64,000 nucleotides of DNA from Lactobacillus agrestimuris (GTDB taxonomy: Bacteria; Bacillota; Bacilli; Lactobacillales; Lactobacillaceae). Of this stretch, positions 1 to 64,000 are shown piece after piece (positions within the stretch are counted from its first letter, which is position 1; the number at the start of each line of letters is the position of its first letter). Both the position numbers and the translations under genes were made by a program. The stretch lies in the NCBI RefSeq assembly GCF_943193025.1, contig NZ_CALPCQ010000008.1:1-64000 (forward strand), given 5' to 3'. The notes below the pieces were generated by a model that was not told where the DNA came from, made no database searches, and saw nothing but the letters and a program-made list of their open reading frames with translations.

Positions 1-103
1 TCCTATTTTGATTAAATAAATAATTAAAAAATCAATTTGCGAGAAAGAACTATTTACACAAAAGATTTGACAGTCTCAGAATCAAGCTTGTCACCCTTAT
101 TTT

Positions 104-349
104 TTAATTTTTCCTGTGACTCCATTTATTATAGTAATATCGTAAACCGTTCTTTTTTCTTGGTATTTCATTGAAAAAATTAATAAATGGATTATTTTCA
201 ATATACTTTTCTATATTGACATTAGATTCACCGATCACTGCAACAGTTTGTTCATCAGATGCTGCATTCACTTGCTTGAGCATAACCGTAAAAACAGCCA
301 CAACACCCAACACAAAAACTAAACCTAAAAGAACCTTTTTGATTTTCAT
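104..349 (-). CDS. small secreted or membrane-anchored hypothetical protein
   Basis: An 81-residue protein that I do not recognise. Residues 1-7 are basic (MKIKKVL) and are followed by a hydrophobic stretch to about residue 24, then a V-N-A-A-S segment that resembles a signal-peptidase I site near residues 28-31. The remainder is about 50 residues and ends very basic (several Lys, Arg and Tyr). A GAGG Shine-Dalgarno-like sequence lies about nine bases before the ATG. It could be a short exported peptide or the remnant of a longer surface protein. The signal peptide is what I see; any function would be a guess. Confidence 0.45.
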   Translation of the reverse strand: MKIKKVLLGLVFVLGVVAVFTVMLKQVNAASDEQTVAVIGESNVNIEKYIENNPFINFFNEIPRKKNGLRYYYNKWSHRKN

Positions 350-453
350 TATTTAATACCTCTTCCATCACAATTACAATCTGAGATATAATATCATATT
401 TTTACTCATTATGAATAATTCCATCATATTTGCCCACTTTTGATATCAAATTC

Positions 454-486
454 AAAAAGACCTCCAAGCATCCCTGCCTGAAGGTC
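454..486 (-). terminator. rho-independent terminator after the 153-aa orphan gene
   Basis: On the minus strand, GACCT at 486-482 pairs with AGGTC at 464-460, followed by a run of five T (458-454). It starts about 20 bases after the stop codon of the upstream minus-strand gene. The stem is short with a long loop. Confidence 0.6.
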
Positions 487-506
487 CATGTATTGAATAT
501 TACCTA

Positions 507-968
507 TTAATCTTTATTATCTTTAATAAGATTACTAAAGCTTTCGTTTGTTGCTACAATATCACCCATCATTTGATTTACCCAATCATTTAACTTGTCA
601 TCATCGTAAGCAGCAAGTCCGCCTTCAGTATCGCCAATATCAGCAATACCATTGTTAAAGTCAATCATTTCAGTTAGTAACTTTTCTGCAAAGTTCTTAG
701 TTTCATCACCAAAGTTATCGGCGAATTGATTAACATCACCATAAGCATCAGTAATATCAGTGAAAGTTTGAACTGACTTTCCAAAAACATCATTTAAGTT
801 ATTAACATCTTCTTGATTTGGTACAGTTAATTCTTTTTCATTAGTAATTTCGTCATCTAAGCGAACGCCAATATCATTTAATACTAAGTGAGCATCGTAC
901 AAACGATTCAAGAGTTTAATTCCACTTGGGTTCTTAGCTTGAAAGTTAACAGTAATTTCGTCTGCCAT
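507..968 (-). CDS. acidic hypothetical protein, 153 aa
   Basis: No family recognised. The protein is strongly acidic, has no signal peptide or membrane segment, and reads as a mostly helical cytoplasmic protein (residues 1-153, rich in Asp, Asn and Glu). A good ribosome-binding site (GAAGGA, about 7 bases before the ATG) and a terminator just downstream support a real monocistronic gene. It contains no cysteine and no obvious catalytic motif. The neighbours (a small secreted protein and a DUF2798 membrane protein) do not suggest a role. Phage or toxin-antitoxin origin cannot be claimed from the sequence. Confidence 0.6.
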   Translation of the reverse strand: MADEITVNFQAKNPSGIKLLNRLYDAHLVLNDIGVRLDDEITNEKELTVPNQEDVNNLNDVFGKSVQTFTDITDAYGDVNQFADNFGDETKNFAEKLLTEMIDFNNGIADIGDTEGGLAAYDDDKLNDWVNQMMGDIVATNESFSNLIKDNKD

Positions 969-1020
969 TATTTATCCTTCTTTCAAATAACTTCTTATTA
1001 CTATTGTACATTTTTAAGTA

Positions 1021-1050
1021 AAAAAATACGATGCTAAATAGCATCATACT
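1021..1050 (-). terminator. terminator after the DUF2798 gene
   Basis: On the minus strand the arms ATGATGC and GCATCGT (with a G-U pair) flank a six-base loop and are followed by a run of T. It lies immediately after the stop codon at 1056. Confidence 0.7.
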
Positions 1051-1055
1051 TAATT

Positions 1056-1523
1056 TTATTCAGCTGAAGCCTCAACTGGAACTGAGTTAGCTTGAACTTT
1101 GCCTAAAATTGCTCGAGAAATTGGTCCTACAATAATCAAATTGAGTGGTAAAGCCATGATAAAGTTCATTCCCCAAGTTCTAGCATAATTTGAAATAGTG
1201 AATTCTGCGCCATTTACTACGATTCCATAAATAGACATGAAAGAAACCATTCCTAAAACCATCAAACCAGAAATAGTTAATGCAATAAAAATCTTTCTTT
1301 CAATATTTTCTGGTAAAACTGAAAATGCGATCTTCTTAGCGATTGGTCCAACAAGTAAAATATCAAGCAAACCGGCAACGATGAATCCCGGCAAGAATCC
1401 TAATGCTAAGTGTGACCATTCAAAAGCATTATTGATAAATAAGTTCCAAGCACTCATTCCGAGCACCATCATTGAGCACATTAAACAAGTAAAAATAAGT
1501 CCTTCTTTTTTATTAGTTGGCAT
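1056..1523 (-). CDS. DUF2798-type four-helix membrane protein
   Basis: A 155-residue integral membrane protein with four hydrophobic segments at roughly residues 10-30, 38-58, 80-102 and 118-140. The second and fourth are each followed by a GP-I-(A/S)-(K/R) motif (VGPIAKK and VGPISRA), so the protein is an internal duplication of a two-helix hairpin, as in DUF2798 proteins. The function of that family is not established. A strong AAGGAG site precedes the ATG. The promoter and overlapping inverted element are almost the same as those of the DHA2 drug transporter 2.5 kb downstream, so a shared regulator and a related role (membrane stress or drug response) are inferred. Confidence 0.7.
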   Translation of the reverse strand: MPTNKKEGLIFTCLMCSMMVLGMSAWNLFINNAFEWSHLALGFLPGFIVAGLLDILLVGPIAKKIAFSVLPENIERKIFIALTISGLMVLGMVSFMSIYGIVVNGAEFTISNYARTWGMNFIMALPLNLIIVGPISRAILGKVQANSVPVEASAE

Positions 1524-1556
1524 GTAATTCTCCTTCTCCTTTTCACGACAATGATT

Positions 1557-1607
1557 ACAATACCAGAAATAAATTTTTTTCGTAAGTAAAAATTTTTATG
1601 CAAACGA
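1557..1607 (-). promoter_or_regulatory. promoter with overlapping operator-like element (DUF2798 gene)
   Basis: Minus strand: -35 TTACGA (1585-1580), a 17-base spacer and -10 TATTGT (1562-1557) preceded by TGG, an extended -10. A 28-bp element (1580-1607) begins TCGTTTGCAT and ends ACTTACGA around an AT-rich core, and its downstream end contains the -35 box. The same arrangement, with the same 17-base spacer, precedes the DHA2 transporter gene (4101-4152). Overlap with the -35 box suggests repression; the regulator is not identifiable here. Confidence 0.6.
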
Positions 1608-1611
1608 ATTC

Positions 1612-1641
1612 AAAATAAAAACTGTCGAAAAATCGGCAGTT
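1612..1641 (-). terminator. terminator after the HAD phosphatase gene
   Basis: Minus strand: arms AACTGCCGA and TCGACAGTT (one mismatch) with a short T-rich loop, followed by TTTATTTT. It begins a few bases after the stop codon at 1648. Confidence 0.7.
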
Positions 1642-1647
1642 ACTCAA

Positions 1648-2460
1648 TTAATTTTCATCTAAATACTTTTGAAGTACTCTAAATACTCCATTTTCGGTGT
1701 TAGCAGGAGCAATGTAGCTTGCATGCTTTTTCACTTCATCCATACCATTATCCATAGCATATGAATATTTAGCAAAGTCAAGCATATCAATATCATTACC
1801 ACCATCACCAAAGGCAATTAAATCGTCACCAGTCATGTCAAGCTTTTCTAAAAGTCTCTTTAATCCTGAACCCTTATTAACCCCTGCAACATTCACGTCA
1901 ATTGCCATATTAGCAGAAGCAAAAGCAACTATCTTATTTGAATGAGTATCATTAAATGCTTTTTCAATGTCCTTTGCATGATTACTATCCATCCCAAAAG
2001 TAACTTGAATAATATCATCCTTTGGTAAATCATTCCAATCATCGATTACTGTGCTTGCACCGGCAAAATAAGCCAAAAAGTCTCTTTCTTGCTTAGCAAC
2101 TTCACTATGGAGGTATGCCATTTCTCTTTCAAAGACCATAGTTGCCATTTTCCCATACTTGGCTTGAACTTGTGCAATTAATTCAAGCATATCTTCTCGC
2201 TTAAATGGATAAACAGCAGCTTCTTTACCTTCAAGAATAAGTCTTGAACCATTTGCAGTTACGAAGTCCATTCGATCAGCAAAGTCTTTGAAATCCTCTT
2301 TAAGACGGGCATAAGGACGTCCTGAAGCGACAATAAAGTGAACTCCTCTTTTTTCAAATTCAGTTAACAACTTATCAAACTGTTCATGGTTATATTGTTT
2401 ACGATCATCTAAGAAAGTTCCATCCATATCAACGGCCACCGCTTTAAAAGGTAATGTCAT
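1648..2460 (-). CDS. Cof-type HAD-IIB sugar-phosphate phosphatase
   Basis: A 270-residue haloacid-dehalogenase phosphatase of the Cof/YidA type. Motif I is DMDGTF at residues 11-16 (nucleophile and acid-base Asp), and motif IV is the GDGGNDIDML stretch near residue 218. The C2-type cap lies between them, placing it in subclass IIB. Related enzymes remove phosphate from sugar phosphates or flavin and pyridoxal cofactors; the exact substrate cannot be read from sequence. It is a cytoplasmic protein of normal length for the family. It has its own terminator, and a strong hairpin separates it from the upstream transporter gene, so it is probably transcribed alone. Confidence 0.85.
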   Translation of the reverse strand: MTLPFKAVAVDMDGTFLDDRKQYNHEQFDKLLTEFEKRGVHFIVASGRPYARLKEDFKDFADRMDFVTANGSRLILEGKEAAVYPFKREDMLELIAQVQAKYGKMATMVFEREMAYLHSEVAKQERDFLAYFAGASTVIDDWNDLPKDDIIQVTFGMDSNHAKDIEKAFNDTHSNKIVAFASANMAIDVNVAGVNKGSGLKRLLEKLDMTGDDLIAFGDGGNDIDMLDFAKYSYAMDNGMDEVKKHASYIAPANTENGVFRVLQKYLDEN

Positions 2461-2560
2461 TGTTTGTTTCCTCCTCTAATACTTCCTTATAATATTTAAT
2501 GCTTTATTTCAGTCGATGTAAATATCTTATAAGAAATGTTTTAACAAAATTTGCCAAGTA

Positions 2561-2588
2561 AAAAGGATGAGTTTATGCACTCATCCTT
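2561..2588 (-). terminator. strong hairpin terminator after the DHA2 transporter
   Basis: A perfect 10-bp inverted repeat, AAGGATGAGT / ACTCATCCTT (2563-2588), with a six-base loop, followed on the minus strand by TTTTT. It isolates the transporter transcript from the HAD gene. Confidence 0.8.
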
Positions 2589-2648
2589 ATTTATTTTGAT
2601 CTAAGTTATTACGGTTATATTTAATACTCTACAATAAAGTCAATCTTT

Positions 2649-4064
2649 TTAATCTTCTTTACCATCATCTTTAACAAATAAAGCAACGATAAAGCCCATA
2701 ATTGCTAAAGCAATGGTAAAGTAAATACCGTAATGAATACCATTAGTAAACTTAAATGCCATTGAACCACTTACTGAATTCTTTCCGATAGTTAAAAAAC
2801 TAGTAACAATTGCAGTAATCAAGGCACCAACAATTTGTTGAATAGTATTCAAAATAGCTGAACCATCGGCTGATTCAATGCCTTTAAGTGAGTTCAAAGC
2901 TGATGTTTGTGATGGTGATAAAGCAAGTGGAGCACCAATCATCACGATAATATGAGCTAAGATTACATACCAAATTGGACTGTCGGTAGTAACAAATGCA
3001 AATAATACTGCACCTACTGCAGCAATTAAGAATCCCAATCTTGCAGGCCATTTAGCACCAAAGTTGTCGTATAATCTTCCTGCTACAGCTGAAGTTGCGG
3101 CAGTTACCAAACCACCAGGTAACATAATAATTCCTGTTAGCGCTACAGATACTAACAAACCATTTTGCAAATATTGAGGCAACAAGTACATTACAGACAA
3201 ATTCATACCGAAGTCAATCATAATTAAAATTGCACCCAACATAAAGTTACGGTATCTAAACACACGTAAATTTAAAACTGGATTGTCGATTGTAAGCTGT
3301 CTTCTAACATACCAAATAAGAGCTAATACACCTACTAAAAGAGTGATTAGTACTTTTGGGGAAGTCCAGCCTGAATGACTAGCAAAGCTTGTTCCTGCAA
3401 TAAGACCCGAAAAGGCGACAACTGAAAGAAGAATTGAAAGAAAATCAATTTTAGTCTTAGTTAGTTGGTTTACATTCTTCACAAATGGAATAGCCAATAT
3501 TAAAGCAATAACCAATAATACTACGAATGAGAAGAATACAGCATTCCAAGAACCTGCAGCCAAGATAAATCCAGTAACTACCGGACCAATGGCTGGCGCA
3601 AACATAATAACTAAAGCTAAGATACCGTTAACTGTTCCCAACTTATTAGGTGGAAAAATAAGCATTGCAACAGTAAACATAAGTGGTAAGATAATCCCGG
3701 TTCCGATACCTTGGATCATTCTCCCCACTAATACCATAGCGAAGTTAACTCCGAAGCCTGAAATAAGTGAACCCACGATAAAGGCACACAAACCAAAAAT
3801 AACTAATTTTCTAGTTGAAAACCATCTAGTAAGCAGGCCAGAAAGAGGTAAAACAATACCGATAACAAGCATGTAACCTGTAACTAGCCATTGAACTGAA
3901 CCTTCACCTACATGTAAGGCCTTCATAAGTTGAGGTAAAGCAACATTTAAGGCTGTTTCACTAAACATACCTACAAATGACCCCAACAATAACGGAAGAA
4001 TTGCGAGCCATGGATTCTTTACATCGACACGAGCTCTCATTCCACTTTTTTGTGTATTACTCAT
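2649..4064 (-). CDS. DHA2-family multidrug efflux MFS transporter
   Basis: A 471-residue major facilitator superfamily antiporter of the EmrB/QacA (DHA2, 14-helix) type, expected to use the proton gradient to export drugs or toxic compounds. The hydrophobic pattern fits about 14 transmembrane helices. Near residues 52-60 is the W-L-V-T-G-Y-M-L segment typical of TM2, and near residue 110 the GRMIQGIGTG motif, which matches the family motif B with its conserved Arg. The N-terminus (residues 1-19) is short and polar. It is monocistronic, bounded by terminators on both sides. Its promoter element is shared with the DUF2798 gene. The substrate is unknown. Confidence 0.85.
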   Translation of the reverse strand: MSNTQKSGMRARVDVKNPWLAILPLLLGSFVGMFSETALNVALPQLMKALHVGEGSVQWLVTGYMLVIGIVLPLSGLLTRWFSTRKLVIFGLCAFIVGSLISGFGVNFAMVLVGRMIQGIGTGIILPLMFTVAMLIFPPNKLGTVNGILALVIMFAPAIGPVVTGFILAAGSWNAVFFSFVVLLVIALILAIPFVKNVNQLTKTKIDFLSILLSVVAFSGLIAGTSFASHSGWTSPKVLITLLVGVLALIWYVRRQLTIDNPVLNLRVFRYRNFMLGAILIMIDFGMNLSVMYLLPQYLQNGLLVSVALTGIIMLPGGLVTAATSAVAGRLYDNFGAKWPARLGFLIAAVGAVLFAFVTTDSPIWYVILAHIIVMIGAPLALSPSQTSALNSLKGIESADGSAILNTIQQIVGALITAIVTSFLTIGKNSVSGSMAFKFTNGIHYGIYFTIALAIMGFIVALFVKDDGKED

Positions 4065-4100
4065 TAAAGAAAATTCCTCCCTTTTTTAGCGACGTTGATC

Positions 4101-4152
4101 ACTATACCAGAAAAACTTCCTCTTCGTAAGTAAAAATTTTTAATGTAAACGA
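4101..4152 (-). promoter_or_regulatory. promoter with overlapping operator-like element (DHA2 transporter)
   Basis: Minus strand: -35 TTACGA (4129-4124), a 17-base spacer and -10 TATAGT (4106-4101) preceded by TGG. The 29-bp element at 4124-4152 begins TCGTTTACAT and ends ACTTACGA, an imperfect inverted repeat nearly identical to the one at 1580-1607. Conservation reaches from the element through the extended -10, beyond what two unrelated promoters would share. Confidence 0.65.
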
Positions 4153-4159
4153 TCACAAA

Positions 4160-4208
4160 TAAAAAAGAAGATCTTATGTACGATTATATTCGCATATAGA
4201 TCTTCTTT
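4160..4208 (-). terminator. terminator after the SLAP surface-protein gene
   Basis: Arms AAAGAAGATCT (4164-4174) and AGATCTTCTTT (4198-4208) form a perfect 11-bp stem with a T run on the minus strand. It begins about 28 bases after the stop codon at 4237. Confidence 0.8.
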
Positions 4209-4236
4209 TCATGATTAATTATTTAAGCTATTCAAA

Positions 4237-7200
4237 TTATTTCAAAGTTAACTTGCTTGCTGGTACCCATTCATTCTTACCAGATACCTTGTAGTAAGTC
4301 CTACCTTTAATTTCCTTCTTAGCAGTAAACTTGTAAGTTCTTTGACCATATACGTAATGGCGACTAAGCTTACCCATTGATGAATAAGTTCTTAACTTGT
4401 GGTTCTTCTTACCCTTAACTACAGCCTTAACATTAATCTTCTTAGTTGCAGTTACTGTATTAACAACCTTAACGTATTCGTTCTTAGCAATTTGGTAGAA
4501 CTTCTTACCGTTAATCTTGACAATCTTGGCATTGTGAAGAGCTACAGCCTTGTGACCTTTTCTAATCAAGTATCTCTTGCCGTGACGCTTTACAATCTTA
4601 CCTTGAAGCGTATAAACGTAAGAATTATGAATAAATTCAATCTTAACTGAAGTTGACTTCTTGATAGTCGGAGTAGTCTTTTCAACTTCATTATTTAAAG
4701 TGTTGACGGTCTTTTGAGTTTGAGGCTTTTGAACTTCAGAAGCGTCATCTAAATAGATAGCTGGATGTTCAAGGTCGTAAAGAACTTGCTTAGCATGATC
4801 TAATTTATCTTTGGCAGTATTTAATTTAGCTACAGCCTGATCATATTTACCTTCTGCATCCTTTACTTTCGCATCAGCAGCATCCTTAGCTGGTTTAAGT
4901 GCATCAAGTTGAGTCTTGGCTTCATCTGCTACTTTATTTGCAGTATCATAGTCCTTTTTAGCTTTTTGAGTAGTAATTTTAGCATCAGCTAATGCTTGAT
5001 GAGCACCCTCAAGTTGAGATTGACGAGCTTGTAATTTTACTAATTCAGTTTGAGCATTGCCAACTGCTTTTTGTTTATTAGCAATATCGGTAGCTAAATC
5101 TAATTGGGCCTTTTTAGCACTGGCTAAACTATCCTTAGCGGTATCTAAGGCTGTCTTTGCAGCTTCAACTTCTTGAGCAGCCTTAGTTTGTACTTCTTTT
5201 GCAGTTTCCAAGTTTTTGGCTTTTTCTTCGTTAGAAGCCGTTAACTTTTTATATCTTTTTTGTGCTTCTTGTTGAATACTTTGATGTTGCTTATAAGCAT
5301 CTTGTAATTCTTGTTCATGATTAATAGCGCTTTGTAAAGCATTCACTGCAGCTTGATAATCTGTATTTGCCTGGGTAAATTTCTCTAGTTTATCCTGAGC
5401 TATTTGATTCTTTTGATCTAGTGCAGACTTAGCAAGATCAGTTTGCTGTTGCTTTTCTTGAGCATCAGCAGTTAGCTTCTCAAGGTTATTGGATAAAGAA
5501 GTTATCTGATTAGTAGCCGTTACTATTTGATCCTTATATGATGGAATTGACTTTTCATAAGAATCTTTATTCTTTAATATTTGATCTGATGAAATATTAA
5601 TAAAGTGAAACTCCGTAAATAAGTCGGCACCATTGAAATAAGTTGGTATTACAGCTACATACTGAATATTTTCAATGTCATCTTTTTGAGGACGATAAGT
5701 TTTGTTTTCTACCTGTTGAAGTTTAGTATCTAATTTTCTTATTTTACTATTTAAAAAATCAATATATTCATCCTTAGTATACTTATTTCCATCCTCATAA
5801 TATATTAACTGACCTCCAGGATATGTCGGCTTTTCATTTTTCGTTGTATTTAAGAAAAATTCATAAGTTTCTTTCTCATTATTAATACTTTCAACGCTCG
5901 GAATAGTAAATCCTAATAATCCTGCCGAATGTTCCATTTCATAAGTTGAAGTTCCACCTGGATGAGTAATACCATTGCCTGCTGATAATATCATATTTAA
6001 AAGAGAATCATAAATATCTCCTTTCAATCTATCCATTGTAATTACTTTATCCCGATAATATGCACTAGACATATCTTCTAATGGTTGATCAACTGAATCT
6101 AAAGTTCCATCACTAGCCTTATTAGGTCTCAATCCATTTTTATTAGCAACATCATTTATACCATAAGAATCATGCCAATCACCTTGCCATTTTCCAGCTT
6201 TAAAGTCATCTTGATATCTTTGTGCTATCTTTTTAGCGATATCTATAGATCCATCTGTCACTTGGTCATCAGCAACATTTAACCCCAGCTGATTTCTAAC
6301 TTTAGATAAAATGTCTGAGGTGAATAAAGATATTTCTTGTAACTGTTGATCAGTAAGGTTATTTAAATCTACTTTCTCATGTTTATCAGATTCCGAATGA
6401 ATAAATCTATTTAAGCTACGAACTCTATTAATGTTAGCTATATCTTTGTCAGATAACTTATTATCAACACCATAATCAACAAATGCTTGCAAGAATGCAT
6501 CTTTATCACCAATATTAATAGTATTTTGACTTAATTCTTTTAACGAATTTAGCTTACTTTTTACTTTATCAATTTCTTCTTGCTTTGCCTTTACTGCAGT
6601 GTTAGCTTTATCACTAATACTTTTCTTTGAATCATAGTCTTTTTGAGCACTTTGCTTATCTTGCTCAGCAGTTTGCTTTGCCTCTTCGGCATTTGATTTA
6701 GCATCTGACTTAGCTGTTTTATCTGCAGTTTTAGTTGCTATATCTTTCTTAATATTAGAAATAGCATCTTCATCATTTTTAACCGATGTATTGGCATCTT
6801 TTAATTTTTTTGCTGCTTCATTAATACCTGTACCTTTCAAAGCATCTTGAGCATTTGCAACTTGCGTATCCGCATTCTTTTTAGCATTTTGTGCATCAGT
6901 CACAGCTGCTTGCTTCTTACTTACATCGGCTTCAGCATCATCAACAGCTTTTTGCGCCGCACCTTGCTTTGCTTGAGCTTTCTCTACATCTTGCTGTTTT
7001 TTGCTAATTTCAGAATTTTTATCAGTTACGGCTTGCTTTGCCTTATCAATCGCTTCTGGAGTAGCTTCATCATCTAACTTTTGGGCATCATTTTGCTTCT
7101 TGACAGCTTCATCCCAGGCATTTTTCTTATTTTTAGCATCATCATTAGCCTTATCAGTCTTAGTCTTTTGATCTTGATATGTTTGATCCGGCTTTACGAC

Positions 7201-7452
7201 TTCCGCCTTAGCCTTTTCTAAACCAGCCTTTGAAAAATCAACACTTTTTTGTGTATCATTAACTTCCTTTTGTGCGTTATCGATATTTGACTTAGCTTGT
7301 TCTTCAGGTGATTGTTCCTTCTTAGCAGCTACAGTCTTTTCACTTTGAGCAGCATCTGCAGCCTTAACGTTATTATTGAAATTTGTATTAGCTAATACAA
7401 CTGATGCTAATGCAGCAGCGGTTAAACTTGTAATTTTGAAATTTTTCTTCAT
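4237..7452 (-). CDS. large secreted coiled-coil protein with PgrA/SEC10-like domain and C-terminal SLAP anchor
   Basis: A 1071-residue surface protein. Residues 1-32 form a signal peptide ending near V-K-A-A-D. Residues ~45-310 are a Lys/Ala/Asp/Gln-rich coiled coil. Residues ~311-650 are a globular part with the features of the PgrA/SEC10 surface-exclusion domain (SLNRFIHSES, a conserved Trp-rich stretch, EMEHSAGLLGF). Residues ~655-905 are a second coiled coil, and ~940-1071 contain two very basic repeats of the S-layer associated protein (SLAP) domain, which binds the wall non-covalently through teichoic or lipoteichoic acids. There is no LPXTG motif. Surface-exclusion domains were described on conjugative plasmids, but similar proteins are chromosomal in lactobacilli, where adhesion or aggregation is likelier. 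GGGAG precedes the ATG. Confidence 0.85.
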   Translation of the reverse strand: MKKNFKITSLTAAALASVVLANTNFNNNVKAADAAQSEKTVAAKKEQSPEEQAKSNIDNAQKEVNDTQKSVDFSKAGLEKAKAEVVKPDQTYQDQKTKTDKANDDAKNKKNAWDEAVKKQNDAQKLDDEATPEAIDKAKQAVTDKNSEISKKQQDVEKAQAKQGAAQKAVDDAEADVSKKQAAVTDAQNAKKNADTQVANAQDALKGTGINEAAKKLKDANTSVKNDEDAISNIKKDIATKTADKTAKSDAKSNAEEAKQTAEQDKQSAQKDYDSKKSISDKANTAVKAKQEEIDKVKSKLNSLKELSQNTINIGDKDAFLQAFVDYGVDNKLSDKDIANINRVRSLNRFIHSESDKHEKVDLNNLTDQQLQEISLFTSDILSKVRNQLGLNVADDQVTDGSIDIAKKIAQRYQDDFKAGKWQGDWHDSYGINDVANKNGLRPNKASDGTLDSVDQPLEDMSSAYYRDKVITMDRLKGDIYDSLLNMILSAGNGITHPGGTSTYEMEHSAGLLGFTIPSVESINNEKETYEFFLNTTKNEKPTYPGGQLIYYEDGNKYTKDEYIDFLNSKIRKLDTKLQQVENKTYRPQKDDIENIQYVAVIPTYFNGADLFTEFHFINISSDQILKNKDSYEKSIPSYKDQIVTATNQITSLSNNLEKLTADAQEKQQQTDLAKSALDQKNQIAQDKLEKFTQANTDYQAAVNALQSAINHEQELQDAYKQHQSIQQEAQKRYKKLTASNEEKAKNLETAKEVQTKAAQEVEAAKTALDTAKDSLASAKKAQLDLATDIANKQKAVGNAQTELVKLQARQSQLEGAHQALADAKITTQKAKKDYDTANKVADEAKTQLDALKPAKDAADAKVKDAEGKYDQAVAKLNTAKDKLDHAKQVLYDLEHPAIYLDDASEVQKPQTQKTVNTLNNEVEKTTPTIKKSTSVKIEFIHNSYVYTLQGKIVKRHGKRYLIRKGHKAVALHNAKIVKINGKKFYQIAKNEYVKVVNTVTATKKINVKAVVKGKKNHKLRTYSSMGKLSRHYVYGQRTYKFTAKKEIKGRTYYKVSGKNEWVPASKLTLK

Positions 7453-7557
7453 TCTAAACTCCCATGTTCCCTATTACAAAATTGATACTGTTATTAAAAA
7501 TAATAAACAGAATCATCTCGACTCATATTGTGCATATAATTTAAGAAGAAATGGTTA

Positions 7558-7577
7558 AATATTCGTATTTGAATATT
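7558..7577 (-). promoter_or_regulatory. AT-rich inverted repeat upstream of the SLAP gene
   Basis: AATATTC and GAATATT (7558-7564 and 7571-7577) form a perfect 7-bp inverted repeat with a six-base spacer, about 105-125 bases upstream of the SLAP-protein start codon. It has no T run and is separate from the glnA terminator, so an operator is possible. Such AT-rich palindromes also arise by chance. Confidence 0.25.
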
Positions 7578-7602
7578 ATTTTTTCATTTAAATTCACAGC
7601 AA

Positions 7603-7639
7603 AAAAAAGAGATGATCTATAAATATAGACCATCTCTTT
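7603..7639 (-). terminator. glnA terminator
   Basis: Minus strand: AAAGAGATGGTCTATA pairs with TATAGATCATCTCTTT (one G-U pair), followed by eight T. It lies 20 bases after the glnA stop codon. Confidence 0.85.
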
Positions 7640-7658
7640 GTGCTTAAAATTCTTTAAA

Positions 7659-8996
7659 TTAATAACCCATGTAACGATTTCTTTCCCAATCGGAAACGGA
7701 TTGGTTGTATTGTGCCCATTCTAAATTCTTTGATTCAATGAAGCTCTTAGTTAAGTGTTCACCCAAAGCACTTTGAATCAATTCATCTTCCTTAAATGCC
7801 TTAACAGCGTTGTGAAGAGTTGAAGGAAGTGGCTTAATGCCGTGCTTAGCTCTTTCTTCTTCTGTCATTTCAAAGACATTTGAAGTAATTGGATCCATTG
7901 GCATCTTGGCTTCCTTGATACCTTGTAAACCAGCAGTTAAGCATGCGGCAAGAAGTAGATATGGGTTAGCAGTTGGATCAGCAGAACGCATTTCAAGACG
8001 AGTACCAACTTCATTAGCATCTGGAATACGAACAAGTGGTGAACGGTTCTTAGTTGCCCATGAAATGTAAACAGGAGCTTCAAAACCAGGAATAAGTCTC
8101 TTGTATGAGTTAACAGTTGGGTTGGCAATTGCTGTAATTGCACGAGCATGTTCCAAAATACCATTTAAGAAGTACAAAGCTGTATCTGAAAGGTGGTATT
8201 CGCCATCCTTTGAGTAAAATGCATTCTTGCCATCTTTGAAGAGTGACATGTTGTTGTGCATTCCGTTACCAGCTTCACCTTGAAGTGGTTTAGCCATAAA
8301 TGTTGCATATAAGCCATGCTTTCTAGCAACTTCACGAACAACCATCTTGAATACTTGGACACGGTCTGCGGTAGTTAAAGCATCATCAAACTTAAAGTCA
8401 ATTTCTTGTTGACCGCGACCAACTTCATGGTGAGCCGCTTCAACTTCAAAACCAATACTTTCTAAAGTTTCAACAATATCACGACGACATCTTGCACCTT
8501 CATCATCTGATGGCATATCGAAGTATGAGGCTTCATCAGGAACTTCAGTAGTCCAATTACCATTTTCATCAAGCTTGAATAAATGGAATTCTGCTTCAAA
8601 ACCAATTTCAAAATCACTGAAGCCCATATCTTTCATTTCTTTAAGTACACGCTTCAAGTTATTTCTTGGATCACCTTCAAAAGGTTCACCATTAGTCTTG
8701 TGAACTGAACAAGTCAAGCGACCAATCTTGCCGCCACGATTATCAGACCATGGTAATACTGACCAAGTTGAAAAGTCTGGATATAAAACCATGTCACTTT
8801 CTTCAATTCTTACAAAGCCATCGATTGAAGAACCATCGAAACGAATATCATTAGTCAAGACTTTATCAAGTTGACTCTTTGGCACTTCAACTGCTTTAAG
8901 CTTACCATCGATGTCAGTAAAGCTTAATCTTAAAAAGCGCACATCATTATCTTCAACACTTTTTCTAATATCTTCTGCTGTAACTGTTTTACTCAT
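7659..8996 (-). CDS. glnA: glutamine synthetase, type I-alpha
   Basis: Makes glutamine from glutamate, ammonia and ATP; cytoplasmic dodecamer. The protein is 445 residues. The beta-Grasp N-terminal domain is followed by the catalytic domain with [15 protein letters not shown] (residues 54-68), [19 protein letters not shown] (ammonia and ATP site) and NRSPLVRIP. The Arg at about residue 63 in GFVRIEE is the mark of the I-alpha group, which is feedback-inhibited and not adenylylated. I place the start at the ATG at 8996: the longer frame begins at a GTG that lies inside the AGGTGG ribosome-binding site. There is no glnR next to it, unlike the glnRA operon of bacilli; a palindrome over the promoter may bind the regulator. 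Confidence 0.97.
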
Positions 8997-9072
8997 AGTT
9001 TCCACCTAAAAAATCAAATAACTATTAATTAAATCGTTCTAGATTAAATTATTCTTTCATAGAACTTTCATC

Positions 9073-9109
9073 ATGATAGCAGACCAATTAGAAGTTGTCA
9101 AATTGGTCT
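9073..9109 (-). promoter_or_regulatory. glnA promoter embedded in a 9-bp inverted repeat
   Basis: Minus strand: consensus -35 TTGACA (9101-9096), a 17-base spacer and -10 TATCAT (9078-9073). The perfect arms AGACCAATT (9109-9101) and AATTGGTCT (9089-9081) surround the -35 box and reach into the spacer. Transcription would start about 70 bases before the ATG. The dyad does not match the GlnR consensus (TGTNA-N7-TNACA), so a different regulator is likely. Confidence 0.7.
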
Positions 9110-9262
9110 AAGAGAAAATATCTTTCTTTATACTTATTTAATCTTTTTATTTTTGGGCGCAAAAACCTGTTCCTAAAGCAAATTAGCGGAATTATATTCT
9201 AAATTTATTAATTTATTATCATTTATGTTTTTCATATAGGCATAGTCTAGACCACACCATAA

Positions 9263-10183
9263 TTACTTACCTAACCAATTATTTACAGTTTTCAAAATTT
9301 TTTCCTCACAATTTTCATCATGTAAGGGATCAAACCATTTAACCGGTAACTTATTTCTAAAATACGTTAACTGTCTTTTAGCGTAGCGACGCGATGCTGT
9401 TTTTAATTGATTTACGCTTTCTTCTAAAGTTTCCTCTTTTTCAAAATACGGAAAGAATTCTTTGTAAGCAATTGCTTGTAGCGCCTGATGTGCGCGATCT
9501 TTATTTTCATAAACATATTTGGCTTCATCAAGCAGGCCTTGCTCCATCATTTGATCAACTCTTAAATTAATGCGGTCGTATATTTCATCCCGATTAGAAT
9601 TTAAACCAATAATCAAATAATCATATCTCGGTTCAATTTTTTCTTGTTGCTCAGAAAACTTTTTACCTGTTCGATCAATTACAGTCAATGCCCTTAACGT
9701 TCTTCTGGCATTAGCAACCGGTATCTTCTCTGCTGCTGCTGGATCTTTTTCATTTAATACTTCCCAAATTTTTTGAGGACCGTTCTCTTGAAGAAAATCT
9801 TCCCACTTTTTGGTAACACTTGTCTCTTCTGGGGTCTTTTCACCTAGCTGCATTTTATTCAGTAAAGCATTAACGTAAAAACCGGTACCTCCTACAATAA
9901 TTGGCAATTTATTTTTCTGACCGATTTCAGTAATTGCCTCAGTTGCTTGATCAACAAAATCTTTTACAGAATATTCTTCAAAAATTGATCGCGTATCAAC
10001 CATGTAATGCTTAACTTGAGCTCTTTCATCCTCTGTCGCCTTTGCTGTTCCGATTGATACTTCTTGGTAAACCTGCATGGAATCTCCAGAAACAATCTCA
10101 GCATTTAATTTTTTTGCCAAATCAATTCCTAAACTCGTTTTTCCCACAGCTGTCGGACCAACAATCGCTAATACTTTTTGCAT
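9263..10183 (-). CDS. miaA: tRNA dimethylallyltransferase MiaA
   Basis: Transfers a dimethylallyl group to N6 of A37 in tRNAs that read codons beginning with U. The protein is 306 residues, normal for the family. The P-loop is GPTAVGKTS at residues 9-17, followed by the GDSMQVY substrate motif near residues 33-39, the IVGGTGFYVNALL segment near residue 98 and the tRNA-contact R-R-Y-A-K-R-Q-x-T-Y-F-R-N region near residue 270. In bacilli miaA is often close to glnRA and hfq; here it lies 270 bases upstream of glnA on the same strand. The gap between them holds the glnA promoter, and I see no clear miaA terminator. Confidence 0.96.
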   Translation of the reverse strand: MQKVLAIVGPTAVGKTSLGIDLAKKLNAEIVSGDSMQVYQEVSIGTAKATEDERAQVKHYMVDTRSIFEEYSVKDFVDQATEAITEIGQKNKLPIIVGGTGFYVNALLNKMQLGEKTPEETSVTKKWEDFLQENGPQKIWEVLNEKDPAAAEKIPVANARRTLRALTVIDRTGKKFSEQQEKIEPRYDYLIIGLNSNRDEIYDRINLRVDQMMEQGLLDEAKYVYENKDRAHQALQAIAYKEFFPYFEKEETLEESVNQLKTASRRYAKRQLTYFRNKLPVKWFDPLHDENCEEKILKTVNNWLGK

Positions 10184-10213
10184 ATTTTCTTTCCTTTATT
10201 GCTAAAAATAGAC

Positions 10214-10245
10214 AAAAAGCTTGGGTATTTCTACTCAAGCTTTTT
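10214..10245 (-). terminator. hairpin between the rhodanese-like gene and miaA
   Basis: AAAAAGCTTGGGT (10214-10226) and ACTCAAGCTTTTT (10233-10245) form a long stem with a T run on both strands. It follows the rhodanese stop codon at once and leaves only 30 bases to the miaA start, so it probably attenuates read-through rather than blocking it fully. Confidence 0.7.
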
Positions 10246-10247
10246 TA

Positions 10248-10649
10248 TTAATATTTAGAAGCCTTAGTACGTCCATCCCATTGTTCAAATCCATTTTTTA
10301 AGTAGTGAATTGAACTAAAACCATTCTTTTTCAATAGTCTTGCTGCACGTAAGGTCACAGTTAATGAATCAGAGTAAAGGTAAACTGGCAAGTCTGGACG
10401 AAGTTCATTGAATTGATACTTAAGCATCGTATAAGGCAAATTACGCGCACCATCAATATGTTTACGCTTGAAAGGTTCTTTTTCTCTTAAATCGACGATT
10501 TGGGCCTTTCTCATCCCTTGCTTAAATTCTTCATTGCTTAGCTGACCACCAATCCTCTTGGCTTGGATTCTATTCCAAAGCCAAATACCAGCAAATACTA
10601 AAATAATTGCGAGTAAAATAACATCTAAGATAATTAAAAAATTTGACAT
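10248..10649 (-). CDS. membrane-anchored rhodanese-like protein lacking the active-site cysteine
   Basis: A 133-residue protein with an N-terminal transmembrane helix (residues ~3-25) and a cytoplasmic rhodanese domain (residues ~40-130). The domain has the conserved VDLRE (residues 52-56), the H-I-x-G-A-x-N-x-P segment (64-72) and the C-terminal GFEQWDG. At the place of the catalytic Cys in the C-x-x-G-x-R loop it reads YSDSLT: Ser93 replaces Cys and the Gly and Arg are absent. Sulfur transfer is therefore unlikely. B. subtilis YqhL is a membrane-associated rhodanese from a comparable neighbourhood. The likely role is binding or scaffolding. It lies in the yqgN-rhomboid-yqgQ-miaA group. Confidence 0.8.
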   Translation of the reverse strand: MSNFLIILDVILLAIILVFAGIWLWNRIQAKRIGGQLSNEEFKQGMRKAQIVDLREKEPFKRKHIDGARNLPYTMLKYQFNELRPDLPVYLYSDSLTVTLRAARLLKKNGFSSIHYLKNGFEQWDGRTKASKY

Positions 10650-10710
10650 AAATAACGCCCCTCTAAAAACTTACGATAGTAATAATGATACCGCTAAAAT
10701 AATTTTGACG

Positions 10711-10929
10711 CTATTCATTTTTCCCATCTTTTTGGTTTTGTTCCTCGATTTCATGCTCATGTTTCAAAATGAGTTTAGCAACTAAGTAATCATGCTTATC
10801 GATTAAACCCGCTTTATCAATATTGTCGAGTTCAAGAGCCATTAACTCAATATCCCAAATTCTTTTTCCAACATGAACAAAAATTCCATATTTTTTTAAA
10901 AGTTGTTGAACATCATATAAAGTCTTCAT
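10711..10929 (-). CDS. yqgQ: YqgQ family protein (DUF910)
   Basis: A 72-residue cytoplasmic protein matching the YqgQ family, including the LLKKYG near residue 10 and the RIWDIELMALELD segment near residue 23. B. subtilis YqgQ is a small helical protein whose structure is known and whose function is not. Its ATG overlaps the stop codon of the upstream rhomboid gene by one base, so translation is coupled, and the order yqgN-rhomboid-yqgQ matches B. subtilis. The C-terminus is highly charged (Glu, Gln, Lys). Confidence 0.85.
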   Translation of the reverse strand: MKTLYDVQQLLKKYGIFVHVGKRIWDIELMALELDNIDKAGLIDKHDYLVAKLILKHEHEIEEQNQKDGKNE

Positions 10930-11609
10930 TAGAAACTAATTACCATTCCACGTCTTACTGTTAAAACAACATATATGATTAATGCTACACCGGCTAATAC
11001 TCGCCATTTGATATTATATTCATTTTTAATAGCATCACCTAATACAAATTCCAATAAGAATCCAGCAACGAATCCACCAATGTGTCCTTGAATATCAATA
11101 CCTGGCATAAATAAGTCAAATGCAATATTGATCAGGGCCAAAACAAATGCTTGACGACCCAAATAAGCAATAACTGGATTATTACGGTTTCTAATCCCTA
11201 CCACAGTCATTGCACCAAAGAGCCCAAATAAAGCTGTCGAAGCACCTGCACTAATTGCTGCATCGCTACCAAATGCTAGACTCAACAAATTGCCGCCTAC
11301 ACCTGACAAAAGATAAATTACCAAAAACTTAAAGTGACCAAGTAACGGCTCCATGTACATTCCCATGTAATAAATGATCACAGCATTTGAAACCAAATGT
11401 AAAACACCAATATGTACAAATTGAGCTGTAAACAGTCTCCACCATTGTCCACCAGCAACAACAGTATAGTTACTCATAGCTCCCATTTTATAAAGCGTGG
11501 CAGTATTTTCTGATCCACCTAAAAATATTTCTGCAATAAATACTGCCAATAAGACAATTAAGATTCCAAATGTCATATAAGCATCTGAGAATTTAATTCT
11601 TCTATTCAT
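10929..11609 (-). CDS. rhomboid-family intramembrane serine protease
   Basis: Cleaves transmembrane segments of membrane proteins. It has 226 residues with about six or seven transmembrane helices. The catalytic dyad is visible: Ser124 in S-A-G-A-S-T-A-L-F and His176 in Q-G-H-I-G-G-F. His71 and Asn75 in HLVSN supply the oxyanion site, and W57-R58 in GQWWRLF matches the L1-loop WR motif. It lacks the large soluble N-terminal and TPR domains of B. subtilis GluP (YqgP), so it is a minimal rhomboid. It sits between 5-formyl-THF cyclo-ligase (13 bases upstream) and yqgQ (overlapping), forming an operon. Confidence 0.93.
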   Translation of the reverse strand: MNRRIKFSDAYMTFGILIVLLAVFIAEIFLGGSENTATLYKMGAMSNYTVVAGGQWWRLFTAQFVHIGVLHLVSNAVIIYYMGMYMEPLLGHFKFLVIYLLSGVGGNLLSLAFGSDAAISAGASTALFGLFGAMTVVGIRNRNNPVIAYLGRQAFVLALINIAFDLFMPGIDIQGHIGGFVAGFLLEFVLGDAIKNEYNIKWRVLAGVALIIYVVLTVRRGMVISF

Positions 11610-11622
11610 AGTAGCCTCTTTT

Positions 11623-12189
11623 CTAATAATATATTTTACTTGTTGTTACAATTGCTTGAATCGGAATATCAGTCTTTTCAATCGGCCAGACCGGCTTTTC
11701 ATAAATCATTCTTGAATTGGCAAGAGCAATCGTTTTGGAATTCGGATGCTTAGCTAAAAAACGATCATAATGGCCACCACCAAAGCCTAATCTTTCATGG
11801 CCTTCAATTGAAAAAGCTAATCCAGGTACAATAATCAAATCAAGATCATTATTAATCTCTGCATTTTTATCGCCAATTTCTTCAACGCCAAATTTTGATT
11901 TAACAATTTTTGATCGATAAGTATATTTCAAGAAATCTTGACTATGATCAGAATTTGCTCTTGCAAGGTAAACTTCTTTTCCTGCATCCCACAAACTCGC
12001 AATTATTTCTGAAGTGTCAACTTCAATCGGTAAAGAAGAAGTAATACCAATTGTTTGACTCTCAGCTATGGCATTTGTGGCCATTAACTTTTCGGTTATA
12101 AGCCTATCTTCAATTTTCTTTTTTTCTGTTAACGAAAAAGCCTTCAATAACTCTTTTTGATTTTTTCTAAATTCTATCTTTTCTTGCAT
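11623..12189 (-). CDS. yqgN: 5-formyltetrahydrofolate cyclo-ligase
   Basis: Converts 5-formyl-THF to 5,10-methenyl-THF using ATP, returning a storage folate to one-carbon metabolism. It has 188 residues, the usual length. The basic N-terminus carries the RKNQKELLK nucleotide-binding segment (residues ~8-16), and the family signature lies at residues ~125-145 with E-R-L-G-F-G-G-G-H-Y-D-R-F. It is the first gene of the run with rhomboid and yqgQ, downstream of rpmG and separated from it by a terminator. Confidence 0.93.
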   Translation of the reverse strand: MQEKIEFRKNQKELLKAFSLTEKKKIEDRLITEKLMATNAIAESQTIGITSSLPIEVDTSEIIASLWDAGKEVYLARANSDHSQDFLKYTYRSKIVKSKFGVEEIGDKNAEINNDLDLIIVPGLAFSIEGHERLGFGGGHYDRFLAKHPNSKTIALANSRMIYEKPVWPIEKTDIPIQAIVTTSKIYY

Positions 12190-12210
12190 TTTAAATTTAT
12201 CGGTTGATAC

Positions 12211-12238
12211 AAAAAAATAGCAGGCATCAACCTGCTAT
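12211..12238 (-). terminator. rpmG terminator
   Basis: ATAGCAGG and CCTGCTAT (12217-12238) form a perfect 8-bp stem with a six-base loop, followed by seven T on the minus strand. It starts about 11 bases after the rpmG stop codon. Confidence 0.8.
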
Positions 12239-12248
12239 CTTAAAGTTA

Positions 12249-12398
12249 TTACTTAGTTTCACGGTGAAGTGTTACGTGTCTTTCAACAGGGCAATACTTC
12301 TTTAAACTTAAACGTTCCGGATGCTTACGCTTGTTCTTCTTAGATAAGTAACTTCTATCGCCACATTCGGTGCATTCCAAAATGATGTTATCTGCCAT
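12249..12398 (-). CDS. rpmG: 50S ribosomal protein bL33
   Basis: A 49-residue large-subunit protein, encoded from the ATG at 12396-12398 to the TAA at 12249-12251. The translation begins [17 protein letters not shown] and ends [14 protein letters not shown], with the Lys-rich [11 protein letters not shown] centre typical of bL33. The first zinc-ribbon pair is present (Cys9, Cys12), but the second pair is incomplete (Cys35 only, followed by V-E-R-H), so zinc binding may be lost or use the His. A strong GGTGG ribosome-binding site lies seven bases upstream. It lies 75 bases downstream of the penicillin-binding protein gene. Confidence 0.92.
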
Positions 12399-12473
12399 TT
12401 CTTTCACCACCTACATTTTTTATATTCTGACTGTATTAGAATAGCATTTTTCAAGCCATTTGACCAGTACTTT

Positions 12474-14573
12474 TTAATACTTGTGTAGTTTAAAGTAATC
12501 TTGAACCATTTCCTTGGCTACTTGCAAAGTATATGTACCTTCTAAATCAGGATCTAAACCTGGGAAAACAACTGCAATTGCAAGTTGTGGATTCTTAGAT
12601 GGAGCATAACCAACAAAGGTAGCGTTAATTAATTCAGGTGGATTCTTACGGTTAGGATGATCAGGATCATAGTAGAAAGTCTGAGCAGTACCAGTCTTAC
12701 CTGAAATTGAAGGTTTCACATTCTTAAGAGGGTGGGCAGTACCCCAACCATTAGTACCATGCACAACTCTCCAGAAACCTTCTTGAACTACATTAAGTTC
12801 AGCCTTAGTCCATGGAATTTGTTGTTGAACATTTGGCCTCTTATTGTAATTAATATAAATCTTCTTACCATCCCTACCAGTTTTACCAACTGATTGAACA
12901 ATATATGGTTGCATACGGTATCCACCATTAGCAATTGTTGAAACATATTGAACTAATTGAATTGGTGTATAAGCATCAAAGTTACCATATGCCAAGTCAA
13001 GAAGTGAACCTGAACGAATTCTACCTTGATCATCAAAACTTTGACCTTCAATACCTGAAACTTCTCCCGGTAAGTCTACTCCAGTCTTTTGACCTAAACC
13101 AAACATACTAAAGTTTCGACGTAAAACATCAAATGAATCATTCGGCATTGAAATAAATTGCTTAGGGACGTATTTTGCATGTACCCATTTTAAAGCAAGT
13201 TGCATCATATAAATGTTACTTGAAACTTCCAAAGCACTTTCTGCATCCAATGAGCCGAAAGTTCCAATTGGATAAACAGATTTTTTAACCGCTGAACCTG
13301 GTAAGTAAATTGGTGTATCTGGTAAAGTGTTGTTAGTTGGCGTAATGACATTGTTCATCAAACCACCAGATACAGTTGCCCCCTTAACAACAGATCCCAT
13401 TACGTATGATTGATTAATTACGCCTAAGGCATTATCAACAATCTTATTAGTCTTTGGATTACGACTCAAACCAGCAACTGCACGCAAGGCTCCAGTTTTT
13501 GGATCCATTGCAACAGCGTAGGCTCCATTTGAGTAACGAGCGGCACCTGCTGCAACTGCATTGTTATAAATTCGCTTTAAACTTGCTTGAACTTCTTTTT
13601 GATACTTAGCATCAATTGTTAACATCAAACTCGCTCCAGCTTCACCTTTATAAACTGTCTTGGTTTGCTGGATATCACCATTACTCTTTGTCGTAACTTC
13701 GCTAGTTGATTTACTACCCTTTAATAGAGGTTCATATTCTTTTTCAAGATATGATGTACCAACACGATCGTTACGAGAATATCCTTGTGACAAATAGTAT
13801 TGCAAGTTATCACTTGGTAAACCAGATTTTTCAGTTGAAACTGAACCGATAATACTTTGGATTGATGATCCGTTAGGATATGATCTTTCCCAGTCAGTAC
13901 CAATACCAACGCCAGGAAGTTCAGATAAGTGTTCACCAACTTGAGCAATTTCTCTGTCGGTTAAATCCTTATTCTTAACATAAATCGTTGACAAAGTATA
14001 GGCACCTGAGATCTTATTAAAGATTAAGGCCGCAGTCTTTTGACGAGCCGTAAACTTAATATTTTCTTTTTTAACTTCATCAATCATATTCTGATTAATT
14101 TCCTGAGTAGTTAAAATTTGACTATTTGTCTTTGACTTTGGCAATTTATTGGTGATTTTAGTAGAATTAGCTTGATCTGCTAAATAGTATTCAGCTAATT
14201 GTTCTTCAGTCGGCTTCTCATCAGTAATGCTAATATAATTACTTAAAGCATTTGAGATCTTATAAATCTGACTGGTGCTAGTTCCCGTACTCTTGGTGTA
14301 AGTAATCGCGTTATTGGCCTTATTTCCAACTAGGACTCGCCCTTTAGCGTCATACATTACCCCTCGAGGCACTTGATTTGAAACCACATTGGAATCACTT
14401 TTTGCAACTTCAGCTTTAAAGCGTGAACCATATGCAAGCTGCAAATAAGCCAATTGAGCAATTAGCAGCGCAAACAATACAAAAATTATCCCAAGGATGA
14501 TTCTCATTCTAATTGGTGTAGAGGACTGCTTATTAGAGCCAGTACCACTGTTTTTTCTAAAAAAATTATTCAC
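12474..14573 (-). CDS. class B penicillin-binding protein (PBP2B-like transpeptidase)
   Basis: Cross-links septal or peripheral peptidoglycan. It has 699 residues: a Ser-rich cytoplasmic tail, one transmembrane helix (residues ~23-46), a pedestal/dimerisation domain (~60-320) and the transpeptidase domain (~345-690). All three active-site motifs are present: Ser394-V-V-Lys397, Ser451-S-Asn453 and Lys626-Thr-Gly. No PASTA repeats follow. The start is GTG with a GAGGG ribosome-binding site. A PBP2B-type transpeptidase next to rpmG recurs in lactobacilli. The assignment to PBP2B rather than another class B member rests on length and layout. Confidence 0.9.
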   Translation of the reverse strand: MNNFFRKNSGTGSNKQSSTPIRMRIILGIIFVLFALLIAQLAYLQLAYGSRFKAEVAKSDSNVVSNQVPRGVMYDAKGRVLVGNKANNAITYTKSTGTSTSQIYKISNALSNYISITDEKPTEEQLAEYYLADQANSTKITNKLPKSKTNSQILTTQEINQNMIDEVKKENIKFTARQKTAALIFNKISGAYTLSTIYVKNKDLTDREIAQVGEHLSELPGVGIGTDWERSYPNGSSIQSIIGSVSTEKSGLPSDNLQYYLSQGYSRNDRVGTSYLEKEYEPLLKGSKSTSEVTTKSNGDIQQTKTVYKGEAGASLMLTIDAKYQKEVQASLKRIYNNAVAAGAARYSNGAYAVAMDPKTGALRAVAGLSRNPKTNKIVDNALGVINQSYVMGSVVKGATVSGGLMNNVITPTNNTLPDTPIYLPGSAVKKSVYPIGTFGSLDAESALEVSSNIYMMQLALKWVHAKYVPKQFISMPNDSFDVLRRNFSMFGLGQKTGVDLPGEVSGIEGQSFDDQGRIRSGSLLDLAYGNFDAYTPIQLVQYVSTIANGGYRMQPYIVQSVGKTGRDGKKIYINYNKRPNVQQQIPWTKAELNVVQEGFWRVVHGTNGWGTAHPLKNVKPSISGKTGTAQTFYYDPDHPNRKNPPELINATFVGYAPSKNPQLAIAVVFPGLDPDLEGTYTLQVAKEMVQDYFKLHKY

Positions 14574-14629
14574 GTATATCGTCCCTCACTAAACTGCAAC
14601 TATTTTAACAAAAAGCAAGCTTTAATTCT

Positions 14630-17254
14630 ATGCTTGTGAAAGGAGCTTTGAGAAATTTTAAGATGATACAAATAAATTTTAAAAAATTCATCCAAAAATT
14701 CTTCAATAAAAATTCATGGCCATATTGGATTAGTTTTATTATTCCAATGGCAGTATTCTATCTTTATTTTGCATGTAACAATTTTAACATCTTAACGGTT
14801 GATCTTGGACAGCAATATGTTGATTTATTGGCTTTTTTAAGAAAAAATCTTTTCACCGATTCTCTAAACCTAATTTATAGTTTTAGTAACGGTTTAGGTA
14901 ATTCAATGATCGGAGTTGATGCATACTACCTTTTTAGTCCCTTTAATTTAATTCTATTTTTATTTCCAATTAAATATCTTCCCTTTGCTATCTTATTATT
15001 GATTTCTTTAAAGATCGGAAGTATTGGACTAAGTTCTTTTTATTATTGGAAAAGGCATGGATCAGTTAAAAATACTTATGCCTTAACTGCAAGTATTGCC
15101 TATGCCTTGTCAGGATATGTAATTGCCAACCATATTAATTTGATGTGGCTCGATTCATTAATTTTGTTACCTCTTTTAATTGATGCAATTGATCAAACAT
15201 TGGCTAAAAAGAAAAATCATTTAATTTTAGTAACCTTTGCTCTTTGGATAACTAATTTTTATACAGGTTACATGGCTTTACTCTTTGGATTTTTATATTT
15301 TTTAAGCAAAATTTTCTTTTTTCCTTCAAAAGATCGTTTCCCACTCATTAAGAGATATCTTTTAAATAGTATCTTGGCCTCATTTCTAGCGGCATTTATT
15401 TTATTACCTGTCTTTTTTGAATTATTAGCAGGCAAGGTTAGTGGCGGAGCTACCTGGGACTTTTCTTTACAATATCAACCATTTGATGAATTAAGCAAAT
15501 TAATTGATGGTTCTTATAACTTTCATGAAATGGAAAAAGGACTACCAAACATTTTCATTTCCTTGCCATTAACTTTATTAACTATTGCCTATTTCTTCTC
15601 CAAAAAAATCAATTGGAAAAATAAAATGGCCAATGGTATTTTATTGCTATTTTTGCTACTATCTACAATTTTCTCACCATTAGTTTTGTTATGGCACATG
15701 GGACAATTTCCTATCTGGTATCCTGCTCGCTTTAGCTTTGTACTGATTTTCTTTGCCCTAAATTTAGTAATTAATTTTCTATCTACTGAAGAAGATTTAT
15801 CTTGGATTTCTAATATTATCTTATCTTTGATTGGTCTTGGATTAATTCTTTACTGGATTTTCTTTCAAAACGACTTTACATTTATCAACGATACAAATAT
15901 TATCATTTCAGCCGCCTTCATTTTCGGAGGTCTACTCTTTTTACTTTTTATCTTTACCAAAAATAAATTTGCGGGTGTCTTTTTATACACAATTGTATGT
16001 GTAGAAATGGTTGCAAATTTAATTTTTTCATTAAATAATCTTTCTTACCAAGAAAATCGCGACTATCAAAATTACTTAATTAATAGTTCTGAAACTACCA
16101 ATTATCTAAATAAAAAAGATAAAAATTTTTACCGAGTTGAAAAAACTTTCTATCGTTCGGATGACGATCCTTTTACTAGTAACTACAACGGTATAACAAG
16201 TTTTAATTCGATTACGGATGCTAAAAGTTTAAAGTTACTTTCTTCACTTGGATATATTCATAATAGTAACTCGGTAACCAATAATGGTGGGACTTTATTG
16301 ACAGATTCTTTACTGGGGATCAAATATTATCTTAAGCCAAATTATATTCGAGATAATATCAACGAAAAGGCCAAAATGCAGTTTAATAATAACAACCAAA
16401 GACCTGATACCAATAAATATCCAATTGTAAAAGATTTTTCTCAGCTCATTTTAAATAAAAATAATACTTCCTTACCCTTAGCATTCTTGAGTAATATATC
16501 TTCATCTTCACTTAATTGGATGGCTGATGATCCTATTTACAATCAGGAACTTCTATTTAAGAAAATTACGGGTTCAACTTCTAGTCTTTTTAAAGAAATT
16601 ACTTTAAATTCTCCCAAAACTTCTGGAGTATCTTTCTTACCTAATAATCGTCAGCTATATAACTGGAAGAAGAATGCTAATAATCCAAACATTACATTCA
16701 ATTATCAAGCTAACAGAAATGACTCATATTATTTGCAATTGCCTGCTAGTTTAAATGAAAATTCAGTTAGTCTCTACATCAATAATCAAGAATATGACCT
16801 ATCAATGCGTGATGATCAAACACGTTTAATCAATATTAGTAACTATCAAACAAGTTCTCATTTAAAAATTAAATTCGTTCTAAAGGCGACTAATCTAGAT
16901 TTAAGCGACTTAAAATTATGGCAACTTAATCTTAATGAAATGGATAAAGTTCTAACACGTTTTAATCAAAATCAACCCATTACTCATCAAGTTAATCCAC
17001 TGTTACTTAGAACAAATAGCTTTTCAACTAAGGAAACTAAAATTTTAAATACTACAATTCCATATAGCAAAAATTGGCTGATTTTTGATAATGGAAATTT
17101 ACTTCATAAAGGTCTTTTCGCAAATACTTTTTTAAGTGCCAAATTGCAAAAGGGATCTCATCAATTAATCTTCATATACATTCCATTTGCATTACTACTA
17201 GGAATTTTGATATCATTAATGAGTTTAGTATTTCTAAAATTATTTTGGCACTAG
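14630..17254 (+). CDS. YfhO-family multi-spanning membrane protein
   Basis: An integral membrane protein of up to 874 residues with about 12 hydrophobic helices in the first 480 residues, a large polar segment (~490-840) and a final helix near the C-terminus (~850-872). This is the plan of YfhO/DUF6044-like proteins, which resemble GT-C glycosyltransferases and in Gram-positives help to glycosylate lipoteichoic or wall teichoic acids. Early motifs such as LTVDLGQQYVD (acidic residues in the first extracellular loop) fit a lipid-phosphate sugar donor site. The start is uncertain: an AAAGGAG site at 14639-14645 lies inside the longest frame, pointing to a TTG at 14648 or the ATG at 14663. Confidence 0.8.
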   Translation: MLVKGALRNFKMIQINFKKFIQKFFNKNSWPYWISFIIPMAVFYLYFACNNFNILTVDLGQQYVDLLAFLRKNLFTDSLNLIYSFSNGLGNSMIGVDAYYLFSPFNLILFLFPIKYLPFAILLLISLKIGSIGLSSFYYWKRHGSVKNTYALTASIAYALSGYVIANHINLMWLDSLILLPLLIDAIDQTLAKKKNHLILVTFALWITNFYTGYMALLFGFLYFLSKIFFFPSKDRFPLIKRYLLNSILASFLAAFILLPVFFELLAGKVSGGATWDFSLQYQPFDELSKLIDGSYNFHEMEKGLPNIFISLPLTLLTIAYFFSKKINWKNKMANGILLLFLLLSTIFSPLVLLWHMGQFPIWYPARFSFVLIFFALNLVINFLSTEEDLSWISNIILSLIGLGLILYWIFFQNDFTFINDTNIIISAAFIFGGLLFLLFIFTKNKFAGVFLYTIVCVEMVANLIFSLNNLSYQENRDYQNYLINSSETTNYLNKKDKNFYRVEKTFYRSDDDPFTSNYNGITSFNSITDAKSLKLLSSLGYIHNSNSVTNNGGTLLTDSLLGIKYYLKPNYIRDNINEKAKMQFNNNNQRPDTNKYPIVKDFSQLILNKNNTSLPLAFLSNISSSSLNWMADDPIYNQELLFKKITGSTSSLFKEITLNSPKTSGVSFLPNNRQLYNWKKNANNPNITFNYQANRNDSYYLQLPASLNENSVSLYINNQEYDLSMRDDQTRLINISNYQTSSHLKIKFVLKATNLDLSDLKLWQLNLNEMDKVLTRFNQNQPITHQVNPLLLRTNSFSTKETKILNTTIPYSKNWLIFDNGNLLHKGLFANTFLSAKLQKGSHQLIFIYIPFALLLGILISLMSLVFLKLFWH

Positions 17255-17321
17255 ACTAGGTCTATGCATTTGTAATAAAATGAAATCGTTAACAAAATTT
17301 AAATAGAAAGAAGAGTAGACA

Positions 17322-18245
17322 ATGGCTCTTAAATACCAAATTGGTGTCGATGCTGGTGGTACTCACTCCACTGCAATCGCATATGATATGAATGGCAATG
17401 AACTTGGTCGCGCTGAAGGTGGCCCAGGTCAAATCAATGCTAATTACGAAGGCGGAATTAACAATATTTCAGAAGTTATCAATGAATTATTAGACAAGAT
17501 TGATGGCGACTGTATGCGTGTTTTAGTCGGAATTGCTGGTTTATCAGTTGTTGGTAATGCTCCAGAAGTTGCTGCAACAATTTCATCAAGAATCAATAAC
17601 TTACCTACTAGAGCAATTACCGACTCACTTTTAGCCCTTTACAGTGGTCTTGAAGGTGATGATGGTGCTTTAGTAATCGCAGGTACTGGTTCTGTTTACA
17701 ACGGTTTGCAAGATGGACATTTAATAGCCGTTGGTGGTTACGGTAATATCTTAGGCGATGAAGGTTCAGGTTATGCAATCTCTGTTGCTGCAATGAAATC
17801 TGCTCTTCTTAGCTGGGACAAGCGTGAAGAAAACGGACTTATTCCTATGTTCACTAAGCTTTTTGGCGTTGAACATATGGACGAATGTAACGCTAAGTTC
17901 TACAAGATGGAAAATCCAGATGTTGCTGGTATGGCTGTTCACGTTGCTAAGCTTGCAGATAGCGGTGATAAACATGCTACAGCAGTTATTAAAGATCAAG
18001 CTCATCTTTTAGCTCGTGATATTATCATTGGTCTTGATCGCTATGAAGATCCTAAACCAATGAAGATTGCTTTAACTGGTTCTGTTTTAGCAAACAATAA
18101 AATGATGCGTGGCTTAATCGAAGACGAAGTTAAGAATAAATATCCAGATGCTGTTTTCTCAGTTTCAAACGGTGAAAACGCTCGCGGTGTTATCTACGAC
18201 AAGAGTAAGGACTACCGTTACTTCACTAATCACGAAGATAGATAA
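17322..18245 (+). CDS. N-acetylglucosamine kinase, BadF/BadG ATPase family
   Basis: A 307-residue ASKHA-fold kinase expected to phosphorylate GlcNAc or a related amino sugar from peptidoglycan turnover. The phosphate-1 motif is G-V-D-A-G-G-T-H-S-T (residues ~8-17), the connecting region carries the IAGTGSV phosphate-2 loop (~residue 120), GDEGSGY follows near residue 145, and the adenosine motif ALTGSVL lies near residue 248. A GAAGAG site precedes the ATG. It lies 67 bases after the YfhO gene on the same strand, so co-transcription is possible, and it ends in a bidirectional terminator shared with the opposing dehydrogenase gene. Confidence 0.85.
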   Translation: MALKYQIGVDAGGTHSTAIAYDMNGNELGRAEGGPGQINANYEGGINNISEVINELLDKIDGDCMRVLVGIAGLSVVGNAPEVAATISSRINNLPTRAITDSLLALYSGLEGDDGALVIAGTGSVYNGLQDGHLIAVGGYGNILGDEGSGYAISVAAMKSALLSWDKREENGLIPMFTKLFGVEHMDECNAKFYKMENPDVAGMAVHVAKLADSGDKHATAVIKDQAHLLARDIIIGLDRYEDPKPMKIALTGSVLANNKMMRGLIEDEVKNKYPDAVFSVSNGENARGVIYDKSKDYRYFTNHEDR

Positions 18246-18261
18246 TAATTTTAGCCAAAAT

Positions 18262-18296
18262 AAAAATGACGAGGAAAAATTTCCTCGTCATTTTTT
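18262..18296. terminator. bidirectional terminator between the kinase and dehydrogenase genes
   Basis: AAAAATGACGAGGAAA and TTTCCTCGTCATTTTT form a near-perfect 16-bp stem with a two-base loop, with an A run on one side and a T run on the other. It terminates the convergent genes ending at 18245 and 18305. Confidence 0.85.
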
Positions 18297-18304
18297 GTTT
18301 TTAT

Positions 18305-19213
18305 TTATCTATTCTTATCAACAGTTTCTTTAATTTTTTCAGCTGAACTTTCAAGCTTTTCATGTTCTTCACTTGTCAAATTAAGTTCGATCAATTCTTC
18401 AATTCCATCACGTCCAACAATAGCGGGATATCCAATATAAGTTCTGAATTCAGGATTATATGTTGATACTGGGCAGTATAAGCGTGCGTCACTAAATACT
18501 GCTTGAATTAAACGAACTGCACAAGTAGCAATTGCATAGCTCGTGTAGCCCTTACCCTTAGCAACGATAAATGCATTCTTATTTGATTGTTCACTAATTT
18601 CTTCTTGATGCTTTTCATCGAATAATTGCATGGCAATCTTATTATTTACTCTAACAGTTGACCAAGCAGTAAATTGTGATGAACCATGTTCACCGAGAAC
18701 AAATCCTTCTACGTTACGTGGATCTTGACCTAGTTTTTCACCAACGATTCTTTGCATTCTGGCAGTATCAAGAAATGTTCCTGTACCAAATACTCTATTT
18801 TTCTTTAAACCAGTAGCCTCTTGCAAAATTTGAGAAACAACATCACATGGGTTAGAAATGTTAATAATGACCCCATCAAAGCCAGTTTCTTTAATCTTCT
18901 TTCCAACTTCCTTAGCATTCTTTACATTAATTGGAACTTCTGCAAAACGATCCCCTGTTTTAACTGATGCAGCAATATCACCAAATGCAGTTACAATAAT
19001 ATCTGCATCTTTTAGGGCATCCCAGTCTTGTTCAATCACATTAACATATGTATTGTTTCTTGCTAATGTGTCATGAAGATCATTGTATTCTGCATTAACC
19101 TTATTTTCATTCTGATCAATTAAAACCAATTCATCAGCAATTCCATGAGTAAACAAAGTAAAGGCAACTGTTGCACCAACATGACCCATACCGATTATTC
19201 CGACTTTTCTCAT
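18305..19213 (-). CDS. L-2-hydroxyisocaproate dehydrogenase (lactate dehydrogenase superfamily)
   Basis: An NAD-dependent 2-hydroxyacid dehydrogenase of 302 residues. The Rossmann motif is G-M-G-H-V-G (residues 8-13); the catalytic set is Arg89, Asp149, Arg152 and His176 (G-E-H-G). The substrate loop reads V-K-T-G-D-R-F-A-E, a GDRFAE sequence that matches the HicDH of Weissella confusa rather than the GQ-x-R loop of true L-lactate dehydrogenase. The likely reaction is interconversion of branched 2-oxoacids such as 2-oxoisocaproate and the L-2-hydroxyacids, in amino-acid catabolism or redox balance. Single gene; convergent with the GlcNAc kinase. Confidence 0.85.
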   Translation of the reverse strand: MRKVGIIGMGHVGATVAFTLFTHGIADELVLIDQNENKVNAEYNDLHDTLARNNTYVNVIEQDWDALKDADIIVTAFGDIAASVKTGDRFAEVPINVKNAKEVGKKIKETGFDGVIINISNPCDVVSQILQEATGLKKNRVFGTGTFLDTARMQRIVGEKLGQDPRNVEGFVLGEHGSSQFTAWSTVRVNNKIAMQLFDEKHQEEISEQSNKNAFIVAKGKGYTSYAIATCAVRLIQAVFSDARLYCPVSTYNPEFRTYIGYPAIVGRDGIEELIELNLTSEEHEKLESSAEKIKETVDKNR

Positions 19214-19231
19214 AATAAAAACCTTTCTAGC

Positions 19232-19263
19232 AAAAAAGATCAGGATATTCCTCCTGATCTTTT
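19232..19263 (-). terminator. greA terminator
   Basis: AAAAGATCAGGA (19234-19245) and TCCTGATCTTTT (19252-19263) form a perfect 12-bp stem with a six-base loop and a T run on the minus strand, ending right before the dehydrogenase gene. Confidence 0.8.
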
Positions 19264-19264
19264 C

Positions 19265-19741
19265 TTAAGCTTTAACTTCGTTGATTACGACATCAAATTT
19301 TCCACCAGGAGTATTGATTGTAACTGTTTCACCCTTTTTCTTACCAAGTAAAGCTTGTGCAATTGGTGAATCATTAGAAATCTTACCATTTAATGGATCT
19401 GATTCATCACTACCTACAATAGTGTAAGTTTCTGGATCATCTTCACCTACTTCAGTATAAGTGACAGTTTTACCAACTGATACTTCATTAGGATCAACTG
19501 CTTCTGCATCAACAACTTGCGCATATTTAAGCATTTCTTCAACTTGCGCAATTCTGTCTTCTAAATGACTTTGTTCATCTTTTGCTGCATCGTATTCTGA
19601 GTTTTCTGACAAGTCACCAAATGAACGTGCAACCTTTATTCTTTGAATAACTTCTGGACGCTTAACTAACTTTAAGTCCTTTAATTCTGCTTCAAGCTTC
19701 TTTTTACCTTCAGCAGTCATTGGAAATGATTTTTCTGCCAT
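19265..19741 (-). CDS. greA: transcription elongation factor GreA
   Basis: Rescues backtracked RNA polymerase by stimulating transcript cleavage. The protein is 158 residues, standard for GreA. The N-terminal coiled coil (residues ~5-75) contains the acidic tip region [16 protein letters not shown] that enters the secondary channel, and the C-terminal FKBP-like domain (~85-155) carries [14 protein letters not shown]. It is preceded by a short AT-rich gap after pheT and lies on the same strand, and it has its own terminator. Confidence 0.96.
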
Positions 19742-19822
19742 TCTAGATAACTCCTTATTTAATATTTACTTAACTTATATGCACTGAAACATAATATTGT
19801 TTTCTTGGGGCAAAGTCAACTA

Positions 19823-22237
19823 TTAACGAATTTTTGCTTCTAAATCTTCTTGAAGTGCTTCTGTAACCTTTTCCATTGCTTTATTAACAACGTCATCAGT
19901 CAAAGTATCATTTTCATTCAAGAATACCAAATTGTAAGCAAGACTCTTCTTACCCTCTTCAATATGACTACCTGAATATACATCAATTACATGTAAATCG
20001 TTCAAATATTTACCCGCATTTGACTTAATAACATTTTCAACTTCTTGGTTTGTAACATCAGATTTTACTAAAATTGATAAGTCACGTTCAATTGATGGGA
20101 ACTTAGGTGCAGCCTTAGCAGTCATACCCTTTTGAAGGTGTTCATCAAGCACATCAAGATCTAATTCATAGCCGTACAATTCTGCACCGCGTAAAGCTTT
20201 TTCTGCTAAAGTTACTGCATGAGCAATCATACCGATCATACCAATATATTCATTGTCAAGATACATAGCTGCAGTTCTTGTTGGGTGCATTCCATCAATT
20301 TCAGTAGCACGATATTCTACATCTTCTGGATTAATTCCAACCGCAGTAAATAAGTTTTCAAGTTGACCTTTAACAAAGTAGAAATCAATCTTTTGAGTTA
20401 AATGTTGCCAATTATCTGAGAATGTATTACCCGCATATAAAGTAGCTAAATGTTCATGTTCATTGAAATTGCCACCATCATGATCATATACGCGACCCTG
20501 TTCATAAAGTGCCAATTGTTTTTGTTTACGAGCCATATTATAACTAGCTGCATCAACAAGTCCAGTCATTAAGTTTTGACGCATAGCACTACGTGAAGAA
20601 TTAAGTGGCCATTGAACTTCAACTAAAGCCTTTGGATTCAAAGTATAGCGAACAGCTTTTTCTGGAGAGGTTAATGAATAGGAAATTGCTTCCATCATTC
20701 CTTGACCTTCAACAATATTCTTAATACGGCGCATCTTCATTTCATCTTCTGAATATCCACCTTGAGTTGTTGGCAAAACTGGTTGAGTTGACTTCAAATT
20801 ATCATAACCGTAAATTCTACCAACTTCTTCAACTAAGTCAGCTGGAATTTCAATATCCCATCTTCTATTTGGAACAGTAACAGTTAAGTCATCACCATTT
20901 ACTTCTGTTTCAAAGTTTAAACGATCAAAAATCTTAACCACTTCATCACTAGATAATTCAGTACCAAGAACCTTATTAATGTATGAAATAGTTGTCTTAA
21001 CTACAGCTGGTTTTCTATCTTTATCAGTTGCTTTAATTTCACCTTCATTGATATTACCGTTAGCATCATTTCTAAGTAAAATTGCTGCCATATCAAGGGC
21101 CTTTTGAGTATTATCCCAGTTAACGCCTTTTTCAAAACGACTTGAAGCTTCGGTACGGTTAGCATGACGCAGGGCTGATTTACGAACTAAAGTACCATCA
21201 AAAATAGCAGATTCAAGAATTACATCAGTAGTATCATCTTCAACTTCAGAATTCTTTCCACCCATGACACCAGCCATCATCACTGGAGTCTTGCCATCAG
21301 TAATTACAATATCATTAGGATCAAGTTCTACTTCTTTATCGTTTAATAAAGTAAGCTTTTCGCCTTGATTTGCTTTTCTAACTTCAAGTTTACCATCAGC
21401 AAAAGCTCTTGCATCGTAAGCATGCATTGGTTGACCAGTTAAAAGCATTACATAATTAGTTGCGTCAACAACATTATTAATTGGACGAATTCCGGCATTC
21501 CAAAGACGAGTTTGCAACCAAAGTGGACTTTCAGCGATCTTAACTCCCGAAACCTTTCTCAAGTAAAACTTAGGGGCTAATTTTTCGTCAACCTTAGCTT
21601 CAAAATCATTAGTCCATTCAGGGCCATCAGCCTTAAGTACAACTTCTTCAATCTTTGGTTTTTGATCTACAATTGCACCTACTTCGTAAGCTGCACCTTC
21701 CATTGATAAGGTGTCAGCACGATTTGGAGTAATATCAAAATCAAGAATGTAGTCATCCATGCCAAGAGCTTCATAAACATCTTGACCAGGTTTTACATCA
21801 GCATCTTCAGGGAAAACAAAGATTCCATCAACGTATTTTTGAGGAACAACACTATCTGAGAATCCAATTTCTTGCATTCCACAAATCATACCAAAAGATT
21901 GGATACCGCGAATTTTACCCTTCTTAATCTTTTCATTTCCAGCAATTCTTGCACCATGAAGGGCAACAATTACATCTTGTCCTGCGGCAACATTAGGAGC
22001 ACCACAAACAATTTGTAATGGTTCATCTTCGCCAACATCAACATGGGTTAGATGAAGGTGAGTTCCTTCAATATCTTCACAGTCAACAACGTGACCAACT
22101 ACAATTTTCTTTAAACCTTCTTCTGGATGAATAACAGATTCAATTTCTACACCTGTACGAGTAATCTTTTCTGCTAAATCTTTTGGATCTTCATCAATAT
22201 TAAGAAAATCTTTTAACCAATTGTATGAAACTAGCAT
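19823..22237 (-). CDS. pheT: phenylalanyl-tRNA synthetase beta subunit
   Basis: The beta chain of the alpha2-beta2 PheRS, which charges tRNA-Phe. It has 804 residues, normal for the family. Domains run from the N-terminal EMAP-type OB fold (~40-150, QIVCGAPNV), through the B3/B4 editing region (~210-385), B5 (~405-475) and the catalytic-like core (~480-680), to the C-terminal ferredoxin-like FDX-ACB domain (~710-804). Its ATG overlaps the pheS stop codon by one base, which couples the two subunits. Expression is expected to follow the Phe T-box upstream of pheS. Confidence 0.97.
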   Translation of the reverse strand: MLVSYNWLKDFLNIDEDPKDLAEKITRTGVEIESVIHPEEGLKKIVVGHVVDCEDIEGTHLHLTHVDVGEDEPLQIVCGAPNVAAGQDVIVALHGARIAGNEKIKKGKIRGIQSFGMICGMQEIGFSDSVVPQKYVDGIFVFPEDADVKPGQDVYEALGMDDYILDFDITPNRADTLSMEGAAYEVGAIVDQKPKIEEVVLKADGPEWTNDFEAKVDEKLAPKFYLRKVSGVKIAESPLWLQTRLWNAGIRPINNVVDATNYVMLLTGQPMHAYDARAFADGKLEVRKANQGEKLTLLNDKEVELDPNDIVITDGKTPVMMAGVMGGKNSEVEDDTTDVILESAIFDGTLVRKSALRHANRTEASSRFEKGVNWDNTQKALDMAAILLRNDANGNINEGEIKATDKDRKPAVVKTTISYINKVLGTELSSDEVVKIFDRLNFETEVNGDDLTVTVPNRRWDIEIPADLVEEVGRIYGYDNLKSTQPVLPTTQGGYSEDEMKMRRIKNIVEGQGMMEAISYSLTSPEKAVRYTLNPKALVEVQWPLNSSRSAMRQNLMTGLVDAASYNMARKQKQLALYEQGRVYDHDGGNFNEHEHLATLYAGNTFSDNWQHLTQKIDFYFVKGQLENLFTAVGINPEDVEYRATEIDGMHPTRTAAMYLDNEYIGMIGMIAHAVTLAEKALRGAELYGYELDLDVLDEHLQKGMTAKAAPKFPSIERDLSILVKSDVTNQEVENVIKSNAGKYLNDLHVIDVYSGSHIEEGKKSLAYNLVFLNENDTLTDDVVNKAMEKVTEALQEDLEAKIR

Positions 22238-23286
22238 TAATCTTCCTCCTTACGGAATTGTTCTAAGAAACGAACATCATTTGTGTAAAAATCACGAATA
22301 TCAGTTACACCATATTTAAGAATAGCGAAACGATCAAGTCCTAAACCAAATGCGAAACCACCATAGACATTGCTATCAACTCCAGCATTTTCAAGAACAT
22401 TAGGGTGAACCATACCGGCACCTAAAACTTCAATCCAGCCAGTATATTTACAGATTGCGCATCCCTTACCATTACATTTGAAACAAGAAACGTCCATTTC
22501 AACAGATGGTTCGGTAAATGGGAAATAACTTGGACGAAGTCTAATTTCACGATCTTGACCAAAGACATGCTTAGCAATTAATTCCAAAGTTCCCTTTAAA
22601 TCACTCATAGTAATATTTTTATCAATTACTAAACCTTCCATTTGCATGAATTGGTGAGAGTGAGTAGCATCGTCATCATCACGACGGTATACCTTACCAG
22701 GACCCACCATCTTAAGTGGACCCTTTGAAAAATCATGTTTTTCAAGGACACGGGCCTGATCACCAGAAGTTTGACTTCTTAAAAGGTTTTCGTCATCAAT
22801 ATAGAATGTAGCCTGCATATCACGAGCTGGGTGATCCTTTGGCAAGTTCATCATTTCGAAAACATAGTGATCTGTTTCAACTTCTGGACCTTGAACAACC
22901 TTATAACCCATACCAATGAAGAAGTTCTCTAAATCATCTAAAATAATATTAATCGGATGCTTAGAACCTAAATGGCCTTTACGACCTGGAAGAGTGACAT
23001 CAATTCGTTCTTCTTCCATCTTTTTTGCAATAACCTTTGCAAGGATTTCGTCCTTAGCAGCATTTAAATGACTATTGAAAAGATCACGAATTTCGTTAAC
23101 TTTTTGCCCAACTTCACGACGTTGTTCTGGAGCAACTTCTTTCATTGAGTGCAAAATGTTAGTAAGTTCACTTTTTTTACCAACAAGTTCTACTCGAACT
23201 TCATTTAATTTCTTCTCATCAGAAGCCTTTTTGATTTCATCAAGCCCATTTTGACGGAGCTCTTTTAATTTATCAAACAAGTCCAT
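22237..23286 (-). CDS. pheS: phenylalanyl-tRNA synthetase alpha subunit
   Basis: The catalytic chain of PheRS, 349 residues. A coiled-coil arm (residues ~1-90) binds tRNA, and the class II core follows with motif 2 (F-M-Q-M-E-G-L near residue 216) and motif 3 ([13 protein letters not shown] near residue 320). The Cys-rich insertion near residue 265 (C-x-x-C with C-x-x-C) is usual in Firmicutes PheS. The ribosome-binding site is GAAAGGAAA before the ATG. It is the first gene of pheST behind a T-box leader. Confidence 0.97.
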
Positions 23287-23299
23287 ATTTCTTTCCTTT

Positions 23300-23527
23300 C
23301 AAACAAAAAAGCTTCATCCCCAAAAGGGACGAAGCTTCGCGGTACCACCCTAGTTTGGACGCACTGCATCCACACTTAAGTTTTCGATAACGGTGAAATA
23401 CCGGAACTGATTAGATTCTACTCCCAAGATGAAATTCACAATCTATGTAACATTCTTTCTTTCAGCTAGTAAAAAGAACTCTCTTTTGAAACATTTAATT
23501 GTTACTAGTCTTGATCTTAGTAATTTA
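23300..23527 (-). promoter_or_regulatory. T-box leader, phenylalanine type
   Basis: A tRNA-sensing riboswitch ahead of pheS. On the minus strand the T-box sequence AGGGTGGTACCGCG is at 23351-23338, followed by a terminator whose arms are at 23335-23326 and 23320-23311 with a run of six T. The Stem I base appears as CTAAGAT pairing with ATCTTGG, and the adjacent GAATTTCAT places a UUC (Phe) specifier at 23433-23431. Uncharged tRNA-Phe would favour the antiterminator and read-through into pheST. Confidence 0.92.
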
Positions 23528-23532
23528 TAAAT

Positions 23533-23561
23533 AGAATAAGCCTTTTTATTTTAACTTGCAA
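23533..23561 (-). promoter_or_regulatory. pheST promoter
   Basis: Minus strand: -35 TTGCAA (23561-23556), a 17-base spacer and -10 TATTCT (23538-23533), immediately upstream of the T-box leader. It lies just beyond the 3' end of the HxlR gene on the same strand. Confidence 0.6.
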
Positions 23562-23569
23562 GGTCTTTT

Positions 23570-23923
23570 TTAAACCCACTTATCTGCCCAACTATGAACG
23601 CTGTCAAAAACTGGCTTTAAATCAGCGCCTTTTTTAGTTAAACCATAAGAAATAATCCCAGTTTCTTTATTAACAGAACGCTTAACAATATCTTCATTCT
23701 CAAGTTCTTTTAAACGTTCAACAAGGACACGATCAGAGCATGCAGTAATGCAGCGAGCCAAATCCTTAAATCTCATATCCTCAGTATCACATAATGAGCT
23801 AATAATTAAACCATTCCACTTTTTACCAATAATTTGAAAAGCACTTATAAAGTGACCACAAAGTTCATAATTTTCAGGCTTTTTACAGCCTTCTTTCTGT
23901 TTATCTTTTACAGCTTGAGTCAT
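23570..23923 (-). CDS. HxlR-family transcriptional regulator
   Basis: A 117-residue winged-helix regulator. The HxlR domain covers residues ~20-110, with K-K-W-N-G-L-I-I near residue 36, RFKDLARCITACSDRVL as the recognition-helix region, and L-x-x-L-E-N-E-D-I-V-K-R as the wing entry. Four or five cysteines (near residues 13, 22, 44, 57 and 61) could allow redox or electrophile sensing, as in YodB/HypR; that is an inference. I start at the ATG at 23923, eight bases after GAGGGG; the longer GTG frame begins inside that site. Its promoter is overlapped by a palindrome. Confidence 0.88.
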   Translation of the reverse strand: MTQAVKDKQKEGCKKPENYELCGHFISAFQIIGKKWNGLIISSLCDTEDMRFKDLARCITACSDRVLVERLKELENEDIVKRSVNKETGIISYGLTKKGADLKPVFDSVHSWADKWV

Positions 23924-23967
23924 TATAGATCCCCTCACAACTTTAAATTATTATTTTATGTAACTTT

Positions 23968-23999
23968 ATTATATGCAAATCACTTACTTAATACAAGTG
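23968..23999 (-). promoter_or_regulatory. hxlR promoter with overlapping palindrome (probable autoregulatory operator)
   Basis: Minus strand: -35 TTGTAT (23996-23991), a 17-base spacer and -10 TATAAT (23973-23968). CACTT and AAGTG at the two ends of a 19-bp stretch (23981-23999) form an inverted repeat over the -35 box. HxlR proteins often bind such TTAC/GTAA-like dyads at their own promoters. Confidence 0.5.
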
Positions 24000-24001
24000 T
24001 T

Positions 24002-24769
24002 TTATAAAAAGTGATATATCATAATACCTGCGGCAACTGCAGCATTCAATGATTCGGCTTGTCCAATAATTGGAATATACAATTTTTCATTACTTAAATT
24101 AGCAATAAACTCACTTACACCATGGGCTTCATTTCCAATAACTAAGCCAAGTTGAGGAACAAGATCAAATTCATTTAATTTTTTGGCATTTTTATCTAGC
24201 ATACTTGCGTAAACTGGAATATCAACAGATTCAAATTGATTAATGGCATCAACTAAATCATGAACAATCAGATCAATATGGAACTGACTTCCTTGCATTG
24301 CGCGCTGAGTTTTTGGATTATATAAATCAACACTTTCTGGTGATAAAATAACGCCATCAAAGCCGGCCGCATCTGCAGTTCTAATAATAGTCCCTACATT
24401 ACCTGGATCTGCTAAATTATCGAGCAAAACCCATTTTCCATAGTTAAAATTAAATTCTCGAGGTTGCGCAATTTTTAAAATCATATAAATATTTTGCGGG
24501 TTTTTAGTTGAACTAAGATGACGTGAAATTGCCTTATTGATCATAATGACATTTTTTTGATCTAAATCAACATTGTAGCTTGTTTCAGCTTCAGCAAGAG
24601 CTTCATCTGTTCCAAGTAGATATTGAAATTTTCGCCCTGATTTTAAGGCTTCTTCAACCAAATGAAATCCTTCGATGATATATAAGCCTGTTTCTTCACG
24701 ATATTTTTTCTTATTTAGCTTACTCAAATCTTTAATTAGTTTATTATTTACTGAAGTAATTTGTTGCAT
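24002..24769 (-). CDS. TrmH/SpoU-family RNA 2'-O-methyltransferase
   Basis: A SAM-dependent ribose methyltransferase of the SPOUT class. The protein is 255 residues from the ATG at 24769, which has an AAGAGG site seven bases upstream; the longer frame starts inside that region. An N-terminal substrate-binding domain (residues ~5-90) is followed by the knotted catalytic domain with motif 1 (NLADPGNVGTIIRTADAAGFDG), motif 2 (LVIGNEAHGVS) and motif 3 (IPIIGQAESLNAAVAAGIM). This matches rRNA enzymes such as RlmB or YsgA; the modified nucleotide is not determinable. It is divergent from acylphosphatase. Confidence 0.9.
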   Translation of the reverse strand: MQQITSVNNKLIKDLSKLNKKKYREETGLYIIEGFHLVEEALKSGRKFQYLLGTDEALAEAETSYNVDLDQKNVIMINKAISRHLSSTKNPQNIYMILKIAQPREFNFNYGKWVLLDNLADPGNVGTIIRTADAAGFDGVILSPESVDLYNPKTQRAMQGSQFHIDLIVHDLVDAINQFESVDIPVYASMLDKNAKKLNEFDLVPQLGLVIGNEAHGVSEFIANLSNEKLYIPIIGQAESLNAAVAAGIMIYHFL

Positions 24770-24878
24770 GTAAATTCCTCTTTTCATTGATTCTATTTTA
24801 AATGAGATTAAGTAAAATTAACATGGTAAAATCAAAGTTAGACTAAAGCCATTAATATTAAAGAGAAAGGTCTTTATC

Positions 24879-25154
24879 ATGAAAACATGGAAAATAATTG
24901 TTTCAGGTCGAGTTCAAGGCGTGGGATTTCGCTGGAGTGTTATGAATTATGCTCAATCACTTGGACTAAACGGAACTGTTAAAAACAATCCTGATATGAC
25001 AGTCACAATCATGCTTCAAGCAAGCAAACAAGAAGCTACACACTTTTTAAAAGAATTGCCTGATCATCTATCTCCATTTGCTCATATTGAAAATTTCGAT
25101 ATAGAAATGCTCCCAGAGGTAGATAAAATGCATGGTTTTCATGTATTATATTAA
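24879..25154 (+). CDS. acylphosphatase
   Basis: Hydrolyses carboxyl-phosphate bonds such as those in 1,3-bisphosphoglycerate or acetyl phosphate. It has 91 residues, the family length. The catalytic loop V-Q-G-V-G-F-R-W is at residues ~14-21 (Arg20 in the phosphate-binding cradle), and the catalytic Asn lies in G-T-V-K-N-N-P. A good GAAAGG site precedes the ATG. It is followed 30 bases later by yidC on the same strand, an arrangement often seen in lactobacilli. Confidence 0.95.
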   Translation: MKTWKIIVSGRVQGVGFRWSVMNYAQSLGLNGTVKNNPDMTVTIMLQASKQEATHFLKELPDHLSPFAHIENFDIEMLPEVDKMHGFHVLY

Positions 25155-25184
25155 ATTAGAAACTATCAAATATTGGGTGATTTA

Positions 25185-26153
25185 ATGAAAAAATATAGAA
25201 AATACTTTGCTTTACTAACTCTAGTTGCCCTTGTGGCAATTACATTAACTGGTTGTTCAGGCGGGGATGTTAATTCAAGCACCCCTCCTCATGGTGGGCT
25301 TTATGGCTGGATTTTCCAGTGGATTGGTTTACCTCTTCAAAACGTTATGCTTCACACCGCTCACGCAATCGGTGGTGCTAACGGTGCAGGTTGGGGAATT
25401 GTGATCATTACTTTAGTAATTAGATTAATTCTTTTACCTCTAATGCTCATGCAACAAAAAAAGAGCGTTACCCAGCAAGAAAAAATGTCTCGCCTTCAAC
25501 CTCAAATGAAATTAATTCAAGAAGGTATGCGTCATAAACCAATTACACCAGAACAACAAATGCAGCTCTCAACTTGGCAACGTGAACTTTATTCTAAAAA
25601 TAATGTCTCATTAACTGGTGGAATTGGATGTTTACCACTTCTTATCCAAATGCCAATCATGATTGGTATTTACCAAGCAGTTGCTTTCTCAAGCGTTTTG
25701 AAACACGCCACATTCTTTGGAATTTCATTGAGTAGCAAGTCATTGATTTTGGCAATTATCGCCACTGTCTTTGCCGTTATTCAAGGATATTTATCATTAA
25801 TTGGTGTTGCCCCAGAGCAAAAGAAGACTATGCAATCAATGATGTTCATGAATCCAATTATGACATTATTCTTTAGTCTTTCATTCTCAGGTGCCTTAGC
25901 ATTATACTGGGCTGCTGGTAACTTCGTGATGATTATTCAGCAATTAATTGTTACATTTATTATTACTCCAAGAGAAAAGGCAAGAATTGATAAAGAATTA
26001 AAAGACAATCCAACTGTTGAAGTTGTAACTAAAGAAGACATTGATAATTTATTTAATGCGAATGTTTCTGCAAAAGAAAACTCAGAAGAAAAGACTTTGC
26101 ATGATAATCTTCGAAACCGCAACAAAGGTAAGCAACAAAGAAAAAATAAATAG
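25185..26153 (+). CDS. yidC: YidC/Oxa1-family membrane protein insertase (lipoprotein)
   Basis: Inserts membrane proteins with or without SecYEG. From the ATG at 25185 the protein is 322 residues with a lipoprotein signal peptide and a lipobox L-T-G-C (Cys24). Five transmembrane segments follow, as in Gram-positive SpoIIIJ/YidC. A hydrophilic groove Arg lies in the ITLVIRLILLPL helix, and the C-terminus (~265-322) is highly basic, fit for ribosome contact. A longer TTG frame starts 12 bases upstream, but GGGTGAT then acts as the ribosome-binding site, favouring the ATG. Gram-positives often have two paralogues; only one is in the window. Confidence 0.94.
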   Translation: MKKYRKYFALLTLVALVAITLTGCSGGDVNSSTPPHGGLYGWIFQWIGLPLQNVMLHTAHAIGGANGAGWGIVIITLVIRLILLPLMLMQQKKSVTQQEKMSRLQPQMKLIQEGMRHKPITPEQQMQLSTWQRELYSKNNVSLTGGIGCLPLLIQMPIMIGIYQAVAFSSVLKHATFFGISLSSKSLILAIIATVFAVIQGYLSLIGVAPEQKKTMQSMMFMNPIMTLFFSLSFSGALALYWAAGNFVMIIQQLIVTFIITPREKARIDKELKDNPTVEVVTKEDIDNLFNANVSAKENSEEKTLHDNLRNRNKGKQQRKNK

Positions 26154-26164
26154 TAAATTTAATC

Positions 26165-26197
26165 AAAAAAGAGAATTGGCCAAGCCAATTCTCTTTT
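26165..26197. terminator. bidirectional terminator between yidC and the histidine kinase
   Basis: GAGAATTGGC (26171-26180) and GCCAATTCTC (26184-26193) form a perfect 10-bp stem with a three-base loop, flanked by A and T runs. The convergent kinase stop codon directly abuts it. Confidence 0.85.
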
Positions 26198-27762
26198 TAT
26201 TTATCTTCATTTTGATTGCTTTTTTCTTCTAGGCGTTTAATATCTTGAGCAGATAAAACTGGAAAGACAATATTAAATTGACTACCCTGTCCTACTACTG
26301 AGTCAACGCTAATTTCTCCATGATAGCTTTCAACCAACTTTTGAGCAATTGATAATCCCAAACCGTTACCACCCTTTTCACGTGTTCTTGCCTTATCAAC
26401 ACGGTAGAAACGATTAAAGATTTTATCTTGGTCTTCTTTTGAAATACCCTCACCAAAGTCCTGAACAATAATATGAATTTTATCTTCAGTAACTCCAGCC
26501 GAAACATTAATTTGTTTACGATCTGTTGAATATTTAATTCCATTATCGATCAAAATCACTAAAATCTGTTCTAAGTGACCTTGGTAAATTTGAATTTTTG
26601 TATCTGCTGGTAAATCATCGATATCAAGCTGAATATTGAAATCAGGATGGACCATTGCCATATCACTAGTTACACGTTTTAGTACATCATTAACATTTGT
26701 TATTGCATTAGGATATTGCACATTGATCTGTTCAGCCCTAGTTAAATCGAGCATTTCTTGAATTAAGTGCTTCATCCTATCAGCTTCTTGTAAAGATGCT
26801 TTAATTGATTCTTCCAAAATCTCAGGATCTTCTTTACCCCATCTTTCAAGCATATTTAAATGCCCCTCAATCACAGCTACTGGGGTTCTCAATTCGTGCG
26901 ACACATCACTTACAAATTCTTTTTGTTGATCAATATATCGCTGCATTCGATCTAGCATCTGATTAAATGAATTTACTAAATCACCTAACTCATCGTTTCG
27001 GTGATAATCGGTAATTCTTACAGTACTGTTAGGATCTTCATTAACTTCTCTAGCAACTTTAGAAATTTCTTTAATCGGTTTAACGACATCCCTAACAATT
27101 AGGAATGAGATAAGCGTAAAGACAATTATTGCAACAGCCGATATCATTAGCATCCAACGCAATAGATACTTCATGATATGGTTGTAATAAGTCATACTAT
27201 TAGTTACTACAATATATCCGGTAACCTTTTTTGTCTTATTCGAAACTATTTTATGATACGTATTCAAAACAGTTCCATGTTTCGTTATCGATTTTTCTAC
27301 TTTTGTCTTTCCTTGGAAAGGATGGAAAGTCGGAGCTGTGTCACCATTTGAGAAAACTATCTCATTATGTTTATTATAAACAGCAACGTTAATATCTGGA
27401 TTAGAAATTGATGAAATCAAATCATCACTAAAAGCGCTCCCCGACGAAACACTATCATCCTTAATATTAGGACCACCATTTAAAATTCTTCTGGTGCTGG
27501 GCGACAAAGCAGGAACCACATTAGAAATTTCTAACTCTCCTGAAATCGGACTCAACTGTTGATCTAAAGTTTGAATAACTCGGTTAGAAACTTCTTCTTG
27601 TTGAGTCAATGTCTGTTGGCTAACAGTTGAATAAATAATTACTGAAAATACAACAAAAGAGACTACGATCGTCAACGCAAGGACACTTACCCAGCGCCAA
27701 ATAAGCGATGAACGTTTAGTCTCTTTTTTTGTTTTTTTTAGATTATCTGTCATCATCTTCAT
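26197..27762 (-). CDS. sensor histidine kinase, CovS/ArlS-like
   Basis: A 521-residue membrane sensor. TM1 is ~22-44, an extracellular sensor of about 155 residues follows, TM2 is ~203-224, HAMP ~224-277, HisKA with phospho-acceptor His289 in D-V-S-H-E-L-R-T-P, and an HATPase domain with the N box (D-N-G-I-K-Y-S), G1 (D-F-G-E-G-I) and G2 (G-G-N-G-L-G-L-S). It overlaps the response-regulator gene by 20 bases and forms a two-component pair with it. The regulator is closest to CovR/CsrR and ArlR, so a role in surface, stress or wall control is plausible; the signal is unknown. Confidence 0.92.
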   Translation of the reverse strand: MKMMTDNLKKTKKETKRSSLIWRWVSVLALTIVVSFVVFSVIIYSTVSQQTLTQQEEVSNRVIQTLDQQLSPISGELEISNVVPALSPSTRRILNGGPNIKDDSVSSGSAFSDDLISSISNPDINVAVYNKHNEIVFSNGDTAPTFHPFQGKTKVEKSITKHGTVLNTYHKIVSNKTKKVTGYIVVTNSMTYYNHIMKYLLRWMLMISAVAIIVFTLISFLIVRDVVKPIKEISKVAREVNEDPNSTVRITDYHRNDELGDLVNSFNQMLDRMQRYIDQQKEFVSDVSHELRTPVAVIEGHLNMLERWGKEDPEILEESIKASLQEADRMKHLIQEMLDLTRAEQINVQYPNAITNVNDVLKRVTSDMAMVHPDFNIQLDIDDLPADTKIQIYQGHLEQILVILIDNGIKYSTDRKQINVSAGVTEDKIHIIVQDFGEGISKEDQDKIFNRFYRVDKARTREKGGNGLGLSIAQKLVESYHGEISVDSVVGQGSQFNIVFPVLSAQDIKRLEEKSNQNEDK

Positions 27763-28456
27763 CTCTTACCATGTACCCAGTTCCACGAACTGTTTTGATA
27801 TATGAAGGTTGCCCTGAAGCATCGATTTTATTACGTAAGTAACGAACATAAACTTCTACAACGTTAGTTTCGATATTTGATTCGGGTCCCCAAATTTTAT
27901 TTAAAAGCTGATCGCGACTAACAACATTATTCTTATTTTCGATTAAAGTCATTAATAAGTTATATTCACGCTTAGTTAAATCAATTGCCTTACCATCACC
28001 GCGATGAACAATACGATTAGCTGTTTCAATTGTTAAATCTTTAAACTTAACAATTTGTTGTTTAGATACTGTAGTATTTTGAGCATCCTTTTCAATCTTT
28101 ACACGACGAAGTACAGCACGTAAACGAGCTAATAATTCTTCAATGGCAAATGGTTTTACAATATAGTCATCTGCACCATGATCCAGGCCTGATACACGGT
28201 CAATTACTGAATCACGCGCAGTCATCATAATAATTGGGGTTGTCTTAGTTTGACGAACTCTACGAGCAATTTCAAGACCATTTAAATCAGGTAACATTAA
28301 ATCAAGCAAGATAGCATCAAAATTATCATTTAATGCATCATCTAAACCTTTACGTCCATTATTCTCAACTACTGTTTCATAGTTCTCGTGTTGTAATTCA
28401 AGCTGAACAAAACGAGCTAGATTTTTTTCATCTTCAATAATAAGAATTTTTGCCAT
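27743..28456 (-). CDS. OmpR-family response regulator, CovR/ArlR-like
   Basis: A 237-residue DNA-binding regulator. The receiver domain (residues 1-~115) has the acidic pair Glu8-Asp9, phospho-acceptor Asp52 in L-L-D-L-M-L-P, and the conserved MMTARD and IVKPFAIEELLARLRA segments, which match streptococcal CovR/CsrR closely. The C-terminal winged helix (~140-232) ends in the TVRGTGYMVRDE wing. It is the first gene of the two-gene operon with the kinase. Confidence 0.93.
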   Translation of the reverse strand: MAKILIIEDEKNLARFVQLELQHENYETVVENNGRKGLDDALNDNFDAILLDLMLPDLNGLEIARRVRQTKTTPIIMMTARDSVIDRVSGLDHGADDYIVKPFAIEELLARLRAVLRRVKIEKDAQNTTVSKQQIVKFKDLTIETANRIVHRGDGKAIDLTKREYNLLMTLIENKNNVVSRDQLLNKIWGPESNIETNVVEVYVRYLRNKIDASGQPSYIKTVRGTGYMVRDEDDDR

Positions 28457-28555
28457 TATTTTATTCTATCCTGTCCATATAATTTATAAATTTATCTTTT
28501 AATTAATAAATGTTTCATAATTAAAGGATACTTTAAAAAAGCTACAAACACAAGA

Positions 28556-28590
28556 TAAAAAGTAACCAACTTTTTAAAAATTGATTACTT
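28556..28590 (-). terminator. terminator after the yceD-like gene
   Basis: Minus strand: AAGTAATCAA and TTGGTTACTT (one G-U pair) close a loop of about 11 bases, followed by TTTATC. It starts about ten bases after the stop codon at 28600 and closes the yqeG cluster. Confidence 0.65.
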
Positions 28591-28599
28591 CATAACTCA

Positions 28600-29151
28600 T
28601 TATTTATCTTTGTCTTGATCTGGGAATAAGTCCTTTAACTTTTCAAAAGCAGGATTAATTTGATTCTTCTTTCCTTCATCAAACGCAGCTTGAGAAATAA
28701 CTTCCCAACCATTTCCTTCTGGATAAATATTATCTTTTGATTCTTTCTCAGTCAAAATTGTAGCTGGTATGTTAAGTAAAATATTATCTTCTACTGCTGT
28801 TTGTAAATCAATTGTATCGTTTTCAACTTTTACAATTGGATCAGGATTTTCTTCCAGCTCATCTTTCGAAGGAGTATCCCTAGAATAATTTTCAGTAAAA
28901 GTAAATTCTTCATGATAAGGTACTGGTTTTAAACTTCTACTTGAAGGAACAACTAGGTCTGCACTAACTTGAAAATTACCAGTCACATACGGTTCATCGT
29001 AAAATAGGTCACCTGTTACGTGAATATTTTTAACCTCAAATAATAAATTCTTTGCTCGTTCAAGAAATTCTGGTCTTACTTCAACTTCTTGATCAATGTG
29101 AGTTAGTGGCATACCACTATTTTTAATTCTTGAAAAATTAAGTGAAAGCAT
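28600..29151 (-). CDS. YceD family protein (DUF177)
   Basis: A 183-residue acidic cytoplasmic protein of the YceD/YlbN family, linked to 23S rRNA accumulation. Residues ~30-100 hold the core (IHVTGDLFYDEPYVTGNF and SADLVVPSSRSLKPV), and the C-terminal half carries the D-L-x-x-x-V-E-D-x-I-L-L-N-I-P motif. In many bacteria, including B. subtilis (ylbN), it is followed by rpmF (bL32). Here no rpmF follows: only 143 bases with a terminator separate it from the two-component system. It lies two bases after tmcAL, so it is part of the yqeG-to-yceD operon. Confidence 0.85.
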   Translation of the reverse strand: MLSLNFSRIKNSGMPLTHIDQEVEVRPEFLERAKNLLFEVKNIHVTGDLFYDEPYVTGNFQVSADLVVPSSRSLKPVPYHEEFTFTENYSRDTPSKDELEENPDPIVKVENDTIDLQTAVEDNILLNIPATILTEKESKDNIYPEGNGWEVISQAAFDEGKKNQINPAFEKLKDLFPDQDKDK

Positions 29152-29153
29152 AT

Positions 29154-30305
29154 TTACACCTCGATTGGTCGGCGACCAAAATTTTGGTCAACCTGCATTA
29201 TTTGTTCAAAAAGGCGATCTAATCGAACTTGCAAATTCATAGATCCATCCTTCGAATTTTTCTTATCAACTTTTGACACGATATCAAGAGCAAATTCACT
29301 CCGATTATCTTTTAAATATTGACGGCCAATTTTACTAAAGCCTAAAAGCATTAATGATTCATGGTTAAAGCTTGCTAACATATCGTCTTGTGTCACATTA
29401 AGTAATGTATATAAACATAAACGACGCAAGCGAGCATAAGTATATCTTTTTGATTTAATATGACGCAAAAATTCAGCAAAGTCCTTACTCAAATGAATTT
29501 CTTGTTTCATTTTATATTCAAGACCTTCGCTCATTTGGTAAATTTTTCTAAGATCCGCTACTGAAGTTGATTCAATTTTATATTTTAAAAATGGATATAA
29601 GAGATTCCAATTCGGATAAATTGTTTGCTTTGCAAGCTGCTTGGCCTCTTCTTTTGGAAGCCATTCTTTAAGTTGATCTGTATCTTCACCATGTAAAAGT
29701 AAATTTCGAATCGCGCTTGCACTTTGAACAGTACCATTGCGCTTTAACAAATCATCGTGTTTAACGCCAATTCGATTAACTGGATGAAGTGACATTGGGG
29801 AATTCAAATTATAGTTAGCAACAGCATAAGCTAAGCCCAAAATTGAATTTGGCTCATTAACTTCATAACCTACTTCTCTTGAAACCATTTGGTTATATTG
29901 AGTTGAGTAAGTTTGACTATAATCTTTAAAATCCATCTTACTACGTGGAATTTCAGCGATTTGCTTTCCCAAATATTCAAAGTTTAAATTAGCATCTTCT
30001 GCTCCGAAGACTAAACTTTTAACACCTAATTCATTTAAAACATTAATACTTCCCAAGGCAAATAAATCTGCTGATTGTACAGCAGTAGAAAATGGTAATT
30101 CAAATACTAAATCAGCTCCAGATTGAAGAGCCGCCTTTGCCCTGGCCCATTTATCCATAATCGCCATTTCACCACGTTGAACATAATTACCAGACATAAC
30201 CACAATAATTGGATCATTTCCAGCAATTAGACGCGCCTGATTCAAAAGAAATTCATGACCACTATGAAAGGGATTGTATTCAGCTATAATCCCAACAACA
30301 CTCAT
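29154..30305 (-). CDS. tmcAL: tRNA(Met) cytidine acetate ligase TmcAL
   Basis: Forms N4-acetylcytidine at the wobble position 34 of elongator tRNA-Met, using acetate and ATP. The protein is 383 residues, formerly YlbM. The nucleotidyltransferase-like motif is [13 protein letters not shown] at residues ~5-17 (H-x-G-H), with [11 protein letters not shown] near residue 36 and the S-A-S-A-I-R-N segment near residue 185. It lies two or three bases from its neighbours rsfS and yceD, so the three genes are coupled. Confidence 0.93.
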
Positions 30306-30307
30306 AA

Positions 30308-30655
30308 TTAGTCTTCCTTAATTTCTAATTGTTTACCGTTAGCCCAAAGCTTTTCAAGATTATAGAATTCACGGGCATCCTTGGTGAAAATGTTTACTAC
30401 AACGTCACCTAAATCGATTAAAAGCCAATTTGAATCACGAGTACCTTCAATACGGTAATCCGTGTACTTGTTTTCATGAGCTTCTTCAACAATTGAATTA
30501 GCGATCGCATGAAGTTGACGGTTTGAACCTGCACTAGTTACAACATAGTAGTCAGCTAAAATACTGATACCTTCCATGTCATATGCTTCAGTATCTTCTC
30601 CGTGACGGTCACTAATTGCTTTAAGGGTAAAATCTAAAACTTCTTTACTACTCAA
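30308..30655 (-). CDS. rsfS: ribosomal silencing factor RsfS
   Basis: Binds uL14 on the large subunit and blocks subunit joining in starvation. It has 115 residues. The RsfS fold is marked by [15 protein letters not shown] near residue 24, N-R-Q-L-H-A-I near residue 40, and the C-terminal [24 protein letters not shown] stretch. It lies between yqeK (13 bases upstream) and tmcAL, as in B. subtilis, where the orthologue is yqeL. Confidence 0.95.
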
Positions 30656-30667
30656 TATTTTTCTCCT

Positions 30668-31261
30668 TTATTTTACACTCCACACGTTATAAGCCAAAAG
30701 CGTGCGTGGATAAATCTTATTTCTCTTACTAATTAAAAATTCTAAGGTATGAGCAAGTTGATAGCCTACACCTGCATCCAAATTATCATAAGTAATCTTG
30801 CGAGCTTCTTCAACGCCAGGAAAGTCTCTTCCCGGTTCAATAAAATCGGCCATAAATACAATTTTATCAAGTGTAGTCATTTCCACGTCGGCCGTTGTAT
30901 GACGCCATACAGCTTGTAAAATTTCTGGATCAGTGATCTTTAAATCTCGCTTAATAAAATATGTACCAACAATACCATGCCAAATTGCCCGATTCCAATT
31001 TAGTAAATCAGGATCAAATCCCTGTGTCTTAATAGCTTCAATATATTCTTCAACTGGAACTTGTTTAGCATAATCATGAACAAACCCAGCAAGAGCGGCC
31101 TTATCTTCATCATAATTATTTAGCTTGGCTAACTTACGTGAAGTTTCACTAACTCTTACACAATGCTGGAATCTTTTATCATCCATGTTAGCTCTTTCTT
31201 TAGCAATAATTTCATCACTTGATAATGGTGAATAAGTCTCCTTAAAAAACAACTTAGTCAC
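30668..31261 (-). CDS. yqeK: YqeK HD-domain hydrolase (symmetrical Ap4A hydrolase type)
   Basis: A 197-residue metal-dependent HD-domain phosphohydrolase. YqeK proteins cleave diadenosine tetraphosphate symmetrically to ADP. The metal ligands are visible: the His in R-F-Q-H-C-V-R-V, the H-D pair in G-F-V-H-D-Y-A-K, the His in W-H-G-I-V-G, and the RHTTADVEMT and MADFIEPGRDF segments. I place the start at GTG (31261), about eight bases after AAGGGG; a longer ATG frame reaches 31282 but has no such site. It overlaps the end of nadD by eight bases. Confidence 0.9.
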   Translation of the reverse strand: MTKLFFKETYSPLSSDEIIAKERANMDDKRFQHCVRVSETSRKLAKLNNYDEDKAALAGFVHDYAKQVPVEEYIEAIKTQGFDPDLLNWNRAIWHGIVGTYFIKRDLKITDPEILQAVWRHTTADVEMTTLDKIVFMADFIEPGRDFPGVEEARKITYDNLDAGVGYQLAHTLEFLISKRNKIYPRTLLAYNVWSVK

Positions 31262-31889
31262 GATAAAGCCCCTTTTCTTCAATATATTGTCTTACTGATT
31301 CTGGAACTAAGTAGCGAATTGATGTACCGGTTGCGACTGATCGACGGATAGCCGTTGAAGAAAGCCGAATATCAGGTGCATCTACCCATATCATTGGATA
31401 CTGCGGATCTTGAGGATAACCAGGGCGACGGATACCTACCAAAGTTACCATCTTTGCAAGTTCTGATGCCTCTTTCCAGGTATGAAAGCTGTTAACCTGA
31501 TCACTGCCCATAATCAAATAATAATTATTTTGAGGGGCTTTTTCCTTTAAATAGCGTATTGTATCAACAGTATATGAAACTCCTCCACGGAACAGTTCAA
31601 GTAACTTAACGCGGAATTTAGGATTATCGCGTGTTGCCAAATCAAGCATAGTTGCTCTATCTTTGGCTGAAGTCAAAGGAGCATTTTTATGAGGTGGAAT
31701 ATTATCTGGAATGAACCATACTTCATCAAGTCGAAGTTTAGTCATTGCTTGTTCAGCTGCAACTAAGTGAGCAATATGTACCGGATTAAAGGTCCCACCC
31801 ATTATACCAATTTGACGTCCCTTATCATCTGCTTGTAAATCAAGTTCTACTTTTGCTTCTGGAATTTTTTCAATACACTTAGCATCCAT
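31254..31889 (-). CDS. nadD: nicotinate-nucleotide adenylyltransferase NadD
   Basis: Joins nicotinate mononucleotide and ATP to make deamido-NAD in NAD synthesis. It has 211 residues: a polar N-terminal extension of about 26 residues, then the nucleotidyltransferase core with G-I-M-G-G-T-F-N-P-V-H-I-A-H (residues ~28-41), FIPDNIPPHK, MGSDQVNSFHTW and the C-terminal S-S-T-A-I-R-R (ISSTxIR) motif. AAGGAG precedes the ATG. It sits 11 bases after yqeH and overlaps yqeK; in B. subtilis aroE and yqeI (yhbY) lie between yqeH and nadD. Confidence 0.95.
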   Translation of the reverse strand: MDAKCIEKIPEAKVELDLQADDKGRQIGIMGGTFNPVHIAHLVAAEQAMTKLRLDEVWFIPDNIPPHKNAPLTSAKDRATMLDLATRDNPKFRVKLLELFRGGVSYTVDTIRYLKEKAPQNNYYLIMGSDQVNSFHTWKEASELAKMVTLVGIRRPGYPQDPQYPMIWVDAPDIRLSSTAIRRSVATGTSIRYLVPESVRQYIEEKGLYRD

Positions 31890-31900
31890 GATCTCACTCC

Positions 31901-33010
31901 TTAAATTAAAGCACGACGAATACCTAAACCTATTTTATCAGGTGTATAAGTTTTTACGACACAACCTTCAGGAACTGTCACAAATCCAATACCACCAAAC
32001 AATAGGTCACTCTTATATTTGGTCTTAAATTCTTGACCTTTTAATTCACCTAAATAATTTTCACCTGTTGGTGGTGTTAATAATTCACCAACATGATTTT
32101 TAAAGAATTCATCGGCCTTTGCTGTTTTGGTTCTATGAAGTTTAACTCCACGAGCAACATAAACAGTAAAGCTTGTTGATTCACCCTTAACATAATCGAT
32201 TCTACCAAGACCACCCAAAAAGATAGTATTGCCAGGCAATAATTGGAAAGTAGCTGGCTTTAATGGTTTCTTAGGTGAGACTATTTCCAAATCCTTGGGT
32301 TTCAAGCGAGTTGCAATCTGGCTATCACTCATAATTCCCGGTGTATCAACTAAAAAGTGGCCATTTTCAAGTGGAATCTCAATTCTATCAAGAGTTGTAC
32401 CTGGAAAACGTGAAGTGGTAATCAAATTCTTAATATCACCCATTTTGTCGATAATTGCGTTGATTAAAGTTGATTTACCGACATTAGTCATTCCAACAAA
32501 ATAAACATCACGATCTTGAGATGCCTTATTCAAGTATTCAATCAAATCATCTAAATATTTTTGTCTTGCAGCACTAATTAAGAAAATTTTCTTTGGATGG
32601 AGGCCCATACGATTAGCTTCTTGTCTCATCCAATCTTTAATTTTACTTTGACGAGTGTTTAATGGAAAAAGGTCAAACTTATTTCCCACCAAAATGAATT
32701 CATTATCACCAACAAATCTTTTAAGTGATGAAAGAAGTGAATTTGAAAAGTCGAATAAATCAACTACATTAACAATTAACGCTTTTTTACTTGAAAGTGA
32801 ATTAAGCAAAGCTAAAAAGTCATCATTGTTGAGATCAACTGGCATTATTTCATTGTAATGACGCAAACGAAAACATCTTTGGCAATATACATCATCTGTA
32901 TCACCATTAATTGCCTTTTCAAGTGCACTAGCCGGTAAATACCCAGCTGCTTTGGGATCATCTGATTGAAGGATTGCACCACAACCTATACAAATAATTT
33001 CATCATCCAT
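31901..33010 (-). CDS. yqeH: ribosome biogenesis GTPase YqeH
   Basis: A circularly permuted GTPase needed for 30S subunit maturation. It has 369 residues. A treble-clef zinc finger at residues ~7-50 has C-x-G-C and C-x-x-C (CQRCFRLRHYNE). The G motifs come in permuted order: G4 (V-G-N-K-F-D-L) near residue 106, G1 (G-M-T-N-V-G-K-S-T-L-I-N) near 172, and G3 (D-T-P-G-I) near 218, followed by a C-terminal RNA-contact region. It overlaps yqeG by eight bases and has a good AAGGAGA site. Confidence 0.95.
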   Translation of the reverse strand: MDDEIICIGCGAILQSDDPKAAGYLPASALEKAINGDTDDVYCQRCFRLRHYNEIMPVDLNNDDFLALLNSLSSKKALIVNVVDLFDFSNSLLSSLKRFVGDNEFILVGNKFDLFPLNTRQSKIKDWMRQEANRMGLHPKKIFLISAARQKYLDDLIEYLNKASQDRDVYFVGMTNVGKSTLINAIIDKMGDIKNLITTSRFPGTTLDRIEIPLENGHFLVDTPGIMSDSQIATRLKPKDLEIVSPKKPLKPATFQLLPGNTIFLGGLGRIDYVKGESTSFTVYVARGVKLHRTKTAKADEFFKNHVGELLTPPTGENYLGELKGQEFKTKYKSDLLFGGIGFVTVPEGCVVKTYTPDKIGLGIRRALI

Positions 33011-33527
33011 TTTTCAAAGTCTCCTTAAAAGTAACTCGGTGTGAAATTGATAAGAAGAAAAAGATAATCTTTTCAAAGAAACGATTAATTCTTGTATTCC
33101 ATTTATCGGTCTCAACCAGCGGCTTAACTAAAACTGATTCAACGCCCGCCAAATTAGCAGCCTGAATATCTGTAATTAGCTGATCACCAACCATCATAAC
33201 TTGATCTTTCTTCAAATTAAGACGCTCACGTTCTGCATTAATTGCAAAAGGTAACGGTTTTCTAGCTTTTGCAACAAAAGCAATATGATATGGATCTAAA
33301 ACTTTTCCAACTCTTTCTGCATTATTATTGGAAATAACCACTAATTTAATTCCAGCTGCAGCAAGACGTTGATTAAGTTTATCCATTTCTTTAGCAGTTT
33401 CAAATTTATTCCATGCGAGCAAGGTATTATCTAAATCTGAAAATACTGCCTTAATGTTCATTTCATGCAATTTATCGGTATCTAAATGATAAATTGTATC
33501 AATCGTATATTTGGGTCGAAATAACAT
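33003..33527 (-). CDS. yqeG: YqeG family HAD-IIIA phosphatase
   Basis: A 174-residue haloacid-dehalogenase protein. Motif I is F-S-D-L-D-N-T-L-L at residues ~30-38, motif II is VVISNNN near residue 64, and motif III is M-V-G-D-Q-L-I-T-D-I near residue 110. The C-terminal tail (~140-174) is basic and aromatic. YqeG begins the yqeG-yqeH-nadD-yqeK-rsfS cluster in Firmicutes and is related to mitochondrial phosphatidylglycerophosphate phosphatase, but its bacterial substrate is not certain. It is the first gene of a seven-gene overlapping or closely spaced run ending in yceD. Confidence 0.92.
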   Translation of the reverse strand: MLFRPKYTIDTIYHLDTDKLHEMNIKAVFSDLDNTLLAWNKFETAKEMDKLNQRLAAAGIKLVVISNNNAERVGKVLDPYHIAFVAKARKPLPFAINAERERLNLKKDQVMMVGDQLITDIQAANLAGVESVLVKPLVETDKWNTRINRFFEKIIFFFLSISHRVTFKETLKNG

Positions 33528-33599
33528 GCCCCATTCCCTTTCATTATTTATATTAATTTAATCTTATCAGAAAATTGCCCAAAATGATAAATTTAGGTA

Positions 33600-33625
33600 T
33601 AAAAAAAACGCGCACATGACGCGTC
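33600..33625 (-). terminator. rplT terminator
   Basis: ACGCG and CGCGT arms (33608-33624) with a GC-rich closing stem, followed by eight T on the minus strand, just after the rplT stop codon at 33632. Confidence 0.75.
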
Positions 33626-33631
33626 TTTTTA

Positions 33632-33988
33632 TTAGTTTAAAGCTTTTTTAGCAGTTTCAGCTAACTTAGCAAAAGTTTCTGAATCGTTGTAAGCAATATC
33701 AGCTAACATCTTACGGTTCATTTCAACACCAGCTAACTTCAAACCGTGCATTAACTTAGAGTAAGAAATGTCGTTTTGTCTTGCTGCTGCATTAATACGA
33801 GCAATCCATAACTTTCTAAATTCGCTCTTACGCTTTCTACGGTCACGGAATGCGTACTTGTAGGAAACAAACAATTGAGTGCTTGCTGCCTTAAATTGCA
33901 TATGCTTTGCGCCACGGTAACCCTTGGCAAGCTTCATAACCTTCTTACGACGTCTACGTGTTACTGTTCCACCTTTAACTCTTGGCAT
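33632..33988 (-). CDS. rplT: 50S ribosomal protein bL20
   Basis: A 118-residue large-subunit assembly protein that also represses its own operon. The long basic N-terminal helix ([21 protein letters not shown]-like, residues ~5-25) and the conserved [12 protein letters not shown] segment are standard. It is the last gene of infC-rpmI-rplT, 45 bases after rpmI. AGGAGG precedes the ATG. In Firmicutes bL20 binds the infC leader, which matches the structured leader upstream. Confidence 0.97.
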
Positions 33989-34033
33989 CAGAAATTCCTC
34001 CTACTATCGTTTTAACGTTTTTGAATTCTTTAA

Positions 34034-34234
34034 TTAACGCATTTGAGAAACCATCTGTTTGATGCGCTTCATATCGCTACGTGAAACCATAGCAGGCTTT
34101 CTCAAATGACGACGTTGCTTCTTAGTCTTACCGTGGAAACGGTGACCAGTAAATGCGTGATGACGCTTCAAACCACCATTAGCAGTTCTCTTAAAACGCT
34201 TAGCAGAAGCGCGGTGTGTTCTCATTTTAGGCAT
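34034..34234 (-). CDS. rpmI: 50S ribosomal protein bL35
   Basis: A 66-residue basic protein beginning [14 protein letters not shown], a signature of bL35, and ending in a Lys/Arg/Met-rich tail. The ATG at 34234 is used: GGAGGAATTTGAAA places the ribosome-binding site ten bases upstream, and the TTG two codons earlier in the same frame is too close to that site. It lies between infC (20 bases) and rplT (45 bases). Confidence 0.96.
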
Positions 34235-34254
34235 TTTCAAATTCCTCCAATTAA

Positions 34255-34788
34255 CTACTTACTTTTTTTGTCCTTATCACTCTTAGGTGCAAGCATTAAG
34301 AACATTGAACGACCTTCCATCTTAGGCTTGCTAGTTACTGTAGCAATATCTGAAGTAGCTTCAGCCATCTTTTCAAGTACTTGTTGACCTAATTCCTTAT
34401 GAGTGATTGCTCTACCTCTAAAGCGGATTGAAACACGAACTTTAGCGCCTTCTTTAGTAAGGAACTTTTGAACATGTTTCAACTTAGTATCAAAGTCGTT
34501 TCCTTCAATAGTTGGACTTAAACGAATTTCTTTGACACTAACCGTCTTAGATTTCTTACGGGATTCTTTAAGCTTCTTCTGTTGTTCGAAGCGATATTTA
34601 CCGTAATCCATTATACGAGCTACTGGTGGCTTAGCGTTGGGTGAAATTAAGACTAAATCCAGACCTTCATCGCTTGCACGACGTAAAGCTTCGCTCTTAG
34701 TTACAACACCAACTTGCTCACCATCTGCATCAATTAAACGAACTTCGTTTGCACGAATTCTTTCGTTTAAAATTAAATTCCTTGGTAT
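34255..34788 (-). CDS. infC: translation initiation factor IF-3, AUA start codon
   Basis: Keeps the subunits apart and checks the initiator codon. The full protein is 177 residues. In-frame translation runs upstream of the first internal ATG (34611) through the standard N-terminal domain ([14 protein letters not shown] and the [11 protein letters not shown] linker region) to an ATA at 34788. A strong GGAGGTGA site (34802-34795) is six bases before it. A non-canonical start (AUU, AUA or AUC) is a known trait of infC and allows IF-3 to control its own translation. Annotating from 34611 would lose 59 residues. Confidence 0.94.
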
Positions 34789-34802
34789 GACTCTTCACCT
34801 CC

Positions 34803-34927
34803 GTGTTAATTTGAGGACAAGAAAAAGGCGGGATAAGTAGCCCCGCCTTTAATCAACAGAAAATATCGATCAGCCTAGAGGTTAACTTAACTTAGGCGAG
34901 AAGCGGGCGCTTCTTCTTGTTCTCAAC
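34803..34927 (-). promoter_or_regulatory. L20-type autoregulatory leader of infC-rpmI-rplT
   Basis: The roughly 125-base leader contains a terminator hairpin (AAAGGCGGG / CCCGCCTTT at 34850-34824, then T run) preceded by a structured region with complementary GAAGCGCCCGC / GCGGGCGCTTC-like and CTAGAGG / CCTCTAGG-like segments. This is the arrangement of the Firmicutes L20 leader, in which bL20 binds the RNA and favours termination. Read-through reaches the infC Shine-Dalgarno. Confidence 0.8.
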
Positions 34928-34933
34928 TATGAT

Positions 34934-34962
34934 ATTATACCTGCTCATTCTGATAACGTCAA
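34934..34962 (-). promoter_or_regulatory. infC operon promoter
   Basis: Minus strand: -35 TTGACG (34962-34957), a 17-base spacer and -10 TATAAT (34939-34934). A near-consensus promoter directly upstream of the L20-type leader. Confidence 0.8.
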
Positions 34963-34971
34963 GACAAATTA

Positions 34972-35013
34972 AAAGAAAAAGGAGATCACAATAATTTTGT
35001 GTGATCTCCTTTT
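34972..35013 (-). terminator. adhesin gene terminator
   Basis: AAAAGGAGATCACA (34977-34990) and TGTGATCTCCTTTT (35000-35013) form a perfect 14-bp stem, with a T run on the minus strand. It ends the adhesin transcript right before the infC promoter. Confidence 0.85.
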
Positions 35014-35032
35014 CTCATTTTACGCAATTTAG

Positions 35033-38000
35033 TTATTTTTCATCTTTTTTGCGGCGTTTAGCTCCTGCTAGACCTAATAAACTACCAATACTTGCAATTA
35101 ATAATCCAAACATTCCAGCTGAATTAGTATTCGATTCACCAGTTTGTGGTAAACGTTTTGCTTTATCGGCAAGAGAATTCTCATTGGCGTTAGGAACTTG
35201 AATGCCAGCAGCATGAGCGTAAATATCTTCAGCATTAGGTTGAGCGGTATTGTCAGTACGTTTTTCAGGGGAAATAATATCAGAACCTGTATTTGCTGGA
35301 CAATTTGGCTTAGAAGTTGCACTAGAAGCAGCACTACTTGCAACACTTGATGAAGATTCCGAAGTTGCGCTAGAAGCAGCACTTGATGATGATCCTTCGC
35401 TTGATGCTGAACTTGAAGCACTTGAGTCAGCTGATGATGAGCCTTCGCTTGATGCCGAACTTGAAGCGCTTGAATCAGCTGATGATGATCCCTCACTTGA
35501 TGCTGAACTTGAAGCGCCTGAGTCATCTGACGATGATCCTTCACTTGATGCTGAACTTAAGTTATCTTCTGCTTCACTCTTTGCTGCGCTTGCCTCACTA
35601 TCAAAATTAAAGGAATCACTGGCAGCACTTGAAGCAAGGTCGGCATGAGTTTTAGAAGTTTCTTCGTCAATAATTGCTTGACTTGCAGCTATTGAAGCAG
35701 CAGTCGCAGCACTGCTTGCAAGAGAAGCAGCACTTGAAGCTTCACTAGCAAGACTTTCAGCCATTGAAGCTTCACTAGCCTTGTAGGCACTATCAGCTTT
35801 ACTTGCTAAATCACCAGCAATACTTGCTTGTTCACTAGCAATACTATTTTGTTCACTAGCCGTTGATCGTTGAGTTACAGCATCACTGGCAGCACTTGAA
35901 GATACACTTGCGGCACTGCTTGCTACACTAGCTGCTGATTTAGCATTACTTGCGGCACTATTTGCTTTTTCGGCTGCACTAGCAACAACACTATTAGTTG
36001 GATGCTCACTAGCTAAACTTGCTACATCGTCGGCATTACTTTGAGCTGAACTTGATTGACTTGCAGCAGTACTTGAAAGATCAGCTGCACTTTGACTGTA
36101 ACTGCCAGCAGCACTGGCTGCACTGCTTGCTGCTGATTCAGCTGAACTTGTATTAGTATGTGCGTCAGCGGCACTACTTGCGGCTTGACTTGCTGAACTT
36201 GCAGCAATTTCACCTCTAATTGCATCGCTAGCTTCACTCTTAGCCACTTCAGCTGTGCTACTTGCTTGACTAGCAATTTCAGCCATTGAACTTGCTACAC
36301 TGGCAGCACTACTTGCCACACTGGCATGACTTTGCGCTATGGATGCAGCAGTACTTGCAGCACTTTCTGCACTCTTAGCGGCACTGGCAGCGCTGCTTGC
36401 TTTAGCAGCTGCGCTACTTGCTACGCTTGTATCACCTGCAGATGCAGCACTTTCTGCTTCACTCTTGGCATTTGAAGCAAGATCGGCAGCATTCTTAGCT
36501 ATTGCGTCAGCTGAACTTGCATTCTTGTATTCGTCACTTGCTAAACTTGCTGCTTCTGAAGCGGCACTAGTTGCACTTGAAGCAGCAGTCGCAGCACTCT
36601 TAGCAGTACTTGCAGCATTTGATGCTTTGTCTGCAGCACTTGATACGAGTGAATTACTTGGATGGTCACTTGCCATTGAAGCTGCTTCGCTAGCTGTTTC
36701 ACTAGCTTGACTTGCTGATGAACTTGCTGCACTTGTTGAGTCTGATGCAGCACTTTCATCTGAACTTGCTGACTTAGCGGCGCTACTTGCAATACTTGCA
36801 TATGAACTAGTTTGAATTGCTGAACTACTTGTAGCACTTGATGCACTCGATGCCTTATCTACAGCATCACTAGCTTGACTTAAGTTATCTTCTGCTTCAC
36901 TCTTAGCAGCACTTGCTTCACTATCAAAATTAAATGCATCACGAGCAGCACTTGAAGCAAGCTCGGCATGAGTTTTAGCAGTTTCTTCGTCAATAATTGC
37001 TTGACTTGCAGCACTTGAAGCAGCAGTCGCAGCACTGCTTGCAAGAGAAGCAGCACTTGAAGCTTCACTAGCAAGACTTTCAGCCATTGAAGCTTCACTA
37101 GCCTTGTAGGCACTATCAGCCTTACTTGCTAAATCATCAGCATTACTTGCGGCTTCACTGGCAATACTATTTTGTTCACTGGCAGTAGAATGTTCAACAA
37201 CTGCACTGCTTGCTGCAGTTGAAGATACTACTGCAGCACTACTTGCGGCACTGGCAGCTGACTTAGCGTTACTTGCAGCACTATTAGCCTTATCAGCGGC
37301 ACTTGCTACCACACTATTAGTTGGATGTTCACTAGCTAAGCTTGCTACATCATCTGCATTACTTTGAGCATCACTTACTTGACCAGTAGCTGTACTTGAA
37401 AGATCAGCAGCGCTTTGACTGTAACTTCCGGCAGCACTGGCTGCACTACTTGCGGCTGATTCATCTGAAGTGGCGTTTGTATGTGCATCAGCGGCATTAC
37501 TTGCGGCTTGACTTGCGTTACTTGCAGCGATTTCACCTCTAATAGCATCGCTAGCTTCACTCTTGGCAATATCAGCTGTGCTGTTTGCTTGGCTTGCAAT
37601 TTCGGCCATTGAACTTGCAGCACTGGCGGCCTGACTGGCAATACTTGCAGCACTGCTTGCCCTTCTTGCAGCACTTTGAGCAGTACTTTCTGCACTCTTA
37701 GCTACAGCTGCTTCACTTCTAGCTACGCTTGCCGCACTACTTGCTATAGCAGTGTTACCATCAGCAGCAGCTGAATCAGCTGCACTTTTGGCTATATTTG
37801 CGGCATTAGCGGCACTACTTGCTAAATCATCAGCAACTTTTGCAGCATCATAAGCTTCACTAGCAATGCTACTTGCTGAATCTGCATTAGTTTTAGCTAC
37901 ATTTGCTGCACTAGCGGCACTACTTGCACGCTTTGCGGCACTATTAGCCTTGACTGCAGCGCTTGATACTAAGGAATTAGTTGGATGAGCATCAGACATT

Positions 38001-41000
38001 GAAGATACTTCAGTAGCTGTATCACTAGCAGCACTTGCTTGACTGGCTGCTGAATTAGTATTTTCACTAGTTACAGTACTTGAGCTGTTCGCTTCCTTAG
38101 CTGAACTCGAAGCTTGACTTGCATAAGATTTAGTCTTTACAGCTGAAGAATCAGCGGCACTTGCGGCACCACTAGCAATTGCATCATCGACCACATTCTC
38201 CAAAATGTTATTAATTGCTTCACTCTTAGCGGCACTTGCTTGACTTTCAAAGTTCAAAGCATCTTGCGCATAGCTATTGAGAGTTGCAATTGATTTATTT
38301 GCTTCACTTTCATCTACAAGAGCCTGACTGGCAGCACTTGAAGCTACTGCTTCAGCACTTTGTGCTGCACTATTAGCCGCACTAGCTACAGCAGCTAAAC
38401 TGACAGCTGCACTTGCATTACTTGCCTTATATGCAACATCAGCAGCGCTAGCAGCACTATTGGCAAGTTTTGCTTGTTCACTTGCAATATGATCTTGGTC
38501 AGCAGCAATTGAACGTTGAGTTGCGGCATCACTAGTAACTGAGCTTACATAAGATGCTAGACTTGCAGCACTACTTGCGGCTGAACTTGCAGCAGTTGCT
38601 GCACTTGAAGCTTTTGCGGCTGCGCTTGAAACTACTTCATTACTTGCATATTCACTTGCCATTGAGGCTACTTGATCGGCAATAGCCTTAGTATCTTCAG
38701 CAGTATGAGCAACTGAAGTAGATGCGCTATTTGCATTACTATTGTAATCTCTTGCTACACTAGCTGCGCTACTTGCAACTACTTCGTATGAGTTAACTGC
38801 AGTTGAGGCAGCAGAAGCAGATTTAGCAGCTTCACTGGCAGCACTGGCGGCACTTTCACCAACAATTGCTTCACTAGCTTCACTCTTAGCCACTTCTGCG
38901 TCGCTGGCTGCACTTGAGGCAATAGCTTGATATGAAGCAGCTTCACTGGCAGCACTTGAAGCGATTGAGTTAGCAAGGCTTGCAGCTTCACTAGCTACAC
39001 TTGCGGCACTTGAGGCTTTTGCGGCATCTGAGTTAGCAGTTGAAGCGACGCTGGCTGCACTACTTGCAGCACTAGCATTTCCTTCTTTAGCAAAACTTGC
39101 TGCATCACTTGCGGCACTTGAGGCTTTTGCGGCTGCACTACTTGCAGTTTCACTGGCAGCATTTGCAGCCTCACTTTGAGTAGCAGCATCTTGAGCAGCT
39201 GAGCTTGCTACATCTGCGGCACTGCTTGCCCTAGTAGCGGCACTACTTGCAGCTTGGGAATCATTATTAGTTCTAGTTGCTGCACTACTTGCTAAGGAGT
39301 TGGTTGGGTGAGCACTAGCCATTGAAGCGACATCACTAGCGGTAGATGACGCTAAATCAGAGTTGATGCCTGCACTATTAGCATTATTTGAAGCTTTACT
39401 GTTTGCATCAAGAGCTTCTGATGCACTTGATGAAACAGCAGTTGAAGTAGCAGCTGTACTTGCGGCACTCGATTGAGCTTGGCTAGCTTGACTTGCAGCA
39501 TTACTTGCATAGCTTTCTGCTAAAATTGCTTGATCAGCATCACTGGCAGCAACTGAAGCCGCTACACTGGCTACCTTTGCAGCACTAGCATAAGAATCTG
39601 CAGCACTAGCTGCGCTAGATGCACTTTCAGAAGTCTTCTTAGCATCTGATAATAAACTTGCAGCAGTGCTTGCAGCTTCACTGGCAGCTTGACTAGCTAC
39701 ACTTGCTGCACTTGCAGCTGATTGAGCATTAGCGATATCACCTAAAGCGGCATAACTACTTGCGGCTGCACTAGCACTACTTGCAGCGCTGGCGGCACTA
39801 CTTGCCTTAGTTGCTGCATTACTTGCAGCACTTGTTAATGAATCAGCAGTTGAAGCTAAATCTTTAGCTGATTGAGCTTGAGTAGCTGCATTACTTGCAG
39901 CTGTACTTGATACTCCAGCTAAACTCTTTGCACTACTTGCGGCACTAACTACAATTGGATTATCTGAGTAAGAAGTAAGATCAGTACCTAATGAATCTGC
40001 TTGACTTGCGGCACTTGAAGAATATGAATCAGCTTCACTTGCACTTGAGTCTGCAGCACTACTTGCAGTCTTAATATCACTGGCTGCACTATTAATGTCT
40101 GTTTGAGTTTGATCAGTATTTGTCTTGTCAGCAACTGCTCCTGAATTTGCTTGACTGGCAGCTAAACTTGCTGCACTAGCTTGTTCTACATTAGTTTGAG
40201 CTGCACTTAAGTAATCCACAATCTTGTTTGCTTCACTGGTAAGTGAAGTTTGAGCACTTGCAATTGAAGCTAATGCTGCATTAGCAGTTGATTGAGCTAA
40301 GCTTGCAGCAGTTGCAGCACTTTGAGCTTCACTGTTTGCCTGACTAGCCTTGGCAATTTGAGCTTGGGCTTGAGATGCAGCACTACTTGCTAGTGAAGTA
40401 TCACCAGTTGCTTTTGCAGTATCCACAATAGCTGCGTAACTTGCAGCTGCACTAGCTGCAGTTGAAGCTGCAGTACTTGCGGCTGCCGCACTACTTGCTT
40501 GAAGAGCCGCGGTATTTGCAGCCGAACTTGCAAGATCACTATTATCTGCAATTACCTTAGCATAGCTATCTGCATTAGATTTAGCTGTTGTAGCTTTGGT
40601 TAAATTGTCAGCTACAACTTTATTATCCGCATTTGCACTTGACAAATTAGTGAGACTAGTTAAATCAGTTGCTGCGCTAGCAATTTCAGTATTTGCGCTA
40701 GATACACTGTCCTTTGCACTTGAAGCTGCTGAACTTGTTACTGCTTGGTTAGATTGAGCATTACTGGTTGCGCTACTTGCCGCATTAGCTGAACTAGTTG
40801 CACTTGATGCAGCACTTGTAGCAGCTTCTGACTTAAGATCAATGTAGGCAGATGCAGCGCTGGCATAAGCTAAATCAATATCAGCAACTGCTTGTTGAGC
40901 TCTTTGCGCATCAGATTCAGCAGTTGAAGCTGCAAGCTGAGCGGCAGCAGCACTACTGGTTACGGCATTTACCTCACTAGCATAAGATGCTAGCTGTTGA

Positions 41001-43168
41001 GGCAGACTTGCCATGGAGTTATATAAAGTTTGATAATAAGGCGTTTGCATTGCAACTGCTGTATCAGAGGCCATATTATACATTAAATGCGCCATATTAA
41101 CATTCCCAGCGAGAACATTTGCAGCGTTTGTAATAGCACCATTTCTGCTATTATTACCTGGAAGTACTACCCTTGTTGCCCTTGCAACACCACTTGAAGC
41201 TGCATTAATTTTTGCCCCCTGACTGGGAACATCTCCAGTTGCAGTAGATGAGATGTTATATGCACTACTTGCTTCATTAGCATAAGAGGCTAATTGATCT
41301 GGATACTGATCAACTAATTGACTAATTGCATTACTTTTAGTAGCTACTGAAGCGGTAGCACTAGAAGCAGCAGTTTGAGCACTACTTGCAGCACTTGCAG
41401 CACTTGTAATTGTTTCCTTAGCAGCTGCCACTTGAACTTCAAAGAGCAGGATTTGCGCAGCAACTAACCCTTCCTTCTTTGCAAATGCGCTTGCAGCTTC
41501 ACCAATTCCTGCAAGTGCACTTGCTTCATTAGCAAGACTTTGAGCTACCCCAATTGGGCTTGAAGTGCTAGTTTTATCAAGAATTGGTGCCATATTATTA
41601 ATTTGATTATTAATATTTGCAAAATCAGTATTACTGCTTGCAGCGGCACTCAAACTTGCATCCGCCTCACTAGTATTATTCTGGCTTAAAGCTTCAATAG
41701 CAGCAGTTAAATCACTAGCCTTTTGAGTTGCTGCACTGGTAGCACTATGCATAGTACTTTCATCAATAGCTGCATAACTTAACTGTGCGGCTGTTTCACG
41801 AGCTGAACTGGCAACATTGGAGAGACCTACAGCCAAACTAGCAACACTGTCGGCTGCACTAGACAAGGAATCTACCTTAGTTTCCGCAGGCTTTACAGAA
41901 GCGGCAGCACCAATTGGATATCCAGAAACTGTAATACCATTTGGATAGCTACTACTGTAGCTGCTCAATTCATTAGCTACTGAAGTCGCTACTGGTGCAT
42001 TGCTGGTAGCCACACTTGCGATAGAATCTAGAGCAGTAGCTGTTTCACTAATAATGTCTGCCGTTAAACTAGTTGCAGTACTTGCAGCTGAAAGATACTG
42101 ACTTTGAGCACTTTGGACAAAGCTAATAGTATCTTTTGCGTAACTCGCAACTAAAGCCATCGCACTATCAAGACTTGCACTTAAACTTTGTGCCAAACTC
42201 GCTTTTGAATCTACATTTGTCTCATTATTATATTTATCAACGGCACTGGCAATACTTGTAGCGAGGCTACTTGCACTACTTGCTGCTGCAGCTGCACTTG
42301 CCAATGAATCATTAATATAATCCGCAATTGTTATTGGATTTCCGTCGTCGTCTTCACTTTCATTATAAAGATCGGCTAAAGATGCCATATCATCTTGAAC
42401 TGTAGCTGGTGGAAATCCGGTTAAAGTATAGCTTGAATCTGGTCCAATCGTAGAAAGTGAGTTTGTAATTTCTTGATCAAAACTAGAAATTGAATTAGCT
42501 ACACTAGTAGCATTAGACAATGCAGTCGTAGCACTAGATAAATCTGCTTGAGTTGCATAACTTGTAGCAATTGATGCCATCGATTTAGCATTATCAACAT
42601 ATTGTGAAAAATCAGTGGTTTCAGCTTTTGATTCGCCTATTTGATCACTATTTGCTAAGTTATTATTATCAGTAAGAAGACTAGCAGTTTTTACTTCAAA
42701 CGAATTAGTTTGAGTTGTAGCTTCAGCCGTCTTATTTGTATCTGTACTAGTAGCAGCAGTAGTTTCAGTTTCAGTATTCTTTGCTACTTCTTTATGTGCT
42801 AATTCATCTGTATCGCTATTTTGACTAGCTGGAGCGGCAGATTGACTATCTGCACTTGCATTAGCAGCACTTACTTCTTCATTAGCCACTGAATTTGCAC
42901 TTTGAGGTGTAGCAGCTTCACTAGCAACAGTACCTTCACTAGCATGTGAAATTTGATCAGTTATGTGTGAGTCGTTGGCTAGTTCTCCTGCAGCATCAAG
43001 CGTAGCTTGGTCTACAGCAGCTGATTCTGGTTCTTTCACTTCATCAGCATGTACCAAGTCGGTATCATGAGATAAAAAGAAAAATGAACTAATCATCACG
43101 CTGGCTAAACCAACAGATAATTTTCGTAAAGAGAAAATCTCTTTTTTATGTAAGTCTCTTCTAGACAT
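35033..43168 (-). CDS. giant Ser/Ala-rich LPQTG-anchored surface adhesin
   Basis: A 2711-residue wall-anchored protein. The signal peptide (~1-43) has a YSIRK-like motif, F-S-L-R-K-L-S-V-G-L-A-S. A Ser/Thr/Ala/Asn-rich N-terminal part (~44-180) is followed by about 2400 residues made almost wholly of Ala and Ser with scattered charged and Asn/Gln residues, predicted helical. Tandem repeats (S-S-A-S-S-E-G-like) follow at ~2540-2590, then a Pro/Asn region with one Cys, LPQTG at 2673-2677, a hydrophobic span and a basic tail (KRRKKDEK). The start is the ATG at 43168 behind AGGGGAAA; an in-frame TTG precedes it. Two glycosyltransferase genes directly upstream suggest O-glycosylation of the Ser residues. 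The sequence cannot name the binding target. Confidence 0.9.
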   Translation of the reverse strand: MSRRDLHKKEIFSLRKLSVGLASVMISSFFFLSHDTDLVHADEVKEPESAAVDQATLDAAGELANDSHITDQISHASEGTVASEAATPQSANSVANEEVSAANASADSQSAAPASQNSDTDELAHKEVAKNTETETTAATSTDTNKTAEATTQTNSFEVKTASLLTDNNNLANSDQIGESKAETTDFSQYVDNAKSMASIATSYATQADLSSATTALSNATSVANSISSFDQEITNSLSTIGPDSSYTLTGFPPATVQDDMASLADLYNESEDDDGNPITIADYINDSLASAAAAASSASSLATSIASAVDKYNNETNVDSKASLAQSLSASLDSAMALVASYAKDTISFVQSAQSQYLSAASTATSLTADIISETATALDSIASVATSNAPVATSVANELSSYSSSYPNGITVSGYPIGAAASVKPAETKVDSLSSAADSVASLAVGLSNVASSARETAAQLSYAAIDESTMHSATSAATQKASDLTAAIEALSQNNTSEADASLSAAASSNTDFANINNQINNMAPILDKTSTSSPIGVAQSLANEASALAGIGEAASAFAKKEGLVAAQILLFEVQVAAAKETITSAASAASSAQTAASSATASVATKSNAISQLVDQYPDQLASYANEASSAYNISSTATGDVPSQGAKINAASSGVARATRVVLPGNNSRNGAITNAANVLAGNVNMAHLMYNMASDTAVAMQTPYYQTLYNSMASLPQQLASYASEVNAVTSSAAAAQLAASTAESDAQRAQQAVADIDLAYASAASAYIDLKSEAATSAASSATSSANAASSATSNAQSNQAVTSSAASSAKDSVSSANTEIASAATDLTSLTNLSSANADNKVVADNLTKATTAKSNADSYAKVIADNSDLASSAANTAALQASSAAAASTAASTAASAAASYAAIVDTAKATGDTSLASSAASQAQAQIAKASQANSEAQSAATAASLAQSTANAALASIASAQTSLTSEANKIVDYLSAAQTNVEQASAASLAASQANSGAVADKTNTDQTQTDINSAASDIKTASSAADSSASEADSYSSSAASQADSLGTDLTSYSDNPIVVSAASSAKSLAGVSSTAASNAATQAQSAKDLASTADSLTSAASNAATKASSAASAASSASAAASSYAALGDIANAQSAASAASVASQAASEAASTAASLLSDAKKTSESASSAASAADSYASAAKVASVAASVAASDADQAILAESYASNAASQASQAQSSAASTAATSTAVSSSASEALDANSKASNNANSAGINSDLASSTASDVASMASAHPTNSLASSAATRTNNDSQAASSAATRASSAADVASSAAQDAATQSEAANAASETASSAAAKASSAASDAASFAKEGNASAASSAASVASTANSDAAKASSAASVASEAASLANSIASSAASEAASYQAIASSAASDAEVAKSEASEAIVGESAASAASEAAKSASAASTAVNSYEVVASSAASVARDYNSNANSASTSVAHTAEDTKAIADQVASMASEYASNEVVSSAAAKASSAATAASSAASSAASLASYVSSVTSDAATQRSIAADQDHIASEQAKLANSAASAADVAYKASNASAAVSLAAVASAANSAAQSAEAVASSAASQALVDESEANKSIATLNSYAQDALNFESQASAAKSEAINNILENVVDDAIASGAASAADSSAVKTKSYASQASSSAKEANSSSTVTSENTNSAASQASAASDTATEVSSMSDAHPTNSLVSSAAVKANSAAKRASSAASAANVAKTNADSASSIASEAYDAAKVADDLASSAANAANIAKSAADSAAADGNTAIASSAASVARSEAAVAKSAESTAQSAARRASSAASIASQAASAASSMAEIASQANSTADIAKSEASDAIRGEIAASNASQAASNAADAHTNATSDESAASSAASAAGSYSQSAADLSSTATGQVSDAQSNADDVASLASEHPTNSVVASAADKANSAASNAKSAASAASSAAVVSSTAASSAVVEHSTASEQNSIASEAASNADDLASKADSAYKASEASMAESLASEASSAASLASSAATAASSAASQAIIDEETAKTHAELASSAARDAFNFDSEASAAKSEAEDNLSQASDAVDKASSASSATSSSAIQTSSYASIASSAAKSASSDESAASDSTSAASSSASQASETASEAASMASDHPSNSLVSSAADKASNAASTAKSAATAASSATSAASEAASLASDEYKNASSADAIAKNAADLASNAKSEAESAASAGDTSVASSAAAKASSAASAAKSAESAASTAASIAQSHASVASSAASVASSMAEIASQASSTAEVAKSEASDAIRGEIAASSASQAASSAADAHTNTSSAESAASSAASAAGSYSQSAADLSSTAASQSSSAQSNADDVASLASEHPTNSVVASAAEKANSAASNAKSAASVASSAASVSSSAASDAVTQRSTASEQNSIASEQASIAGDLASKADSAYKASEASMAESLASEASSAASLASSAATAASIAASQAIIDEETSKTHADLASSAASDSFNFDSEASAAKSEAEDNLSSASSEGSSSDDSGASSSASSEGSSSADSSASSSASSEGSSSADSSASSSASSEGSSSSAASSATSESSSSVASSAASSATSKPNCPANTGSDIISPEKRTDNTAQPNAEDIYAHAAGIQVPNANENSLADKAKRLPQTGESNTNSAGMFGLLIASIGSLLGLAGAKRRKKDEK
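35382..35557 (-). repeat. 48-bp tandem repeat encoding a 16-residue Ser/Asp-rich unit
   Basis: A 48-bp unit starting CTTGATGC on the plus strand recurs at 35400, 35448 and 35496, with a partial copy at 35544 and a degenerate one before 35400. Each encodes 16 residues of the type A-S-S-S-A-S-S-E-G-S-S-S-A-D-S-S in the adhesin. Near-identity of copies points to recent slippage or unequal crossing-over. This is the wall-spanning part next to the LPQTG anchor. Confidence 0.9.
35570..41305 (-). repeat. higher-order 660/663-bp coding repeat (1323-bp dimer period) in the adhesin
   Basis: A codon for His or Tyr in an (H/Y)-P-x-N-like motif followed by x-V-V-x-S-A-A recurs at plus-strand positions 36002, 36662, 37325, 37985, 38648, 39308 and 39968 (residues 2389, 2169, 1948, 1728, 1507, 1287, 1067), with more degenerate forms near 40631 and 41303. 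Spacings are 660, 663, 660, 663, 660, 660, 663 and 672 bases. Alternate units are most alike, so the last six form three copies of a 1323-bp dimer. Type A units carry (S/N)-A-S-M-A-E-S-L; type B units carry G-(D/N)-T-S-V-A-S-S at the same place. Confidence 0.85.
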
Positions 43169-43254
43169 CAAAATTTCCCCTGTTCTTTATCTTAAGTAAA
43201 TTTATTTATCTATCTAAAATAAATTAACATATTCAACAACTAAAAATAAAATAT

Positions 43255-44742
43255 TTAGTCTATAAATTTATTCCATTGCTTCATGAAGTTAGCTTCAGAA
43301 TTTTCTTTAGCTGTCTGAATTGCTCCTTGAGAAAGACTTGCGTATTCTTTACTATCACCCAAAAGCTCTAAAACTTTATTAGCCAAACCAACTGGTGTTG
43401 TCTTAACCACATTAAAGCCATTTACTCCATCTTTAACTAAGTTATTTCTAGTGTAGTTAGCAGCATAAGTTACAACTGGAATACCGCTTGCTAAAGCTTC
43501 AAGCATATTCATTCCGAAACCTTCACTACGACTAGCATTTAAGAATAAAGTTCCATCTTGTAAAACTTGCTTAGCTGGATCATAGGCTACAAACTCAACT
43601 TTATCAGTTAAATCTAACTTTTTAACTAGATCTTTGAGTTCTTTTTCATATTCACCACTGCCAAAATATCCTTGTAATTTCAGCTTAGCTTCAGGCAACT
43701 TATTACTGATATGTTTAAAGGCCTTGATCACATCGTCGGTATGCTTTTCAACAGCCAAACGACCAACATATACTAAATTAATTTCTTGGCTTAATTCTTT
43801 TGCCTTACCAGTTTTGACATAGCTATCAGGAGCAGATACCACTTGACTTTGCGCAGTCGTTAATTTGGCTACTTCATCAGCTTGATCTTGTGTAGGCAAA
43901 ATTACATAATCAAATTCTTTACCATTTTCACCATTCACTGCGCGTTCGTAAACATCCATTAACCCTTGTTGTGGACGGTTATAGTCCTTAAATGGCACAC
44001 TGTGAAGATAAGAAATTTTCTTGTCCGCATTTTCAACATTTAAGACTGAACTATCTAAAGTTCGACGGTCAGAAATAAATGTACCCGGTTCTTGGTTGTT
44101 AATTTCATTAAGGAAGAAGGTAAAGAGTTGATCTTCAGTTCTAAATTGCCAATCTCTTCCCTTATAATTAATTAACTTCCACATGGTTGGTAGTACTTTA
44201 TCACCAATGTACATATGGGTTACTTCAATTGCTGGGCTACCATCTTGGCGTAAGTATTGCTGCATTGCAACTGAACCATCTGGATGGTAAGTTTCGACCA
44301 TTGACTTAAATCCACGCCAGTCCCAATATTCTTTGACTGCAGTTTGGCCAAGTGAATCATAATATTCAATCGATCCAACTAGTCCAACAGTAGCTGGCAT
44401 AACGCGAATTTCACCAATTTTTTTACCTTTATATTCGATATTAGAATAGTTATTATCTACTCCAACAATGTGGTAATCAGTGAGTGGAATACTATCAAGC
44501 AAACGTAAGGATTGTTCCTTGCGTCTAGTTTTAACTGTGCCTTGGAAGTAATCATACATGTTGATTACATCTTTTTGTCTTAAGCCATGCTTCTTAATTT
44601 CATTGCTGAGCATGCGGTTATAGTTACGCAGTAATAAGACAGCGCGCTTGTCATTATTATTAAAAGCATTCAATCTTTCAAATTGAGAGAATTCAGTTCC
44701 TGAATTAAAAGTAAATACGTTTTCTCCTACTAAATAAATCAT
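43255..44742 (-). CDS. GtfA-like GT4 glycosyltransferase, second of the pair
   Basis: A 495-residue cytoplasmic GT-B glycosyltransferase of family 4. The N-terminal half (residues ~1-230) is a GtfA/TarM-type DUF1975-like domain (F-N-S-G-T-E-F-S-Q-F-E-R and M-Y-D-Y-F-Q-G). The C-terminal half (~310-490) has the YVGRLAVEKHTDD donor segment and the E-x7-E catalytic motif S-R-S-E-G-F-G-M-N-M-L-E-A. It overlaps the upstream paralogue by four bases (ATGA), indicating coupled translation, and ends 84 bases before the adhesin. It is a paralogue of its neighbour, not a streptococcal GtfB-type chaperone, because the catalytic motif is intact. The likely task is adding sugars to the adhesin; wall teichoic acid is the alternative. 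Confidence 0.85.
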   Translation of the reverse strand: MIYLVGENVFTFNSGTEFSQFERLNAFNNNDKRAVLLLRNYNRMLSNEIKKHGLRQKDVINMYDYFQGTVKTRRKEQSLRLLDSIPLTDYHIVGVDNNYSNIEYKGKKIGEIRVMPATVGLVGSIEYYDSLGQTAVKEYWDWRGFKSMVETYHPDGSVAMQQYLRQDGSPAIEVTHMYIGDKVLPTMWKLINYKGRDWQFRTEDQLFTFFLNEINNQEPGTFISDRRTLDSSVLNVENADKKISYLHSVPFKDYNRPQQGLMDVYERAVNGENGKEFDYVILPTQDQADEVAKLTTAQSQVVSAPDSYVKTGKAKELSQEINLVYVGRLAVEKHTDDVIKAFKHISNKLPEAKLKLQGYFGSGEYEKELKDLVKKLDLTDKVEFVAYDPAKQVLQDGTLFLNASRSEGFGMNMLEALASGIPVVTYAANYTRNNLVKDGVNGFNVVKTTPVGLANKVLELLGDSKEYASLSQGAIQTAKENSEANFMKQWNKFID

Positions 44743-46301
44743 TTTCTTACTGCGCCTCCCAATGTCTTTTCTGCATCTTTAATTAAATCTTGCCATGCAT
44801 TCCACACATTCTCATCTGAGAATCGTTCACTAGTTTCATATGAGCCATCGCTAAGTTCTTGCATTAACTTCTTATCCTTAAAGATCTTGAGCATCTTCTC
44901 AGCCAAAGCCTTGTAGTCACCAAAGTCAACAATGTAACCATTTTTGCCATCAACGACGATATCATTTGGACCATAGTTAACGTCATAAGTTACACCGATT
45001 ACACCATGTGATAAGGCTTCCATAACTGCTAAGTTAAATCCTTCCATTCTAGAAGTTAAACCAAAGACTTGAGCATCTTTTTCAACCTTGGCAATATCAT
45101 TGGTATAGCCCTTAAAAGTTACAACGTCTTCAAGATTTAATTCCTTGATTAACTTTTCAATCTTGCGTTTTTCACCATAATTATTTGAAGAATCGGCATA
45201 ACCATAAAGATCTAAAGTTACTTCTGGAACTTGATCATGAACAATTTTAACTGCCCGGACTAAATCATCTAAACGTTTTTCATAGGCAATTCGGGCAACG
45301 GCGATTACTTTACCAAAAGTACGTTTATCCATAGCAACGTGGTCTTCATTTAAGGTTTCATTATCAACAATCCCAACTGGGATGGTAAACATTTTGGCCT
45401 TAGGTTTGAATCTTTCAATCACATCATTTGTTTGACGTTGAGTTGCTGAAACCACAGAAGAATAACGATCAAGATTTGCCAAAGCATATTCATAGTTATT
45501 ATTAACAATTGAATGAAGTGGATCTTGGGCATCCCCCGCTTGTGAATTATGTAAGTGCATAACTGTATAAGCTGGTTTCTTCAATCTAGTTAAAGCACCA
45601 TCTGCCAAAAGCGAACGGTCAAGGATAAAGATATTATTACCTTTTTCATTAATTCGATTTAGGAAATGTTCGAATAATTCATCAATGGTATCAAAAGTAT
45701 GAATTTCACCATTCTTTTCTTGCAACCACCAACCGGTTTTAACTAACTTGTGGTGAATATCAAACTTATTGAATGTTCTAACTACAGTACGACCATCAGG
45801 AGTTAACCATTCTTCATTACCAATTTTATTATCGGGTGTATACCACTGAACTAATGATCTAAATCCACGTGAATCATAATGATCAACGCGGTAAAGATTG
45901 CCGTATTCATCAAACAATTCAGTTGATACTACTTGACGATCATGAACTGGATCATAATTCACACGAGCAACTAATTTCCCATTAGCTGCATTGGTAACTA
46001 AATAACGATTTTTATCTGTTTCATCTTCTCGGTTGGTATTAACAACGCCAAAATCCAAATCATCAACTGTTAAGTTCTTGGCAGATACCTTAGTTGCATC
46101 TTGGAAATAATCAAACATTCCTAATAAGCTATCATCATCTACCCCAGATGCATTTGCAGTTTGGTGAAGAGTACGATTCCAATCACGTGCAATAACTTTA
46201 GCTGGTTGATTATGATTTTTAAATAAATTCAATCTTTTTATCTCTGCATGTTCAATCCCAGACTTATGATCTGGCATTCCAAAATTAATAAAATATATCA
46301 T
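44739..46301 (-). CDS. GtfA-like GT4 glycosyltransferase, first of the pair
   Basis: A 520-residue family 4 glycosyltransferase. The N-terminal segment (F-G-M-P-D-H-K-S-G-I-E-H-A-E and M-F-D-Y-F-Q-D, then N-L-T-V-D-D-L) lines up with streptococcal GtfA, which starts O-GlcNAc transfer to serine-rich adhesins. The C-terminal domain (~320-510) has a V-A-R-I-A-Y-E-K-R-L-D-D donor segment and the E-x7-E motif R-M-E-G-F-N-L-A-V-M-E-A. An AGGAGAGAG site precedes the ATG. With its neighbour it resembles S. aureus SdgA/SdgB: two GT4 paralogues beside a Ser-rich LPXTG protein with no SecA2. Donor sugar unknown. Confidence 0.87.
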   Translation of the reverse strand: MIYFINFGMPDHKSGIEHAEIKRLNLFKNHNQPAKVIARDWNRTLHQTANASGVDDDSLLGMFDYFQDATKVSAKNLTVDDLDFGVVNTNREDETDKNRYLVTNAANGKLVARVNYDPVHDRQVVSTELFDEYGNLYRVDHYDSRGFRSLVQWYTPDNKIGNEEWLTPDGRTVVRTFNKFDIHHKLVKTGWWLQEKNGEIHTFDTIDELFEHFLNRINEKGNNIFILDRSLLADGALTRLKKPAYTVMHLHNSQAGDAQDPLHSIVNNNYEYALANLDRYSSVVSATQRQTNDVIERFKPKAKMFTIPVGIVDNETLNEDHVAMDKRTFGKVIAVARIAYEKRLDDLVRAVKIVHDQVPEVTLDLYGYADSSNNYGEKRKIEKLIKELNLEDVVTFKGYTNDIAKVEKDAQVFGLTSRMEGFNLAVMEALSHGVIGVTYDVNYGPNDIVVDGKNGYIVDFGDYKALAEKMLKIFKDKKLMQELSDGSYETSERFSDENVWNAWQDLIKDAEKTLGGAVRK

Positions 46302-46472
46302 TTTCTCTCTCCTAACATCTATTGTTCTTGATTCAGCTTAAACATAAAGATGTGTAATTAGTTCAATTGTATTAATTTATAGTAACCCTATTTTATTTAA
46401 TTTACACTAACTTATATTTTACCGATATTAAAAGTTAAATGCAAAATATATGCGTTTGAACAAAATACAACC

Positions 46473-46506
46473 AAAAAAAGTAGTTCTCTGACAGAGAACT
46501 ACTTTT
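46473..46506 (-). terminator. thrS terminator
   Basis: AGTAGTTCTCTG and CAGAGAACTACT (46479-46503) form a perfect 12-bp inverted repeat with almost no loop, followed by seven T on the minus strand. It separates thrS from the glycosyltransferase operon. Confidence 0.85.
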
Positions 46507-46524
46507 AATCATTTAAATTATCAT

Positions 46525-48459
46525 TTAGTTATTCTTACGTGAGTAGGACTTAACATCAGAATCAATTTCATTGATAAAGTCATCTAAACTCTTAGATATT
46601 TCTTCGTCAGTACCGTAACGACGTACGTTAACGTTATTTGACTTCATTTCTTCATCACCTAATACTAAAGTATATGGTACCTTTTGAGTTTGTGATTCAC
46701 GAATCTTGTAACCAAGTTTTTCGTTTCTATCATCAACTTCAACTCTAAATCCACGCTTAGCAAGTTCAGCTCTTACCTTTTCAGCGTATTCGCCATGAGC
46801 TTCATTGTTAACTGGGATAATCTTAGCTTGAACTGGAGCAAGCCAAGTTGGGAAGGCACCCTTGTAAATTTCAGTAAGGTAAGCAATGAATCTTTCCATA
46901 GTACCAACAATACCACGGTGAATCATAACTGGACGGTGTTCTTCACCATCTTTACCTACGTAAGTCAAACCGAATCTTTCTGGAAGCATGAAGTCAAGTT
47001 GGATAGTTGACATAGTTTCATCATTTCCAAGAGCAGTCTTAGTTTGAATATCAAGCTTAGGACCGTAGAATGCTGCTTCACCTTCTGCTTCAACGTAATC
47101 AAGACCAAGATCATCCATGGCTGCCTTAAGCATTGATTGTGAAGTTTCCCACATTTCGTCATTTGCGTAGTACTTGTCGGTGTTCTTTGGATCACGGTAT
47201 GAAAGTCTGAAGTAGTAATCGGTAATATCAAAGTCCTTGTATACGTCCATGATTAACTTCAATACCTTAGCAAATTCTTTACGAATTTGATCAAGAGCAA
47301 CGAAAGTGTGACCATCATTCAAAGTCATTTCACGTACACGTTGAAGACCTGACAAAGCACCTGATTTTTCGTATCTGTGCATCATACCAAGTTCGGCGAT
47401 ACGGATTGGTAATTCACGGTATGAACGAATGTGGTGCTTATAAATTTGGATATGTGAAGGACAATTCATTGGACGAAGTTCAAGCATTTCGCCGTCACCC
47501 ATGTCCATTGGTGGGAACATATCATCACGGTAGTGTGCCCAGTGACCTGAAGTCTTGTATGCATCAACATTCATAAGTACTGGAGTGTATACGTGTTCGT
47601 AGCCATCGGCAACTTCTTTATCAACGATGTAGCGTTCTACAACACGACGAATGGTTGCACCCTTTGGCATCCAGTATGGAAGACCTGCACCAACTTTTGG
47701 ATCAACGAAGAAGAGATCAAGATCACGGCCAATAGTTCTGTGGTCACGTTCTTTAATTTCTTGACGACGCTTAAGATCAGCCTTTAAATCAACTTCTTTA
47801 AAGAATGCTGTACCGAAAATTCTTTGAAGCATTGGGTTTGATGACTTACCCATCCAGTAAGCACCAGCAACTGACAAAAGCTTAAAGTGCTTAACTTTAC
47901 CAGTGTTAAGCATCAATGCGTCAAAGCCAAAGTCAATAAAGTCACCAAGCTTGTAGGCATCAACCATTTCACCTTCTTTTTCAAGAAGAGCCATCTTGTA
48001 ATCGTCATCTTTGAATTCTTCTTCAAGTTCTGACTTAGCAATTAAAACGTGTTCGATCTTTTCGCCATTCTTAACAACTTTTTGCATTGCCTTTTCAAGT
48101 TCTGGTAATTCAGTAATCTTGATTTGGTCTTCTTTATCAGTATCTACGTAAAAGCCGCCATCGTCAGCTACATGGTCACCCAACTTAAGTTCTGGGTATT
48201 TACGTTTTGCAACAGCTTCAAAAATAAATGCAGCAGTTGCACGTAAAACATCAGCAGCTTCTTCATCCTTATCAGTAAGGATTGCTACTTCACTATCCTT
48301 ATCGATTTTATAATCAAGTGGCTTAATAACGCCGTCAACCTTACCGGCAATTGCTGCCTTACCAAGTGAAGTGGCAATACTATGTGCAACTTCAGCAACA
48401 GTTAAACTATCTTTAAATTCTTTTTTTGAGCCATCTGGCAAAGTAATTGCAAAACTCAT
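46525..48459 (-). CDS. thrS: threonyl-tRNA synthetase
   Basis: Charges tRNA-Thr. It has 644 residues from the ATG at 48459, seven bases after GGAGG; the longer TTG frame begins inside that site. Domains are TGS (residues ~1-62), the editing/SAD domain (~65-230), the class II catalytic core (~240-535) with motif 2 [11 protein letters not shown]-x-R-V-R and motif 3 [13 protein letters not shown], and the anticodon-binding domain (~540-644). The SAD metal motif of typical enzymes (HxxxH) is not evident in residues 65-230, so editing capacity is uncertain. A T-box leader precedes it. Confidence 0.96.
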
Positions 48460-48476
48460 AAAAGTTACCTCCAAAA

Positions 48477-48706
48477 CAAAAAAATCCCAGTGCTCAACAG
48501 CACTGGGACGTTAAATAGCGTGGTTCCACCCAAATTTAGACTCGTTTAATTTAATAATTTAAGTCTCTTTAATAGATCTATAACGGAATCTAACCTAATA
48601 TGGACAAATATAATTTGGGTGAAGAAGGTGGGGTTCCTTTTGATGAAAGACTTCCAGAACTAGATCTTTCTCTCTGAGTTAAAAGGAATCATGTCTCCTT
48701 CATTAA
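48477..48706 (-). promoter_or_regulatory. T-box leader, threonine type
   Basis: Minus strand: the T-box sequence GGGTGGAACCACGC is at 48531-48518, followed by a terminator (TCCCAGTGCT / AGCACTGGGA arms at 48508-48485) and a T run. The Stem I base pairs GAAGG with CCTTC, and GGAACCCCA just before the 3' strand gives an ACC (Thr) specifier at 48634-48632. Low charged tRNA-Thr would raise thrS expression. Confidence 0.92.
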
Positions 48707-48711
48707 CTGCT

Positions 48712-48739
48712 ATTATACCCTCTCTTGAAATTGATGCAA
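48712..48739 (-). promoter_or_regulatory. thrS promoter
   Basis: Minus strand: -35 TTGCAT (48739-48734), a 16-base spacer and consensus -10 TATAAT (48717-48712), directly upstream of the T-box leader and just beyond the dnaI stop codon. Confidence 0.65.
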
Positions 48740-48747
48740 GAAGAATT

Positions 48748-49647
48748 TTAAAATTCTCTTCTATTTGGTCCTGATACCACAACTTCTTTTGCAAGATATC
48801 GCACTCTTTGCATCAGTCTTGCTGCTTTAACTGGATCAATTGCATTTCTAGTTTCAGCAAAGTGTTCTTCCAATCTTTCAAAATCAAAATTTGAAGAGAA
48901 GAAAGTTGGCAAAGAATTATCCATTCTTGCCTGCAAAATTACCCCTAATACATCATCACGTGACCATTGACTTAAGCTTTCTGCACCAATATCATCTAAA
49001 ATTAATAAATCACAGTCAGAAACTCGGCGAATCTCTTTTTGCAGACTATTATCTTCAAAGTGACTGGTTAAACCTGCAATAAAAGTTGGAACATGCAAGA
49101 AAATTACTTGCTTGCCCATCGCAGCAATTTGATTAGCTAAACCTGCTAAAATGTAAGTTTTACCAACACCAAAATTACCAGATAAATATAAACCTTGCTG
49201 ATGTGGATTCTTTGTGTATTTAGCTAAGAACGTTTGAATATCTGCCATTACAGACTTTCTTTCATCACTAAAGTCAATTTCACTTAGCTTAACATCATGA
49301 AGTCTTTCAGGAAGATCGATCAATTCTAAATGTCTTTTAGTTGAAAGTTCACGGTCTCGATCTATCTTTTCTTCAGTAGGACGGTAGCGAACATCAATCA
49401 CATTTCCATTAATAAACAATTCAGGTTGATAGCCATCCATAACCTTATTTTTAGAAATTAGCTGCATATGATATTCGAATAAGTTGGTAATACTCGAGGT
49501 AATCATTTTTTTATCAATTTTGGCCTGATTTTTTGATAAAAATTCGCGTACATTAGGATCGTTTAACACTTCAGTAATAATTTCATTCTTATCACCTAAA
49601 TTACGATCTTTTAGAATTTTATTGATAACCGCACCAATCGATTCCAT
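48748..49647 (-). CDS. dnaI: primosomal protein DnaI (helicase loader)
   Basis: Loads the replicative helicase at oriC and at restart sites with DnaB and DnaD. It has 299 residues. An N-terminal helicase-binding domain (~1-100) precedes the AAA+ domain with Walker A G-N-F-G-V-G-K-T (near residue 153), Walker B L-L-I-L-D-D-I-G and the Arg-bearing C-terminal segment. It lies nine bases after dnaB in the Firmicutes order nrdR-dnaB-dnaI. Confidence 0.95.
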   Translation of the reverse strand: MESIGAVINKILKDRNLGDKNEIITEVLNDPNVREFLSKNQAKIDKKMITSSITNLFEYHMQLISKNKVMDGYQPELFINGNVIDVRYRPTEEKIDRDRELSTKRHLELIDLPERLHDVKLSEIDFSDERKSVMADIQTFLAKYTKNPHQQGLYLSGNFGVGKTYILAGLANQIAAMGKQVIFLHVPTFIAGLTSHFEDNSLQKEIRRVSDCDLLILDDIGAESLSQWSRDDVLGVILQARMDNSLPTFFSSNFDFERLEEHFAETRNAIDPVKAARLMQRVRYLAKEVVVSGPNRREF

Positions 49648-49655
49648 TTAATCAC

Positions 49656-51002
49656 CTACTTCATTCCACTTTGATCTTCTAAATTCTTGAAGAAATTCTT
49701 CAAATCTTCTGAGTTAACCTTATTGTCAATCTTAGCCTTTTTCTTGCTCCAATCTGTTCCTTGTTCAACTCGCTTAGGTTTTGTATTGCCGTAATAGCGC
49801 TTGGGGCGTTTAGCATCTTGATTTCTTTTCTCTAAATATTGTAATGCTGTCACTGAATTAGTCACACCATGCTGAAGCCAATCATTGGCAATCTTGTAAG
49901 CTAAACTTGGCGTTAAAACAGAATCATAACGTAAGCATGCATAAGTCAAAACATTAATCATATCTGAAGGTAAGCCATATTGATTACCTAAATTATTTAA
50001 TATTTGCTTTTCTGCAGCTGTTGCAAAGCCGCCCTTCCGTTCTTTCAAGCGATACAAAAATTCTGCTGGAGCCAAGCTGTTCGCATTTTTTAACAGAGTC
50101 TGATTATCTTGAGAAAGATTATTAGGAACCTTAACTGGTTCTTTATTTTTCTGCAAATTGGACTGAATATTCTGACGCGTCTTATCCGAACGATAATTAT
50201 CAGCAATTAAACGTTCAATTTCACGAATATCAAGTTCATTTTTTCCATGAAGACTTGGTAAAGTTTCGTTAATAAATTCCTGCTCATTCAGGCCATAGAT
50301 CTGCATCAAACCAAGAATTTGATTTTTATTCTGTTCAACTTCTTTAGGGGAGATTTGATACATTTCAAATTGATCTTTCATAAAGTCCCAGTCGACATTA
50401 TCGTTTTCATTAATCTTAGCTTGTGCAACATCTTGAATGTTATTCTCTACAGCAGCATTTTGAACATCCATTGATGGACTAATTGCCTCATCCCCTGGCA
50501 AACGAAATACATCTAAAAAGGAGGCTGAGACATCTTTTGCATTTCTAAATGGCTTTTGATTTTGTTTGGCCTTCTTTGCAAAATAATGACTAAGATCATG
50601 AAATTCACCAATACCAACTTTTTCTTTCAACAAACTAGCAAGAAGAGGAGTTGCAAAAAACTCCTTTGCACTTGGAACCTTCAAAAGTTGAAAAACAACA
50701 ATTTGGTTGACTGTATTTTCAACTAAATAAGTTTTAACCAGGCCCACTCCTTCTAGCTTATGTAAAGATGCAGATAAATCTTTTAATCCACAATCAATTT
50801 GCTCTTGAAGAGAATATATTCCCTTTGAATCAGATAGAATTGCAGTAGGATCAAAATCTTGAATTAAAGTTTGGTATAAAGCTATTCCAGTTGCTCCAAC
50901 TAACGGCTGATATAGCTTAATCAAAATTTCTAAATCTTGCGGAAAAATTTCTACTCGATTAGATACAGAAAAAGGTTGTTTGGGATCCGTTATCTCAAAC
51001 AT
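49656..51002 (-). CDS. dnaB: replication initiation/restart protein DnaB (membrane attachment)
   Basis: The Firmicutes DnaB, which remodels oriC and loads helicase; it is not the helicase. It has 448 residues. The N-terminal winged-helix DnaB/DnaD domain (~1-190) is followed by a polar region and the DDBH2 domain (~300-400) with Y-G-L-P-S-D-M-I-N-V-L-T-Y. The C-terminus is highly basic. The ATG at 51002 overlaps the nrdR stop codon by one base, and dnaI follows after nine bases. Confidence 0.93.
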   Translation of the reverse strand: MFEITDPKQPFSVSNRVEIFPQDLEILIKLYQPLVGATGIALYQTLIQDFDPTAILSDSKGIYSLQEQIDCGLKDLSASLHKLEGVGLVKTYLVENTVNQIVVFQLLKVPSAKEFFATPLLASLLKEKVGIGEFHDLSHYFAKKAKQNQKPFRNAKDVSASFLDVFRLPGDEAISPSMDVQNAAVENNIQDVAQAKINENDNVDWDFMKDQFEMYQISPKEVEQNKNQILGLMQIYGLNEQEFINETLPSLHGKNELDIREIERLIADNYRSDKTRQNIQSNLQKNKEPVKVPNNLSQDNQTLLKNANSLAPAEFLYRLKERKGGFATAAEKQILNNLGNQYGLPSDMINVLTYACLRYDSVLTPSLAYKIANDWLQHGVTNSVTALQYLEKRNQDAKRPKRYYGNTKPKRVEQGTDWSKKKAKIDNKVNSEDLKNFFKNLEDQSGMK

Positions 51003-51472
51003 TAATTATTACCCTTCTCTCTTTTAGCCATCATATCTTCCATTGTCTTCATAAAACTAGACATATCCTTAAATTCACGATAAATAGAAGCAAAACGAAT
51101 ATATGCAACATCATCAATTTCGGCTAAGTCATCCATGACAAATTGACCAATCTTTTTGGATGAAATTTCGCTCACGCCTTGTTTTCTAATTTTATTTTCA
51201 ACATCATCAACTAAGCGTTCAAATTGTTCACTAGAAATTGGACGTTTTTGACCAGCGGCCATGACTCCGTGCATAATCTTTTTCCGACTAAATGGTTCAC
51301 GAGTTCCATCATTTTTTATAACTAATAGAGGTGCGGTTTCTACTCTTTCAAAAGTTGTAAAACGAAAACCACAATTTTCACATTCTCTACGACGTCTAAT
51401 TGCACGATTTTCATCACTTGGACGTGAATCAATTACTCGTGAAGCATTTTGATGACAATTTGGGCATTCCAT
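51002..51472 (-). CDS. nrdR: transcriptional repressor NrdR
   Basis: Represses ribonucleotide reductase genes in response to dATP/ATP. It has 156 residues. The N-terminal zinc ribbon has C-P-N-C at 3-6 and C-E-N-C near residues 31-34, then F-R-F-T-T-F-E-R. The ATP cone spans residues ~49-139, starting VIKNDGTREPFSRKKI. It lies two bases after coaE and overlaps dnaB, so all are in one operon. Confidence 0.97.
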   Translation of the reverse strand: MECPNCHQNASRVIDSRPSDENRAIRRRRECENCGFRFTTFERVETAPLLVIKNDGTREPFSRKKIMHGVMAAGQKRPISSEQFERLVDDVENKIRKQGVSEISSKKIGQFVMDDLAEIDDVAYIRFASIYREFKDMSSFMKTMEDMMAKREKGNN

Positions 51473-51474
51473 AA

Positions 51475-52077
51475 TTAAACCTCGGCTTCGATCTTATTTA
51501 ATAAATTATCTAACTTTTCATATAAATCATTTACTGTACCACTATTAGAAATAACATATGTAGCTTTCACTTCTTTTTCTGATAATGGCATTTGACTATG
51601 AATTCTAGCTATTGCTTGCTCTTTAGTCAAATTATTTCTTTCCATTAAGCGAGTTATCTGCATCTTTTCTGGAAGAGTAATTACTAGAACTTGATCACAC
51701 ATCTTTTCAGCATGACTTTCAAATAATAGAGGAATATCTAAGATAACTAGTCTACTCTTTTTTGAAATCTCTTGCTTGATTTGCCTATTAATTTCTTCAT
51801 GAACCAATGGATGAGTTATCTTATTTAAAAGCTCTAACTCATTTTGATCATTAAAAACTAGTTGTCCCAGTTTCTTTCGATTAATGGTTTGATCAGAATT
51901 TAAATATTCTCGACCAAATTGATCTTTAATCTCCTTCCATGCAGGTTTTCCAACTTGATATAAATCATGAGCTATTTGATCTGCATCGATAATGGGAATT
52001 CCTTTTTGTTTTAAAAAATGATCAGCTGTACTTTTTCCAGTAGCAATACCGCCAGTTAAGCCTAAAATTAACGTCAT
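51475..52077 (-). CDS. coaE: dephospho-CoA kinase
   Basis: The last step of coenzyme A synthesis: phosphorylates the 3'-hydroxyl of dephospho-CoA. It has 200 residues. The P-loop is G-L-T-G-G-I-A-T-G-K-S-T at residues 6-17, with the IIDADQIAHDL segment near residue 32 and the LDIPLLFE lid region near residue 112. It overlaps mutM by four bases (ATGA-type) and is two bases from nrdR. Confidence 0.96.
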   Translation of the reverse strand: MTLILGLTGGIATGKSTADHFLKQKGIPIIDADQIAHDLYQVGKPAWKEIKDQFGREYLNSDQTINRKKLGQLVFNDQNELELLNKITHPLVHEEINRQIKQEISKKSRLVILDIPLLFESHAEKMCDQVLVITLPEKMQITRLMERNNLTKEQAIARIHSQMPLSEKEVKATYVISNSGTVNDLYEKLDNLLNKIEAEV

Positions 52078-52904
52078 TTATAAATCACCTGACATGTTGG
52101 ACAAAATACGGTACCTCGGCCATTTACTTTGATCTTTTCAAGGGTATTGCCACAGACAGGACACTCTTCACCACCATGGCCATATACTTCAAGATAATTT
52201 TGAAAGCCACCAGCTTCCCCATTTGCATCTAAATAAGTATGAACAGTTGTACCATGCTTTTCTATAGCCAGTTTTATTTCTTTATTGATAACTTTTCTTA
52301 ATTCAGAAATTTTATCATCAGGAATTTTATTGGCAATACTTAACGGATGAATTTTACTTTTCCATAAAACTTCATCAACATAAATATTGCCTAAACCTGC
52401 AATTATAGTCTGATCAAGTAAAGTATTTTTGATATTTTTCTTTTTCTTTTTAAGTTCACTAATGAAGTATTGATCTGTAAACTCTGCGGAATTTGGTTCA
52501 ACTCCCAACTTCCCAATTCCAGTTGTTTGACGCTCTGTACCTGTATCAATTAGCTGCATACGGCCAAACTTCCTCACGTCATTATACCTTAGAGCTGTTC
52601 CATCAGTAAATTCAAACTCGACATGGTCGTGCTTATCCTTTGGTGCATCACTCAAAACTAAATGATACTTACCTTCCATTCTTAAATGAGAAACAATAGT
52701 TAAGTTATCACTCAATCGAATCAGCAAAAATTTGGCGTAACGGTCAACATCAATGATTTTTTTTCCTTTTAATTCGGAAACAAATTTATCACGGTCGCCA
52801 GTTACAATATTTGGATACCATAGAGTAACTTTTTTAATTATTTTTCCTTTAACTAAAGGGATTAAACTTCGTCTTACTGTTTCAACCTCTGGCATTTCTG
52901 GCAT
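52074..52904 (-). CDS. mutM: formamidopyrimidine-DNA glycosylase MutM (Fpg)
   Basis: Excises 8-oxoguanine and formamidopyrimidines and nicks the site by beta/delta elimination. It has 276 residues. The N-terminus is M-P-E-M-P-E-V-E-T-V-R, so the catalytic Pro2 and Glu3 are in place; Lys58 lies in the expected loop (MEGKYHL). The H2TH region follows, and the C-terminal zinc finger has C-P-V-C and C-P-T-C. It lies eight bases after polA, linking repair glycosylase and polymerase. Confidence 0.97.
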   Translation of the reverse strand: MPEMPEVETVRRSLIPLVKGKIIKKVTLWYPNIVTGDRDKFVSELKGKKIIDVDRYAKFLLIRLSDNLTIVSHLRMEGKYHLVLSDAPKDKHDHVEFEFTDGTALRYNDVRKFGRMQLIDTGTERQTTGIGKLGVEPNSAEFTDQYFISELKKKKKNIKNTLLDQTIIAGLGNIYVDEVLWKSKIHPLSIANKIPDDKISELRKVINKEIKLAIEKHGTTVHTYLDANGEAGGFQNYLEVYGHGGEECPVCGNTLEKIKVNGRGTVFCPTCQVIYK

Positions 52905-52912
52905 CTAATCAC

Positions 52913-55576
52913 CTACTTTGCATCGTACCAAGTATGACCCCAACCTGAATCGGCAACTAACGGAACATCCAATTTAACTGCTGATTGCATTACTTCCGGA
53001 ACGATCTTTTTCATTGTTTCCAATTCATCTTTTGGTACATCAAAAATTAATTCATCGTGTACTTGCAAGACCATCTTAGACTTCAAATGCATCTCATCAA
53101 GCTTCTTTTGCATATTAATCATCGCAATCTTGATAATATCAGCAGCTGAACCTTGAATTGGTGAATTAATCGCTGTTCTTTCGGCAAATGATCTTACATT
53201 GAAGTTCTTAGCGTGAATATCTGGAAGATATCTTCTTCTATGCATAATAGTTTCTGCATAGCCTTTTTCACGCGCTTCTTTAACTGCCTTATCCATATAT
53301 GTTCTAATTTCTGGATATTGTTCAAAGTAATTGTCAATAAATTCCTTGGCCTGCTTTCTTGAAATGCCAAGATTTTTGGCCAAACCATAATCAGAAATCC
53401 CATAAACGATTCCAAAGTTAACAGCCTTAGCGTGTCGACGCATAAGTGGAGTTACTTCATCTGGTGAATCTAAATTAAAAATTCTCATTGCAGTATGTGA
53501 GTGAATATCGTAACCAGTCCTAAATGCTTCTTGCATATTCTTATCACCTGAAACATGCGCAAGAACACGTAGCTCAATTTGTGAGTAATCACATGAGAAA
53601 ATATAGCCATCTGATTCAGTTGGTACAAATGCCTTACGAATCTGCTTGCCTTCTTCGGTTCTGGTAGGGATATTTTGTAAGTTTGGATCAACAGATGATA
53701 ATCTTCCTGTTGCTGTAAGTGTTTGGAGATAACGAGTATGAACACGACCATCTGATTGAATTACATCAAGAAGCCCTTTAACGTAAGTTGATTGAATCTT
53801 AGCAATTTGACGATAGTCAAGAATCTCGCTAACAATTGGACTTTGCGTCTTTAATTTATCTAAAACTTCTACAGAAGTAGAGTAACCTGTTTTAGTTTTC
53901 TTAATTGGTGGGAGATTTAACTTTTCAAATAAAATATGTCCCAATTGCTTAGGCGAATTAATGTTAAATTCTTCTCCAGCTTGTCGATAAATCTTATTTT
54001 CAAGTTCAGTTAAACGAACTGCAAAGTCATTTTCAAGTTGCTTAAGTGTACTTGGAAGAACCTTCATACCGGTGATTTCCATTTTTGCCAATACAAAAGC
54101 TACCGGAATTTCAATTGCGTCATATAAGTCATCTTGTTCATGATCTTTCAACTTCTTCAAAAGTTCTGGCTTTAATTTATCAATAACACTAACTTTAGCA
54201 GCTAAATGGCGATACAATTCTTCATCTTCTGGAATAGCTTGCTTTTTACCTTTTCCATAAACTTCAATATCGGTCTTAACTGAGTAATCATCATAAAGGT
54301 GAGCAACTTCACCAACATCATTAGGATTGTTTTCGTTATTTACAAGATAAGATGCAAGAAGCATATCGTAGTCGATTCCACCTACTTCAACATCAAGTCG
54401 GTGCATCCCAACGAAAGTACGCTTAAGATCAAAAACATTCTTTTTGATTGTCTTATTTTCAAGAATTCCCCTTAAAGGTTGCTCATTTAAAAGTGCTAAA
54501 TCTTTAGAAACATAAACCTTGTCATTAACCTTAAGACTAAAGCCGACAAATGGCGCAAGATGATAATTATCACCTAACATTTCTAAATAAAAGGCAATTT
54601 CTTTAGTTGAAAGATTTTCAAGATCGGCTAAATTATCTGTAGTTAATTCAATATATTTATAATTTTCTGTTCCAGTACTTTCTTCTTCAGCATCTGGATC
54701 TTGATCAAGTTGGGCTAAAAACTTCTTAAAACCTAGCTTTTCATATAAAGTTCTTAGTTTTTCATAGTCAACGTCTTTAATCTTAGTATCAGCTAAAGTT
54801 ACTTCTACTGGTGAATCACGATCAATTGTTGCTAACTTTTTAGCTAAGAAGGCCTTATCCTTATCATTAATCAGATTTTCCTTAAGTTTGGACTTCTTCA
54901 TTTCATCAACGTGCTCATACAGCCCTTCAACTGAACCATACTTTTGAATAAGTTTGGAAGCAGTCTTTGGTCCAACCTTAGTAACGCCAGGATAGTTATC
55001 TGAACTATCACCCATCAAAGCCTTCATATCAATGAATTCAGTTGGTGTAACACCATTTACTTCTTTCATGTGTTCTGGAGTATAAGCTTCTGTGTCACCA
55101 ACACCGTTTTTAGTGATTAAAACTGTAACCTTATCTGAAGCAAGTTGAGTTAGGTCACGATCCCCGGTTACGATATCAACATCATATCCGGCCTCTTCAC
55201 CCATTTTTGATAAAGTACCAATAATGTCATCTGCTTCATAATTCTTTAATTCATAACTTTTAATTCCTAAATCGGCAAGTAATTCCTTGATAATTGGCAT
55301 TTGTTCAAGAAGCTCACTTGGAGTTTTTTGGCGACCTCCCTTGTAATCTTGGTACATCTTCGTTCTAAATGTAACTTTACCTGCATCAAAAGCTACCAAG
55401 ATATTAGTTGGCTTGACTTGCTTTAAAATTTCGTCAAGCATGTTCTTAAAAGTATAAATTGCATTGGTATGCAAACCGTCTGGACTAGTAAAGCGATCAA
55501 GTTGACGGTATAACGCATAAAAGGCACGAAAGGCCACTGAATTTCCGTCAATTAAAAGTAATTTCTTTTGTGCCAT
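52913..55576 (-). CDS. polA: DNA polymerase I
   Basis: Fills gaps and removes Okazaki primers. It has 887 residues: a 5'-3' exonuclease (~1-290, with GDSSDNYPGV and YEADDIIGTL), a 3'-5' exonuclease-like domain (~305-480) and the polymerase domain (~490-887, with SCDYSQIELRVLAH, the O helix KAVNFGIVYG, and LQVHDEL). The proofreading DxE motif is replaced by A-F-Y-L-E-M, so the middle domain is probably inactive, as in Bacillus and Thermus Pol I. AGGAGA precedes the ATG. It is first in the polA-to-dnaI operon. Confidence 0.97.
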   Translation of the reverse strand: MAQKKLLLIDGNSVAFRAFYALYRQLDRFTSPDGLHTNAIYTFKNMLDEILKQVKPTNILVAFDAGKVTFRTKMYQDYKGGRQKTPSELLEQMPIIKELLADLGIKSYELKNYEADDIIGTLSKMGEEAGYDVDIVTGDRDLTQLASDKVTVLITKNGVGDTEAYTPEHMKEVNGVTPTEFIDMKALMGDSSDNYPGVTKVGPKTASKLIQKYGSVEGLYEHVDEMKKSKLKENLINDKDKAFLAKKLATIDRDSPVEVTLADTKIKDVDYEKLRTLYEKLGFKKFLAQLDQDPDAEEESTGTENYKYIELTTDNLADLENLSTKEIAFYLEMLGDNYHLAPFVGFSLKVNDKVYVSKDLALLNEQPLRGILENKTIKKNVFDLKRTFVGMHRLDVEVGGIDYDMLLASYLVNNENNPNDVGEVAHLYDDYSVKTDIEVYGKGKKQAIPEDEELYRHLAAKVSVIDKLKPELLKKLKDHEQDDLYDAIEIPVAFVLAKMEITGMKVLPSTLKQLENDFAVRLTELENKIYRQAGEEFNINSPKQLGHILFEKLNLPPIKKTKTGYSTSVEVLDKLKTQSPIVSEILDYRQIAKIQSTYVKGLLDVIQSDGRVHTRYLQTLTATGRLSSVDPNLQNIPTRTEEGKQIRKAFVPTESDGYIFSCDYSQIELRVLAHVSGDKNMQEAFRTGYDIHSHTAMRIFNLDSPDEVTPLMRRHAKAVNFGIVYGISDYGLAKNLGISRKQAKEFIDNYFEQYPEIRTYMDKAVKEAREKGYAETIMHRRRYLPDIHAKNFNVRSFAERTAINSPIQGSAADIIKIAMINMQKKLDEMHLKSKMVLQVHDELIFDVPKDELETMKKIVPEVMQSAVKLDVPLVADSGWGHTWYDAK

Positions 55577-55662
55577 AATATCTCCTCTATTTTTTCAATT
55601 GAAAATTTCTCTATTAACTATTTTACCAGTTTTAATCTATGGTTTCAGTTTCTTAATATAAA

Positions 55663-55701
55663 AGCAAAAATAAGGACACCAAGAAACTCTTGGCATCCTT
55701 A
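55663..55701 (-). terminator. murC terminator
   Basis: Minus strand: ATAAGGATGCCAAGAG and TTCTTGGTGTCCTTAT pair with one or two wobble positions (55701-55670), followed by TTTTGC. It begins about 18 bases after the murC stop codon. Confidence 0.8.
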
Positions 55702-55718
55702 TAAGATAAAATTGTTAA

Positions 55719-57032
55719 TTAAAGTAACTTTTCGTATGCATCTTCATACTTAGGGATATCTCCAGCTCCCATGAATACAACAACGGCATTCTTATGCTTA
55801 GTCAAATCTGCAATATTATCGAGGTCGATTACTTCTGAATCAGGAATATTAGCAGTTAAGTCTTCACTAGAGATATCACCATTTGCTTCACGAGCTGAAG
55901 CATAGATTGGAGTGATATATGCTTTATCTACCCCACGCAAAATTTCTTCAAAGTCCTTTTGATATTTCTTAGTTCTAGAGAATGTATGAGGTTGGAAAAC
56001 AACAACCAATTCTTTATCTGGGAACTTCTGACGAGCTGCTTGAATTGTAGCCTTCATTTCAGTTGGGTGGTGTGCATAGTCATCGATAACTGCAATATCG
56101 CCAAAGTCTTTTTCACTGAATCTTCTCTTGGCACCCTTAAATGTCAAAAGTCCCTTCTTAATATCTTCCATTGGTACTTTTTCAGTATATGCGACCGCAA
56201 TTACGGCTGTAGCATTTAAAATACTGTGATCACCAAATAATGGAATTTCAAATCTACCTAAATCCTCACCATGAGTTACAACATTAAAACTTGAACCAGT
56301 TGTTGTCTTTTCAATCTTAACAGCTTGAAAATCATCTGTATCACTGAAACCATAAGTGTATTTAGGAATATCTGTTTTAAGGCTTTGAAGACGCTTATCA
56401 TCGCCCCAAACAAAGAGTCCCTTCTTAGTTTGATCAGCAGCGGTTTGGAATGCGCTGGTGTAATCATCTTGATCCTTAAAGTAATCAGGGTGATCAAAGT
56501 CAATGTTGGTCATGATTTGATAATCTGGGTGATATGCTAAAAAGTGACGACGGTATTCATCTGCTTCGTAGACAAAAAAGCGTGACCCTTCAACTCCCTT
56601 ACCGCGACCATCACCGATAAGATATGAAGTTGGTGCAATTTCACCAAGAACGTGAGCTAAAAGACTAGTAGTTGAAGTCTTACCGTGAGTTCCGGCAACA
56701 CCGATACTAGTGTGCATTTGCACAATTTCTTCAACAGTATCTGGATATGATTGCCATTCAACACCTTTATCCATACAAGCAGCAACTTCAACATTATCTT
56801 GCTTAAATGCATTACCTTTAACAATTACTTGTTCATCATTACTCTTGATATTATTTGCACTAAAGTTTTTAACTTCAATACCAGCTTTTTCAAGTGGTAC
56901 TTGAGTGAAAGTGTACTTCTCAATATCACTTCCGGCAACTTTATAACCAAGGTCATGTAAGACTAAGGCTAAGGCAGCCATACCTGTACCTTTGATACCA
57001 ATGAACCAAATTTGTTTATTTTTATCTAACAT
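55719..57032 (-). CDS. murC: UDP-N-acetylmuramate--L-alanine ligase
   Basis: Adds the first amino acid of the peptidoglycan stem peptide. It has 437 residues from the ATG at 57032, seven bases after GGAGAAA; the longer TTG frame runs through that site. Motifs are the UDP-binding G-I-K-G-T-G-M (residues ~11-17), the P-loop G-T-H-G-K-T-S-T-T near residue 112, the N-I-D-F-D-H-P-D-Y metal segment near residue 172, and D-D-Y-A-H-H-P-T-E near residue 293. Monocistronic, bounded by terminators. Confidence 0.97.
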   Translation of the reverse strand: MLDKNKQIWFIGIKGTGMAALALVLHDLGYKVAGSDIEKYTFTQVPLEKAGIEVKNFSANNIKSNDEQVIVKGNAFKQDNVEVAACMDKGVEWQSYPDTVEEIVQMHTSIGVAGTHGKTSTTSLLAHVLGEIAPTSYLIGDGRGKGVEGSRFFVYEADEYRRHFLAYHPDYQIMTNIDFDHPDYFKDQDDYTSAFQTAADQTKKGLFVWGDDKRLQSLKTDIPKYTYGFSDTDDFQAVKIEKTTTGSSFNVVTHGEDLGRFEIPLFGDHSILNATAVIAVAYTEKVPMEDIKKGLLTFKGAKRRFSEKDFGDIAVIDDYAHHPTEMKATIQAARQKFPDKELVVVFQPHTFSRTKKYQKDFEEILRGVDKAYITPIYASAREANGDISSEDLTANIPDSEVIDLDNIADLTKHKNAVVVFMGAGDIPKYEDAYEKLL

Positions 57033-57088
57033 AATAATTTTCTCCAAAATATCGCAAAATACTCGCTTATCATTTTACCATTTTTGGG

Positions 57089-57115
57089 CAAAAAAAGAGT
57101 CTCATTTCGAGACTC
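57089..57115 (-). terminator. ytpR terminator
   Basis: GAGTCTC and GAGACTC (57097-57115) form a perfect 7-bp stem with a five-base loop, followed by seven T on the minus strand just after the stop codon at 57123. Confidence 0.8.
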
Positions 57116-57122
57116 AATTTTA

Positions 57123-57770
57123 TTATAAAGTGATTTTTCCGCTAACGATCAATTCATCGCATTTAGTTGGTTCAAATTCGTCCCCAACTTGGAAATCATC
57201 TGGAACAACCATAATACCACGCTTTTGAGGTGCATGTGGCAAACCGAGTTCGCGAGCTGAACAAATCATACCGTATGAATCAACACCGCGAAGTTCACCT
57301 GGCCAAATTTGTTGGCCATTTGGCATCAAAGTACCTGGTAAAGCTACAACAACTTTTTGTCCTTGAGCAATATTTGGTGCACCACAAACGATTTGGTGTT
57401 CTTCACCGTCACCAACTTCAACAGTTGTTACGTGAAGGTGATCTGAATCTGGGTGTGATTCACAAGTCTTAACATAACCATATACCAAAGTTGGCTTGCC
57501 ATATTCAAGCTTGTCGTCAAAGCCTGCATCTGCAAGCTTCTTGTTCAAAGCATTAAGTTCTTCATCATTAAGCTTAACTTGTCCGTTAGGCAACTTATCG
57601 TAATCAATTATCTTATCAACATCAAAGATATTAAAACCAGTTACGTTACCATCTTCGTCAGTTACGCGAGTGACACCGTCTTTTTCTTCAAACTTACTTT
57701 GACCCTTACCTTGTGCCAAGATAACAATTAAAGTATTTGGATAAGCTTGTTTATTAATGCTAGTGATCAT
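57123..57770 (-). CDS. ytpR: YtpR family tRNA-binding protein
   Basis: A 215-residue protein with an N-terminal DUF4479 domain (~5-85) and a C-terminal EMAP/Trbp111-like OB fold (~95-205). The OB fold contains HPDSDHLHVTTVEVGDG and QIVCGAPNIAQGQ, closely matching the N-terminal OB fold of PheT in this window (about residues 40-150). YtpR binds tRNA-like structures, but its role is not settled. It lies 17 bases downstream of a thioredoxin-like gene, as ytpP-ytpR does in B. subtilis. Confidence 0.93.
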   Translation of the reverse strand: MITSINKQAYPNTLIVILAQGKGQSKFEEKDGVTRVTDEDGNVTGFNIFDVDKIIDYDKLPNGQVKLNDEELNALNKKLADAGFDDKLEYGKPTLVYGYVKTCESHPDSDHLHVTTVEVGDGEEHQIVCGAPNIAQGQKVVVALPGTLMPNGQQIWPGELRGVDSYGMICSARELGLPHAPQKRGIMVVPDDFQVGDEFEPTKCDELIVSGKITL

Positions 57771-57787
57771 TTCTTTTTGTCTCCTCT

Positions 57788-58108
57788 TTAGTCAAGTGAC
57801 CGCAAGAAATTTTCTACTTGTTCTTTTGTTTTACGGTCCTTATTTACTAGTCTACCAATTTCTTGTCCATCTTGGTAGACAACAAATGAAGGAATTCCCA
57901 TAATCATTAATTCTTTTGCAATATCAATTGAACCATCGCGGTCAATATTATAGAATTTTGCATTTGGAAAATCCTTTTCGATCTCTGGCATAAAAGGATC
58001 TAAGAAGCGGCAGTCTGGGCACCAATCCGCAGAAAATTCTAGGACAACGCGTCCATCCTTAATAATCTTTTCTAAACCTTCATGATCTAATTCTTTGATC
58101 TTTTCCAT
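57788..58108 (-). CDS. thioredoxin-family protein (YtpP-like)
   Basis: A 106-residue cytoplasmic thioredoxin-fold protein. The active site is W-C-P-D-C at residues ~30-34, not the W-C-G-P-C of true thioredoxin, and the cis-Pro lies in I-M-G-I-P-S-F. This matches the B. subtilis YtpP group. It is likely a disulfide reductase with distinct partners; thioredoxin reductase is not in the window. AGAGGTGG precedes the ATG, and ytpR follows closely. Confidence 0.9.
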   Translation of the reverse strand: MEKIKELDHEGLEKIIKDGRVVLEFSADWCPDCRFLDPFMPEIEKDFPNAKFYNIDRDGSIDIAKELMIMGIPSFVVYQDGQEIGRLVNKDRKTKEQVENFLRSLD

Positions 58109-58184
58109 TTTTTGTCCACCTCTATAATTACTTACTATTTACAAGTATTTTAATTAAGGAGCAAGAAAATTGCAAGTAGTTTGG

Positions 58185-58835
58185 CTATCTAAAATCTGCA
58201 TGCAAGGCATAAATTGGATTACCCTTAGCCGCAAATTTTTGTTCATACTCAGTTTCTACATTTTTTTCAACAATTTCAGGTTTTTCATGGTGTAAATCTA
58301 CACTGACAAAGTCAAAGTGCATCCCAAAATTATTCATACTTTGAACAGAATATGAATAAAGTCCGGCATTATCAGTCTTAAATTCGATATGTCCGTCTTC
58401 TTTTAACACTGTCTTGTACTTTTCAAGAAATGACTTATAAGTCAAACGACGCTTTTCATGACGTGACTTTGGCCATGGATCACTGAAGTTAAGATAAATT
58501 GTATCAGTAGTATTTGCATCAAAGAAGCAATCAATATCAGCGGCATCTCCACGCAAAATTTGTAAATTATCTAACCCTTCTTCAAGTTTAGTACGTAAGA
58601 TAATTCCTGCAGCGGTTGTTTGAAGTTCGAGCGCTACAAAGTTAATGTCAGGATTGTTTCTAGCCAAAGTTGTGATAAATCCACCCTTACCAGAACCAAC
58701 TTCGATTCTAATTGGGTGATCGTTGCCAAAACGAGCCGCCCAATCAATTTTTACTTCAGGATTTGGATTTTGAAGCACACTTTCTGGATGTTCATCTACA
58801 AGCTTTACAGCCCAAGGTTTGTTTCTTAATCTCAT
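58185..58835 (-). CDS. trmB: tRNA (guanine-N7-)-methyltransferase
   Basis: Methylates G46 in the tRNA variable loop. It has 216 residues. The SAM site is V-E-V-G-S-G-K-G-G-F-I near residues 41-51, with ALELQT (SAM ribose acidic residue) near 70, LRGDA near 95, the catalytic N-F-S-D-P-W-P-K-S-R-H-x-K-R-R-L near 117-132 and T-D-N near 155. It follows the ABC permease gene by 12 bases, so it may be in the same transcript as ecsAB. Confidence 0.96.
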   Translation of the reverse strand: MRLRNKPWAVKLVDEHPESVLQNPNPEVKIDWAARFGNDHPIRIEVGSGKGGFITTLARNNPDINFVALELQTTAAGIILRTKLEEGLDNLQILRGDAADIDCFFDANTTDTIYLNFSDPWPKSRHEKRRLTYKSFLEKYKTVLKEDGHIEFKTDNAGLYSYSVQSMNNFGMHFDFVSVDLHHEKPEIVEKNVETEYEQKFAAKGNPIYALHADFR

Positions 58836-58847
58836 TTATTTAATTCC

Positions 58848-60050
58848 TTATCTGATATTTTTATTATTTACTTTATAAGGTAAATAACCATAATTTGTCA
58901 TCATTGTAAATATAAAAAGTACTGCAACTGCAATCAAAAGGTTGAAATTGATTGGCAAAACAATTAACCAAAAGACTGAAATCAAGAACCATTGCAAAAT
59001 TAAAGCTAAGTTCAAGACTTTGATCAAATCTTTTGATCGCTTTTCTGTAACAATCGGATAAACTCGATACATAATATTTGAATCAAATTCACTAGCCATC
59101 GGTAACAATTGGTAAACCGTCAGGAAAATCACCAATGCAGATAATCCTAATGCCCACCAAGTATCTTGTACAATCCAAGAAATCAAAATTGCAAAAATTG
59201 TCATTCTAACAAATAAATTTAAATATTCTGGATTTCTAAGAAGTGAACGACGATATAAAAATAAATTTGGATTTTCCTTAACCAATGATTTTGGTAAAAG
59301 AAAATCTAGATATTTTCTTCTCTTAATAGTCACCTGTTTTTCAGCAACATCAGTAAACATACTAAAGATAGAATAGATCCGATCTTTTCTGGCCTTTTCA
59401 CTTTCAACAGCGTATCGCCAATCAAAGATTTTTGGCTTCTTGTTAAAACCAGGTTCCATGAACACCGTCCATAAAACTGTAAAAACAAAGCCAATCAGTG
59501 GCATGTAAATACAAAGAAATGCAACCACTAAAGCAATAATTGAAGTCGCAAGATGACTGACATGAGAACCAAAATACAAATTTTTCTGTTCAACCTCAAG
59601 CATGCCATATTTAATAAGCAACATTGAAATCACAATCAACACATATTGAGCTGCATTGTATCCAGCCTTGATTGTCGCAAATGGAAAGATGATCCCGGCA
59701 AGCAAGATTTCAAGAATACAAGGCACAACCAAACTATAATTAAACATTGGTCTGAGATACTGCCCCATATTTTCATCTTGTGTAAACAAAAACTGCATAT
59801 CAGCCTCTTGAATTAGAGTAACTAATCTTCCAACAAGAAGCGGTAACCATAAAATCACCGCGATTAACGGTTTATAGAAAACCAGATTGCTGGGCATAGT
59901 TTTCATTGCCTGAGCATACCAAAACATCAAAGCACCAAACAAGAAGATTAAGGCTAAGATAAAGAAATCATTAAAGACCAGCGTTAAATACTTTACTGAT
60001 TGCTTTAAATTCTCATTTAGCCTCTTTTTAGCTAAATTACGCATTGCCAT
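58848..60050 (-). CDS. ecsB: EcsB-type ABC transporter permease
   Basis: A 400-residue integral membrane protein with about ten helices, paired with the upstream ATPase and matching EcsB. In B. subtilis the EcsAB exporter affects protein secretion, competence and intramembrane proteolysis by RasP, probably by clearing peptides. The N-terminus is basic (A-M-R-N-L-A-K-K-R-L) and a central cytoplasmic loop (~210-265) is also basic. The start overlaps the ecsA stop by 14 bases. The transported substrate is not known. Confidence 0.88.
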   Translation of the reverse strand: MAMRNLAKKRLNENLKQSVKYLTLVFNDFFILALIFLFGALMFWYAQAMKTMPSNLVFYKPLIAVILWLPLLVGRLVTLIQEADMQFLFTQDENMGQYLRPMFNYSLVVPCILEILLAGIIFPFATIKAGYNAAQYVLIVISMLLIKYGMLEVEQKNLYFGSHVSHLATSIIALVVAFLCIYMPLIGFVFTVLWTVFMEPGFNKKPKIFDWRYAVESEKARKDRIYSIFSMFTDVAEKQVTIKRRKYLDFLLPKSLVKENPNLFLYRRSLLRNPEYLNLFVRMTIFAILISWIVQDTWWALGLSALVIFLTVYQLLPMASEFDSNIMYRVYPIVTEKRSKDLIKVLNLALILQWFLISVFWLIVLPINFNLLIAVAVLFIFTMMTNYGYLPYKVNNKNIR

Positions 60051-60780
60051 TATCCTCTCTATTCAAAGCTAGATATAACTTATCAAAAGGATCATCTGGA
60101 GCTAGGCCGTAATGACTTCTAATTTCAGCTAAATCGCCAATGATTTCAATCGTTCCATTATTTAAAACAGCATAGTTAGAAATTGCAAGTTGGGCATCAG
60201 CTAAAACGTGGGTAGTCATCAATACCATTTTTTGATTTTTAATTGCTTCCTTAATCAAATCAATTAAGTTGGCAACAGCTAATGGATCAAGTCCAGTAAA
60301 AGGTTCATCAATCACAAGCAAACTAGTATCTGCCAAAAATGCGGACACAATCATCACTTTTTGTCTCATACCTTTAGAAAAGTGAATCGGAAGCCAATCA
60401 AGCTTGTCGTCTAATCTAAACATTTTTAAAAGCTCGTGTGCTCTATTCCAGGCTTTATTTTCATCAAGGCCATAACTTAGCATTGTAAGCTCTAAATGCT
60501 CTTTAAGCGTTAATTCTGGATATAAAACCGGAGTTTCTGGAATATATGCGACTTGCTTTTTAAATTCAGTTGGCCGCATAAGTAGAGGAATATCATTCAA
60601 ACTAATGCTCCCCTTTTGTGGTCTAAGTAAACCCAAAATATGTTTAATAGTTGTTGATTTACCTGCACCATTCAGTCCAATTAATCCAAGGGCTTCACCT
60701 GGTTTTATTTTAAGGTTGATATCTTTAATTACTGGAACGCCAGTATAGCCTCCAGTTAAATGTTCAATTTTTAAACTCAT
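60037..60780 (-). CDS. ecsA: EcsA-type ABC transporter ATP-binding protein
   Basis: A 247-residue ABC ATPase. Walker A is G-L-N-G-A-G-K-S-T-T (residues ~36-45), the Q-loop lies near residue 80 (Y-I-P-E-T-P), the signature F-S-K-G-M-R-Q-K-V near residue 140 replaces the usual LSGGQ as in EcsA, Walker B is L-L-V-I-D-E-P-F-T-G-L-D-P, and the switch His is in M-T-T-H-V-L-A-D-A. It is divergent from the HIT gene, as ecsA and hit are in B. subtilis, which supports the assignment. Confidence 0.93.
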   Translation of the reverse strand: MSLKIEHLTGGYTGVPVIKDINLKIKPGEALGLIGLNGAGKSTTIKHILGLLRPQKGSISLNDIPLLMRPTEFKKQVAYIPETPVLYPELTLKEHLELTMLSYGLDENKAWNRAHELLKMFRLDDKLDWLPIHFSKGMRQKVMIVSAFLADTSLLVIDEPFTGLDPLAVANLIDLIKEAIKNQKMVLMTTHVLADAQLAISNYAVLNNGTIEIIGDLAEIRSHYGLAPDDPFDKLYLALNREDNGNA

Positions 60781-60868
60781 TTTTCCTACCTTTTTTACAG
60801 TAATTTATCATTATTATGATAGCATGAATATTATAATGAACTAAAGAACTAGAATGTGAGGTTTTTTG

Positions 60869-61306
60869 ATGAAAAACGAAAATTTAGTTGAAGATTGCCT
60901 ATTTTGCAAGATTATTCGCGGTGAAATCCCTAGTTATACTGTTTTTGAAAATGATGATGTTAAGGCATTTCTTGACATCTCACAAGTAAACCCTGGTCAC
61001 ACTTTAATGATTCCAAAGAAACATGTCGTAAACCTTTTTGATTACACTAATGAAGATGCAAAAAAATATTTGCAATACATCCCTGAAATCGCTAATGCAA
61101 TTAAAAAAGCTTTCCCTAATGTAACAGGAATGAACATTACTACTAATAATGGTGAAGTTGCCGGTCAGGTAGTTATGCATTCACACATTCACTTTATTCC
61201 TCGTTTTGAAGGTGATGGCCTCAAGCTTATGACTCGCAATAATGCAGATAACTATGATGAAGCCAAGTATCAAGAAGTTGCTGACAAAATAAAGAAACAA
61301 TTTTAA
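60869..61306 (+). CDS. hit: HIT family hydrolase
   Basis: A 145-residue histidine-triad nucleotide hydrolase. The zinc-ribbon-like pair C-L-F-C-K-I is at residues ~9-14, and the triad is H-S-H-I-H-F near residues 106-111. These enzymes cleave nucleoside phosphoramidates or Ap4A; the physiological substrate is uncertain. The ATG at 60869 is used rather than the in-frame TTG just before it; a GTGAGG site lies eight to thirteen bases upstream. It is divergent from ecsA and followed by the ytxH-like gene ten bases later. Confidence 0.94.
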   Translation: MKNENLVEDCLFCKIIRGEIPSYTVFENDDVKAFLDISQVNPGHTLMIPKKHVVNLFDYTNEDAKKYLQYIPEIANAIKKAFPNVTGMNITTNNGEVAGQVVMHSHIHFIPRFEGDGLKLMTRNNADNYDEAKYQEVADKIKKQF

Positions 61307-61315
61307 GGAGTTAAT

Positions 61316-61651
61316 ATGAAACGTTTCGGTTTAGGTGTAATTATCGGCACCGCTGCTGGTTTTGCCCTTTCTCTTTTAAAAGATGAAAACGGTAATCGCT
61401 TAGGCAAACCACTTAAAGAAGATATTGATGAATTTCAAAAAGCGTCAGTCAATCTTGTTGACGGTTTAAACAAGGCAAAAAAAGCCAGTCAAGATTTAAA
61501 TGCTGCTTTACCTGAAGCTGAAAAAGCAATCGAAGGTATTAGCGAAGATGTAAATACCTACCAAATTCACACAGAAAGAACTATTAAAAATTTACAAGCT
61601 GACGCTGAAGAAATTAGCAAAAAGTTTGAAAATGATACTAAGAAAGAATAA
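61316..61651 (+). CDS. YtxH-like small membrane-associated protein
   Basis: A 111-residue protein with a short N-terminal hydrophobic stretch (F-G-L-G-V-I-I-G-T-A-A-G-F-A-L, residues ~4-18) and a long amphipathic helical tail rich in Lys, Glu and Ala. This layout resembles YtxH-type proteins of Firmicutes, whose function is not known. TAAGGAG lies seven bases before the ATG. It sits between hit and prsA, as in B. subtilis, where yhaH occupies this position. Confidence 0.75.
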   Translation: MKRFGLGVIIGTAAGFALSLLKDENGNRLGKPLKEDIDEFQKASVNLVDGLNKAKKASQDLNAALPEAEKAIEGISEDVNTYQIHTERTIKNLQADAEEISKKFENDTKKE

Positions 61652-61762
61652 AGAAAATTTGATTTTTCTGTGAATTCTGAAAATTTGAAAAACTTTCAAG
61701 TAAAATTATGTTATATTAATTGACAGTTACTTAATTTATTAAGGATGTGGAGAATTTAATTT

Positions 61763-62665
61763 ATGAAGAGTTATATGAAAAAAGCAGCCGCAGCACTTGC
61801 TGTAGCCGGAGTTGCTGTATCACTTGCAGCTTGTTCAAATGGCAATAATGCAACAGTTGTTTCTTACAAAGGTGGTAAGATTACTCAACAACAATATTAC
61901 GATGAAATGAAGAAGTCTCAAGCTGGTCAATCAACTTTAGCAAACATGATCATTAATCGTGCACTTGAAGAACAATACGGTAGTAAAGTTTCTCAAAAGG
62001 AAGTTGACAAGCAATTCAACAATTACAAGAAACAATACGGTTCACAATTTAGTGCTGTTTTGCAACAAAATGGTATGACTCAATCAACTTTCAAGCAAAA
62101 CATCAAGACTAACCTTCTTTCAGAAGCAGCTTTGAAGGATATTAAGAAGATTTCTAAGAAGCAAGAAGAATCAGCTTGGAAGAATTACCAACCTAAGGTT
62201 AAAGTTCAACATATCTTAGTTGCAAAGAAGTCTACTGCTAATAATATTATTAAGCAATTAAAGGCTGGTAAGAGTTTTGCTAGTTTGGCTAAGAAGTACT
62301 CACTTGATACTTCTACTAAGAACGATGCCGGTAAGTTACCAGCATTCGATTCAACTGATACCACTTTAGATTCATCATTCAAGAAAGCTTCATTCAAGCT
62401 TAAGACTGGTGAAATCACTGAAACTCCAGTTAAGTCACAATCTGGTTACCACGTAATTAAAATGATTGACCACCCAGCCAAGGGTACTTTCAAAGAACAC
62501 AAGAAGGCTATCGATAATCAAATTTACGCATCAATGGCTCAAGATCAAGAAACTATGAGAAGTGTTATCTCTACTGTATTGAAGCGTGCTGATATTTCAA
62601 TCAAGGATAGCGACCTTAAGAATGTATTATCTTCATACATTTCAACTAATAATTTAAAGAATTAA
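61763..62665 (+). CDS. prsA: foldase lipoprotein PrsA (parvulin-type peptidyl-prolyl isomerase)
   Basis: Folds exported proteins at the outer face of the membrane. It has 300 residues. The lipobox is L-A-A-C (Cys24), an N-terminal chaperone domain spans ~30-140, the PpiC rotamase domain ~145-235 (V-Q-H-I-L-V-A, F-A-S-L-A-K-K-Y-S, G-Y-H-V-I-K-M), and the C-terminal helical part follows. Weak GGAG site before the ATG. Single gene with a bidirectional terminator. It may serve the large surface proteins encoded elsewhere in this window, by inference only. Confidence 0.95.
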   Translation: MKSYMKKAAAALAVAGVAVSLAACSNGNNATVVSYKGGKITQQQYYDEMKKSQAGQSTLANMIINRALEEQYGSKVSQKEVDKQFNNYKKQYGSQFSAVLQQNGMTQSTFKQNIKTNLLSEAALKDIKKISKKQEESAWKNYQPKVKVQHILVAKKSTANNIIKQLKAGKSFASLAKKYSLDTSTKNDAGKLPAFDSTDTTLDSSFKKASFKLKTGEITETPVKSQSGYHVIKMIDHPAKGTFKEHKKAIDNQIYASMAQDQETMRSVISTVLKRADISIKDSDLKNVLSSYISTNNLKN

Positions 62666-62675
62666 TTCTAATCAT

Positions 62676-62711
62676 AAAAAAGATCGAGTTTAAAAACTCG
62701 ATTTTTTTTTA
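62676..62711. terminator. bidirectional terminator between prsA and yhaM
   Basis: ATCGAGTTT (62683-62691) and AAACTCGAT (62694-62702) form a perfect 9-bp stem flanked by an A run and a nine-base T run, between convergent stop codons. Confidence 0.85.
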
Positions 62712-63686
62712 CTCTAATTTTTTTGAATTGTCTAAGGCTGCATCTTCTTTAGGACGATAATATCTTTTACCATCTTGGCTAAATAAAGGTTCTGTGAAAG
62801 TACCTGGCTTAGTATGTTGAAGTGCATTAGTAATTGCATAAACTGCAGCATCCATATCATCAATTCGATGAAGAATTTCTGCTTCAAGAAGTTGAGGCAA
62901 ACGTGGGGATGCATACTCATATTTTCCATGATGAGACAAAACCATGTGACGAAGAAGTAATAAATCTTCTGAGGCCAAATCCAGCTTTAATTCTTGTGCT
63001 GCCATCATAATTTGTTCATCAATTAATACTAAGTGTCCAACTAAATTTCCTTCAGCGGTATATTGAGTTGCAATTGGACCACTCATCTCTAGGACCTTCC
63101 CCATATCATGCAAAATACATCCAGCATAAAGAAGTGAACGATTAATCTGCGAATAATTATCGGCAATCCCTTTTGTATCTCTCAACATTGAAAGCGTATG
63201 GAAAGCAAGTCCACCTTGAACAGCATGGTGATTACTCTTTCCCGCAGGGTAATTAAAGAATCTGTCATTCCATTTTTTTAATAAAAATCTGACAATTCGA
63301 TTCCAAGTTGGATTCAGAATTTCAAAAACATATTTATTGATTTCTTCTGCCATGTCATCCTTTTTCTCGGGTGCAGACTTTACAAATTGACTCAAATCAT
63401 AGCCTTCATCTGGCCCAACAACTCTCATCGAATAGATTTTAATCTGTGGACGACCTTGATATTCTTCTCGTTTTCCATTAACTTCAACGATTGAACCAGC
63501 ACTAAACATCTGTGCATCAGATTCAGCAGCATCCCAATAATTACCACGAATTTCTCCTGAACCATCGCTAAATTGTAAAACTAAGAATAATTTATCATTT
63601 TTTGTATGGCGTAGTTGTGAACTTTTAATCATTAAGACTAAATCAAATTCTTCGCCATCGTTATAATCTAGTAATCGCTTAAGCAT
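62709..63686 (-). CDS. yhaM: 3'-5' exoribonuclease YhaM
   Basis: A 325-residue Mn-dependent exonuclease that removes 3' ends of RNA and DNA. An N-terminal OB fold (~10-95) is followed by the HD domain (~150-300), with H-H-A-V-Q-G-G-L-A-F-H near residue 153 and the metal pair H-D-M-G-K near residue 193. The ATG at 63686 is preferred over a TTG three bases earlier; AAAGGA lies seven bases upstream. The start overlaps the end of the yhaN-like gene by eight bases, as in the B. subtilis yhaO-yhaN-yhaM operon. Confidence 0.94.
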   Translation of the reverse strand: MLKRLLDYNDGEEFDLVLMIKSSQLRHTKNDKLFLVLQFSDGSGEIRGNYWDAAESDAQMFSAGSIVEVNGKREEYQGRPQIKIYSMRVVGPDEGYDLSQFVKSAPEKKDDMAEEINKYVFEILNPTWNRIVRFLLKKWNDRFFNYPAGKSNHHAVQGGLAFHTLSMLRDTKGIADNYSQINRSLLYAGCILHDMGKVLEMSGPIATQYTAEGNLVGHLVLIDEQIMMAAQELKLDLASEDLLLLRHMVLSHHGKYEYASPRLPQLLEAEILHRIDDMDAAVYAITNALQHTKPGTFTEPLFSQDGKRYYRPKEDAALDNSKKLE

Positions 63687-64000
63687 CAAGATTTCCTTTC
63701 GTAAACGTTAATGGCAAAATATCCATTTGCTTAATTAAACTATTTTGTGCAGTAAATATTAAAACTTGGTTATTCTCACTAATCTTTCTCAGTAGCTCTT
63801 CAATATATTCTACTCTTTGATCATCGAAGTTTACGAATGAATCATCGATTAAAATTGGTAAATTGATTTTATCTTTAATCTGCTCCACAAAGGCTAATTT
63901 TAAAGCAAAATATAATTGCTCAGCTGTACCACGTGATAAATATTTAACATCTCGTTTCTTACCATCAGCTCTAATTACTGTAATTTTCTTATCTAACGCA
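63679..64000 (-). CDS. YhaN-like AAA/SMC-type ATPase, C-terminal part (cut by the window edge)
   Basis: Partial gene running off the right end; only the C-terminal ~107 residues are visible. The frame contains Y-L-S-R-G-T-A-E-Q-L-Y-F-A, an ABC signature motif, and L-P-I-L-I-D-D-S-F-V-N-F-D, a Walker B with D-loop, as in Rad50/SbcC-like YhaN. YhaN works with the YhaO nuclease in DNA metabolism. The reading frame is open to the edge; an internal GTG at 63888 is not the true start. It overlaps yhaM by eight bases. Confidence 0.88.
   Translation of the reverse strand, partial: ALDKKITVIRADGKKRDVKYLSRGTAEQLYFALKLAFVEQIKDKINLPILIDDSFVNFDDQRVEYIEELLRKISENNQVLIFTAQNSLIKQMDILPLTFTKGNLDA

Follow-up and report, generated by a model that had tools for sequence, protein, structure and literature searches.

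A Ser/Ala-rich Lactobacillus surface protein with a dimeric higher-order repeat and a stalk predicted to fold as tandem helical bundles

How is the long Ser/Ala-rich body of a wall-anchored bacterial protein built, and why should it repeat two units at a time? The question is raised by a YSIRK/LPXTG surface protein gene in a 64,000-nucleotide stretch of Lactobacillus agrestimuris DNA (hereafter the window), and it touches on a broader puzzle set out in PMC8201768: length variation in stalks appears to call for near-identical repeats, whereas large multidomain proteins usually keep neighbouring domains below 50% identity. We suggest, with a probability of roughly 0.65, that the stalk is an array of ~220-residue Ser/Ala three-helix bundles of two alternating types, grown by 1323-bp blocks of two units.

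The open reading frame listed for the gene (35033-43171, minus strand) starts at a TTG, one codon before an ATG at 43168 that has AGGGGAAA upstream. Residues are numbered here in the listed frame (ATG count plus one), except that the dS comparison of head, signal, GT2 and units with Limosilactobacillus fastidiosus is ATG-based. Against Pfam, the window protein matches only in its signal and its anchor at E ≤ 0.001 (Table 1). The order of parts points to a wall-anchored product with a head, a long rod-like stalk, a Ser-rich wall segment and an LPXTG anchor, from which we infer an adhesin. Codirectional with the gene and upstream of it lie two overlapping glycosyltransferase genes, GT2 and GT1, followed by thrS, and infC and rplT lie downstream; the nearest relative of GT2 among named genomes is in Lactobacillus rodentium DSM 24759 (97% identical).

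Table 1. Coordinates of the surface protein gene, its parts and the adjoining glycosyltransferase genes in the window.
Feature	Coordinates	Strand	Remarks
YSIRK/LPXTG surface protein gene	35033..43168	-	2711 aa from ATG at 43168
YSIRK-type signal, residues 9-33	43073..43147	-	PF04650, E 1.2e-8
N-terminal head, residues 181-845	40637..42631	-	almost unchanged over much of its length in a Limosilactobacillus
Unit 1, 221 aa, oldest, marker NADN	39971..40633	-	not clearly typed
Unit 2, 220 aa, marker YSDN	39311..39970	-	not clearly typed
Unit 3, 220 aa, type A by identity, marker HPTN	38651..39310	-	tree pairs unit 3 with unit 2
Unit 4, 221 aa, type B, marker YASN	37988..38650	-	
Unit 5, 220 aa, type A, marker HPTN	37328..37987	-	
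Unit 6, 221 aa, type B, marker HPTN	36665..37327	-	within AF2 model
Unit 7, 220 aa, type A, marker HPSN	36005..36664	-	mostly within AF2 model
Unit 8, type B, partial	35555..36004	-	stops ~150 residues in, at predicted C-helix end
Ser-rich 16-residue repeats (48 bp x 3.6)	35384..35558	-	interval between stalk and anchor
LPQTG sortase anchor, residues 2668-2710	35042..35170	-	PF00746, E 1.3e-8
GT2, glycosyltransferase of SdgB/SdgA/GtfA kind	43255..44742	-	NF047881, 177 bits, under cut-off 800
GT1, glycosyltransferase of SdgA/SdgB/GtfA kind	44739..46301	-	NF047880, 259 bits, under cut-off 800

A first-pass annotation of this DNA had described nine (H/Y)-P-x-N-like markers in the body of the protein, the last two as older forms, with units of types A and B alternating so that like units stand exactly 1323 bases apart. 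All nine sites could be located: those at 36002, 36662, 37325, 37985 and 38648 correspond to residues 2390, 2170, 1949, 1729 and 1508 (HPTNSVV, HPSNSLV, HPTNSVV, HPTNSLV and YASNEVV), and those at 39308, 39968, 40631 and 41303 to residues 1288, 1068, 847 and 623 (HPTNSLA, YSDNPIV, NADNKVV and YPDQLAS). The 1323-base step is exact within 36002/37325/38648 and within 36662/37985/39308, and again between 40631 and 39308, but the marker at 39968 sits 1320 bases from that at 38648, so that unit 2 is off the exact dimer step. Eight units make up the array, the last of them partial, with spacings from residue 847 of 221, 220, 220, 221, 220, 221 and 220. Of the supposed older forms, 40631 marks unit 1, whereas no recognisable unit is found at 41303: gapped alignment of that segment to the units gives just 20.9-31.8% identity, and unit profiles applied to the window at E ≤ 1e-10 and, separately, at more than 25 bits with nearly full length recover eight units, the first bounded at 40633.

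The dimer period is the strongest signal in the protein. When the whole protein is compared with itself, as in a dot-plot, lag 441 ranks first with 34.3% identity and lag 7 second with 26.5%. Over residues 847-2539 identity at lag 441 rises to 51.3%, against at most 24.5% at the same lag in 1000 heptad-block shuffles and a maximum of 26.1% over lags 200-899 in 100 such shuffles. The peak is sharp: for units 3-8, compared ungapped, identity is 63.0% at lag 441, 18.2% and 17.0% at lags 440 and 442, 32.2% at lag 220 and 28.3% at lag 221. Pairs of A units (3, 5 and 7) are 50.0, 51.8 and 70.0% identical and pairs of B units (4, 6 and 8) 51.1, 56.0 and 89.3%, while the nine A-B pairs among units 3-8 range from 37.7 to 48.0%. 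The alternation is hence upheld for units 3-8 but does not extend to units 1 and 2, which are not clearly A or B. What defines a higher-order repeat, block copies far more alike than neighbours, is seen in the protein (63% against 28-32%) and in the DNA, where the longest exact runs are 106 bp at the dimer step and at most 14 bp between neighbours. Together, the lag-441 peak and the like-type identities bear out a dimeric higher-order organisation within a coding gene. The likeness to alpha-satellite DNA drawn at first is apt as an analogy for block-wise growth; the array is short, however, and its units are under purifying selection (see below). With about three copies per type, this is a modest dimer array.

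The same annotation took the PxN motif for a hinge between long helical segments of a stalk. Each unit, however, has a second break some 76 residues after PxN, reading G-D/N in units 1, 2, 3, 5 and 7 and A-S-E/N in units 4, 6 and 8. Across 21 aligned units that carry at least six genus labels, column 1 is mostly the start of [YHN]-P-x-[ND], column 77, at the second break, holds Gly or Pro in 16 units, and the first ~150 columns contain one two-residue insertion in one row. Heptads with a period of 3.49-3.52 keep a steady register over columns 5-76, 80-150 and 160-221 and shift at both breaks; in our own lettering, Ala occupies positions a, d and e, and Ser positions b, c and f. An AF2 model of window residues 1850-2330, built from eight sequences (the target, two other window stretches, three from L. 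rodentium and two from L. fastidiosus), has a mean pLDDT of 96.5 and a pTM of 0.60 and consists of helices of 71, 72 and 143 residues, interrupted solely at PxN and the second site; the A unit (G-D) and the B unit (A-S-E) agree in this. In structural comparison, two segments of the model, residues 248-465 and residues 29-245, are each matched by long helical bundles among solved structures, and the 143-residue helix would thus be common to both bundles. The predicted fold, its packing read from these comparisons, is one of tandem three-helix bundles sharing a long helix. The expectation of a helical stalk broken at PxN is therefore retained, but PxN is neither the sole turn nor a hinge between ~220-residue helices: the model makes it a tight turn between the first two helices, A and B, of a bundle, with a second break in both unit types. 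Three separate helices with three breaks per unit, a reading suggested by the 21-unit alignment, were rejected, as AF2 runs straight through the variable columns 152-167. It is near columns 145-167, halfway along the shared helix, that the array ends and that unit length differs between A and B and between genera.

Other architectures deserve consideration. Helices of ~220 residues joined by PxN hinges would give an extended, jointed stalk of about 33 nm per unit; a PxN or variant does open every unit and breaks the model there, and the part after the second site is indeed one 143-residue helix, yet the 21-unit alignment places a second break and register shift at the same column across genus labels, and the model folds into bundles matching solved ones, all of which makes this arrangement quite unlikely. 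We regard as unlikely, too, a parallel coiled-coil dimer or trimer of the M protein or trimeric autotransporter stalk type, with the breaks as skips. The clean heptads would suit it, and the best PDB sequence match of the unit profile is the coiled-coil autotransporter BpaC (7o23, E 1.2e-8). Such sequence matches may nevertheless reflect composition; Ala-rich cores at a, d and e suit close antiparallel packing; the breaks stand at two fixed places; and a single chain is modelled as bundles at high pLDDT. Least probable is that the body forms a mostly unfolded brush coated with glycans, in the manner of classical serine-rich repeat proteins (SRRPs): Ser makes up 23-29% of each of units 2-7 and a glycosyltransferase pair adjoins the gene, but the units show no SxSx dipeptide pattern, and their strict heptads, Ala positions and breaks are conserved over genera.

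On the bundle reading, then, each unit would fold into three antiparallel helices of ~72 residues (~11 nm) packed as a bundle, PxN forming the turn between helices A and B and the G-D/N or A-S-E/N site that between B and C, and helix C of one bundle would continue unbroken, over 143 residues, as helix A of the next. Continuous shared helices would make the array a stiff rod, of perhaps ~11 nm per unit and ~80 nm in all here. Ala would line the bundle core and Ser the outside, where the neighbouring glycosyltransferase pair probably glycosylates it. If the fold is right, this protein and others with the same domain are bundle rods whose helices are exceptionally long and whose outer serine face is open to glycosylation.

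The closest structural parallel may be the giant staphylococcal proteins Ebh/Embp, described in PMC7587433 as tandem three-helix bundles made of an A-module and an S-module, with a continuous helix between them, forming a rigid surface rod. The window stalk is likewise predicted as three-helix bundles of two kinds with a shared helix, but an Ebh/Embp FG-repeat has 125 aa per two bundles, whereas the window stalk has ~220 aa per bundle and ~72-residue Ser/Ala heptad helices. The FIVAR, GA and DUF1542 families have no match in the window protein (E ≤ 0.001) or in the 21 units (E ≤ 0.01). Foldseek gave no significant match to the stalk model, and VIA-align names trypanosome receptors, which resemble the model in shape alone. 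Neither spectrin nor Ebh stands among the 50 matches listed in each of two structural comparisons, which carries no weight against the likeness to Ebh/Embp.

Resemblances to other surface proteins are looser. The window protein shares with SRRPs a Ser-rich composition, an LPXTG anchor (PF00746) and adjoining glycosyltransferase genes, but it has a YSIRK signal, and SecA2 (1048 bits) and SecY2 (356 bits), both above cut-off, are encoded on another contig of the genome (C24, the surface protein gene being on C8), whereas SRRP genes are normally co-located with them; a true SRRP system may hence also exist in this genome. Membership of the SRRPs was rejected, as the stalk units have Ala/Ser heptads instead of SxSx, the only short Ser-rich array being that of 16-aa repeats near the wall. 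Periscope proteins (the SasG, Rib and SHIRT stalks) similarly combine head, repetitive rod and wall anchor, with unit numbers that here differ between related species; they differ in that the window units are helical, neighbours are ~45% identical, the likely length step is two units and the variation seen is between species. Very large repetitive surface proteins are also known in Lactobacillaceae from Apilactobacillus, whose Giant1-5 include a predicted helical, Ser-rich Giant5, according to PMC12863079; their repeats are of 50-366 aa with SH3b-type ends, and the likeness is one of description. No paper describing a higher-order repeat or a helical stalk in adhesins of this kind came up in a limited literature search.

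The unit itself appears to be a ~220-residue domain without a Pfam model: none of the 21 units matches any Pfam entry at E ≤ 0.01. A distant relative, to judge by profile scores, is TIGR04319 (Ser-Ala-175, SerAla_Lrha_rpt), which shares the Ser/Ala composition and is matched by 10 of the 21 units at E ≤ 0.01 (best 2.3e-10), but the period here is 220/221, with a dimer of 441, and not 175. Scores of 19.5 bits for the protein, 32.9 for unit 6 and 27.9 for the best in the genome, against a cut-off of 120, led us to reject membership. TIGR04319 exceeds that cut-off in one of 201 sampled family genomes (G108), which also bears 220-aa arrays. Among those 201 genomes, units are found at E ≤ 1e-10 in 16, from 10 of 40 genera. 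A GT2 homologue (E ≤ 1e-30) is present in 15 of these 16 and in 95 of the 185 others (Fisher p 0.001), and lies within about 10 kb of units in 11 of the 16. When searched against 24 other Ser/Ala-rich proteins, the unit profile recovered near-full-length units above 40 bits in nine, at up to 137 bits, and weaker, shorter or partial matches, or none, in the remaining 15; 20 heptad-shuffled copies per protein stayed at or below 21 bits.

The domain often sits in very large surface proteins, and its arrays take several forms. In a 13,654-residue open reading frame of another genus (L110, G126:C1), units of ~221 residues form five-unit blocks of 1105 residues (spacing 221, 220, 221, 221, 222), with a mean identity of 74% at five units, block copies up to 100% identical and neighbours at about 41%; exact DNA runs reach 479 bp at five units and no more than 14 bp at any of the eight lags of one to four units that were tried. 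Elsewhere in this frame, the stretch L136 has a weak block pattern (47 against 42%, 17 bp). A 16,840-residue Ser/Ala frame (L114, G092:C2), under the genus label that G126 also bears, has its strongest lag at 1995 residues, or about nine units of 221.7, with 52 against 41% identity and 35-36 bp runs at two and nine units, and may thus have nine-unit blocks. The opposite of the dimer array is seen in G108 (L135), where tandem 220-residue units ~97% identical repeat at a 660-bp step. Counting proteins with at least three domains above 25 bits and nearly full length, with L110 and L136 as parts of one frame, we found 13 arrays, of which five are homogenised, neighbours being 70-97% alike on average, and two have diverged without a pattern.

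Within the genus, four of 61 genomes hold the protein at E ≤ 1e-20: the window's own, one taken as L. rodentium (G009), a Lactobacillus MAG (G040) and a single-contig genome with a 3948-residue version (G005). Limosilactobacillus fastidiosus has it as well, and the A/B order is common to four species of two genera. The relatives keep the spacing order, save for one 217-residue unit in G005 and losses to contig ends, undetermined bases and a frame break in L. rodentium. Counting one genome per species, unit numbers are six in L. fastidiosus, eight in the window, eight in L. rodentium and 11 in G005. The MAG sequence with undetermined bases entered the first alignment and was left out of those for folding; neither the tree nor the selection counts include an 87-residue partial MAG unit, and in both truncated units were cut to 70-150 residues. 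In the tree of 40 units, each of units 1 to 5 falls with the units of like position in the other species. Support is 95/83 for type B (units 4, 6, 8, 10) and 82/85 for type A (5, 7, 9, 11), under the threshold for strong support; unit 3 joins unit 2 (98/95) and is hence of type A by identity, not in the tree. Units 7-11 of G005 separate from units 7 and 8 of the other species and seem to be additions particular to it. With the first units kept by position and these later ones apart, the array seems to grow near its wall end, and we posit that it was extended in that direction by duplication of two-unit 1323-bp blocks.

Selection has acted on these units, and to judge by substitution rates it has been purifying. 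Between the window and L. rodentium, dN/dS of orthologous units is 0.12-0.48 (eight units, Nei-Gojobori, the highest value from 70 codons), and between the window and G005 it is 0.12-0.26 (six units). Recent like-type paralogues give dN and dS of 0.07 and 0.43 (window units 6/8), 0.25 and 0.90 (5/7), 0.08 and 0.61 (G005 units 7/9) and 0.20 and 1.14 (9/11), dS near or above 1 being close to saturation and rough. Older like pairs in the window have dN of 0.50-0.57, and unlike pairs dN of 0.68-0.80 (window units 3-8) and 0.45-0.72 (G005 units 5-11).

Why, then, a dimer? One difference between the types lies in heptad phase. In 221-residue units (n = 14) the heptad stripe holds its register where it crosses the centre of the shared helix (+0.10 to +0.37 residues), whereas in complete 220-residue units (n = 16) it is off by -0.51 to -0.85 residues; the analysis, which skipped units of fewer than 216 residues or with undetermined bases, shows 34 units, and these ranges omit three last units entering the Ser-rich tail and one 217-residue unit (-0.04). 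The offset restates the one residue absent from the 220-aa units, but it locates the effect: in B units the stripe would run in register through the shared helix, and A units would be one residue shorter there. A rule that unit length be whole half-heptads (220.5 = 63 x 3.5) was discarded, related arrays running at 223, 219, 221, 111 and 99 residues.

The DNA offers another clue. Recombination may require long exact matches, and these occur chiefly between like units. At a lag of 1323 bp, likeness in the window is greatest over about residues 1809-2095 against 2250-2536, a tract that reaches the array end. In G005, neighbours share at most 26 bp and units at the dimer step 74 bp, with a 35-bp run at three units, and in the old array of L. 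fastidiosus the runs reach just 28 bp at the two-unit step and 19 bp at the one-unit step. Neighbour identity, ~45% on average in the window, reaches 63% in G005. Where long exact runs exist at the block step only, recombination, if it needs them, should move whole blocks; with almost no exact DNA between neighbours and long runs between like units, the dimer would have become the favoured step of length change. By this reasoning the gene should gain or lose length most readily by one two-unit block at a time. We also offer, as a tentative idea that we are inclined to doubt, that higher-order organisation reconciles folding with changes of length: unlike neighbours (~38-48% identical) would limit misfolding between one another, while long identical DNA at a two-unit step (five in the related giant, perhaps nine in another) would permit growth and shrinkage, always by whole blocks. 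The dimer and pentamer arrays would constitute a natural test of the puzzle of repeat identity versus neighbour divergence.

A plainer account, to which we give a little less than an even chance, is that the alternation means nothing structurally: two units happened to be duplicated together, which fixed the recombination step, and the types drifted apart. It bears solely on why there is a dimer and is compatible with the bundle fold. Long exact DNA at the dimer step alone in the window, and at five units alone in L110, speaks for it, as does the fact that other arrays manage without alternation. It sits less easily with a dN far below dS in recent like-type paralogues, with an order identical in four species and with types that differ in length within the shared helix, although drift and ordinary purifying selection on each unit could still yield all of these observations.

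The head poses a separate question. It has no Pfam match at E ≤ 0.1, and an AF2 model of residues 185-860 from three sequences reached a pLDDT of 41.9, too low for use. Between the window and L. fastidiosus (L073), dS is 0.09-0.10 over head residues 181-600 and 0.23 over 601-845, against 1.31 for the signal peptide, 1.40 for GT2 and 0.60-1.31 for units 1-6. A dS this low beside diverged signal, GT2 and stalk suggests that the head was passed between genera lately, and a head nearly unchanged across the two may signal a shared role in binding. In PMC8346765, L. fastidiosus is among strains isolated from rodents, pheasant and primate. The G005 protein (L020 2952-4750) carries before its head an extra Pectate_lyase_5 domain (E 1.4e-14), which the window protein is without; this offers a likeness to SRRPs, the binding region of that of L. 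reuteri having a pectate-lyase-like fold in the accessible text of PMC6973325.

Two observations on the locus may be added. The L. rodentium gene (L074 18276-18369) is split into two overlapping frames within unit 7, by a sequencing error or a real break. The glycosyltransferase pair and the surface protein gene lie between thrS and infC-rplT in the window (34255-48474) and among other neighbours in L. fastidiosus (L073 6778-18168), and look as if they had moved as a cassette.
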